DNA of 64,000 bases from Salvia splendens (lineage: Eukaryota > Streptophyta > Magnoliopsida > Lamiales > Lamiaceae): positions 22,056,063 to 22,120,062 of the forward strand of contig NC_056049.1 of the NCBI RefSeq assembly GCF_004379255.2, given 5' to 3'. Numbering within the stretch: the first letter of the stretch is position 1; every line of letters starts with the position of its first letter. The position numbers and the translations under genes were made by a program. The notes below the pieces were generated by a model, which was not told the origin of the DNA, did not search any database, and saw nothing but the letters and a program-made list of their open reading frames with translations. Shown piece by piece: positions 1-64,000 of this stretch.

Positions 1-1088
1 GGTGCGTAGGACCAGAAGAGACGGACTACATCCTCAGAGAAGTTCATGAAGGATCGTGCGGCAGCCACATCGGAGCTAGAGCTTTAGCTAAAAAAGTTCT
101 GAGATGGGGATATTATTGGCCAACCTTGGTACAAGAAGCAGTGCAGCTCGTCAAGACATGCCCGAAGTGCCAAATCCATGCAAATATCCCAAGGATGCCG
201 CAGACCGATCTATCCACTATGCAAAGCCCTTGGCCTTTCATGCAATGGGGCATAGACATAGTGGGACCACTTCCTCAAGCTCCTCGGCAAATGAAATTCC
301 TAATCGTTGCCGTGGACTACTTTACGAAGTGGGTGGAAGCTGAACCATTAGCTACGATAACGAGCTCGAAGGCATTGGATTTCGTCTGGAAGAACATAGT
401 GTGCCGATTTGGCATACCCCACATCCTCATCTCGGATAACGGGACTCAGTTCACCGACAAGACGTTCAAGAATTGGTGCCAAGAGCTGAATATTCAACAG
501 CGGTTCACTTCGGTCTCTCATCCACAAGCAAACGGACAAACGGAGGTAACAAATCGTATCCTGGTGAAAGGGTTAAAAGCTCGGTTAGAACAAGCCAAAG
601 GACAATGGGTAGAAAATCTCCCTCAAGTCCTATGGTCCTACCGAACTACACCCACAACCTCCAACGGTGAAACTCCGTACAGTCTGGTGTACGGCACTGA
701 AGCCGTAATTCCGGTGGAGATCGGCGTACCCAGTCCCCGAACTCTAAATTTCTCCTCAGAAATAAATGACGACGGACTGAGAGCCGAGCTAGATCTTGCC
801 GAAGAAAGAAGAGAATTGGCATGCATAAAAGCAGCCAAGTACAAGGAGCAAGTAGCCCGGTATTACAACCAAAGGGTGAAGAAGCTGCAATTTCAAGTGG
901 GAGATCTCGTCTTGAGAAACAACGAAGCAAGCCGAGCAGAAAAGCTGGGCAAGCTCGAACCCACATGGGAAGGTCCGTATCGGGTGTCAGAAGTCCTCGG
1001 CAAAGGGTCTTACAAATTGGCTCACATGTCAGGAGAACAGGTACCCCGAACATGGCACATTTCCAACCTCAAAAAGTTCCATTTGTAA
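1..1088 (+). CDS. Partial Tat-lineage Ty3/gypsy pol (integrase end)
   Basis: The reading frame is open from the window edge (first full codon at base 3) to a TAA ending at 1088, so the polyprotein is cut by the window and not by a mutation. It holds the integrase HHCC zinc finger, the catalytic core (a GIDIVGPLP strand, then SDNGTQF, then HPQANGQTEV) and the C-terminal GDLVLRN...WEGPYRV module, with no chromodomain after it. It aligns without any indel to 56491-57578 of the intact element in this window and differs only by scattered substitutions, so both belong to one family. Integrase inserts the cDNA copy into chromosomes. Whether the missing 5' part is intact cannot be seen. Confidence 0.95.
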   Translation, partial: CVGPEETDYILREVHEGSCGSHIGARALAKKVLRWGYYWPTLVQEAVQLVKTCPKCQIHANIPRMPQTDLSTMQSPWPFMQWGIDIVGPLPQAPRQMKFLIVAVDYFTKWVEAEPLATITSSKALDFVWKNIVCRFGIPHILISDNGTQFTDKTFKNWCQELNIQQRFTSVSHPQANGQTEVTNRILVKGLKARLEQAKGQWVENLPQVLWSYRTTPTTSNGETPYSLVYGTEAVIPVEIGVPSPRTLNFSSEINDDGLRAELDLAEERRELACIKAAKYKEQVARYYNQRVKKLQFQVGDLVLRNNEASRAEKLGKLEPTWEGPYRVSEVLGKGSYKLAHMSGEQVPRTWHISNLKKFHL

Positions 1089-1821
1089 GAGACAGTCCGG
1101 TCAGTCAGTCTTGAGTCCTGTTCAGTCAATGTGCTTTATTTGGTTTACTTGGTCTTTATTTGTCTCTGTGCGTTTTGTCTGTGTGTTTTGTCTGTCTCTG
1201 TGCGTGTCGTCTCTTACAAATGTTACTGAGGTATCTTGTTCTTCGAAGGCTGATCCCCTTCTTAGAACATATATAAGCCCACGATTGTGAGTCAAAGCTT
1301 CTACAGAAGATACAAGACCACAATTCAGCTTAAACAAGCAGTTCGTCTGAAACGAGCTGCAACAAGCCAACGATTGTGAGTCAAAGCTTCTACAGAAGAT
1401 ACAAGACCACAATTCAGCTTAAACAAGCAGTTCGTCTGAAACGAGCTGCAATAAGCCAACGATTGTGAAGTCCAAGCTTCTAAAGAGGATACAAGACCAC
1501 AATTCGGCTTAAAAATCAAGCACTTCGTCTGAAACGAACTGCAACGAAAGTCCGATTCTCGCGATAAAACTTGCCTGAATTAGGACAAGGGAAAGTCCGA
1601 TCCACGCGATAAAACTCGCCGAATTAGGACAAGGGAAAGTCCGATCCCCAAATTAGGACAACGGAAAGTTCGATCCGAGCGATAAAACTCGCCAAATTAG
1701 GACACAAACCAAGTCCGGTCAAAGAAGAGTTCACTTCATCAGACCGAGGACAAACATCAACTCACCCCGTACCTTTATCCAGAATGCCGAAGTGATTCAC
1801 TTCACTTTTCGGGGGGGGTAG
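1089..1821 (+). other. Retrotransposon internal 3' region, antisense gene deleted, ending in polypurine tract
   Basis: This is the non-coding segment between pol and the 3' LTR. In the intact relative the same interval is about 4.45 kb and carries an antisense gene; here it is only 733 bp. Homology to the left side of the intact copy (58.7 kb region) runs to about 1750, and homology to its extreme right side (61.95 kb region, around CCAGAATGCCGAAGTG) resumes by about 1770. About 3.2 kb is therefore missing. The segment ends in a G8 run at 1811-1818 followed by TAG, the polypurine tract that primes plus-strand synthesis just before the LTR. Confidence 0.8.
1281..1548 (+). repeat. About 89-bp tandem repeat, three copies, in element 3' region
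   Basis: Three successive copies begin near 1281, 1370 and 1459, each holding ACGATTGTGAGTC, a CAAGACCACAATTC block and TTCGTCTGAAACGA. The intact element has the matching array at about 57826-58085. Short tandem arrays downstream of pol are usual in Tat elements. Confidence 0.75.
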
Positions 1822-2500
1822 TGATGGAGTACGTACTAAACAAGCCCAACAGCAGTAAAGCCCATCAGCCTAAAGCCCAAGAAAGAGTATCAGTTCGGCA
1901 TGACTAAAGAGTATCAGTCCGGCATGACTAAAGAGTTCAGTTCGGCACAACCAAAGAGTTCGGCCCCAGCCTACAGCTCGGTAAAAGCCAACCAATCAAA
2001 CTCTGCTCTCAGGTCGGCATCAAGCTCTACTCTCAGATCGGCAAAAGCTGCTCGGCAATAATTCAGCAGTTCGGTCTCAGTATTCGACCGAACTAGGAAA
2101 TAGTGGACTCATGCAGGATTTCCACCTCCACTACACCCACGATCTATTTACTGGTGTCAAGCAGTCATTAACTCATGCAGGATAGTGGACCCATGCAAGA
2201 TCGCCACGATCTCCACGACATCCACTACCTAGTAAATAGCTGCATGCCACGATCTTGGTCCTTTGTATAAGTAGAACCTAGATCAGATAGATAGGGTTAC
2301 ATTCTCTCGATCTCTAGAGATAAAATACAAAATAGCAAGTCTGTATTGTAAGCTGTAGAAAACAGATCAAGCAATACAACTCTGCCCTCTTTTCTTCCCG
2401 TGGACGTAGATTTACCTCAGTAAATCGAACCACGTAAATTCACCGTGTCGTGATCTATGTTTTCCAGCATTCACTACATCAAAAATTCGCCGATTCATCA
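1822..2500 (+). repeat. 3' LTR of the partial Tat element
   Basis: The LTR starts TGATGGAGTACG directly after the polypurine tract and ends ATTCGCCGATTCATCA, so it has TG...CA ends and the same terminal sequence as the LTRs at 51544 and 62029. It is 679 bp against 597 bp. The extra length comes largely from repeated AGTTCGGCATGACTAAAG-type units near its start. A TATAAGTA box near 2266 is the likely promoter. The 5' LTR lies outside the window, so its age cannot be judged. Confidence 0.88.
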
Positions 2501-2762
2501 TGGGACTAGAGACTTTAGACACTAGATAATTTTGTATAGATTCACTTAAAAATTCATAGACATACATATGAAATACTGATATTTGTAGTTTTATTGTGGG
2601 ACTAGAAACTTTAGACACTAGATAATTTTGTATAGATTCACTTAAAAAATCATACACATATGTATGAAATACTGATATTTGTAGTTTTATTTTGTGGGAC
2701 GACAGACTTTAGACACTAGATAATTTTGTATAGATTCACTTAAAAAATTCATATATATTCAT
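2501..2762. repeat. About 97-bp tandem repeat abutting the LTR end
   Basis: About 2.6 copies of a unit beginning TGGGACTAGAGACTTTAG start exactly at the base after the LTR, with restarts near 2597 and 2695. The copies share ACACTAGATAATTTTGTAT and diverge slightly in the second half. The unit does not occur inside the element, so it looks like flanking host DNA. Confidence 0.8.
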
Positions 2763-4625
2763 CAAGTTACTTTCTGAAAACGTTTTCCTATTATAATGTT
2801 TAGACAAAAAGTGGAGTATTAGGCAAAAAATTGTACTGTGAATTAAAATATTTATCCCTTTTTTACCCTTATAAATACTTTTTCAATTAATTTTCTTATA
2901 ATTTAACAATCTAATTGTTTATCTTTAATAAATAAAATGTGATCAAATAAGCTTTATTTGTCGACACCACAAAAGCCAAGCCCTGTTGATCTTGATTCGG
3001 CTAATTTGATAGAGATGGATCAACTAACGATGCAATCATTCAACCGAATGAAGAAGCCGGAAAATATGCGATCAATTGATAAGATAAATAGAGTTGTTGA
3101 TATTTATAAGTTATGGTAATAAAGATTAAGAAGAGATAATAAGTAATTTAACTAAGTTGGGCTGGAAATTTAGTGCTAATTTTATACAACACTTTAGTTT
3201 AATAATGTTTTAAAAGTTAACATGTCACTTGCAAATATCTTCTACTAATTACTACAACTTTGTTAAGAGCATCAGCAATGGAACCCGTTCATTCGGAATT
3301 CCGACCGGCATGCCGGAATTCCGCGGCGGACGTCCGCCATTGTGCATGGTATGCACGGATACGGAATTCCGCCGAGGACACTGCAGTTCCGCGACGTTAC
3401 GCAGAATTTCGTCGCGACGGGCGTGCGGACGTCCGCCATTGCGTTGACTCCCACGGACGTCCGCGCGGAATTCCCGTTTATTGCATTATTTTTTTTAAAA
3501 AATTTTAATTCCGGAAATTGTTTAATTTGTGAATTTGTGGTTTTTTTAATTGTGGGAAGTCCTTGGGGATGTCCGCCACTGTGCAGTGGGAAGTCCTTAT
3601 GACGTAGCAGTGCAGTGAGAAGTCCGTATAATGTGATAGGTGGTGTTTTTGGAAATTCCGCGCCACTGGTGATGCTCCCATTCTCTAATATAACTATACT
3701 TGATGATGGATCAAGAATGGTTGAATGAAGAATTGTTAAGTAGGTTGGTTCATTCTAGCCCAACTCAAACCCAATCAAATTGAAGTCGGATTGATCCAGC
3801 CCACAATTATATTGGGCTAGGTTTTCTTTTATCAATCTGGACCCCACTTAAGCGCTACTATGTTGTGTTGTAATTAGTTTTTTTTTATGAAGGTGTGCAT
3901 TTGACTTTTTTTTGTGCAATTTAAAATTTTGGTATTTTTTACCCTTAACATACGAGTGAATTCATTAATGTAATAACAATTTTTATCCTTAACCAAGAAA
4001 TTTTTTAATATTGTCTTAAAATAATAAACATGACTTGAATCATATTGTTCAATAGTAACAAAACTGAAATGCACGTCTAATCCTTTTCTTTTGTTATATT
4101 TTTAATTTTTCCGTGTGCTCTTCGAGACTAACGTTGATTTATTTTAATTTTTAGTGGTATATTTTATTATCAACACATGACTAAATTCATTTATGTGAAT
4201 TACTTTTTTACATTGACCACTAATTCTTAATTCCGTTTTAAAAAATAAAATGACTTAAAAAATAAAATAAAATTAGATTTATAAATAAGCACTTACCAAT
4301 CTAATTACCATAACAAATACAATCACGTGTATTTTATTTTTCAATCACTGAGTGTCATCATTTTATTTTGTAAAACATGTTTTCTTCTGTTTATAATTTA
4401 TAGCCTTACGATATCATAAATCATTACTAGGATAAGGTGATTAGCTTTGATCTTCTTCAAAAAAATAAAGTGTTTTACAAAAATTAAATGAAAATATTAA
4501 TCTAAAAAAAGTGTTCTCTGTTTTATGAAACAGCACAGTATCTCATCCCTTCCAATCCCATTCCACCCTCAGCGCTCGGCGCTCACTGCTGTTTTGCTAT
4601 CCACAATCCTCACTTCGTTTGCTCA
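2763..4625. other. AT-rich intergenic region
   Basis: No coding region is supported here. Apart from the MITE at 3267-3677 it is AT-rich DNA with poly-A/T runs. The last ~120 bases upstream of 4626 are richer in C (CCAATCCCATTCCACC) and probably hold the promoter and 5' UTR of the glycyl-tRNA synthetase gene. No clear TATA box is visible. Confidence 0.6.
3267..3677. mobile_element. PIF/Harbinger-like MITE
   Basis: The left end GAGCATCAGCAATGG follows a TAA at 3264-3266, and the right end CCACTGGTGATGCTC is its imperfect inverse. The interior is GC-rich with palindromes such as GGCGGACGTCCGCC and has no transposase. The right boundary is uncertain: a TAA also occurs at 3686-3688 after GAGAATGG-like sequence, so the element may extend to 3685. 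Confidence 0.65.
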
Positions 4626-20887
<16,262 letters not shown>

Positions 20888-21544
20888 AACTAGTCACGTC
20901 TAACTTACAAAGCTCAGTTTGTGGAACCGTTTCAATAGAAAACGAGAGAGCAAGGTCGTCAGCAACAGGAAAACTACGGCTAGCACGTGTAAGTTTTGCG
21001 AGGCTCGTAAGGTATAGCTTAGAAGTCAATTTATTCTTCCTCATTTGCCTTCAATATATTGAATCATGAAATCTGAAACATTTTTTCTAGTCATATGGCT
21101 TTGAGTAGCACTTGTGTGGATTATAGTATCATAGAATAAGACGTACCCAACAACTACCGATTTTTTAGCATTTTGGCTTTAATATTATGTCGTCGTTTAT
21201 TATACACATTTTATAGCTACACTCCCTACCTATTTCTCTGCAATCTCAGCGCATCACTCTGCCTTTTATGCACTTTTATTTTGTGTGTTAGGTGGAGAGA
21301 ATAAAGTGGAGTAAAAGAGATGGAATAAAATAGAGATAAAATAGTTTCTATTTTAGTAATGAGTCAATTTGGGTGAGACAAATTAAAAAGGAAAGTGAGT
21401 CATTTTTTATGGGACGGATGGAGTACTATATTTGAAGATACAAAACCACACTCCACTGTGTATGATGTATAAGTTCACGCAGTAAAATGCAAGTTCATTA
21501 GTAACATGAGAAGTAAACTAAACAATAAATCCTTTCATTTCTAA
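20888..21544. other. 3' flank of GlyRS gene and intergenic DNA
   Basis: No gene seen. The stretch begins with the probable 3' UTR after the TAA at 20885-20887. From about 21223 to 21425 it resembles a decayed Stowaway-type MITE: the right end is GGGACGGATGGAG before TAC, and a weak left end ACTCCCTACC lies near 21221. Confidence 0.5.
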
Positions 21545-22120
21545 GAGCATTAGCAATGGTTGGCCAATGGGAGGGCCTTCCCCATCGGCCTCATCGGCCA
21601 ACCATTGCAGCGAGAGGGCCTTCCCAAGCCTCCCTCCGATGGGCCGATATATCGGCCATGGCCGTCGAAATGAGGCGATGATCGGCCATCCATTGTGGAG
21701 GATGGGCCGATCATCGGCCTCCCTCTTTTTTAAAATTTTTTTTATTCCATTTCTTCCACTATAAATATCACCTCCCATTCTTTACATTTTCCACACCAAC
21801 ATCTTATCTTCTCTTTATTTCTATGAGGCATAGGCACTGTTGCTTTATTTTTATTTTTAGTTTTATGTAAAATTTGTATCTCGTTGTATTCTATTTTCCA
21901 ATTTTGTAATACAATGAAGATTTGCATATTAATATTTTTGGATCTAAATTAATTTAATTTGATAACATATTAAATATAGAAGTGCTAAAAAATTAAAATA
22001 AAATGATGATGATGTGGAAATGAAATGAAATGGAATGGGAGGACCCTTTCATTGCATGGAGATAGGCCCTTTGGCCAAATGCTGATGTGAAATGGGAGGG
22101 CCCAACCATCGCTAATGCTC
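21545..22120. mobile_element. PIF/Harbinger-like MITE with retained promoter
   Basis: A TAA duplication flanks it (21542-21544 and 22121-22123). The termini GAGCATTAGCAATGGTTGG and CCAACCATCGCTAATGCTC are near-perfect inverses. The interior has GGCCGATCATCGGCC-type palindromes and a TATAAATA at 21760-21767 followed by CACC, like the promoters of the two larger Harbinger elements here. No transposase is encoded. Confidence 0.82.
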
Positions 22121-22123
22121 TAA

Positions 22124-22704
22124 GGGCATTGGCAATGGGAGCCGATCGCAAGGGCCGAGCGATCGGCTCCCTCATCGGCTATCTAAGGCTCCCATTGTGG
22201 AGCAAGGGCTGATGGCCACTCACATGGGCTCCTCCCCAAAGACCGATAGATCGGCTAAGCCGATCTCCTATTCTTTTTTTTGTTTTGTTTTTATTTATTT
22301 TTTATCCCATATATATGCTCTATTCTCCACTAATTATTCATATTCACCCCATTTCATTTTATCTCACTCTACATTTTACTTCTCTCTAGTCACAATGTTT
22401 TCAATATTTTTATCAATATTTTTTGTTTGTTTTTTTCTATAATTTTTTTAAATGTAAGATATTTTTTAATAAAATTTATTTTTCATTGAGTTGTCTTTAT
22501 TTCTTGTTATTTTATATCATTTTATTTCTTACTAAATTAAAAGTGAAAAATATAAAATAGTTATGATGTGGAAATGAGATAGTCTCTGGGATGTGCTCTC
22601 ATTGCAGGGAGATAGGCTCTGGGATGTGCCTGCTGACGTGACATGAAAAAATAGAAATAGACTCTGAGATGGGCTCCGGAGATAGGCTCTTATTGTGAAT
22701 GCAG
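22124..22704. mobile_element. Second PIF/Harbinger-like MITE, abutting the first
   Basis: It begins GGGCATTGGCAATGGGAGCC immediately after the TAA of the preceding MITE and ends near GGCTCTTATTGTGAATGCAG, an imperfect inverse. The 3' flank is TAC where TAA would be expected, so the right boundary is less sure. The interior carries diverged repeats of GGAGATAGGCTCTGGGATG. No coding capacity. Confidence 0.6.
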
Positions 22705-23341
22705 TACGGAATAGGGATCCACGTACAAATCAATGAGTCATAACAGGAAAGATCAACCGGCTAAGTCCCATGTTCGTGCTGGCACAACTCTTATAACTTG
22801 CAATCGTCAAAGTGGCTAATTCGCGGGAGTAACCAGCCAACCGCAATGGGGCCTTCATTGACGATGGTGTATTCGTGCAAGTCCCTGGCTCCGCCGCTGC
22901 ACAGCTCTTATGGCGCGCACTTCACACCACATCTACACGACTACACATAAAGCTATAATTTTTTGGGTGGCTCATTTTGCACAAGTTTTTGGCTGGTTCA
23001 TCTGTGTAGGACTCGATATGTTTTTTTTTTTTTGCAGTTTTATGAGACCAATTTTTGAATTTTAAACCGTGATTGAAAGTTAAATTTTGCTGGAACCTTC
23101 GAATGTGGATCAAAATATATTATTTAGAACTAAAAGCTAGCACTCTTAAAATATATAACACCAAAAAGTTTTTTCATATGCACTGTTAAATTTTGATCAA
23201 AAGGTAGCATTCTTAAAATGTTCACACTCCATATGAAACAAGATTAATACATAATAAGGTAAAATCTCAATATTTTTTAATGAATATATTTTTTACATAA
23301 TTCAGTTCATATTATTCAGATCGAATGCGACTCACATGGAA
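22705..23341. other. Intergenic DNA
   Basis: No gene or recognisable element is supported. The left third is GC-moderate (CGCAATGGGGCCTTC, GGCTCCGCCGCTGCAC) and the rest is AT-rich. Confidence 0.5.
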
Positions 23342-23455
<114 letters not shown>

Positions 23456-23742
23456 GATTTAATTTTGTTGATTTGATTAAGAGCGTCCACTATAATGTGG
23501 ACGCGGCTATAGCCGCGAGCGGGGCGGAAGCGGGGCGACTTATAGTGGGAAGGGTGTCCGCCGCGGGGGTGGACGCGGCGGGTGGGGGAAGGGGCGGCGG
23601 ACGCGGAATCGCCGTGTGCGGGGCGAGGACGCGGCGGGGGGGCTATAGCCGCGCCTATAGGCGCGGCACCTATAGTGGCACGAAGATAAAGCCGCGGCGG
23701 TTGCATGCGAATTTAAATTTTTTTTTTACACTTCAATTCACC

Positions 23743-23750
23743 TATAAATA
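23743..23750 (+). promoter_or_regulatory. TATA box of the Harbinger transposase gene
   Basis: TATAAATA within CCTATAAATACACC, 82 bases before the transposase ATG at 23832. The same motif and following CACC occur in the ORF1 element (43866-43873, reverse) and in the MITE at 21760-21767. Confidence 0.6.
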
Positions 23751-23831
23751 CACCCCACTCCATTCATTATTTTCACACCATTCAAACACAACATCTATAC
23801 AAATTTCTCTCACTACAATTTGGGGTCGGAA

Positions 23832-25114
23832 ATGAACAATTTGTAGAGAGACAACTGGAATGCTCTGATTCAACAGGTGCAACACCAGGCCGCCCAGGAG
23901 GTAGCGGCCCGTTTGGCGGAGGAGGCAGAGGATGCGGAGGATCCGATCCCTCGCACCATTACTCATCGGCGGACAATCCCACGAGATCACGTCGGTGCTC
24001 ACCAACGTTTAATGGATGATTACTTCGATCATAACCCCTGTTATCCACCCGAGATATTCCGTCGGAGATTCAGGATGTCACAGCGGCTGTTCAACTATAT
24101 AGCGACGAATTTGGCGGAGCGTTACCGGTGCTTCACCCTCCGGCGTGATGCGGCTGGCCGGATCGGGCTGTCCACACAACAGAAGTGCACCGCTGCAATC
24201 CGACAGCTTGCCTACGCTGGACCAGCGGACATGTTCGATGAATACCTACAGATGAGTGAGACGACTAGCCTCACGGTGCTTAGGCAGTTCTGTAAGGGGA
24301 TCCGGGAAATTTTCGGTGGGGAGTTTCTACGGAAGCCCAACCCGGATGAGTGTCAGCGCCTACTTGATATGCACGGGTCGGTGCACGGCTTCCCAGGAAT
24401 GTTAGGAAGCATCGATTGCATGCATTGGGAGTGGAGGAACTGCCCCGTGGCATGGAAAGGCCAGTTCACTACTGGATTCAAAAGCAAACATCCAACGATG
24501 ATACTGGAAGCCGTTGCGGACTACCGTCTGAAGATCTGGCATGCGTATTTCGGCGTGGCAGGTTCGAACAACGACATCAATGTTCTTCAGTCGTCGCCTC
24601 TCTTCAACGAGGAGTGCCGGGGGGAGGGACCAGAAATCAGCTTCGTAGCCAACGGCACGCAGTACAGTAGGGGATACTATTTGGCTGATGGAATATATCC
24701 GCGGTGGCCCGTATTCGTGAAGACTGTCCGCCAACCGGTAGGACCGAAGAAACAATATTTTGCGCGCAACACAAGAGAGTGCTAGGAAGGACGTTGAGCG
24801 GGCTTTTGGTGTCCTCCAATCGCGGTGGGCTATTATACGGTGTCCGGCACGAGTTTGGCACGAAGATGATGTCGCGAATATTATGTTAGCCTGTATCATA
24901 TTGCATAATATGATAATAGAAGATGAAGGATTTGCGGCAGAGCGATGGGCGCCGGAAGAGGGTGCAAGTACAAGTCACGGTGGGCGTACCACGGAGCAAT
25001 GAATATTTGATCCAACGCTTCGCTGATATGCGCAGGACCACATCACATAACACACTGCAGGCCGATTTGATTGAAGAAGTGTGGGCACGTAGGGGAGGTA
25101 GTAGCGTTGTGTAA
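23832..25114 (+). pseudogene. Harbinger transposase (DDE_Tnp_4 / Plant_tran family), broken
   Basis: This enzyme would cut and join transposon ends. From the ATG at 23832 the fifth codon is TAG (23844-23846). The frame then stays open to 24785 and includes the DNA-binding N-terminal part and two DDE aspartates, in GSIDCMHWEW and AGSNNDINVL. Around 24760-24780 the homology moves to another frame, which holds the third acidic residue in KDVERAFGVLQ and HNMI. Near 25000 it moves again to the frame encoding the C-terminal HNTLQADLIEEVW. One stop and two frameshifts make a functional product unlikely. Homology over all three pieces is to HARBI1-like plant transposases. Confidence 0.9.
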
Positions 25115-25518
25115 ACTTGGTAGTGATTTGTACTAGATTCAATGTAGTGTGTGATTTTAATTTTAATTTAGTGTGTAATTCTAATTTTACTTTTAATTTG
25201 TATTTTATTTTTATTTTTATTTTTATTTTTAGTTCGTATAGTTGGCTTCTTCTAATCCACTAAGAGCCCGATAAATTTGTTCATAATTACTTGAAATATT
25301 ATAAAATGAAAGTTGATTATAAAATTTGGGGGCTATTGGAGGTGTCCACTATAGTGGCGGACACAAAATTTTGGGGCTATGGACAATAAAATTGGGGCTA
25401 TGGAAAAAAACTGGGGCTATTGGGCGTGTCCGCCTTATAGTGGACACCCTAATGTTTATGGCCGTAGCCATCGCCGCCCCAAATCAGTAAAACTCGTAAT
25501 CCTCCGCCACCTCCGCCG

Positions 25519-27962
25519 ATGGCTGAAGAAGAAGTAATGGCTGAAGTGGAGGCAGCCCAGGCGGTGTACGGCGACGATTGCCTTGTCATCGAAACCTACC
25601 CTCCCCATCTCCACGTCCACCTCAAGCCCCGCACCGCCGAGGTCTCATCTGAGCAGGTATCTCCGTTTTCACGCTGATTAGTGTTTTCCTCTTCCTTCAA
25701 AATTCGCTCTCAATTGACCTTTTTTTGCTTGCAAGTAGCGATTCCTCGTTTGATCATTGTTTTGTGTGGCGGTTGCTTTTCCGTGACTTGTTTTTTCCTG
25801 GAATTAATTCTGCATTTTTGCTGAAAATTTATGTGGCGTTGGAATTGGTTTCTCTACTAGACTGTGGTTGAATCTGAGTGTGGAGATATGAATTTCTGAA
25901 GAAGGAATTGTGTTTTTGTGTGGAAATTATATCAATTAGGCACTTTGTCTCAGAGAAGATGGTGGAATCAATGCTTAAAGGAATTCACTTTCTGCGATTT
26001 GTGCTTGAATGAAGTTGGTGATGTCTTCTTATGATTAAAAAGTTCTTGTCTTTTGATCCCTACTACTTTGTTCCATTTTTCTTGAACCCACTTACATGCT
26101 AAATTTCAGCATCAATACTTTATCTTCACTTTGTAAGTTTGTATTGTTGGATTGTGTTTATATATTGGTGATGTTCTTATAATTTCGTTGGTATATGTGT
26201 TATAATGAGCCATTAATACTGACAGCGCTTCTCTGCAGTTTGTGGAAGCAACTATTGGGATGCAGGCTGGCCGTAAGGTGAATTTACAATCCCATAGTTC
26301 ACCTCTAATTAGGATACTTGCAATTAAACATAAAATGTTGAGCCGTAAGCTGAGCTTCAGTGAGGTGTTAATTTGAAATAGATGTGCGTTAATATCAGTA
26401 TTTTTATTGTTAGTTATTTCCTGTGCAGTACCCTGAAGAGCCACCTGTGATTAGGATTATTGATTCCAAGGGTCTTGATGAGCAGAGGCAGAAACATCTG
26501 ATGGAAAGCATTTGTTCCAAAGCTTTCGAACTTGCCTCATGTTTAATGCTTGTGGCACTTTGTGAGGTGATGATTTGTGTGCTTTGGACCATTAGCTATT
26601 ATTTTTTCGCCCTCGGTGGTCAATGTTATATCATCTTACATGGCACATTCTGGCTTGCTACACTTATTGTTTCATTGATGAAGTGAGTACTGGTGTCCGT
26701 GCTCCTTTTTTGTGCCATACAATCACATTGCACTTGTTAGCATTCACCCATTTCTGCAACCCATCACTTCATTATATATCATGACTATTCCCATCAAAAT
26801 TATCCATTCCAAGATGTTAACAGCTACTTAAAAATTTAGGAAGCAGTGGAGAAGCTTTCCAGTATGAATCATCCCGAGGGAGACTGCCCTTTATGTTTAT
26901 TTCCTTTACTAGATGAAGATGCTGGGAATAATTCCTTACCTTTTATGAAGTTAATGTCTTGCTTCCATTGCTTTCATTGGTAAGTACATCTAATATTTTC
27001 TTTGCTCTCCAATTAAACATAGTCACCTCTGAAATGTTACTGAAGTTTCAATTTATTTTTTCAACTGTTGCAGTGACTGCATCATCAGGTGGTGGAATTG
27101 GATCCAGATGCAAAGTGAAAACGAGAGTTCAAGCTCGTCATCATCAACTGTTAGGAGTAAGCCAGACCAACAAGGTTGTATTCTCTCCCCAATGAAGCTG
27201 CTTTTGTCTCAGTCTTCATTTACTTTCCCATATTCTTTCCATTTCTCACACTTAACGCGATCATTCTCTTCGCTAGGTATTCGCAAAATGATGGAAGGAA
27301 GTATGGGCAAATGCCCTGTCTGCCGGAAAATATTTCTTGCCAAGGATATTGAACATGTGCTTGACTTAGTTGGGACCAGTGACAATTTGGTATGTCAAAT
27401 AAGGCTTTCTTACATATTCGTTTCGTTCTCAATTATGATTTCTGTTGAAAGATATTGTTACTCTCACTTGACAATATCATTGATCCATTTTTGTTTGAGT
27501 TTGATACAAAGAGAATCATTGTGCTATTTGCTTATTATTACTAGTTTCTCATATGAAGAGAAATTAATCACGTGGTTTGCTGATTTTCAGGACTGTGCCG
27601 GAACTGAGATTGACGGTGGCTTTCTCCAGTCAGAGGAGGAAATTATTAGAAAAGAAAAATTCGATGCCATTTTAAAAATCCAGCAAGAAAATAATGGCTT
27701 GATTGAACCCAAGAAAAATGAGGTCCTGTTACCTGGTATGTTTCTTCCACAGCCAGTAGGCTTGCCCTCAGCAGAATCCGAAGGAGTATCTAGTGAAGCA
27801 CAAAGCAAAGAACCCGCACAGCCAAACCCGATGCCAATCCAGAAAGTTCGTTCAACAGACACCGGTCGAGGAAGCCGAACAACTATCATAAAGCAGAGGA
27901 CACAAAACACAAACAAACAAGTAAGACAGTGGATTAGGAAAGACAATGTTTCAGATAATTAA
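25519..27962 (+). CDS. RWD domain and RING finger E3 ubiquitin ligase (RNF25-like)
   Basis: Exons: 25519-25656, 26239-26277, 26429-26566, 26840-26979, 27074-27174, 27277-27389, 27591-27962. All joins keep frame and give 346 aa. Residues ~5-110 form an RWD domain, including the YPEEPP motif typical of the fold. A RING follows, with CPLC, then CFHCFHC, an acidic/Ser-rich insert, and the final CPVC pair split across exons. The C-terminal ~125 residues are low complexity with basic patches ending near RQWIRK. RWD-RING proteins of the RNF25 group act as ubiquitin ligases that bind E2 enzymes; the plant substrate is unknown. The start was chosen as the first ATG before a conserved acidic AEVEAAQAVYGDD. 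The promoter is compressed because a Harbinger element ends at 25449. Confidence 0.9.
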
Positions 27963-29631
27963 GTTTATTAAGTGTGGCCATTTTTGTTTTAAAACCATAT
28001 TTTTCCATGCGATAACACTATAAACATGCATCAAACTGGTAAGTTTGTTCCTGAGCTAGTGTTACTTCATGTACTATGTAGTGATGATATCTCATTATTT
28101 ATGTCTACTTAGGAGTCGTTCAGTTGCCATGATTATTTGTGATTAAATGTCATGCAGTAATAATTCTATCTCTTGTTCGGTTGCACTATTTTAAAAAATT
28201 GGATCTGTGACAATGTATCTTGGTCTGTTTCCACAATGCCAAATATTCCATTGTATCTCATGATTAACTATATTATCTTCACTCCTATGACTAATTTAAT
28301 CTTAGACAAACTTTATTTTGGCTTATTGCATATTGTATGGCAACTATTATCTTGTTTAGCTAATCAAACGTCACCTTAAAGAACACATGCTTTGGTGCCT
28401 TTACTTGTACGAGTTCATAGATAATGAATCTTGATAGCTTCTAACTATAGAATGTAAATTTTTAAACAAGAGTTATATAATGTGCTCACTTAATATAACG
28501 TAGATTAGATGGATAAGATGGGATGGATTTTCTAAATGACCATCTCTTTAATTTTAAAGTGTTTCTTTTTTTAATCATAGTTTCTTGTAACCTTTATCGA
28601 CATAAAGTAAAAACACTACTCTAAGTTTCGCACCTAATTTATAACACGTAGAATTGGTCAATTGACGCCCAACAACTAATTTCCCTATCTGCATGGAGTG
28701 AAGATCTTATTATAAAATTTCCAATACCTAAATGCGCATCCTAAAGCAAAAATTGGAGTAAAGATCTTATTATAAAATTTTTCAATCAAACAGTTGAACT
28801 GCTATTGCACATACATACTCAACTAAATTCTGTTAAAATATTGACTTAGGAATAATAAAAAATTCTAAATCAAAACTGATTTGGATACGTTTAGTCTAGT
28901 TTGAACCAATAGATCGTCTAAAACTTCAAAACTCTTCTAAATTAGATGAGTTTTTGTATGATGGAGTTTTCAGATCAACAAAACAACTTGTGGGCGTACA
29001 GCCGCAACTAATAATTAAAGTACTGATTTTAAAATCATTAATTCACTTAAGATGTTATTAATGTTTAATAGGAATCTAATCAACTAATTAAGTCACGGGC
29101 CTGACGCTCCAAAAACAGCCTCGTAAGTTCAATTTTTTAAGAAAAGAATTGTGTCATTTTAAGGAAATAAAAGTTGTATCCACTAAATGCTTTGGGCTAT
29201 GCATTTGTCCAAATACACATACTTAGAGAACAATTAGTACTTACGCCTTGAGCTAATAGAGTCCAGGTTCATCCTCTAATTTTAAATTTCTAAACATTAT
29301 AAAAACCTCAATACTTCCAAACTAAACACACTTTACACTTCCCCACTCCATTTTAATTTTCTTCTTCTCCACTATGTTGAACATGTAAATCTAATGACCT
29401 AATAATCTAGTATTATACCCTCCTAATCCGGTATAACCAATATGATTTATTGTACAAATTACATGAAAAAATACTCAATTATTCACGGGACCATTGCAAA
29501 TCCAAATAAATGCATAACTTAAATAATATTTTTTCATAATGCTACACCACTTAAAATATTTCTATACCATTTTTTCTCTCTCCAAACACTATTAAGTAAA
29601 AACAAGCCCCTACACAAAACCATAACCAAAA
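27963..29631. other. Intergenic region between RNF25-like and ATP sulfurylase genes
   Basis: AT-rich with no supported gene. A short direct repeat AGATCTTATTATAAAATTT occurs twice near 28703 and 28760. The final ~100 bases upstream of 29632 are the likely 5' UTR of the ATP sulfurylase gene. Confidence 0.55.
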
Positions 29632-32600
29632 ATGGCAGCCATTACATGGGCATCACTTCACCTCAAAACCCCTACCCCTTCCCTCCATTTCCCTAACCTC
29701 CCAAAGCCCCGTCCCATTCTCGCCCGCCCTGGCCCGAGAGGCCGCGTCCGGGCCTCCCTGATCGAGCCCGACGGGGGGAGGCTGGTGGAGCTGATGGTGA
29801 AGGAATCGGAGAAGGCGTGGAAGGTGAAGGCGGCGGAGCAGCTGCCGAAGATAAGGCTGTCGGCGGTGGACCTGCAGTGGGTGCACGTGCTGAGCGAGGG
29901 GTGGGCCAGCCCCCTCCGCGGCTTCATGAGAGAGTCTGAGTTCCTCCAAACGCTTCATTTCTCCTCGCTCCGTCTCCGAGACGGGTCGCGGGTCAACATG
30001 TCGGTCCCCATCGTGCTAGCGCTTGACGACCTCCAGAAGAGCCGGGTCGGGTCGTCCACCGCCGTCGCGCTGGTCGACGATGGGGGCGATCTCGTCGCTA
30101 TTTTGAGCGAGTAAGGATTTTTTTTCCTATTTTATTCTTTTTTTTGCTAGTTTATTTTTTTTTATCATAGGTGATTTCTGAATGAATTATGAGTACAAAT
30201 AATTAAATATGTCTAAATATAGTGTATGATAAGAAAGATATGTATATAAGAAGATTTGCAAAGTAAGATAAGAAATGCAAGCTTTGTGTCAAGATAAGCT
30301 CAAATGCTATCCGATCAAATTTGTGAGATACATATCCTTTTATTTTGAGAAAAAGAATTGCGGGCTTCAATGGGCCATAGAGAATAACATAGGGTTACAT
30401 GATAGGTTAACTATGTTACCAAGCACTTAAAATAGTTATATGAGTATCTATATCTAAGTATGCTAATAAATCTAGTAAATGGTGTATTAATTTTCATCTA
30501 CTATAGTTGGGATGTTTTTTCAAAAGAGTAGCACAAAAATAGTCTTTATTATTATTAGGGTTAGATAGCCGAAAAATACACCAACTATAGACTAATTCAG
30601 GTCTATAGTCTATACCACCAATTTCGAATGTGGTGCAAGGGTGTAGTCAATTTTCAACGATCAAATATTATGGAAAAATTGAATTCTACGTAGCTATAAA
30701 AAAATGTAGAGATGGCATGATATGACAAAATTAGTGTTAAAATAAAAGGTCAATACATCAAACCGACTCGTTTTGATAATTAATTAGATGGACTTTTGAT
30801 ATGTAATTTGAAATATTTATTTATTTTTTTGATAAACGATGTCGTTTTGGTCTAGTTAGACATGTTATATTAGACTCTGACAACATCACTTTGGATATTC
30901 CAACATGCCATCGAAATTTGATTTTGTGAGAAATTGACTACATGCTAAAAGTTCGAAGTATATTTTTTCAACATATTCTAAATTGGTGGTAAAGACCTGA
31001 ATTGGCAATGTATTTTTTTGCTCTTAGTCTTTATTACTCTTATTATTTGAATTGAATGTTTTCAAATGAACTTAATTTAGAAATGAGACATCTATAAGGA
31101 TAAAAAGATGTAGGCATCATATTTGAAAACAATGGATGTTTTGTTTTAAGGAAGGTGTACTTTTTTTGGACAGAAAATAAATGGAAGTTTTTGTAAATCC
31201 CAAAGTTGTAAGGTATTTCGAGTATAAATATTGCTTAGTTTGCTTTCGGTTATGATGGAAGACTACTTTTTCTACAGTTATCTCCATCATAGTGATCGAG
31301 TTGTAGATGTTTATACACATGTGATGTTTTCTCTTCTCATGTCTTAATCTGAATATGCCAAGACAAAATTAGTGGATTATCTGAGAGAAGTTCAATCCAT
31401 CATTGGGATTTATTTATTGTTGTCTTTTCCTCATAGCAGATTTGAATCTTCATGGCCCTACTAGATCGATAAGTCTCTATAGTAACTATAGTTAGAATAT
31501 ATGTCACATAATTTTATCCAGTTTTTGAATTAACAATGAAGTTTAATGGAGATTTACGTGGCAATCACTATACAAAGTAATCCACTGTTTACATACTAAT
31601 AATCAGTGAATGCTGACTTGTAGTTGTTACTATTGATTTCCTCTGTTCAAAGATAATTTGAGAATGGTGATTCTGTTTATTTGATTTCTCTGTTTTCACA
31701 TTGAATTCTTGCAAGCTTTAGTTTTTGAGATGTTACATTTATATTAAAGTATTATGCTGTTTTTTGCAAGTGTAGCATTGAGATATACAAGCACAATAAA
31801 GAAGAGAGAATAGCAAGGACTTGGGGCACCACAGCAGGTGGCATTCCCTATGCTGAGAAGGCTATAAGTGGCGCCGGAAACTGGCTGATCGGCGGTGACC
31901 TAGAGGTCGTAAAGCCGATCAAGTACAACGACGGGCTGGACCGGTTCCGCCTCTCCCCTGCCCAGCTCCGCCTCGAGTTTGAGAGGCGCGATGCAGACGC
32001 GGTGTTTGCCTTCCAGCTGAGGAACCCGGTGCACAACGGCCACGCCCTGCTCATGACCGACACTCGTCGTCGCCTGCTTGACATGGGATACAAGAATCCT
32101 GTTCTCTTGCTCCATCCTTTGGGTGGCTACACTAAAGAGGATGATGTTCCACTCACTTGGCGCATGAAGCAACATGAAAAGGTCACCAAAATCAAGAAAT
32201 TGATTTTTAAGTGGAAGAATTTGAGCTGAAATGTTAATCTATTGTGTTGTGTTAGGTTCTTGAAGATGGAGTGCTGGATCCGGAGACTACGGTGGTCTCG
32301 ATATTCCCGTCTCCGATGCACTACGCGGGGCCTACTGAGGTGCAGTGGCATGCCAAGGCTCGGATCAATGCGGGTGCTAACTTCTACATAGTCGGGCGTG
32401 ACCCTGCCGGGATGGCTCACCCTATCGAGAAACGAGACCTGTACGATGCTGATCACGGGAAGAAGGTGGTGAGCATGGCCCCGGGGCTGGAGCGCCTCAA
32501 CATACTGCCTTTCAAGGTGGAATGAATGAATGATTATAAATGTGTTGAATTGAAACATCAACATTTTTTTTAATAGTATAGATTGTTTGGGTGAAGGTGG

Positions 32601-32893
32601 CTGCCTATGACAAGACACAGAGTAAGATGGCCTTCTTTGATCCATCAAGGGCTCAAGACTTTGTGTTCATATCCGGGACTAAGGTAATGTTTGGTGGTAG
32701 TGATCAGAGTGAGTGTTGATTTTATGATTGTAACCTCGTTGTTATTCGTTGGCAGATGCGGAGCCTGGCTAAGAATCGGGAGAGCCCTCCGGAGGGATTC
32801 ATGTGCCCCGGTGGGTGGAAAGTGTTGGTGGAATACTATGAGAGTCTGGCTCCGGCCAGCAACGGCCGGGTGCCTCAACCACTTGCTGCTTGA
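29632..32893 (+). CDS. APS: ATP sulfurylase (sulfate adenylyltransferase), plastid
   Basis: Catalyses ATP + sulfate to adenosine 5'-phosphosulfate + pyrophosphate, the first step of sulfate assimilation. Exons: 29632-30110, 31776-32181, 32256-32516, 32597-32683, 32756-32893; all in frame, 456 aa, near the usual ~460. Residues 1 to ~45 are rich in Ser, Pro and Arg and lack acidic residues, as expected for a plastid transit peptide. Catalytic motifs are [10 protein letters not shown] (240-249), [18 protein letters not shown] (273-290) and GRDPAGM (342-348). The first ATG (AAAAATGGCAG) gives the transit peptide. Met55 lies just before the mature-like region and could in principle start a cytosolic form, as described for one Arabidopsis paralogue; nothing here proves that. 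Intron 1 is 1.67 kb and holds a MULE-like insertion. Confidence 0.97.
30551..31024. mobile_element. MULE-like foldback element in ATP sulfurylase intron 1
   Basis: Long imperfect inverted repeats: the left side reads AAATACACC...AATTCAGGTCTATAG...CACCAATTTCGAATG, and the right side carries the inverse of AATTCAGGTCTTTACCACC and CCAATTTAGAATATG, continuing to GTAGTCAATTT. Direct repeats TAGTCTTTATT flank it at 30540-30550 and 31025-31035, in the 9-11 bp range of Mutator-like elements. The exact terminal base is uncertain. No coding capacity. Confidence 0.6.
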
Positions 32894-34161
32894 TGTTGAT
32901 CATCACTCTGTATAATATGTTATGTTTCTAAACTATCTTCCTCAATAATCTCTAATGTGTGATGTAATATATAATGTGCCACTGCCACAGATGTAATATA
33001 GTGTGTGCTAGTACTAAACAGTCATTCCTCTTTGTATAATAAATTCCCATGGTTTGATTTATATGCAAACTGATATGATATCATATGTATCCCATCCCTC
33101 TCTTGCAGATTTTGCACACTAAATTGACTTTTATCTTCTGAAACATCATTTCCAGAGCAATTGACGATTCTCAACCTTATTTACAGCTCATTGTTGTAGG
33201 CTATTTCCCCAATCTCTTCTCAAACCCTAAGTAAAATATCGTGCAATTTCTGCTTGGATTCTGATACAGACCAAACAGGAGAACTCATCTCAAAAGACTA
33301 GCCTGTTAGGAGAGAGCCCATTTAGTCTATATACCCCACATCAGTTGTTCTCACAACCGATGTGGGAATTGAGTCCGTAACAAATTCTTAGATTATTCGA
33401 AAAAGTACGGAGCAATGACAATTTCGGTTGGCTACTTTGGTGATTGAGGGAAATGTCGAGGTGGGCTCTTTGATTTCATCTTTTTATGTTTTTTTGCCTG
33501 TTATTGTATTGTGTTGTTGTTGGTCCCTCATTGTTTAAAGTTGTTTATGTTGAACCCCGAATTAATAACTTGGCCCAATTTTGTTGGTTTGAATGTTGAA
33601 TTAGGGATTTTGAAATTTGTCGATTTTCAGGTGCTATTTTAAATTAGAATCTGTGAATTATGTAAAGTTTTGAGGTGCTATTTAATTAGATTAGGGATTC
33701 TGAAATGATTGGTTCGATTATGTTATTTTGGGGGTCCGTTTGTGTTGATTTGGGCGTGTTCAGATTGTTGTGTATGCAAAGGTGAGTTTTAAAACTTGAT
33801 CAGATTTGACCTTGTTTGGGGCAGATTTATTTAATTGGACTTTGTTGTTTAGGAAAAAAAAATGGAAGTGGAAGTCATTTTTGCTGAATTTATTATTATT
33901 TAAGTGGAATTGTGTGTTTTGTCCATACTATCCTCACAGACGCAGAATTTTTTTTGTAGGGGATTCATGCAAGTGCTTGAAAGAATCACTACTCATTTCA
34001 TACATGAAAATAACTTTGTTAATGATGATATGAGTTTAACTGGAAATTGAAAAGTAAGAGAGTAATTTTAAAAAGTGATTAAAATATTGCTAGTAAATAG
34101 TTTTGATGGACTCAACAATATAGAAAAATATAATTCTTTTTCATGGATGGAAAAAAATATA
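32894..34161. other. 3' flank of ATP sulfurylase and intergenic DNA
   Basis: The first ~150 bases are the probable 3' UTR, with AATAAATTCC near 33037. The segment around 33300-33385 (CCCACATCAGTTGTTCTCACAACCGATGTGGG) contains an inverted repeat. No gene is supported. Confidence 0.5.
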
Positions 34162-34319
34162 CTCCCTCCGTCCCAGCCTAAACGAGATGTTTCATTTTTG
34201 TACATGTTTTGAGAAAATGATGATAAACAGTTAAAGTGGAGATAAAATTAAGTAAAAGAGACAATAATGTAGAAGAGAGTGGTGCGAAAATGAAATGTCT
34301 TGCTTTGGCACAGAAGGAG
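34162..34319. mobile_element. Stowaway-like MITE
   Basis: It begins CTCCCTCCGTCCC after TA (34160-34161) and ends with the diverged inverse GGCACAGAAGGAG before TA (34320-34321). At 158 bp with a TA duplication it fits a Tc1/mariner-derived Stowaway element. Confidence 0.75.
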
Positions 34320-34326
34320 TATCATA

Positions 34327-34407
34327 AAAAAATCACAATCATAACAACTACTATTATATACTATAATAAAAATCACAATCATAACAACTACTATCATATA
34401 CTATAAT
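34327..34407. repeat. 41-bp tandem duplication
   Basis: AAAATCACAATCATAACAAC followed by TACTATTATATACTATAAT occurs twice in succession with one base difference, just after the Stowaway element. Confidence 0.8.
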
Positions 34408-34444
34408 ATATATCGATGACAAATACTAATAGTAAAGTTGAAAT

Positions 34445-35363
34445 CAATGTTTTAAAAACCGGACCGGCAAGCGAACCGGCGACGTTACTGGTTCACGGTT
34501 CAACCGGTCGAACCACCGGTCTAACCGTTTTACTGTTGCAAATATATATAAAAATATATTAAATTTAGTAAATGATTTACAATTAATAATATATCACAAA
34601 ACATTAAACCTTATAGATAATTAGTGATGTATAAATATAAATAATATTAAAATTTAGTAAATATATTCAGATATATATATATATATATTTAATACTAGTT
34701 AGTCTAGATAAAAAATTTAATATTTCATGTATTAAAATAAATAATGTTTATATTAATTTAAGAAAATTTATTTCGTAAAATAATATATAATTAAATACGA
34801 ATTAAGTACTTATTAATTAGTTTAGATAAGATTATTCATTAATGTCAATAGCTAGGGTATATAAATTAAGTATGTAATATAAAAAATTTATTTATAGGAA
34901 ATAATGAATCTTATATGGTTCTAATAATAATATAGGTGGTAAGTAGAGCATCATTAAAAGATAAAGGATGATAATTATATATATTATAATTAACAATTAT
35001 ATTAAAGAATAATAAAATTAAAATGAATTATTAGTTTTTGTAGATAAAATTAATGGTTAATGTATAAAATATTTAATGTTCAAATTGTTCAATGAGCCCA
35101 TGTGGTGGAGTGGTAGAGGTCTTCTTAACTAGAAGAGATGTCATGAGTTCTACCTCTACCAACAACAAATTTTAAAAAATTTTGAAAAAAAAATAAAAAA
35201 CCGGTTTCCGGTTCACGGTCCAACCGGTCCGACCGGCCGGTTCCACCGGTTCACGGCGGTTCAATGCAGTGGTTGTTTAAAGGGGTGAACCGGACCGGAC
35301 TACCTACCGGTTCGCGGTCCGACCGGTCGAACCGGCCGGTCCAGTCCGGTTTTTAAAACATTG
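34445..35363. mobile_element. Non-autonomous hAT-like element with CCGGTT-rich termini
   Basis: An 8-bp duplication GTTGAAAT flanks it (34437-34444 and 35364-35371). The termini CAATGTTTTAAAAACCGGAC and the inverse of CAATGTTTTAAAAACCGGAC are nearly perfect inverted repeats. Dense ACCGGTT/CGGTCC motifs occupy about 100 bp on the left and 170 bp on the right, while the 650-bp centre is very AT-rich. No protein is encoded. A tRNA-like segment lies at 35097-35165. Confidence 0.82.
35097..35165 (+). other. tRNA-like segment inside the hAT-like element
   Basis: The stretch reads like a decayed tRNA: TGGTGGAGTGGTAGAG resembles an A box and D arm, TCTTC/GAAGA form a 5-bp anticodon stem around a 7-base loop TTAACTA (anticodon AAC, with T33 correct), and GAGTTCTACCTC resembles a B box. 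The T stem pairs poorly and the acceptor stem is not clear, so a working tRNA is unlikely. It may be a captured tRNA or SINE remnant. Confidence 0.35.
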
Positions 35364-35371
35364 GTTGAAAT

Positions 35372-35942
35372 TAAATAAATCGAAATGCCACTCTAAAGTA
35401 GAAACAAACATAAATAAATAAAATAAATAATAGAATCAATATTATAGCACATCTTCTAGTTCTCTTCATTAAGATAAATAAATTACTCCATGCATTAACA
35501 ATTTCTAACAAAATAACGGCTCATTTTTTAAAATCCTTTATGGAGGAGTAATTTTTGAAAGAGTGAACTACAAAAATGGTCTTTGGACTATGGGTTCATC
35601 TCGCCCATAGTCCTTGGACTTTAAAAATATCGTCAGACAACCCTTGACTAATGGTTTATTTCAAATTCAGTCTTTTTGTCTTTTTTATACGAAAGTACCT
35701 TTTTGAGGGTTTGAGTGTTTTGGTCATTTTAATAATTTTACTTTTGAGTGTGGCAGCTCATTATTTGATTTGTGCAGGTTGTGTCATAGGTAGATGTCAC
35801 TTTATATTTCTCTCTCTTGCCTCTCTTTTAAATATGCAGTAAGCACACTTCTCTCATCTATCTCTCATCCCTTCTTCTTTCTCTGCTTCCCTCCGCAAAA
35901 TCTCTCTTCCCTCTGCAACGCTGAGTTTAGTTTTTTGTCTTC
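35372..35942. other. Intergenic DNA with a short inverted motif
   Basis: The segment around 35570-35650 contains GGTCTTTGGACTATGGG and the near-inverse CCCATAGTCCTTGGAC, a pattern seen in small plant transposons, but boundaries could not be found. The stretch before 35943 is CT-rich (CTCATCTATCTCTCATCCC), like a plant 5' UTR. Confidence 0.4.
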
Positions 35943-36347
35943 ATGTCTTCGCTGTCTGTTAAAAACTCGGCTGATGGAGGAGGGAATGGTTGTAGGTGGC
36001 TCTGATTTGAATACGAAAAATGTATGTGCCGGCAAAGAGCGATTCTCAAAATCGGTGTCGACGCAAGAAAGGTATCAAATGGAATGTTGTACTTCGTTTG
36101 CGAGAGAAATGGCAAGGTTGGAGGCTGCAATTATTTTCGGTGGTGTTATCTGAAGTGTGTGGATTTTGACTTGGTTGGGCATAGTCGGCATGAAGGTGGG
36201 GTTGGAGGAGAGGAAGAAGTTAATTATGAAGTATCTCGAAATCGTTGTGAAGGTGGAAGTAAAGTGAAAGATTTTATTTTGGTGTTATTTGATGGGTTTT
36301 TGTTGTTAGTTTCATTTGTAGCCATTATGGTGAGTTTGAAGAATTAG
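35943..36347 (+). pseudogene. GRF-type zinc-finger protein, interrupted by a stop
   Basis: From the ATG at 35943 the frame reads 20 codons to TGA at 36003-36005, then stays open in the same frame to 36347. The downstream part has CMC, then CERNGKVGGCNYFRW, the spacing of a GRF zinc finger, followed by a hydrophobic C-terminal helix (LLLVSFVAIMVSL). Small plant proteins with one GRF finger plus a C-terminal transmembrane helix are a known uncharacterised family; many copies are transposon-associated. The stop makes this copy probably non-functional, unless translation starts at the ATG in 36024. Confidence 0.5.
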
Positions 36348-37354
36348 GTTTTCACAAGTAGACTGCAGTGCATGAGTTTGGGAAAAAATTTTGGCGAAGA
36401 ATTGCAGTGCGTGGACTTGGGGAAAAAATTGACGTGTTCGAAGTAATGTAATTTGATTATGTGTTCTAAGTATGAAAATTTTAAAGTTTCAAGATTCAAA
36501 TGTTGTGATTTGAATAAAAAATTGATTTTTAAATTTGAATATGAAATTAACGATGGCGGAAATGAGTATTCAATATTCGATGGGTATTCAATATTAGATG
36601 GGTATTCATTCGAAAGTCTGAAATCGAGAAAAAAAACTGATGGTACCTAGTAAGGAATAAAATCTGCTAAGAGAAACGTAATGTAGTAGGATTGTTATGT
36701 TGAGTTCTTATAAAAGATTTAATGTCACCATATTAGCAAAAGATAAAGCAAGAGAAACAGAGACTTATCTAGGGACTTACAAATTTCAAAGTATACTATC
36801 ACAATTTCATTACCAATTAACAAAATAAGATTAAAATCAAGAGAGAAATGTTATAGAGGATCAATCAACCCTTTTTCTATGCTTCATAATAGGCTTCGAT
36901 TTCATCCTCTTTTATCCCTAAATTTCGCAAGATTCAGGGTTTTGTGTGGCTGTTAGAGCTTCAATCTTAAATCCCACTTCCATGGTGATTTACGAATGTA
37001 ATAGGAGAAGGAGAGAAAAATAGAGAAATGCTGAATGTGTGTAGAAAGTGTGTACAATGTGTGTGGTTTGGACTTGGGATATATATAGTATAGGCGTTGG
37101 TGTCAGGAAACTTGACTAGGGACTATAGTGAATGCAAGACACAAACTTGACTTATTACTACTCCCTATATTCCAAAAATCAAGGCATAAACTCTTGGTAT
37201 TATATTGAATCAAGAAATCACTGTACTACTATATTCCAAAATCCAAACTATACTATATGAAAAAATATGAAGAAAAGAATCCAATCATATTCATAGTAGT
37301 ATTAAAAAACAAATAAATAAATTGAAAAATCTCCCTTAGTCTTCTTCTTCTTCT
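36348..37354. other. Intergenic region and probable 3' flank of the Ca2+-ATPase
   Basis: No gene is supported. It contains an imperfect duplication near 36350-36440 (GCAGTGC...GGGAAAAAATT twice) and a small tandem of GATGGGTATTCAATATT type near 36578-36610. The first bases upstream of 37355 hold the 3' UTR of the minus-strand gene. Confidence 0.45.
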
Positions 37355-40303
37355 TCACTTGTTGAAAGTAAGATAACTGAAAAATGGCCTTTGAGGAACT
37401 GGTATAAGCTTCACAACCCAAGCAAGAGGCCAAGAAAGTGCCCCAATCCCAACACAAATCCCCCACTCTCCCAAATTCAGCCTCTCTGTATCAGCAAACT
37501 TATTCAACAACTCCACCATCACCACTTGAAGAACCACCGTCACTCCTACAATCCCCACAAACAACTTGTTCTTATGCAACCCTTCAAACACATTCCTCTT
37601 CTCAACCTTCCTCGCATTGAACTCATTAAACACCTGACACATCACAAACGCATTGAATATCAAAGTATTCTTCACCTTCTCACTCACCCCAAACAGACCC
37701 TCCCCTCCAAACTGCAGCACCAACAACACCCCAATCTGATACACAGCCTGTGCCATTAGATTCCTCCACATCACATTACTGATCAGCGCCTCGTGCCTCC
37801 CCACGGGCCGCTTCTCCATCAACTCCCTTGCCGGTCTCTCTGTGGCCAGCGCCAACGCCCCGAGAGTGTCCATGATCATATTCACCCACAGCAGCTGCAC
37901 CGCCGTCAGAGGCACCTCACCGGCCGAGATGGCCGCCACAAAGTTCACCGTCAACGCTGCTACATTCACCGTCAACTGGAACTGAATGAACTTCTGTATG
38001 TTGTTGTACACACACCTCCCCCATTTTAAAACTGTCACCACTGATGCGAAGTTGTCATCCATGATCACTATATCAGAGCTTTCTTTCGCCACCTCTGTGC
38101 CTTGGATCCCCATCGACAGGCCTATGTCGGCCTCTTTTAAGGCCGGTGCATCGTTCGTCCCGTCTCCCGTGACTGCCACCACATGGCCGAGCCTCTTCAA
38201 GCACTGCACCATGAGGAGCTTATCCAATGGGGAGGATCTTGCCATCACGCGGATGCCCTCGACCCTCTCCATCCGCTCCTCATCCGTGTACGATCGAAAC
38301 TCAGCTCCTTCAACTACACATCCGTCTTGGTCTTGACCCGGGAGGAGTATACCACACTCTGTAGCTATGGCCTTGGCCGTGAACACGTTGTCACCGGTGA
38401 TCATCTTCACATCAACACCGGCATACTGGCAATCTTCAACAGCCTTCTTCACACCGGGCCGGCATGGATCTTTTATCCCTACTAAACCTAGTAGAACCAT
38501 ACCATCTTCTTGAATTTTCTTCTCTGTTTCAAGATTCACCTCATCACTCTGTTTATGTGCAAATGCAATGCATCTTAGGCTAGAAGCAGCCATTCCTTGA
38601 ATAATATGATTGAATTGCAATCTCTCTTCATCATCCAAATCCTTTTTCTCACCTTCCAAATCATAGTAGTGTGAGCACATTGCAAGAATCATCTCAGCTG
38701 CTCCTTTCCAATGCACATGGAATTCATGATCTCTCTTCACCAAAACACCACTCCTCTTCTTCTCAGAATTGAATGCCTCCACATGAAGAATCTCACATCC
38801 CCTCTTCACCTCCTCCATATCCATCCCCATCTCCGCCACCGCCCACGACAGGATCGCCTTCTCAGTCGGGCTACCAGAGAATTCCACCCCTTCATCAGAC
38901 ATATACACACCACCCGTCGTGTTAAGCCCAACGCCCTCACGAAGCAGCTCAACAACACTCCTCCCAATATTCACTCCATCTTCAAAGGAGTCCTTCCCCA
39001 TCCAAAACTTCGTCACCATCATCTTATTCATAGTTAGCGTACCCGTCTTATCCGTGCAGATAGTAGTAGCAGAGCCCATGGTTTCGCAAGCCGAGAGCTT
39101 CCTCACCATGGATTGATCAGCCATCATCCTCTTCATCGAATACGCGAGAGTGAGAGTGACAGCAAGAGGCAAACCTTCCGGTATAGCAACCACAACAATC
39201 GTCACCGCAGCAGCAACAATCCCAACAACCGAATTAATCACATCATCCGCTTTAGTCCTTTTTCCATTAAACTCCCTCACCCCATTCTCATCCTCTGTAT
39301 TCCCCGTAAAATAACGAACCATCAACACGACAAGAACAAGAAACGCTACAGCCAAACCGAGCTTCCCAATCGAGGAAGTGAGCTTGTTGAGCCGCCTCTG
39401 CAGCGGCGTCTCCTCATCCGCATCATCCTTACTAATCCTGCTCATCATCTCCCCCCGCAGAGTGTCCATCCCAACACCCGTCACCACCATTTTCCCATAC
39501 CCGTCCGCCACCTTCGTACCGGAAAATAGAAAAGGATTGACGCAAATCTCGACATCCACAGTGTCGCTCTCACCGGTCATGCTAGACTCATCCACCTGCA
39601 GAGAGTGGCCTTCTATGAAAAGGCCGTCTGCAGGGACTTGATCTCCGATGTTTAAGCACACGACGTCGCCCACAACAACGTCGTATATTGACACCTCTTG
39701 CCTCCTTCCGCTTCTAACTACTTCAATTAAAACATTACTGCTTATTTTTGAGAGCTTATCAAACTGTCTGCTCTGTCTGAAGTTGCTGACGGAGGAGACG
39801 GAGATGACGAGGAACACCGCGACGAAGATGCTTCCGCCGTCGTACCAGCCATCCCTTATGCCGTGTTCTTTAATTCCGAAGCCGAGGGAGAGAGCGGCGC
39901 AGGCGAGTAAGATGAGGATGGTGGGATCTTTAAAGGCTTCTATTACAAAGTGGAGGAAGGATTTTGATGGGGGAAAGGGGTAGGTGTTGGTGCCGAAGGC
40001 TGTTTTTCGGGCTGCGAGGTCATGGTCGTCGCCGGTGATGCCGTGGAGGGGGTTCGTTTTGAGGGCGGCGGCGACGCCGTGGGGGCCTTTGAGGAGGGAG
40101 AGTTGGCGGAGGTTTTTGTCCTTGACGAGGTGGGGGAGGTGGTGGTCGACGACGACAGCGATGGCGGTGGTGGAGAGGAAGGCTCTGGAGCAGTAGATGG
40201 TGGCGAAGGCTTTGTGCCATTTTTTTTTGTTTGGATTTATGGAGGCATGAAAATGCATGGGATCATGCTGATGAAGCAGGAGCTCTGTTATGATTGCTGA
40301 CAT
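37355..40303 (-). CDS. Autoinhibited plasma-membrane Ca2+-ATPase (P2B type, ACA12/13-like)
   Basis: Pumps Ca2+ out of the cytosol using ATP. One uninterrupted 982-aa frame starts at the ATG at 40303; lack of introns is typical of the ACA12/ACA13 branch. The N-terminal ~70 residues are basic with hydrophobic anchors (KKKWHKAFATIYCSRAF), the position of the calmodulin-binding autoinhibitory region. Motifs in order: actuator TGES (243-246), membrane PEGL (375-378), phosphorylated Asp418 in DKTGT, nucleotide-binding KGAAE (533-537) and hinge TGDGTNDAP (712-720). Hydrophobic segments fall at ~125-145, 155-172, 315-332 and 355-385, plus a C-terminal group. The coding strand is GC-richer than its surroundings. 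A TATA box and two W-box cores lie upstream. A calmodulin-like gene lies 6.7 kb away. Confidence 0.96.
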   Translation of the reverse strand: MSAIITELLLHQHDPMHFHASINPNKKKWHKAFATIYCSRAFLSTTAIAVVVDHHLPHLVKDKNLRQLSLLKGPHGVAAALKTNPLHGITGDDHDLAARKTAFGTNTYPFPPSKSFLHFVIEAFKDPTILILLACAALSLGFGIKEHGIRDGWYDGGSIFVAVFLVISVSSVSNFRQSRQFDKLSKISSNVLIEVVRSGRRQEVSIYDVVVGDVVCLNIGDQVPADGLFIEGHSLQVDESSMTGESDTVDVEICVNPFLFSGTKVADGYGKMVVTGVGMDTLRGEMMSRISKDDADEETPLQRRLNKLTSSIGKLGLAVAFLVLVVLMVRYFTGNTEDENGVREFNGKRTKADDVINSVVGIVAAAVTIVVVAIPEGLPLAVTLTLAYSMKRMMADQSMVRKLSACETMGSATTICTDKTGTLTMNKMMVTKFWMGKDSFEDGVNIGRSVVELLREGVGLNTTGGVYMSDEGVEFSGSPTEKAILSWAVAEMGMDMEEVKRGCEILHVEAFNSEKKRSGVLVKRDHEFHVHWKGAAEMILAMCSHYYDLEGEKKDLDDEERLQFNHIIQGMAASSLRCIAFAHKQSDEVNLETEKKIQEDGMVLLGLVGIKDPCRPGVKKAVEDCQYAGVDVKMITGDNVFTAKAIATECGILLPGQDQDGCVVEGAEFRSYTDEERMERVEGIRVMARSSPLDKLLMVQCLKRLGHVVAVTGDGTNDAPALKEADIGLSMGIQGTEVAKESSDIVIMDDNFASVVTVLKWGRCVYNNIQKFIQFQLTVNVAALTVNFVAAISAGEVPLTAVQLLWVNMIMDTLGALALATERPARELMEKRPVGRHEALISNVMWRNLMAQAVYQIGVLLVLQFGGEGLFGVSEKVKNTLIFNAFVMCQVFNEFNARKVEKRNVFEGLHKNKLFVGIVGVTVVLQVVMVELLNKFADTERLNLGEWGICVGIGALSWPLAWVVKLIPVPQRPFFSYLTFNK

Positions 40304-40386
40304 ATTAGTATTTTGTCCTTTTTTGCAATGGGAATTGGAAATTGTTTAAGGTTTGTGAATGAGTTGGGAGGTGTAGATATGTAATG

Positions 40387-40394
40387 TATATATA
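40387..40394 (-). promoter_or_regulatory. TATA box and W-box cores upstream of the Ca2+-ATPase
   Basis: On the minus strand TATATATA lies about 84-91 bases before the ATG. Two TTGAC cores, also on the minus strand, lie at 40457-40461 and 40479-40483 (the second as TTGACC). W-boxes bind WRKY factors, so stress induction is possible, but this is inference from motifs. Confidence 0.5.
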
Positions 40395-40483
40395 AGGTAA
40401 CCAAAACAATGGCGGTGTGTGCATGTTTTTGGATAAAATCATGACAGCGACGCGTAGTCAACGCGTTGTATTAACTTGGTCAA

Positions 40484-42260
40484 TGATCTGTGGAGTTCAC
40501 ACTCGAATATTTATATGTAATTAAGGAGTATATTTTGTTATTTTACGTTACTTGCAATTACTTGGTTATTAAGTTTAATTTACCTGTTTTGATTATATTG
40601 CTATCAATTAGTAATATCTTTTTGAAGGAAGAATTAAGCGTAGGTCTATTTTTTGGATGTGCTGTATGAGAACAAGTGGGGATTATGTTTCAATTTCAGC
40701 TGTAAATGTGAATCAATTAATAAGTTGATTTGGCTAGCAATGTTCTCATTTGGCCGACGCTATTCGCGAGTTTTATGATCGACATGAGAATTTAATTTCA
40801 AATTAGTTGTTTGATAAAATTACATTTAATAAAAAGATTAACCTAAATTTGATATTAATTTTTTGAAATTTTACTATATTTTTTGTTTTTTTATATATCT
40901 CTATATTAAATTATATTAATATATTTTGGGTTGTATGTGTTGTGTGTAGTGTGTGTAATATTGTGTTCGTTTTGTGGTGTCACAATTTGTATGTGGTGTG
41001 CGCAATGGCCAGTGTGTGTGTTCAGTGTGTTTTTTAGATGTACCTATTTTTTCAAATATTTGAAACTTCGAATATTTACTTTAATTATAAATTTCAAATT
41101 GTTACATTGAAATGATATTATTTGAAACTTCAAATATTTTCTTTAACAATAAATTTCAAAAAAAAATATTCAATTTAAACATGAGTAAATGTGGATTAAT
41201 TGGTGTTGCATTGTACGATGTGATTTCGTCTATTTATTTACGTTTATCTTTGATACATCTATGTTGATTATATGATACAACTTCATGTAATTTCGATTGG
41301 AGCAGTAGCTACCTACATCTATTTCACTCATTTGTGAAATGATGCATCTATTTCGTGGAACCCTTGCAAACTTAGAGTTGAAATAGAGACTAAATCCGGG
41401 GACAAATACTAAATGAAAAAGCTAAGTATATTAAAAGAAGACACAGCTCGAATATATGAAAATTGTGTGTAAATTTCAAATTAGAATTCGGAAAGTTCAA
41501 ATGTTGAGGTGTTGTCTTAACAACGAGAACTTTAGATTTATTTATTCCTTTCTTGTGGTGAAGGAATCTACTTTAATATGTGTAGATATTTTCTATATAC
41601 TACCCAAAAATAGATTAGGAAAAAAGGGAAAGAGAAAGAAAATGGGAAAAAGGGAACTGAATATTATTAAATATATGATGGATGTAATTTCAAAGCTATT
41701 AATTAAGTATTCATCAAGATGCCTCTTTCGAAAAACTGCAGAGATTCTGCCGTGTTATTGCATTCATTTTCTTCGGTTTGTTAATACCTTCTCATCCACT
41801 CCATTATAAATTTATATTGAAAATATATTGTAATTTTTAGTTTGTATTTATAGGCGTTTTTAAACTAATTATATCTCCTGATTTTATTTTTTGTTATGCT
41901 TTTAGGTTTATATTGACTTTTATCAATAAATATAATTTTTTTTATTCATTAAAATGCTTGTACTCGTTATTTTCGGTATGCACATAGCTTTGATGATGTT
42001 GCCATTTAGATATCGCAAAAGAACTTGGCGTTGAAGCAAAGCTTCAATCATGCACACGCAAACATCACAAATGGAAAATTTTAATAACTTAATTAAACAT
42101 GAGAATCTATCTATTAGTTTACCTATTGATATAGTATGTATGTATGTATATACAAGTGATTGTGGGAATCACATCCCTCACAATAAGAGAGAAAAGCTAA
42201 AAAGACTGACAAAATTTTAGTTAAACTTTAAGTGTAGCTTTGCAATATTTTACTGACTAA
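40484..42260. other. AT-rich intergenic region
   Basis: No gene is supported. It holds GT-rich simple sequence near 40925-41035 (TGTGTTGTGTGTAGTGTGTG) and repeated ATTTGAAACTTCAAATATTT-type motifs near 41057 and 41128. Confidence 0.5.
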
Positions 42261-42610
42261 GGCCATCCACAACGTTGTTCCTATACCGTTCCTATACCGT
42301 TCCTTAAACCACTATTTGAGGGCCCCACTGTACTTTTTTACTCCATTCCTTAACTAAGGAACGGAACCTGCAACCCTCCGTTCCTCAAATTACTATTCAT
42401 TCAATTTCAATTTTTTTTTATTTCCAACCCAATTCAATTTAATTAAACACACTTTAATAAAAAACAAACACACTTTATTAAAAAACACACAACATTAAAA
42501 AAAAATTCAACTTAAACTTTAAAAAAATAAAAAAGAACACAATTAAAATCCTAAAAAAATAAAAAACACAAAATAAAAAACACACAATTAAACGTGGGAA
42601 AATAAAAAAA

Positions 42611-43768
42611 CTACTCCGCCGGCGAATCATCCTCCGGAGGCGGTCGAGGTTGAAGGGGAGTCGGAAGGCAAAGTTGTGCTGCCATATGCACAATTCCGTT
42701 CCACCAGGCCGTGAATTGGGCGTACGAGAAGCGGGAAGTGCCCGCCATTGTGGCAGTCATGTACTCCACCATAAGTGTGTCCGAGCCTCCCCGCGAGCCC
42801 GATCCCGAGGCCGACTGGCTTGATTCGCCTCGGCCCTTCCTCGCTCTAGCCGCCTTCGCCGCCTTCGTCCCTTGCGGCCGACGGCGCCCACGGCTGGATC
42901 CCCCGTATTCGTCGGGCGTTGGATCCCCCGTACCCCCAAACACCTGCGGTTCACCCTCGCTGGCTTCACCGGTGTCACCAGACCCTGAGTAGTTGCCGCT
43001 CGCCGTGTGCTTCGTGCACTTTGAGGTTGAGCCCGAGCTCGAGCGGACACCGCCGGCCCACCTTTCCTCGTCCTTGACGAGCTGCCAAATATCAACATAT
43101 TTGAACTGTAGACCGGTGTCCTGGTAGAAGACGCGCAAAGCCGCCCTCAGAATGTCGGCGCCCGAAGCTCCGCTTTGGTAGTTCGCCGCTTCGGCCCAGT
43201 AGATGCCGCAAATTTTTTGACCTGTGCGTCGACTCGGCCAAAGTGAGCACGGAGCATTGTATATTTGCGCTTCTGGGCCCCTTTCGGCTTAGTCTGGTGG
43301 TAGACATCACGGACCTTTTCCCAGAAGCACTTGGCGGCTTGTTGGTTCCCGACGATGGGATCGTACGAGACGGTGAGCCAGGCGGTGTACACCGCCTTAG
43401 TTTCTTCGTTGTTGTACGGATGCCGGCCCAGATCCTCCAGTTCCTCCTTCTCCTCCTCCTCCTCCTCGGGTGCCTCAGACGCAGCCCTAGAGCTTCCACC
43501 GCCTCGGCTTCCTCCCTGGGTGGGTTCAACGGGGATATCCTCCCGAATCTGGGACAAACCCTGAGAAAGCCGCGAGCCGGGTGGTCGAGCGTAGGCATCC
43601 ACATCGAAAGTGGGTGGTTGGTACCCACCCGGCGTCGCTGACCCCCTGGGTGCCCGGCGTCGACGACCCGGAACCACCAAGTGTGTTGTACATGGTCTCC
43701 CAATCGCCGAACGCGTTGAGATCCCACCCACCGGAGCCGCCACCGCCGTAATTCCCGTCGCCGGACAT
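42611..43768 (-). pseudogene. Harbinger ORF1 (Myb/SANT-like DNA-binding accessory protein), frameshifted
   Basis: In this superfamily ORF1 binds DNA and helps the transposase. From the ATG at 43768 the frame encodes a Gly-rich start (MSGDGNYGGGG). Homology moves to a second frame near 43640, which carries an acidic run and the trihelix-like SANT domain: ETKAVYTAWLTVSYDP, FWEKVRDVY and FGRVDAQVKKF. Near 43200 it moves back by one base into a third segment reading GIYWAEAANYQSGASGAD and then YQDTGLQFKYVDIWQL, ending in a Gly/Ser-rich tail at 42611. Two frameshifts make it a pseudogene. Plant databases often label such proteins 'glutathione S-transferase T3-like', which is a naming artefact. Confidence 0.87.
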
Positions 43769-43865
43769 TTTGTGAAGGAGATTGAAATAGAAAATTGGAG
43801 AGGAATTGATGTTGGTTTAGGAAGAGTAGATGTGTAGTTGTGTGTGAAATGTAATAAATTAGGTG

Positions 43866-43873
43866 TATTTATA
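43866..43873 (-). promoter_or_regulatory. TATA box of Harbinger ORF1
   Basis: On the minus strand CTATAAATACACC occurs 98 bases upstream of the ATG at 43768, identical in core and flank to the transposase promoter at 23743-23750. Confidence 0.6.
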
Positions 43874-44204
43874 GAATAAGAAAATAAAAATTAAAATTAA
43901 AAAAATTAAAAAAAAGTTAAAAAAACGGTAATATGACCGTTAAAATTTTTTTTTTAAAAAAATAATTAATTATTGCGTCATCGCTGACGTGTCCCACTCG
44001 CGGGCCGGCGAGTGGGAAGCACGCACGAAGCGGGGAGCGCCACGTCGCCCCAGCGCGTGGCGGCACAAGCCGTGCCGCGTTCCGTGCCGTCGGCACGCGG
44101 AACGGAATGGGAGCGGAATGGTGCGCCGCAACTCGTTCCGCGGCGAAACCGTTCCGGCGGAACGGCACGCGGAACGCCGGCGGCACGCGTTGCGGGTGCC
44201 CTAA

Positions 44205-44717
44205 GAATGTTAACGTTAATTAGTCTTTGATAGAAAGTAGCTTTGCACCAGCTTTAATAGTTCCAGGGAATTTCTTAAATGTTGAAACTTGAAACATAAA
44301 TAGTTAAAGAATCAAGATGGAATTTTCAAATGAATTTAGTTGGTTTGTGTTTAAATGTTTTAGCTTATTATTCGTTGAACTTCATATGGCAGGCAATAAA
44401 ACTAATCTATGGGGTATGTACGTGGCGTGGTTACTAATTTATGTCCTTTCCAGTTAAATAAAAGAAGAGTTTATTATGAATGAAAACATGAGTTCGAAAA
44501 TAATTTAGGTTAATTATAAATTATTTTTGATAAATAATTCATTTATCATATAAGAAATTACTAGTCTATATTCCCTCTATCTTAAATAAGATTTGACCAT
44601 TTGCTGACTTGAGATTTTATATAGTTTTATTTTATATATTAAAAGAAAAGAATAAAATAAGAGATACTCTCTCCGTCCTATAATAATTGTCACTCTTATT
44701 ATGGGCATGAGTTTTAA
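44205..44717. other. Intergenic DNA
   Basis: No gene is supported. A partial Stowaway-type end (ACTCTCTCCGTCCTATAAT) lies near 44664. Confidence 0.45.
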
Positions 44718-45400
44718 GAGTGTCCACAATAATTTGGCCAAGCTTAAGGCCAAGCCACAAATTCTTGTTCATAGCTACAAAAATTTGTCCACAGCCACAA
44801 AAAAACTTGTCCAGCCCAATAGTGGACACGTCACAACCACAAATCACATTATTTTTTTCAATTGTTGATATATTTTAATTCAATTAGAATAAAAATTATC
44901 GGACTATAATAATTTGAAAAAAAACATAATTTAATTAAAAATATTTTAAACCAAATCTTCATTGTATTATAGATACGGGAAAATTATACAACAAAAAATT
45001 TATAAAAAAATATAAAAATAACACCGCCACCGTCTTCTTTGTGGTATCATCAGAATCATCGGCTTCTTCTTCTTCTTCTTCTTCACCGCCGCCCCCGCTG
45101 CTCGCGTCACCGCCCTCCCCAAACCCAGCTGCTCCCTGAGCCTCTGCATGAGCTCGAAGTACACCCCCTTGGTGACCGGGTCGGTTGCGGTCTCGTACGC
45201 TCTGGCGTTCTCCTGAAGTTGCTTCATCATCTGCACCTCCAGATTCCTGTTCAACACCGAGACAGGGTAGCGGTAGCCATCCCCGTGTGCGATCCAGACG
45301 CGGTCGCAGAGAGGCGGGAGGCGGCTCTAGCGTCTCGGATACTGTTGGCCCTGGGGACATGGGCGCCTGGATATTGTGTAAAGATGTGTGACAGATATGT
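44718..45400 (-). mobile_element. Truncated Harbinger-like element
   Basis: A TAA at 44715-44717 is followed by GAGTGTCCACAATAATTTGG, which matches the terminal repeat of the element at 23481 (GAGCGTCCACTATAATGTGG), and by inner copies of TTGTCCA and ATAGTGGACA. No matching right end was found, so the right boundary is approximate and the element appears truncated. Confidence 0.5.
45000..45318 (-). pseudogene. Unrecognised protein fragment in the truncated element
   Basis: On the minus strand one frame reads RVWIAHGDGYRYPVSVLNRN and continues into a helical stretch EVQMMKQLQENARAYETATD and ELMQRLREQLGL, ending in poly-Lys. Codon composition is GC-rich against an AT-rich background, which suggests real former coding sequence. 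There is no clear start. It may be the C-terminal part of a transposon accessory protein; I do not recognise a family. Confidence 0.3.
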
Positions 45401-47038
45401 AATTAACATAATATAAAGTGATTGACAAAAAAAACAATTAGTCAAGTGGATAACCTGAAAATGAAATGGGCCAAGTTAAGCGGGAAATAGGGAGTTAATA
45501 TTCATCGGATGTAATGATAATTTTGATTGTTTATATATTAGTACAATTTTGTGGGCCAAAAATACTTTGGGCTGATATAAGGTTCTTGGGTTATTAAATA
45601 ACAGTGAAACAGAAAATTGGGCTTCAAACTGCGAAATATTAGATATTTTATCCGTCCTAAAAAAAATAGACATATTTGATCATTTCGGGTCATTTTTCAA
45701 AATTAGAGAATCTAAATATCGAAAGTTTTTTTAAAACTTATTTAAAAGTATGACCTACCTTCCACCAACTTCTTTTATTCACTTTCTATTACATTTCTTA
45801 AAACTTGTGTACGATTAACTTGGTCTCGTGGACAAAGGGAGTAATGATTAGTGGATATATTGAAATAATTTAATAATCCCTTCATTTTTTTAAAAAAATT
45901 TCTTTTTATTTCTCTCTTGCCTCGTTTATTAAAAATTTGAAATAAAATTTTACATTAATTTCTACTCCATTACTATTTTACTATTAGGACAAAATGGTAA
46001 AATTAGCTAAAGTTGAACCGCACAATATAATCATTAAAATTTAGAAGCTCTTCTCCAGCTATTATGTGTTATTTTGCCACTCGCACATCTTATTTTTTTG
46101 AGACTAGGAAAATAAGCTCGAACCATAACAATTCCAGTCAAAGGTCAAGCATACCAACAAATCTTCATATTGACTTGAAGCTTATTGTAAAAACCAGAGC
46201 ACCATATAATATTTTATTAATCTTATTTGAATTCATTATAATGTTTTTGATGTAATATTGTCGACTGCAACATTAGTTTGATATTGTCCGCTTTGGCTCA
46301 AGCCAGCTCGAATTTGTTTTGGGTCACCCCCAAAAAGTCTATAACTAATTAGGGTTTGACATAGATTATATACACCTTCCAACTTCCCTCCAACACTCGA
46401 TGAGGGATGGGGTTTGTAACCCAACAATACAATTACACTTGAGTTATGGAAAATGCGAGTGACAGAGTAAAAATATCATAGCTCAAGGCTTTTCCCGTAT
46501 GTCGAGTTATACGTAAATGCATATTCTCTTCGTCCATAAAAAAATGTACCAATTTATAGATGACACGCGTTCTAATACGTAATTAATAAAATAAGAGAGG
46601 AAAAGAAAAAAAAGTTGGTGGAAGTATTATGAGATCCTTATTGTTAGTTGTTTAAAATTTGCTTATACAGAATTAATCTAATTTTTGTGGAGGCTTAAAA
46701 TGCTAAAATTATTTTTTTTAAACAGAGGAAGTATATATATTTAATGTCTCGTTTTCAATGCTTAAACAATAAAATCATGTAGTAGTAATTTTTTAATGAA
46801 CTACAATTTAAAGAATACAATCACAAACTAATTACTCTATTTAGAGAAAGCCATACACTCATCCTTAAGGAATAACTTAATCAACCAATCCTACTTACTT
46901 GTAACTGACATATTTTCTTTATTTGTTTTCTCTCTACACACAAAAGCTTAACTGCTTAACCTTAATCAGACAATTGAAGCAAATTAAACTAATCAAACAT
47001 AGGATTAACAAATAATCTGAACCAGTCTTCGTCTTCAA
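45401..47038. other. AT-rich intergenic DNA with decayed Stowaway-like MITEs
   Basis: No gene is supported. About 45650-45842 begins TCCGTCCTAAAAAAAATAG and ends GGACAAAGGGAG. About 46527-46736 begins CTCTTCGTCCATAAAAAAAT and ends ACAGAGGAAG. Both look like Tc1/mariner-type MITE relics with diverged ends. Confidence 0.5.
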
Positions 47039-48335
47039 TTATCCAAGAGCCATCATCATCTTAACAAATTCATCGTAATTAACTTGTCCATCACCATCCA
47101 AATCAGCCTCCCTTATCATCTGCTCCACCTCTTCATCTGTTAATTTCTCCCCTAAGTTGATCATCACGCGTCGAAGCTGCACAAATCGAATTTAATTAGT
47201 TTTAATAATTTATTTAATAGTGTAAGGAAATGTTATTTAAAAGGTGAAAGTGAAGTTCAAAAGTAGTCCAAGTGCACTGCTTAGTTTAAACTTGGTAAAG
47301 TTCATTGTATTGGAGATGGATGTGTGCAGAAACACTAAAAAAAACTGGGTTTACCTATAATCTTGATAGTAGACGATACCAATTAATTTAATGCTAAAAT
47401 ATTGGTATAATAAAAGAGAAACGAGACAAAATGAAAACAATATAACTAATGATTATAGGCAAAATGAGCACTGAGGAGTGAAATTCAATTTTATACACGT
47501 CTTTTTTTACCACTTTGTAATTTTGCTAGGCGACAAAAATCCAAATTGGACGAGGAAATCAATGTAATAAATGAATACGACGAAAATAAAAAATATGGCA
47601 ATTAAATTATGGTACTTATCAAGTACAATGTCACTACGGATGATGAGCAATCGTAGTTAACATCTAAAACACACACACATAAATATAAAAAATATGGATA
47701 TGAACAAAGTAAGAAAACAATAAATACATCACCTACCCAAAAAAAATTATGTAAAATGGGTTTCTTTAGATAGATTTAATTCTTTTAACATAAGTAATAG
47801 ATTAATTGATACCTCTTCAGCTGAGATGTAGCCGTTTTGATCCTTGTCGAACACTTTGAAAGCCTCCTTCAGCTCTTCCTCTGCATCAGTTTCCTGCCAA
47901 AAATCATCGAAATTATCAGAAATAAATCTACATAAATAATTAATCAAATAACAACAAAACAATTCTTTTCTTTACGAACAAAATAATTTTGTAATAATTT
48001 AGCTACCTTCATTTTCTTTTCCATGAGGTTCAAGAACTCGGAAAACTCAATGGTGCCATTTCCATTGGAATCGATTTCGTTGATCATGTCTTGGAGTTCT
48101 TCCTCAGTAGGGTTTTGATCCAAAGACCTTAGTACAGTCGCCAATTCTTCAATGGTAATGCAACCTGCAGTTATGTTACATCAATAAATATATCATCAAA
48201 ATCTCCTAAAACATGTCCAAAAAATGAATGATCAAGAGTAAAAGTAGTTTATTAATTACCATCTCCATCTTTGTCAAATAGGCTAAAGGCCTCTTGGAAC
48301 TCCACTATTTGATCTTCCTTCAATATTTCTCCCAT
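47039..48335 (-). CDS. Calmodulin-like protein (CML8/CML11 type), four EF hands
   Basis: A Ca2+ sensor. Exons on the minus strand: 48335-48260, 48164-48007, 47893-47813, 47176-47039; all in frame, 150 aa. Four EF-hand loops start DKDGDG, DSNGNG, DKDQNG and DLDGDG, each with the conserved sixth Gly and a terminal Glu, so all four should bind Ca2+. Loop 1 is split after Gly by intron 1, the intron position found in plant calmodulins. It is close to calmodulin but has extra N-terminal residues ([17 protein letters not shown]) and a [13 protein letters not shown] linker, as in the CML8/CML11 group. Targets would be calmodulin-binding enzymes; type IIB Ca2+-ATPases such as the one upstream are a known class. 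A CT/CA microsatellite sits in its leader. Confidence 0.95.
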
Positions 48336-48339
48336 GAGG

Positions 48340-50233
<1,894 letters not shown>

Positions 50234-50806
50234 TAGGACTGGGGAAAAATACCGAAATACCGAAATATCGGTATACCGTGGTTTTCGGTACGGTATGAAA
50301 CCTTACAGAAAGATTCCAGCAAAGTAACGTATGATTTTTCAAATACCGCGGTATACCGCTGCATACCGAAATTCGGCATATACAGTAAATTAAGGTATCT
50401 ACTATAAAATATAAATATAATTATATACAAAATATATTTTATATATTTTTAAATTATAAAATCAATTGTGAAATATAAATATAATTCTGAATTAAATATA
50501 TTTTATATATTTTTAAAATTAGAAAATATAAATAATATTCTAAAAACTCAAATTTTCTATTTTAATTGATGTTGAAAGTCAGGTATACCGCAAAAGTACG
50601 GTATACCGAACTTTGATACGGTATACCGAAAATGAGGTACGGTATCGGTATGGAAATTCGTCATACCGAAAATAAGGTATATCGAAGTTCGGTATGCCGA
50701 AAACTTTGGAAAGGTAAAGGTATGACTTTTTCGTATACCGAATTTACGGTAAGGTATACTGTATGGTGGTTTCGATAAGGTATACCGTACCTACCCACCC
50801 ATTCTA
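50234..50806. mobile_element. hAT-like element rich in GGTATACC motifs
   Basis: It begins TAGGACTGGGGAAAAATACC and ends TACCCACCCATTCTA, an imperfect inverse. Both ends are packed with CGGTATACCG/TACCGAAA motifs around an AT-rich core, like hAT subterminal repeats. The flanks ATCTAGAT and GACTAGAT are only partly alike, so the target duplication and exact ends are unsure. No coding capacity. Confidence 0.5.
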
Positions 50807-51538
50807 AATGACTAGATGTTCTATTTATCTTCCCTTAAACATATATAACTAAATTGCACAAAAATATAATCACAATAGAAAATTGCTTTTTATATAGCTA
50901 CCAGCCTACCACCTTGCATAATTTCACCAAATTGATGATCAGATATCAAAGTTAATTGGTTTTCTTCTCTCTTATAATTAGGCACTCAACAGGCTATGAA
51001 TATGCATTAGATTTATAAGTATTTATTTATAAATAGGTCAAAGGATATATCAATATATTAAGCTATTAAATTTACAACAAGTTCGACGAAGTGATTCACT
51101 AATTTCACGTTGAGTCGTTCCTGCATACGTGATGCAATCTAAGTTAAATAATGCTTAGTATAATAACTTAAATTCGACTATATAAAATTTTAAAATAACA
51201 ATCGTCACATACTATAAACCTAGACTCAAACCATCAAACATGAGTACTAATTTAAAGTATCACATCAATATTTCTGTTCATACCATAAAATTTTGCAATT
51301 ATAATTAAACAGAAAATCAGATCAAAACCTTAGCTATTCATGGATTCACTATTTAATTTTTAAACCTTTTTAAAAATTGGAAAATGAGATCTATATAAAA
51401 TAAGCTAAGATCTTTCGGTGGGTTCATTTACTAAAAAACATTGCATAAACAGCTAAACTTACTCATAATTAAACACTCGTTTTGATGTCAACATTCCAAC
51501 CAAGCACCATTACTCTCTCACAACTAAACTTTGGGTTA
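50807..51538. other. AT-rich intergenic DNA
   Basis: No gene, repeat array or element recognised. Confidence 0.45.
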
Positions 51539-51543
51539 AGAGC

Positions 51544-52140
51544 TGATGGGGTACGAACTAAACCCTAATGGCAAGCCCAATAACAGTGACGGCCCATCAG
51601 CCCAGAGCCCAAGAAAGAGTATCTGTTCGGCACCAAAGAGTTCGGCACGACCAAAGAGTTCGGACTCAGCCTACAGCTCGGTAAAAGCCGACCAGTCAAG
51701 CTCTCCTCTCAGATCGGCAAGAGCTGATCGGTAAAGTCCAGCAGTTCGGTCTCAGCATTCGACCGAACTAGGAGTTAGTGGACTCATGAAAGGCCTCCAC
51801 GACCTCCACTATACCCACGATCTATTTAGTGGTACGAAGCAGTTATTGAGCAGTTATTGCTCACCCACGATCTTGTTAGTGGGGCTGCAAACCACGATCC
51901 TAGTTCAATGTATAAATAGGACTTAGATCAGATAGACAGGGTTAAGCTCTCTAGAGATAAAACATCATATAGCAAGTCTGTGTTGTAAGCTGTAATCCCA
52001 GATCAAGCAATACAATCTTGCCCTCCCTTCTTCCCGTGGACGTAGATTTACTTCAGTAAATCGAACCACGTAAATTCTTGGTGTCGTAGTCTTTATTCTC
52101 TACCAGCATTTACTAACATCAAAAATTCGCGGATCCATCA
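51544..52140 (+). repeat. 5' LTR
   Basis: It starts TGATGGGGTACG and ends GCGGATCCATCA. TATAAATAGG near 51911 is the likely TATA box of the genomic transcript. A GTAAATTC...GTTAC-like tail and polyA-region motifs were not resolved further. Confidence 0.95.
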
Positions 52141-52141
52141 C

Positions 52142-52159
52142 TGGCGCCGTCTGTGGGAA
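52142..52159 (+). promoter_or_regulatory. Primer-binding site
   Basis: TGGCGCCGTCTGTGGGAA lies one base after the 5' LTR. Its first nine bases are complementary to a tRNA 3' end AC-GGCGCCA, the end of plant tRNA-Asp, but the rest departs from tRNA-Asp, so the priming tRNA is not assigned. The sequence is familiar from other plant Tat elements. Confidence 0.75.
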
Positions 52160-52216
52160 ACAGAGAACAAAATTTGTGATAAAGCGAATTTTTGATCCAT
52201 TTTTTCCACCCAAAAA

Positions 52217-53902
52217 ATGCATACCAGATCGCAGAGTACCCGTATTCCTGCCCGTGAGAACCAGGAGGGAGCCAATCCATCCCATAGGTCTGGAAAACAG
52301 CCTAGGGATAAATCCACCACCAGTTCTCATGGCGAAGGAACAAGCCGCTCCAAAAATCGTCCCACTGAGTCTTCCCAGCAGCCCGATTTGAATGAGGCTG
52401 TCAAGCAGTTTTTGGCGGCGAAGCAGGAGGAATTCTTAACCTTCCTGCAAAAAAGCCAAAAGCAGCCGGAGACGAAAACGGCGGATTCTCCTTCTCCCTC
52501 CGCACAAGAAAGTCACTACCGCAGTAGTGTCGCATCTCCCAGGAGAAAGAATCCCCGTCCCCAACATGTTCCAGTTCCTCCTCGGTACCGGAATCACAGG
52601 AGAACTCAATCTCCTCCATACCGACGAGATATCGGATTCGCCGTGTACGGAGCACTGAAGACTCCGTTCTCGGACGACATCACCCGAACTCCCCTACCAC
52701 AGAACTACCGAACTCCGTCGATGACTTACGACGGGCTCGTGGACCCTCACGATTTCTTGGGGCGCTATCAATATAACATGGCGAACCAGGGTCTCAACGA
52801 GGTCCACATGTGCAAGCTGTTTCCCGAGCTGCTCATCGGGAACGCGAGAAGGTGGTTCGATAGCCTCCCCCAGGGCAGCATCAGATCTTACCGAGATCTA
52901 ATGGATGCCTTCCACAGGAGGTTCTTTCAGAAAGCGGAAGCCCGAATCACTTCGGCTCAGCTGCTTTCCATTCGTCAAGGTCGCGACGAAAAAATCAGCG
53001 ACTTTATGACAAGATTCCACAAGGAATGCCTGCAAGTAGACGATCTCAACGATCTGCTTGTCATCTCGGCATTCCAAAATGGAATCCTGCCCGGAGCTCT
53101 CTACAGGAAGCTCGTTGAGTGCGGTCCGCAGACAGCTCAGGAAATGTGGGACATTGCGGACCAGTACTCCCGGGCCGATGAGGCAGACCGTCGCAAACGG
53201 TCGTTAGACAGCTCATCGACCCGAGGAGACAGAAGGAAGCCCGATCATAGCGATCAGGGGCATCCTCGCCGGACTCCATTTGAAAGAATTCAAAGGGCTC
53301 CGGTGCAAGACAGATTGGGACCTCGTCTCAATCCCGAGAAGCCGCCCGCTCAGTTCGTACCGCTGAACAAGCCGAGAGCGGAAATTTTCGAACTGCACTC
53401 TGACCTATTCGAAAAGCCAAAGCGGATGACGAAATCAGCCGCGCGCCGACCACAGGATAGCTACTGCTCCTACCATCAAGACCACGGTCACGATACTGAG
53501 GAGTGCAGAAACTTGGCTGCAGGTATCGATGTTCTTGTGAAGGCAGGGACATTGAAAAAATACCAAAGCAAGCAGCCAAAGAAGAATAAAAAGCAGAGTG
53601 GTGCGAACTGCGCTCCTCAGGATCCGAAAAAGCAGCCGGATCCCGAAGACGATGACGAGCCGCAATATGATGGAGTAATCCAGACTATTGACGCGCTCCC
53701 TGCCGGGAAGACCAAGTCGTCCCTAAAGTCAGAGCGCAGAGGCTCCAATCGAGAGGAGCCAACGCATAAAAGGCTGAAGCAGGACGAAGTGATTACGTTC
53801 TCGGCTGCTGATCTCTCCTCACCAAGACGCCATTGTCATCCAAGCCGGAGTGGCAAACAAACTGATCCACAGGGTGTTTGTGGATACAGGAGCGTCGGTT
53901 AG
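52217..53902 (+). CDS. gag: Retrotransposon Gag
   Basis: Forms the virus-like particle. 561 codons from the ATG at 52217, the first ATG after the primer site. The N-terminal ~150 residues are basic and Pro/Ser-rich. The Retrotrans_gag core runs from about residue 170 (YDGLVDPHDFLGRYQYNM) through ARRWFDSLPQGSI and FHRRFFQ to about 330. A CCHC-like knuckle YCSYHQDHGHDTEEC follows near 415. Near the end the conserved ITFSAADLSS motif is reached, and then family homology continues in another frame (protease, from about 53814). The last ~28 codons in the gag frame therefore look like frame-shadow. Confidence 0.92.
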   Translation: MHTRSQSTRIPARENQEGANPSHRSGKQPRDKSTTSSHGEGTSRSKNRPTESSQQPDLNEAVKQFLAAKQEEFLTFLQKSQKQPETKTADSPSPSAQESHYRSSVASPRRKNPRPQHVPVPPRYRNHRRTQSPPYRRDIGFAVYGALKTPFSDDITRTPLPQNYRTPSMTYDGLVDPHDFLGRYQYNMANQGLNEVHMCKLFPELLIGNARRWFDSLPQGSIRSYRDLMDAFHRRFFQKAEARITSAQLLSIRQGRDEKISDFMTRFHKECLQVDDLNDLLVISAFQNGILPGALYRKLVECGPQTAQEMWDIADQYSRADEADRRKRSLDSSSTRGDRRKPDHSDQGHPRRTPFERIQRAPVQDRLGPRLNPEKPPAQFVPLNKPRAEIFELHSDLFEKPKRMTKSAARRPQDSYCSYHQDHGHDTEECRNLAAGIDVLVKAGTLKKYQSKQPKKNKKQSGANCAPQDPKKQPDPEDDDEPQYDGVIQTIDALPAGKTKSSLKSERRGSNREEPTHKRLKQDEVITFSAADLSSPRRHCHPSRSGKQTDPQGVCGYRSVG

Positions 53903-54287
53903 CATTCTTTTTAAAGAGTGCTTTGACAAACTAGAAGTGGACCCAGCTCGGCTCAGTCCGGCTCCGCTTCCCCTAAAGAGCTTCGCCCAGGAGGACACCC
54001 GCCCTGAAGGTATTATCAGCCTTCCGATCACGGTGGGGAAAGCGCCTACTAGCTCCAGTACGATGATTGAGTTTTTCGTGGTGAAAGCTCGGTCCCCGTA
54101 CAACATCATCCTGGGAAGAGACTGGCTCAACACAGTTCGGGCCGTTTGCTCCACTTATCACCTCACCATCAAGATCCCTACTAAAGGAGGGATAGCGGTC
54201 ATCCGAGGTGACCAAAAGAGAGCAAAGGAATGTCTGCAAATTGCGCTTAGAAGTGCCGAGCAGTCAGATCGGCACCACCAAGCATAG
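53793..54287 (+). CDS. pro: Retrotransposon aspartic protease, out of frame with gag
   Basis: Cleaves the polyprotein. The frame is open from 53793 (after TGA at 53790-53792) to TAG at 54285-54287. It has no convincing ATG of its own, so it probably depends on gag translation. The active site is FVDTGAS with the flap and ILGRDWL following, as in plant Ty3/gypsy proteases. Relative to gag it lies in the +1 frame; the conserved join between DLS and PHQDA falls at about 53813-53820 in the run CTCTCCTCACC. The terminating TAG is followed in frame by pol without another stop. Confidence 0.85.
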   Translation, partial: LRSRLLISPHQDAIVIQAGVANKLIHRVFVDTGASVSILFKECFDKLEVDPARLSPAPLPLKSFAQEDTRPEGIISLPITVGKAPTSSSTMIEFFVVKARSPYNIILGRDWLNTVRAVCSTYHLTIKIPTKGGIAVIRGDQKRAKECLQIALRSAEQSDRHHQA

Positions 54288-57200
54288 CAATCACAGCAGC
54301 CGGAGTCAGAGGCGATGACCGCAGTCATACCGGAGCCGAACTCGATGACAGTTCAGCTGTACGAAGACGATCCATCCAGAACGGTTAAGATCGGCTTCGC
54401 GGGAACGCCCCTACTTCGGGAAAAAACCATCCAGCTCCTCAAGGAGTATAAAGACGTCTTTGCATGGTCTCCGTTGGACATGACCGGAGTGCCCCCCGAG
54501 GTAATCACTCATCGGTTAAATATTGATCCTTCAGTCCGGCCGATAAAACAGAAGCAAAGACTCTTTGCGGCAGAACGAAGTCAAGTCATCCATGACGAAG
54601 TCCGTCAATTATTGAAGGCGGATGTGTTATTCGAAGTGAAGTATCCTTCGTGGGTGGCCAATCCTGTCATGATCAAGAAAAAGGAAGGAGGATGGCGGAT
54701 GTGCATAGATTTCACCGATCTAAATAAGCACTGTCCCAAAGATTGCTATCCCCTTCCGAACATAGATAAAAAAGTAGAAGCTTTGATAGGCTTTGAAATT
54801 TTTTGTTTTCTTGATCTGTACAAAGGATACCATCAAGTTTTAATGGATGAGATTGACGCTTCAAAAACGGCCTTCATTACTGATTTCGGCATTTTCGCTT
54901 ATAAAAAGATGCCATTCGGTTTAAAGAATGCCGGAGCCACTTATCAAAGGATGGTAGACAAGCTTTTTCGGCACCTGATTGGAAAGGAGGTCGAAGTGTA
55001 TGTTGACGATATAGTCGTCAAAAGCAAAAGCACTTCGGAGTACGAGCACAACCTCAAGTCCACTCTCAACGTGCTCAAGAAAGCCAACCTCAAACTTAAT
55101 CCCCAAAAGTGTACCTTTTTGGTAGATTCGGGAAAGTTCCTGGGTTGTTGGGTTTCAAAGGACGGACTCAAGGCAAACCCCTCAAAAGTTCAAGTCGTTC
55201 AGAACATGGCAATGCCGAAGTCCATACATGACGTGCAAAGGCTAACCGGATGTCTAGCCGCACTGAATCGATTCCTTTCCCAAGCAGCCGAAAAGCAACT
55301 GCCGTTCTTCAAGGTGTTGAAAAAGGCACCAAAGTTCGAGTGGGGAGCCGAGCAGAAAAAGGCCTTTGACGAGCTCAAAAGTTATCTAGCCGAGCTTCCT
55401 ATTCTCTCTGCTCCAACCGAAGCCGAAGTAATATTCTTATACTTAGCGGCATCGGATCAAACCATCAGCGCGGTGCTTGTACGAGAAGAAGGCCTAAAGC
55501 AGCTTCCCATCTATTTTACAAGCCGAGCATTAAGAGGTCCAGAAACCAGGTATCAACCTCTGGAAAAGATTGCTCTGGCATTAGTAAATGCAGCAAGGAG
55601 ACTGCGGCCATACTTCTATGCTCACAAGGTATGCGTCTTAACTGATCTGCCACTTCGGCAAGTGTTGACCAAACCAGAAGCATCAGGCAGAATCGCCAAG
55701 TGGGCTATAGAGTTGGGAGAGCACACAATTGAATATCTACCTCGGAAAGCCATCAAGGGACAAGCCTTGGCAGATTTTCTTGCAGAAGCAAAGTTCGATC
55801 AAGCAATTCCTGTTATTGCCGAACAGAAGAATTCTGCCAATGCCGAACTAGCACAGCCCTTGGAATCCGAAGTAGAGCCGCCGGACTGCTGGAGCGGATT
55901 CGTAGATGGAGCTTCAAACAAGATGGGAAGTGGAGCTGGTATTTTACTTGTCGCTCCCGACGGACACGAGGTAACCTACTCACTTCGGTTCCTATTCCCC
56001 ACTACTAATAATGAAGCCGAGTACGAAGCCCTCCTGGCCGGACTCCAGTTAGCGCAAAGTCTGCTCGTCAAATCTCTCAAAGTCCATTGTGATTCACAAG
56101 TCATAGTAAATCACATGTTGGGTACAAGTGAAGCTCGTGACGAGAGAATGAAGAAGTATTTGGACAAAGCGCAAAGCATCAGCCGAAGTTTCTCCTATTT
56201 TCGGATAATCCGCATTCCCAGAGCGGAAAATAGCCGAGCAGATACCTTAAGTAAGTTGGCCTCAGATCCGAACTCAAAGGCGGAAGAATTAATGCATCGA
56301 AGCATTGATGAAGCCGAGGTACATTCAGTATCCAGCTCGCCGAACTGGATGACGCCGATCTTGCAGTATCTGGATCAAGGACTATTGCCCGAGGATAAGA
56401 GAGAAGCTCGGAAGATCACGTGCCGAGCACTTCGGTACGAACTTCATGAAGGAGTCCTCTTTAGAAAGTCTTACCTCCAGCCGTTATTGCGGTGCGTAGG
56501 ACCAGAAGAGACAGACTACATCCTCAGAGAAGTTCATGAAGGATCGTGCGGTAGCCACATCGGAGCCAGAGCTTTAGCTAAAAAAGTTCTGAGATGGGGA
56601 TATTATTGGCCAACCATGGTACAAGAGGCAGTGCAGCTCGTCAAGAAGTGTACGAAGTGCCAAATTCATGCAAATGTCCCAAGGATGCCGCAGACCGATC
56701 TATACACTATGCAAAGCCCTTGGCCTTTCATGCAATGGGGCATAGACATAGTGGGACCACTTCCTCAAGCTCCTCGGCAGATGAAATTCCTTATCGTTGC
56801 CGTGGACTACTTCACGAAGTGGGTGGAGGCTGAACCATTAGCTACGATAACGAGCTCAAAGGCATTGGACTTCGTCTGGAAGAACATAGTGTGCCGATTT
56901 GGCATACCCCACATCCTCATCTCGGATAATGGGACTCAGTTCACCGACAAGACGTTCAAGAATTGGTGCCAAGAGCTGAACATTCAACAGCGGTTCACTT
57001 CGGTCTCCCATCCCCAAGCAAACGGACAAACGGAAGTAACGAACCGGATTCTGGTGAAAGGGTTAAAAGCTCGGTTAGAACAAGCCAAAGGACAATGGGT
57101 AGAAAATCTCCCTCAAGTCCTATGGTCCTACCGAACTACGCCCAAAACCTCCAACGGTGAAACTCCGTATAGTCTGGTGTACGGCACTGAAGCCGTAATT

Positions 57201-57578
57201 CCGGTGGAGATCGGCGTACCCAGTCCCCGAACTCTAAATTTCTCCTCAGAAATGAATGACGACGGACTGAGAGCAGAACTAGATCTCGCCGAAGAAAGAA
57301 GAGAATTGGCTTGCATAAAAGCAGCCAAGTATAAGGAGCAAGTAGCCCGGTATTATAACCAAAGGGTGAAAAAGCTTCAATTTCAAGTGGGAGATCTCGT
57401 CTTGAGAAACAACGAAGTAAGCCGAGCAGAAAAGCTGGGCAAACTCGAACCCACATGGGAGGGTCCATATCGGGTGTCAGAAGTCCTCGGCAAAGGGTCT
57501 TATAAATTGACTCACATGACAGGAGAACAAGTACCCCGAACATGGCACGTCTCCAACCTCAAGAAGTTCCACTTGTAA
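54288..57578 (+). CDS. pol: Retrotransposon Pol: RT, RNase H, second RNase H, integrase
   Basis: In the same frame as protease directly after its TAG; the first ATG is at 54315, numbered 1 here. RT: Asp167 in FLDLYKG and YVDD at 229-232. RNase H 1 (~372-490) is degenerate at its first motif (LAASDQTISAVL). A second, plant/archaeal-type RNase H (~526-650) keeps Asp531 (FVDGAS), Glu569 (NNEAEYEAL), Asp593 (HCDSQ) and Asp643 (SRAD). Integrase: zinc ligands His741, His747, Cys779 and Cys782; catalytic Asp811, Asp871 and Glu907; C-terminal WEGPYRV module. 1087 codons without a break, so the enzyme set looks intact. Confidence 0.96.
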   Translation, partial: QSQQPESEAMTAVIPEPNSMTVQLYEDDPSRTVKIGFAGTPLLREKTIQLLKEYKDVFAWSPLDMTGVPPEVITHRLNIDPSVRPIKQKQRLFAAERSQVIHDEVRQLLKADVLFEVKYPSWVANPVMIKKKEGGWRMCIDFTDLNKHCPKDCYPLPNIDKKVEALIGFEIFCFLDLYKGYHQVLMDEIDASKTAFITDFGIFAYKKMPFGLKNAGATYQRMVDKLFRHLIGKEVEVYVDDIVVKSKSTSEYEHNLKSTLNVLKKANLKLNPQKCTFLVDSGKFLGCWVSKDGLKANPSKVQVVQNMAMPKSIHDVQRLTGCLAALNRFLSQAAEKQLPFFKVLKKAPKFEWGAEQKKAFDELKSYLAELPILSAPTEAEVIFLYLAASDQTISAVLVREEGLKQLPIYFTSRALRGPETRYQPLEKIALALVNAARRLRPYFYAHKVCVLTDLPLRQVLTKPEASGRIAKWAIELGEHTIEYLPRKAIKGQALADFLAEAKFDQAIPVIAEQKNSANAELAQPLESEVEPPDCWSGFVDGASNKMGSGAGILLVAPDGHEVTYSLRFLFPTTNNEAEYEALLAGLQLAQSLLVKSLKVHCDSQVIVNHMLGTSEARDERMKKYLDKAQSISRSFSYFRIIRIPRAENSRADTLSKLASDPNSKAEELMHRSIDEAEVHSVSSSPNWMTPILQYLDQGLLPEDKREARKITCRALRYELHEGVLFRKSYLQPLLRCVGPEETDYILREVHEGSCGSHIGARALAKKVLRWGYYWPTMVQEAVQLVKKCTKCQIHANVPRMPQTDLYTMQSPWPFMQWGIDIVGPLPQAPRQMKFLIVAVDYFTKWVEAEPLATITSSKALDFVWKNIVCRFGIPHILISDNGTQFTDKTFKNWCQELNIQQRFTSVSHPQANGQTEVTNRILVKGLKARLEQAKGQWVENLPQVLWSYRTTPKTSNGETPYSLVYGTEAVIPVEIGVPSPRTLNFSSEMNDDGLRAELDLAEERRELACIKAAKYKEQVARYYNQRVKKLQFQVGDLVLRNNEVSRAEKLGKLEPTWEGPYRVSEVLGKGSYKLTHMTGEQVPRTWHVSNLKKFHL

Positions 57579-57825
57579 GAGACAAAAGTCCGGTCAGTCC
57601 GTCTCGTGTCTAGTTCGGTCATAGGGGTATATGTTTTTATTTGTTTGTTTCTTACTTGTACCTTTTACTCGTCGTTTTATAAAAAGTTTAAAGTTTTTTT
57701 CTTTCATCTTTTTCATTTTTTCTCTATGTGTTTTGTCTCTATGTGCTTGTCGTCTCTTACAAATGGTACCAAGGTATATCGTTCTTTAAAGACTGATCCC
57801 CTTTTTAGATCGATTATTAAAGACT

Positions 57826-58085
57826 ATTGTGAGTCCAAGCTTCTAAGGAGGATATAAGACCACAATTCAGCTTAACAAGCAGTCCGTCTGAAACGAACTG
57901 CAATAAGCCAACGATTGTGAGTCCAAGCTTCCAAGGAGGATACAAGACCGCAATTCAGCTTAACAAGCACTTCGTCTGAAACGAACTGCAATAAGCCAAC
58001 GATTGTGAGTCCAAGCTTCTCAGGAAGATACAAGACCACAATTCGGCTTAAGAAATAAGCACTTCGTCTGAAACGAACTGCAATA
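57826..58085 (+). repeat. About 80-bp tandem repeat downstream of pol
   Basis: Three copies, each with ATTGTGAGTCCAAGCTTC, CAAGACC(A/G)CAATTC and TTCGTCTGAAACGAACTGC. They match the array at 1281-1548 of the partial element. Confidence 0.75.
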
Positions 58086-58316
58086 AGGGAAAGTCCGATC
58101 CACGCGATAAACCTCGCCGAATTAGGACGACCAAGTTCGGTCAAAGAAGTTTACCTCATAAGACCGGGGACGACCACGTCTAGTCAAAGAGGTTTACTGC
58201 ATAAGACCACTTCGGTTAACTGGGAAAGTCCGATCCACGCGATAAAACTCGCCGAATTAGGACAAGGGAAAGTTCGATCCCGGCGACAAAAATCGCCAAA
58301 TTAGAACACAAACCAA

Positions 58317-58706
58317 GTTCGGTCAAAGATGTTTATTTCATCAGACCAAAGACGAGTCCGGTCAAAGATGTTTATTTCATCAGACCAAAGACGAGTCCGG
58401 TCAAAGATGTTTATTTCATCAGACCAAAGACGAGTCCGGTCAAAGATGTTTATTTCATCAGACCAAAGACGAGTCCGGTCAAAGATGTTTATTTCATCAG
58501 ACCAAAGACGAGTCCGGTCAAAGATGTTTATTTCATCAGACCAAAGACGAGTCCGGTCAAAGATGTTTATTTCATCAGACCAAAGACGAGTCCGGTCAAA
58601 GATGTTTATTTCATCAGACCAAGGACCAAGTCCGGTCAAAGAAGTTTACTTCATAAGACCAAGGACCAAGTCCGGTCAAAGAAGTTTACTTCATAAGACC
58701 GAGGAC
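58317..58706 (+). repeat. 39-bp minisatellite inside the retrotransposon
   Basis: Eight nearly identical 39-bp copies beginning GTCCGGTCAAAGATGTTTAT and including TTCATCAGACCAAAGACGA are followed by two diverged copies with GAAGTTTACTTCATAAGACC. The unit length is a multiple of three, so reading frames run through it on both strands, but the products are simple 13-residue repeats and not credible proteins. Confidence 0.93.
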
Positions 58707-58841
58707 AAGTACGATGAAATTTTTTCGCTAAGCTGTAAATACAGTGTTAGAAGCGAAAACAAAATTTCATTTTTCAAATCTTGTTCGGCATACAACTCCG
58801 CTACCCTACAAAATGGCGTTACGCTATTACAAAGGATTATT

Positions 58842-59629
58842 CTACTGTCCAGGGTTGCTGAAGTTAAGCCACCTATCTGCAAAATCCTCTGGAAGCCGAG
58901 TTCGGTTGTTCCGAGCAGATGAAGAATAAGCAGGTCGACGAGATGCTATCCTCGACCCAACACCTCTTCCGCGAGCCCCAGAAGCTCTAACCCCTCGGCG
59001 ATGAAGAGTCTCTGCAATAAGCATCTGCTGATCTTGCTGGCTCATAGTCACAACTCCTCGGCGAATTTCAGTCCGTCCCTGTCTTGACGATTCCGGATGC
59101 TCCTGAGCCCGTTCTCGTCTTGACGTTTCCGGCTGTTCCGGAGTTCGTTGTTGACTTGGAGTAGGATTTTGAACAAGGGAACCAGAGGCTTGATCTGGAG
59201 TGCGAGCATCTGTTGACGGGAAATGCCTAAGGAATCTCCCGATTGAGGGACGCCGGGAAAGAATGATGTCGTACCGAGAAGCCCAGCGCCGCAATGATTT
59301 CACAACTTGTTGGCAAGCCGAGCTCTCCAGCGCATTTTCCTCCGGAGTACATGATATTCCTCCCACAGTTCGTCAACTCGACTCTGAACATCTGATATGG
59401 TCACTCCCCCGCGCACACGGATGTAATCCTCGTACGCAGTCCTCTCTGCAATGGTCGTATTCAGCTCGGCCTCCAGATCCTTCTTATCGGACTCTAAGTC
59501 CTTATTATCGGCCTCCAGCTTCACTAAACGAGCCAGAAGCTCGTCATTCTTCGTCTGATCGGCTATAGCTCTTTTCTCAGCTTCGTCTAAAGCCGAAGAG
59601 TACAGCCGTTTCCAGTGAAGTATCTCCAT
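58842..59629 (-). CDS. Distal part of the antisense gene region
   Basis: On the minus strand 59629-59300 encodes a heptad-rich coiled coil (LEADNKDLESDKKDLEAELN). A second frame, 59366-58842, continues with QQVVKSLRRWASRYDIILSR and a Ser/Gln/Arg-rich tail. The two frames overlap near 59300-59366, so either a frameshift mutation or another splice joins them. An AG acceptor-like site precedes 59629, so this may be a further exon of the antisense gene. The product's role is unknown. Confidence 0.5.
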
Positions 59630-59830
59630 CTCCTTGAGTACAAAGCAGCTATATTAGTTCGGCAGCTGTACCGAGCAGATAGTAAAATACAACAGGAATA
59701 AAGGCGAGTACGAAAAGCTATACGAAGACAAGTGTAGAGAATTTTTCATTCACAAGGAAAATTTTTACACTAGGAGGGCTTCAAGGCCATTTTACAAGGA
59801 AGAAACTAGACTAAGAGAAGGGAGACGAAA

Positions 59831-61693
59831 TCATACTCCGCCAGCTTCGTCTCCGGCTCCTTGGTCTGGTTCAGCTTCTTTCTCCTGAGCTACCTCAGCC
59901 TCGGCCTCGCATCCTGCCGGCCTCGCCTCCGCCTCCTGATCGGCTTCCTTCTCCGGATGCCCGGCCCGCTCGACTTCGGCCTCCAGCTCCAGCGACTCGG
60001 CCTCACCCTCTCCGTTGTAAGTCGAAGCGGGTGAAACGGGTCCCACGGAGGCAAAGATAGCCTCCAGGTTCTCGTCCCGATCAGCTCGACAACTCCGGAC
60101 TCGGTCTGCAGAAAGCAGGACCGAGGATGAAGCGAGCTCCTCAAGGAGCGGCAGATTCTGAAGCCGAGCTGCTATCTCTCGGCTGTACAGAGGCAGCACG
60201 ACGTCGGCCCCCTGCTCGCCCTTATCGGTAATTAGCCTTACCAGACTACCGACAAAGGCCGAGAACTGGCTGCTCAAAAAGAGTTTCTCCGTGTAAACAC
60301 GGAGAGCCTCCCCCTGGGCAGCCACGGCGGCAGCCTCCTTCTGAGCCTCCCGGTGCTTCGTCTGCTCTTGCAGGATGATGAGCTGGTTTTTGGCTGACCG
60401 GGCTTCATCCTGAGCCGAGATCCTAGCAGCTCAGGCCCTCTCAAATTTGGCCTCAGCCTGTTCGGCCAGACTACGAGCAAGATGCAACTTCTTCTGCATC
60501 TCCTCGTAGTCGTGGGATGCTTTGGAGAGCTCCACGGAGACGAACTTGGCTCTCTGAAGATGAACAAGGAAAAAACTCAACAGAACGGCCATCAAAAAAT
60601 ATGGAAAAGAAGCCAAGTCAGAAAGCTTACCTCCACAAAATTCGTCGGCCATTGAAAAGGCTCAGGGACGTGTTCCGGGATGTCTGCAACCACCTCGGAG
60701 ATGACCAGGTCTTTCCCCGGCACTCTTGGGGACTCATGAAGTTTCCCCTTCCCTTTAGCCGAACACGGCTCCGGCTCTTTCGGATCCGAAGAAGAGGTTC
60801 TTTGCCTCTTCGGATTCTTCTCGGCTTCAGACGCCGAGCGAGGGGCTCTCTGCCTCTCCGGCTCCACAAGCTCGGAGGACTTTCGGATAGCCTTGTTCAG
60901 CATGTACACTGCCAAAAAGCAAGAAAGCAAGGTTAGTTTTCTTCGTTAAAGCAGTAGAGCATAAAGATAAAGAGAAATCCTCACCCTCGGCCTCTTCGTC
61001 CGAAGACGAGATGTCGAACACGACGTCGCCCTTGACGAGCTCAGACTCCGTGTATTGTTTCCTAACTATGGGAATCTTGTTGAGCTCGCCATCGAGCTCG
61101 TCCAACGGTTCAGGCCGAGGATGACGGATAACGGACTTCGGCCCTCTCCAGGGAAAACTAGGAGCCGCGGTCCTATCATAGTAGAAGAAGCGGTTTTGCC
61201 ACTTCGGCCACTTCGTTTTACAAAAGGCCCTAAAGGGCTGTACAGGGATCAAGTAAAACCAAGACCCCTTCCTCTTAAATTGAAAGAATTTAAGGATCGC
61301 CTTCAAAGACAAATCCCTTCCTAACCTACGGAGTTCGGCAGCGAAGGCCGACAAGTGCCTCCAAGAGTTCGGAGTCACCTGGCCTAAAGGAAGCTGAAAA
61401 AAATCTAGTAAATCTATAAAGGCAGAAGGGAGGGGGAAACGAAGCCCGCATTCTAAGCTGGCCTCGTACACGGTGGCGTAACCCTCCGGCGGGGAGTCAG
61501 CCCTATGATCACCGTCAGGTACCACCGCCTTCCCCCCAGGAAAAAAGTATTTTTCGGGTAGGGATATCACAGTATCCTTACTCAAAATGCTATGGAAATA
61601 CTCTACGGTCTTCTCCCCGGACTCTCTCCGGCCAGAAGACCCCTTACCGCCTCTCCTACCGCTACCCGACTCCGAAGAAGAAGAAGAAGACAT
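59831..61693 (-). CDS. Antisense gene of the Tat element (PF04195-type domain), spliced, with internal stop
   Basis: Read on the minus strand from the ATG at 61693. Three exons fit: 61693-60985, 60908-60631 and from 60553, with GT-AG borders that keep frame. After a Ser-rich start, residues ~60-200 resemble the 'putative gypsy type transposon' domain (CGLRFPLPSAFIDLLDFFQL, GQVTPNSWRHL, RRLGRDLSLKAILKFFQFK, FCKTKWPKWQNRFF). Basic and acidic Ser-rich stretches follow, then a long coiled-coil-like helix. The third exon has TGA at 60431-60433, after which the same frame stays open to 59831 with an acidic Ala/Glu-rich tail. Antisense ORFs at this place are known in Tat elements and their function is unknown. 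The internal stop may truncate this copy's product. Confidence 0.72.
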
Positions 61694-61816
61694 TTTTCTT
61701 ACTTTTTGAAGGTGAAGAAAGTCTGAAGAAGCTCTTGAAAGCGGAAGAAAATTTCTCGAGAAAGAGAGAGTATAGAAGACGCAACAGCAAAAGTGTTCAA
61801 ATGAGGAAGAAAGAGC

Positions 61817-61824
61817 ATATTTAT
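61817..61824 (-). promoter_or_regulatory. Possible TATA box of the antisense gene
   Basis: The minus strand reads CTGATAAATATGC, with ATAAATAT about 124 bases before the ATG at 61693. It would give the antisense gene its own promoter, independent of the LTR. Motif evidence only. Confidence 0.4.
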
Positions 61825-62015
61825 CAGATTCGGGAAAGATTTCGAAATCGTTGCGCTGTTTCGAATCCCACCTTTTCAGGATTCAACGGCCGGATTTTAC
61901 TGTCGCATTTAATGCAGGCACGCGCAAGGCACGTCCCCTGACGTCAGCCTCCCCCTTACCGTTATCCAGAATGCCGAAGTGACTCACCTCGCCGAAGTGA
62001 TTCACTTCGCTTTTC

Positions 62016-62028
62016 GGGGGGGGGGTAG
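62016..62028 (+). promoter_or_regulatory. Polypurine tract
   Basis: G10 followed by TAG lies immediately before the 3' LTR start TGATGG. It primes plus-strand DNA synthesis. The partial element has the same tract with G8. Confidence 0.85.
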
Positions 62029-62625
62029 TGATGGGGTACGAACTAAACCCTAATGGCAAGCCCAATAACAGTGACGGCCCATCAGCCCAGAGCCCAAGAA
62101 AGAGTATCTGTTCGGCACCAAAGAGTTCGGCACGACCAAAGAGTTCGGACTCAGCCTACAGCTCGGTAAAAGCCGACCAGTCAAGCTCTCCTCTCAGATC
62201 GGCAAGAGCTGATCGGTAAAGTCCAGCAGTTCGGTCTCAGCATTCGACCGAACTAGGAGTTAGTGGACTCATGAAAGGCCTCCACGACCTCCACTATACC
62301 CACGATCTATTTAGTGGTACGAAGCAGTTATTGAGCAGTTATTGCTCACCCACGATCTTGTTAGTGGGGCTGCAAACCACGATCCTAGTTCAATGTATAA
62401 ATAGGACTTAGATCAGATAGACAGGGTTAAGCTCTCTAGAGATAAAACATCATATAGCAAGTCTGTGTTGTAAGCTGTAATCCCAGATCAAGCAATACAA
62501 TCTTGCCCTCCCTTCTTCCCGTGGACGTAGATTTACTTCAGTAAATCGAACCACGTAAATTCTTGGTGTCGTAGTCTTTATTCTCTACCAGCATTTACTA
62601 ACATCAAAAATTCGCGGATCCATCA
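62029..62625 (+). repeat. 3' LTR
   Basis: It has the same length and, read base by base, the same sequence as the 5' LTR at 51544-52140. It ends CCATCA and is followed by the AGAGC target duplication. Confidence 0.96.
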
Positions 62626-62821
62626 AGAGCCATATAAATAATTAATATAAACAGCTTTGAGCTTTGGGAACTGCGATAAACCTTTTTATTCCAAAAAAAC
62701 ACGATTGTTAACAAATTAATACTACTCCTGTAATCCATCCACAATTCCACATAGCCAGTTTAATTTCCTCTTCAATAATTTAGGAATCGATCCCTTCATT
62801 AAATTATGATTTTTCATATTA

Positions 62822-63006
62822 CTCCCTCCGTCCCACAAGAATATGCACTTTTTAATTTTAGAAAGTCTTTTCTCTCTAATAAGGTGAGACTCATCCTCCA
62901 CTACCAATACTTTAATTATCTTTTCTCTTTACATCTCTCTTACTACCAATTTTACATTAAAACCCGTGGCTTCTCTAAAGTGCATATTCTTTGGGGACGG
63001 AGGGAG
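62822..63006. mobile_element. Stowaway MITE
   Basis: TA duplications lie at 62820-62821 and 63007-63008. The ends CTCCCTCCGTCCC and GGGGACGGAGGGAG are excellent inverted repeats. The inner ACAAGAATATGCACTTT also pairs with AAAGTGCATATTCTTTG near the right end. 185 bp, non-coding. Confidence 0.9.
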
Positions 63007-63510
63007 TATGATACTAAAATATGCTAATAAATTATAAAATAATTATTTTAATCTGATTTTGCAATCATGTCAAAATTTCAGCAATTCAATGGTAATTACG
63101 AGTTAATAATTTATTCATGTAGCATTAGGAGTGCGTTAGGGTGATACCACTCTTAAAGTGACAACGTGACAACAAGTAACAAGCAATCTGCAATACATAT
63201 GCATGCAATATGTGATATATAGCCAAACAATTTTCCATATGGTTCCAAGCAATATGCGATACGGAATCTGAGTACTATGGTGACACCATAGTTAAAATAA
63301 CAATCTAGACAAGCAACTTGACATATGGTTTCAAGCAATCTGCTATATGAAATCAAAGATAATCAAGCAATCTACGATACATAGGCAAACAAGTCTACCA
63401 CTTGGCAGACTAAGATTGAATCTGCTCCTAAATCTAACGGTTGTCTTTAGTGGTACAGTGTCATCTTAAATGGTGTTGTCATTTTAACCCAAACTTATAG
63501 CATTAACCAA
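63007..63510. other. Intergenic DNA
   Basis: No gene is supported. It holds several loosely repeated CAAGCAATCTGC(A/T)ATA-type motifs between 63180 and 63390. Confidence 0.45.
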
Positions 63511-63726
63511 AACAATATCACATAATCAGATTTAGCCAGCATTTCTCACTTTATACTAAATTAAACAATGTCACACAATCCCAACAATATCACATAATCA
63601 GGTTTAGCCAGCATTTCTCACTTTATACTAAATTAAACAATGTCACACAATCCCAACAATATCACATAATCAGGTTTAGCCAGCATTTCTCACTTTATAC
63701 TAAATTAAACAATGTCACACAATCCC
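63511..63726. repeat. 72-bp tandem repeat, three copies
   Basis: Copies at 63511-63582, 63583-63654 and 63655-63726 begin AACAATATCACATAATCAG and end ATGTCACACAATCCC. They differ only by an A/G change, so the array is recent. The remaining DNA to 64000 is AT-rich with no gene. Confidence 0.93.
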
Positions 63727-64000
63727 ATTCTTGCATAATACTATAAACTCCAATTCAATAAATAAAATTATTTAATTTGCTATAATACGCCGTTCGAGAG
63801 TCTAAAATCTGATGTTGTTATAGTTGACGTTCGACAAAATTACATAACAGCATCTCTGATTGAAGACAAAGAGGGACAACTATACCCCAAAATTTGTGAT
63901 ATTACTAATAAAAAATATGTAATTTACAAGAAAAATAAAAAAATAAACAAAGTTGATAATTTGAGCTGCCATTACTTCTAAAAAGTATTAATCAGTTGGG

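What the first reader, a model, noticed from the sequence alone, without database searches (positions are those of the whole stretch)
54270..54320. In-frame TAG between protease and RT sits in a TMV-type readthrough context
The only stop between the protease and reverse transcriptase frames is TAG at 54285-54287, followed by CAA TCA. This matches the CARYYA consensus of tobamovirus-type leaky UAG codons. Pol has no good independent start. The element inserted very recently (identical LTRs) and all pol catalytic residues are intact, so the stop may be a working device that sets the ratio of protease to RT products. Readthrough at this junction would be an unusual expression strategy for a plant Ty3/gypsy element.
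Basis: partly seen in the sequence, partly recalled or inferred. Interest (0 to 1): 0.8.

Follow-up and report, generated by a model that had tools for sequence, protein, structure and literature searches.

The report
Leaky-looking stop in a sage retrotransposon
A mobile element present in thousands of copies in the scarlet sage genome carries a stop signal in the middle of its protein-coding stretch, in a setting that plant viruses use to let some ribosomes pass, and the pattern of evolution suggests the element works this way rather than being broken.

Summary
The in-frame TAG at 54285-54287, followed by CAA TCA, is the only stop between the protease and reverse transcriptase frames of a Retand-like (Ty3/gypsy, Tat) element of Salvia splendens with identical 597-bp LTRs. 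It is not private decay: the exact junction occurs 888 times, and 888 again with the TAG codon left free. In three searches that ignore the junction (150 best matches each, overlapping) most rows keep a pol frame of 1096 or 1098 codons, the length set by this stop; one frame of 1809 runs across it. Four subfamilies, up to about 10% apart, share TAG-CAA-TCA-CAG-CA. Both frames are under purifying selection. Most listed relatives in other plants have protease and RT in one protein, so the stop is probably derived. Best reading: programmed type I (tobamovirus-like) readthrough, giving Gag-Pro and a minority of Gag-Pro-Pol. A stem 12 nt downstream is only a lead. Readthrough was not measured. The rice relative RIRE2 is cited as an earlier candidate: a new variant of a known kind.

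The parts
51539..51543 (.). target-site duplication, left (AGAGC)
51544..52140 (+). 5' LTR, 597 bp, identical to the 3' LTR
52142..52159 (+). probable primer binding site TGGCGCCGTCTGTGGGAA
   Evidence: position just inside the LTR; tRNA type not tested
52217..53902 (+). gag frame in this copy; its last part is out of frame because of the deletion
   Evidence: PF03732 E 6.3e-17; first ATG 52217
53804..53811 (+). site of a private 14-nt deletion that separates the gag and protease frames in this copy
   Evidence: absent from the 69 other copies examined
53793..54284 (+). aspartic protease frame (DTG at FVDTGAS)
   Evidence: PF13975 E 1.6e-5, below its curated cut-off
54285..54287 (+). in-frame TAG, the proposed leaky stop
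54288..54293 (+). CAATCA, match to type I readthrough consensus CARYYA
   Evidence: consensus from passages of PMC3542737 and PMC5382211
54300..54313 (+). 5' arm of a predicted stem beginning 12 nt after TAG
   Evidence: suggestive only
54407..54419 (+). 3' arm of the predicted stem
   Evidence: suggestive only
54315..54317 (+). conserved ATG after the stop, rival start of pol
54288..57578 (+). pol frame: RT, RNase H, archaeal-type RNase H, integrase
58238..58704 (+). 39-bp tandem repeat array between pol and 3' LTR
60830..61882 (-). antisense ORF with Transposase_28 (TRP28) domain
   Evidence: PF04195 E 3.7e-11
62029..62625 (+). 3' LTR
62626..62630 (.). target-site duplication, right (AGAGC)

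Best explanation
The TAG is a programmed, partly suppressed stop of the tobamovirus type I kind. Most ribosomes end at TAG and make Gag-Pro. A minority (inferred from TMV, of the order of 5-10%) decode UAG with a near-cognate tRNA, helped by the CAAUCA that follows, and make Gag-Pro-Pol, so that structural protein is in excess over RT and integrase. Shown here: position, context, near-fixation in the family, purifying selection on both sides, and mostly single-protein organisation in the listed relatives. Inferred: readthrough itself, its rate, and its role in the Gag to Pol ratio. A stem starting 12 nt downstream may help; that is only suggestive.
For: Motif match with chance about 0.2-0.3% per site. 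888 of 888 exact-flank junctions are TAG. Junction-independent searches (best 150 rows each, hand counts): pol frame of 1096 codons in 123, and of 1096 or 1098 in 103 and 116 rows, the length set by this stop; one of the 450 overlapping rows has an open frame of 1809 that runs across the junction, and the four longest frames (1183, 1164, 1107, 1107) still have TAG. TAG-CAA-TCA in 41 of 41 and 30 of 30 loci chosen with the junction and in 17 of 19 chosen without it, across four subfamilies. Fixed differences between two subfamilies: pol 8 non-synonymous to 58 synonymous, gag-pro 24 to 71; variants shared by 5 or more of 69 copies: pol 25 to 120, gag-pro 51 to 143. 50 of 69 copies have both frames open across the fetched piece with TAG between. 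No strong splice donor near the junction; 21 ATGs between the 5' LTR and TAG.
Against: No expression, ribosome-profiling or peptide data. The motif is only 9 nt and the copies are young: in the exact-flank set the CAA codon varies in only 1 of 889 places, so fixation alone says nothing about constraint. Sense-codon copies exist: 2 of 19 junctions read. The stem shows no compensatory change (0 of 13 pairs) and does not beat shuffles; in the window copy 168 of 1727 codon positions have a duplex as good and 13 of 70 windows fold as well as the one right after the stop. The conserved ATG after the stop leaves reinitiation open.
Confidence: 0.7

Rival explanations
1. Pol is made separately: ribosomes that end at TAG reinitiate at the ATG 9-11 codons downstream, or enter internally, and Pol is not fused to Gag-Pro.
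For: ATG with G at -3 lies 9 or 11 codons after TAG in 69 of 69 copies and is kept in all 18 distinct junctions.
Against: 21 ATGs precede TAG after the 5' LTR; reinitiation after a very long ORF is rare in plants (recalled). Protease and RT lie in that order in one protein in 105 of 120 listed relatives. It does not explain the CARYYA match.
Confidence: 0.13
2. The TAG copies are non-autonomous and were spread in trans by a rare master with a sense codon at this site.
For: Non-autonomous Retand clusters exist: 10 of 63 clusters lack a domain (PMC11963269, section 11 part 1). A few sense-codon copies exist (2 of 19 junctions; one 1809-codon frame in the 450 rows).
Against: Pol downstream of TAG stays intact in most rows and is under purifying selection between TAG-bearing subfamilies. 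The two sense-codon copies read are 98.8-99.3% identical over about 750 bases to the TAG copies compared with them, so they look like later single changes.
Confidence: 0.1
3. Ogre-like splicing removes a short segment with the TAG from some transcripts.
For: Ogre, another Tat clade, separates GAG-PROT from RT-RH-INT by an intron spliced in a subset of transcripts (PMC6317226 passages).
Against: No non-coding interval between the frames; a single AG-GTR donor-like site and no GTRAGT-like site in 54151-54420, and at most 5 T in the 15 bases before each acceptor-like YAG. Changes in the protease frame between the window and L009 are mostly at third positions (2, 3 and 29).
Confidence: 0.05
4. A stop by chance in a decaying family, without function.
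For: Young copies share recent ancestors, so one early change would be found in nearly all.
Against: Low non-synonymous to synonymous ratios on both sides after the split of TAG-bearing subfamilies; a family of about 3,000 junctions; rare motif.
Confidence: 0.02

Closest known systems
Type I (tobamovirus) readthrough signal, UAG-CAR-YYA
   Same: UAG, 3' CAAUCA fits CARYYA, A just before the stop; plant host; polymerase-bearing extension downstream
   Different: UCA where TMV has UUA; in a retrotransposon, between Gag-Pro and Pol; a possible extra 3' stem; activity not measured
Gammaretrovirus gag-UAG-pol readthrough (MuLV)
   Same: in-frame UAG before RT; would set Gag to Gag-Pol ratio
   Different: MuLV is type III, UAG-G with a compact pseudoknot; here protease lies upstream of the stop and the context is type I
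RIRE2 (rice, Retand lineage)
   Same: plant Ty3/gypsy element cited as a readthrough candidate (PMC2754532 passage)
   Different: original paper (Ohtsubo 1999) not held, so stop, place and context could not be compared
SIRE1 (soybean, Ty1/copia)
   Same: stop suppression in a plant LTR element with a TMV-like context (recalled: Havecker and Voytas 2003, not read)
   Different: there the stop lies between pol and an env-like gene, and in Ty1/copia (recalled)
Ogre elements (Tat clade)
   Different: Ogre frames are on average 274 bp apart, an intron in two species tested; here the frames touch
Retand cluster 'Salvia splendens 1' (Vicient 2025, PMC11963269)
   Same: same host, LTR 597 bp, internal region 9,719 bp against 9,888 here, TRP28, one tandem array (table read)
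   Different: identity inferred from sizes only; the parts read do not mention an in-frame stop

Membership tests
Retand lineage (Ty3/gypsy, Tat) | second, archaeal-type RNase H between RNase H and integrase | tested here: met
   RVT_3 at residues 539-657 between RT_RNaseH (382-477) and Integrase_H2C2 (739-794); reading RVT_3 as the archaeal type is recalled; placement from PMC6317226, shared with Ogre
Retand lineage (Ty3/gypsy, Tat) | antisense ORF with Transposase_28 between pol and 3' LTR | tested here: met
   PF04195 in 60830-61882 minus strand; feature from PMC11963269
Retand lineage (Ty3/gypsy, Tat) | place in an RT phylogeny | not tested
   no lineage tree was built; only homologue lists
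Type I readthrough signal | UAG followed by CARYYA | tested here: met
   GCA TAG CAA TCA
Type I readthrough signal | open frame continues in register and is under coding constraint | tested here: met
Type I readthrough signal | measured readthrough above background | not testable with these tools
   needs a reporter assay or ribosome profiling
Readthrough sites with an extended 3' stem | stem starting about 8 nt or a little more after the stop, supported by compensatory changes | tested here: inconclusive
   outer 7 bp kept in 18 of 18 distinct sequences with 2 pair positions changed on one side; no double-sided change; shuffles as good. Spacing of about 8 nt from PMC5382211 passage; Firth 2011 not held
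Gammaretrovirus-like type III | UAG followed by G or purines | tested here: not met
   C follows the stop
Ogre-like intron | non-coding interval with splice sites between the frames | tested here: not met
   frames are adjacent; no strong donor; splicing itself not tested

The most novel reading that the evidence does not exclude
A plant retrotransposon lineage moved from one continuous Gag-Pro-Pol protein to a plant-virus-style readthrough switch, combining the type I hexanucleotide with an extended 3' stem, and then spread to about 3,000 junction-bearing copies: convergence with gammaretroviruses on the same Gag to Gag-Pol control.
Probability: 0.35. Interest if true: 0.75.

Novelty: new variant of a known kind. 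Interest (0 to 1): 0.62.

Why it matters
How single-ORF plant Ty3/gypsy elements obtain excess Gag over Pol is an open question (recalled). A large, young family with a type I leaky-looking stop gives a directly testable case, and it means that in-frame stops in retrotransposons should not always be scored as decay in annotation pipelines.

Tried and rejected
Decay: rejected, since the stop is in nearly all copies examined and pol is constrained. Frameshift between gag and protease as a second recoding site: looked possible from the window alone, rejected because the overlap comes from a 14-bp deletion private to this copy. The 888 of 888 TAG count as proof of selection: rejected after the control with the next codon freed gave 889. 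Covariation of the 3' stem: not supported. Relatives in IMG/VR: no match. Gag-pro proteins of other plants ending at the same place: 394 candidates, none scored, so this gives no information. The papers of Gao 2003, Steinbauerova 2008, Ohtsubo 1999 and Firth 2011 are not held. Other Retand families of the same genome: two queries from other plants (Fagus, Daucus) again filled their 150 rows with what looks like the TAG family, so no other family of this host could be compared. I had first written that 109 of 120 relatives have protease and RT fused; the recount by order gives 105, with 4 that hold both parts in another arrangement.

Full report
What was checked. The TAG at 54285-54287 is real, in frame with both neighbours and followed by CAATCA. 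The element around it has 597-bp LTRs identical to each other, a 5-bp target duplication, gag, protease, a 1096-codon pol with RT, RNase H, a second (archaeal-type) RNase H and integrase in that order, an antisense Transposase_28 ORF and a 39-bp tandem array between pol and the 3' LTR. By the features given in PMC6317226 (passages) and PMC11963269 (abstract, passages and section 11 part 1) this is a Retand element of the Tat clade; no RT tree was built.

Host. A calcium ATPase ORF in the window is 100% identical to a Salvia splendens protein. The contig of its 94% relative (28,571,943 bases) has the length of contig C17 of the window's genome. Assembly size (807.7 Mb against 805.9) and the longest scaffold (47.13 Mb, as C1) also agree with PMC8408255 (passages). 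The element is probably the cluster 'Salvia splendens 1' of Vicient 2025 (LTR 597 bp); this rests on sizes only.

The copy in the window is broken. Of 70 copies compared over 120 bases around the place, it alone lacks 14 nt near 53804-53811, which puts gag and protease in different frames. Of the 69 others, 50 have gag-pro and pol both open across the fetched piece (3.4-3.6 kb; L009, which fails, 7 kb), with TAG between; 19 have at least one of the two interrupted.

Is the stop private? No. All 41 loci of the first set (the window's own included) and all 30 of the second (L009's own place included) carry GCA TAG CAA TCA, but these were chosen with the junction in the query. Counts with less bias: with the codon left free and 24 flanking bases fixed there are 888 places, and 888 with TAG fixed; with two mismatches allowed, 3,088, of which the codon was seen only for the first 100 listed, all TAG. 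Three protein queries lying wholly inside pol each returned the 150 best of more than 11,000 candidates. By hand count the open frame is 1096 in 123 rows, 1096 or 1098 in 103, and 1096 or 1098 in 116; a further 6, 5 and 9 lie between 1062 and 1183; 21, 41 and 25 are below 1050; one is 1809, which runs across the junction. The lists overlap, and a frame length shows the stop only indirectly; the four longest frames were therefore read and have TAG. Of 20 further junctions fetched, picked for unusual scores or frame lengths and including the 1809 row, 19 cover the site: 17 have TAG, 2 a sense codon, and one (L078) does not align there. The two sense copies are 98.8-99.3% identical to the TAG copies compared with them.

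Does that mean constraint? Not by itself: freeing the neighbouring CAA codon gives 889 places against 888, so these copies are too young to show a contrast. The argument is instead that the coding frames on both sides kept evolving as proteins while the stop was present. Between the two best sampled subfamilies (39 and 30 copies) fixed differences are 8 non-synonymous to 58 synonymous in pol and 24 to 71 in gag-pro. With the site counts this is about 0.04 and 0.11 (my arithmetic, uncorrected). Variants shared by five or more copies give 25 to 120 and 51 to 143; singletons give 71 to 56 and 50 to 60, a weaker bias as expected of copies no longer under selection. Two more subfamilies (grouped by eye), about 90-92% identical to the window over the junction, keep TAG-CAA-TCA-CAG-CA apart from the two sense copies.

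Is the stop ancestral? In 105 of 120 listed homologues from other plants protease and RT lie in that order in one protein, with a linker of varying length and sequence; 4 more hold both parts in another arrangement and 11 lack a protease match. These are gene models, which avoid stops, and the 120 are the best of 5,680, so this is an indication. PMC11963269 reports one ORF for gag and pol in 37 clusters (59%; 83% in eudicots) and two in the rest.

Mechanism. UAG followed by CARYYA is the type I signal of tobamoviruses (PMC3542737 and PMC5382211, passages); TMV readthrough in stable transgenic plants was estimated at 6-10%, higher in transient tests (PMC2754532, passages). In-frame CARYYA is found at 5 of 1786 codon pairs of this element and after 4 of 1642 TAGs in the window. 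So readthrough giving Gag-Pro and some Gag-Pro-Pol is the best reading. Splicing lacks good sites. Reinitiation at the conserved ATG is the main rival, weakened by 21 upstream ATGs and by the fused proteins of relatives.

The 3' stem. All nine representatives folded begin a stem exactly 12 nt after UAG, pairing with bases about 100 nt away. In one copy of subfamily B (L068) and one of C (L074) the site and its immediate neighbours give the best duplexes of 1133 and 183 codon positions; in D (L087) eight other positions of 183 are as good; in the window copy 168 of 1727, in L009 135 of 2266, in L018 122 of 1066 and in L047 100 of 1133 are as good. Folds of the 150 nt after the stop have z-scores near -2. 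Among 70 windows along the element 54300-54449 has the lowest energy, but 13 are as low as the one right after the stop. Pair counts on 18 distinct sequences show 93.6% of cells paired (37-56% when the arms are slid), no compensatory change, and no gain over shuffles. I treat it as a lead.

Literature. Searches of the held library listed no title or abstract on readthrough in this family; that covers open-licence papers only, and only the top of each listing was seen. RIRE2 is the nearest earlier candidate, seen only as a citation. SIRE1 and the Gao survey are recalled, not read.

Noticed in passing
53804-53811: Private 14-bp deletion in an otherwise very young copy, breaking gag-protease
   Followed up: yes
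1-1650: 3' part of a second copy (its gag-pro and early pol are in L009, in the flanking DNA), about 93% identical, of another subfamily of the same element
   Followed up: yes
58238-58704: 39-bp tandem repeat array (spacing 39 throughout, inner copies 99% alike) between pol and the 3' LTR; tandem arrays occur in about half of the Retand elements of PMC11963269
   Followed up: no
59303-60430, minus strand: Further antisense open frames without a convincing domain beside the Transposase_28 ORF
   Followed up: partly
23847-24785: 312-codon open frame that looks like a plant nuclease-type transposase (recalled resemblance, no search run)
   Followed up: no
37355-40345, minus strand: Calcium ATPase gene in one open frame; a 94% identical Salvia splendens protein lies on a contig with the length of C17, fitting the tetraploid host
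   Followed up: partly
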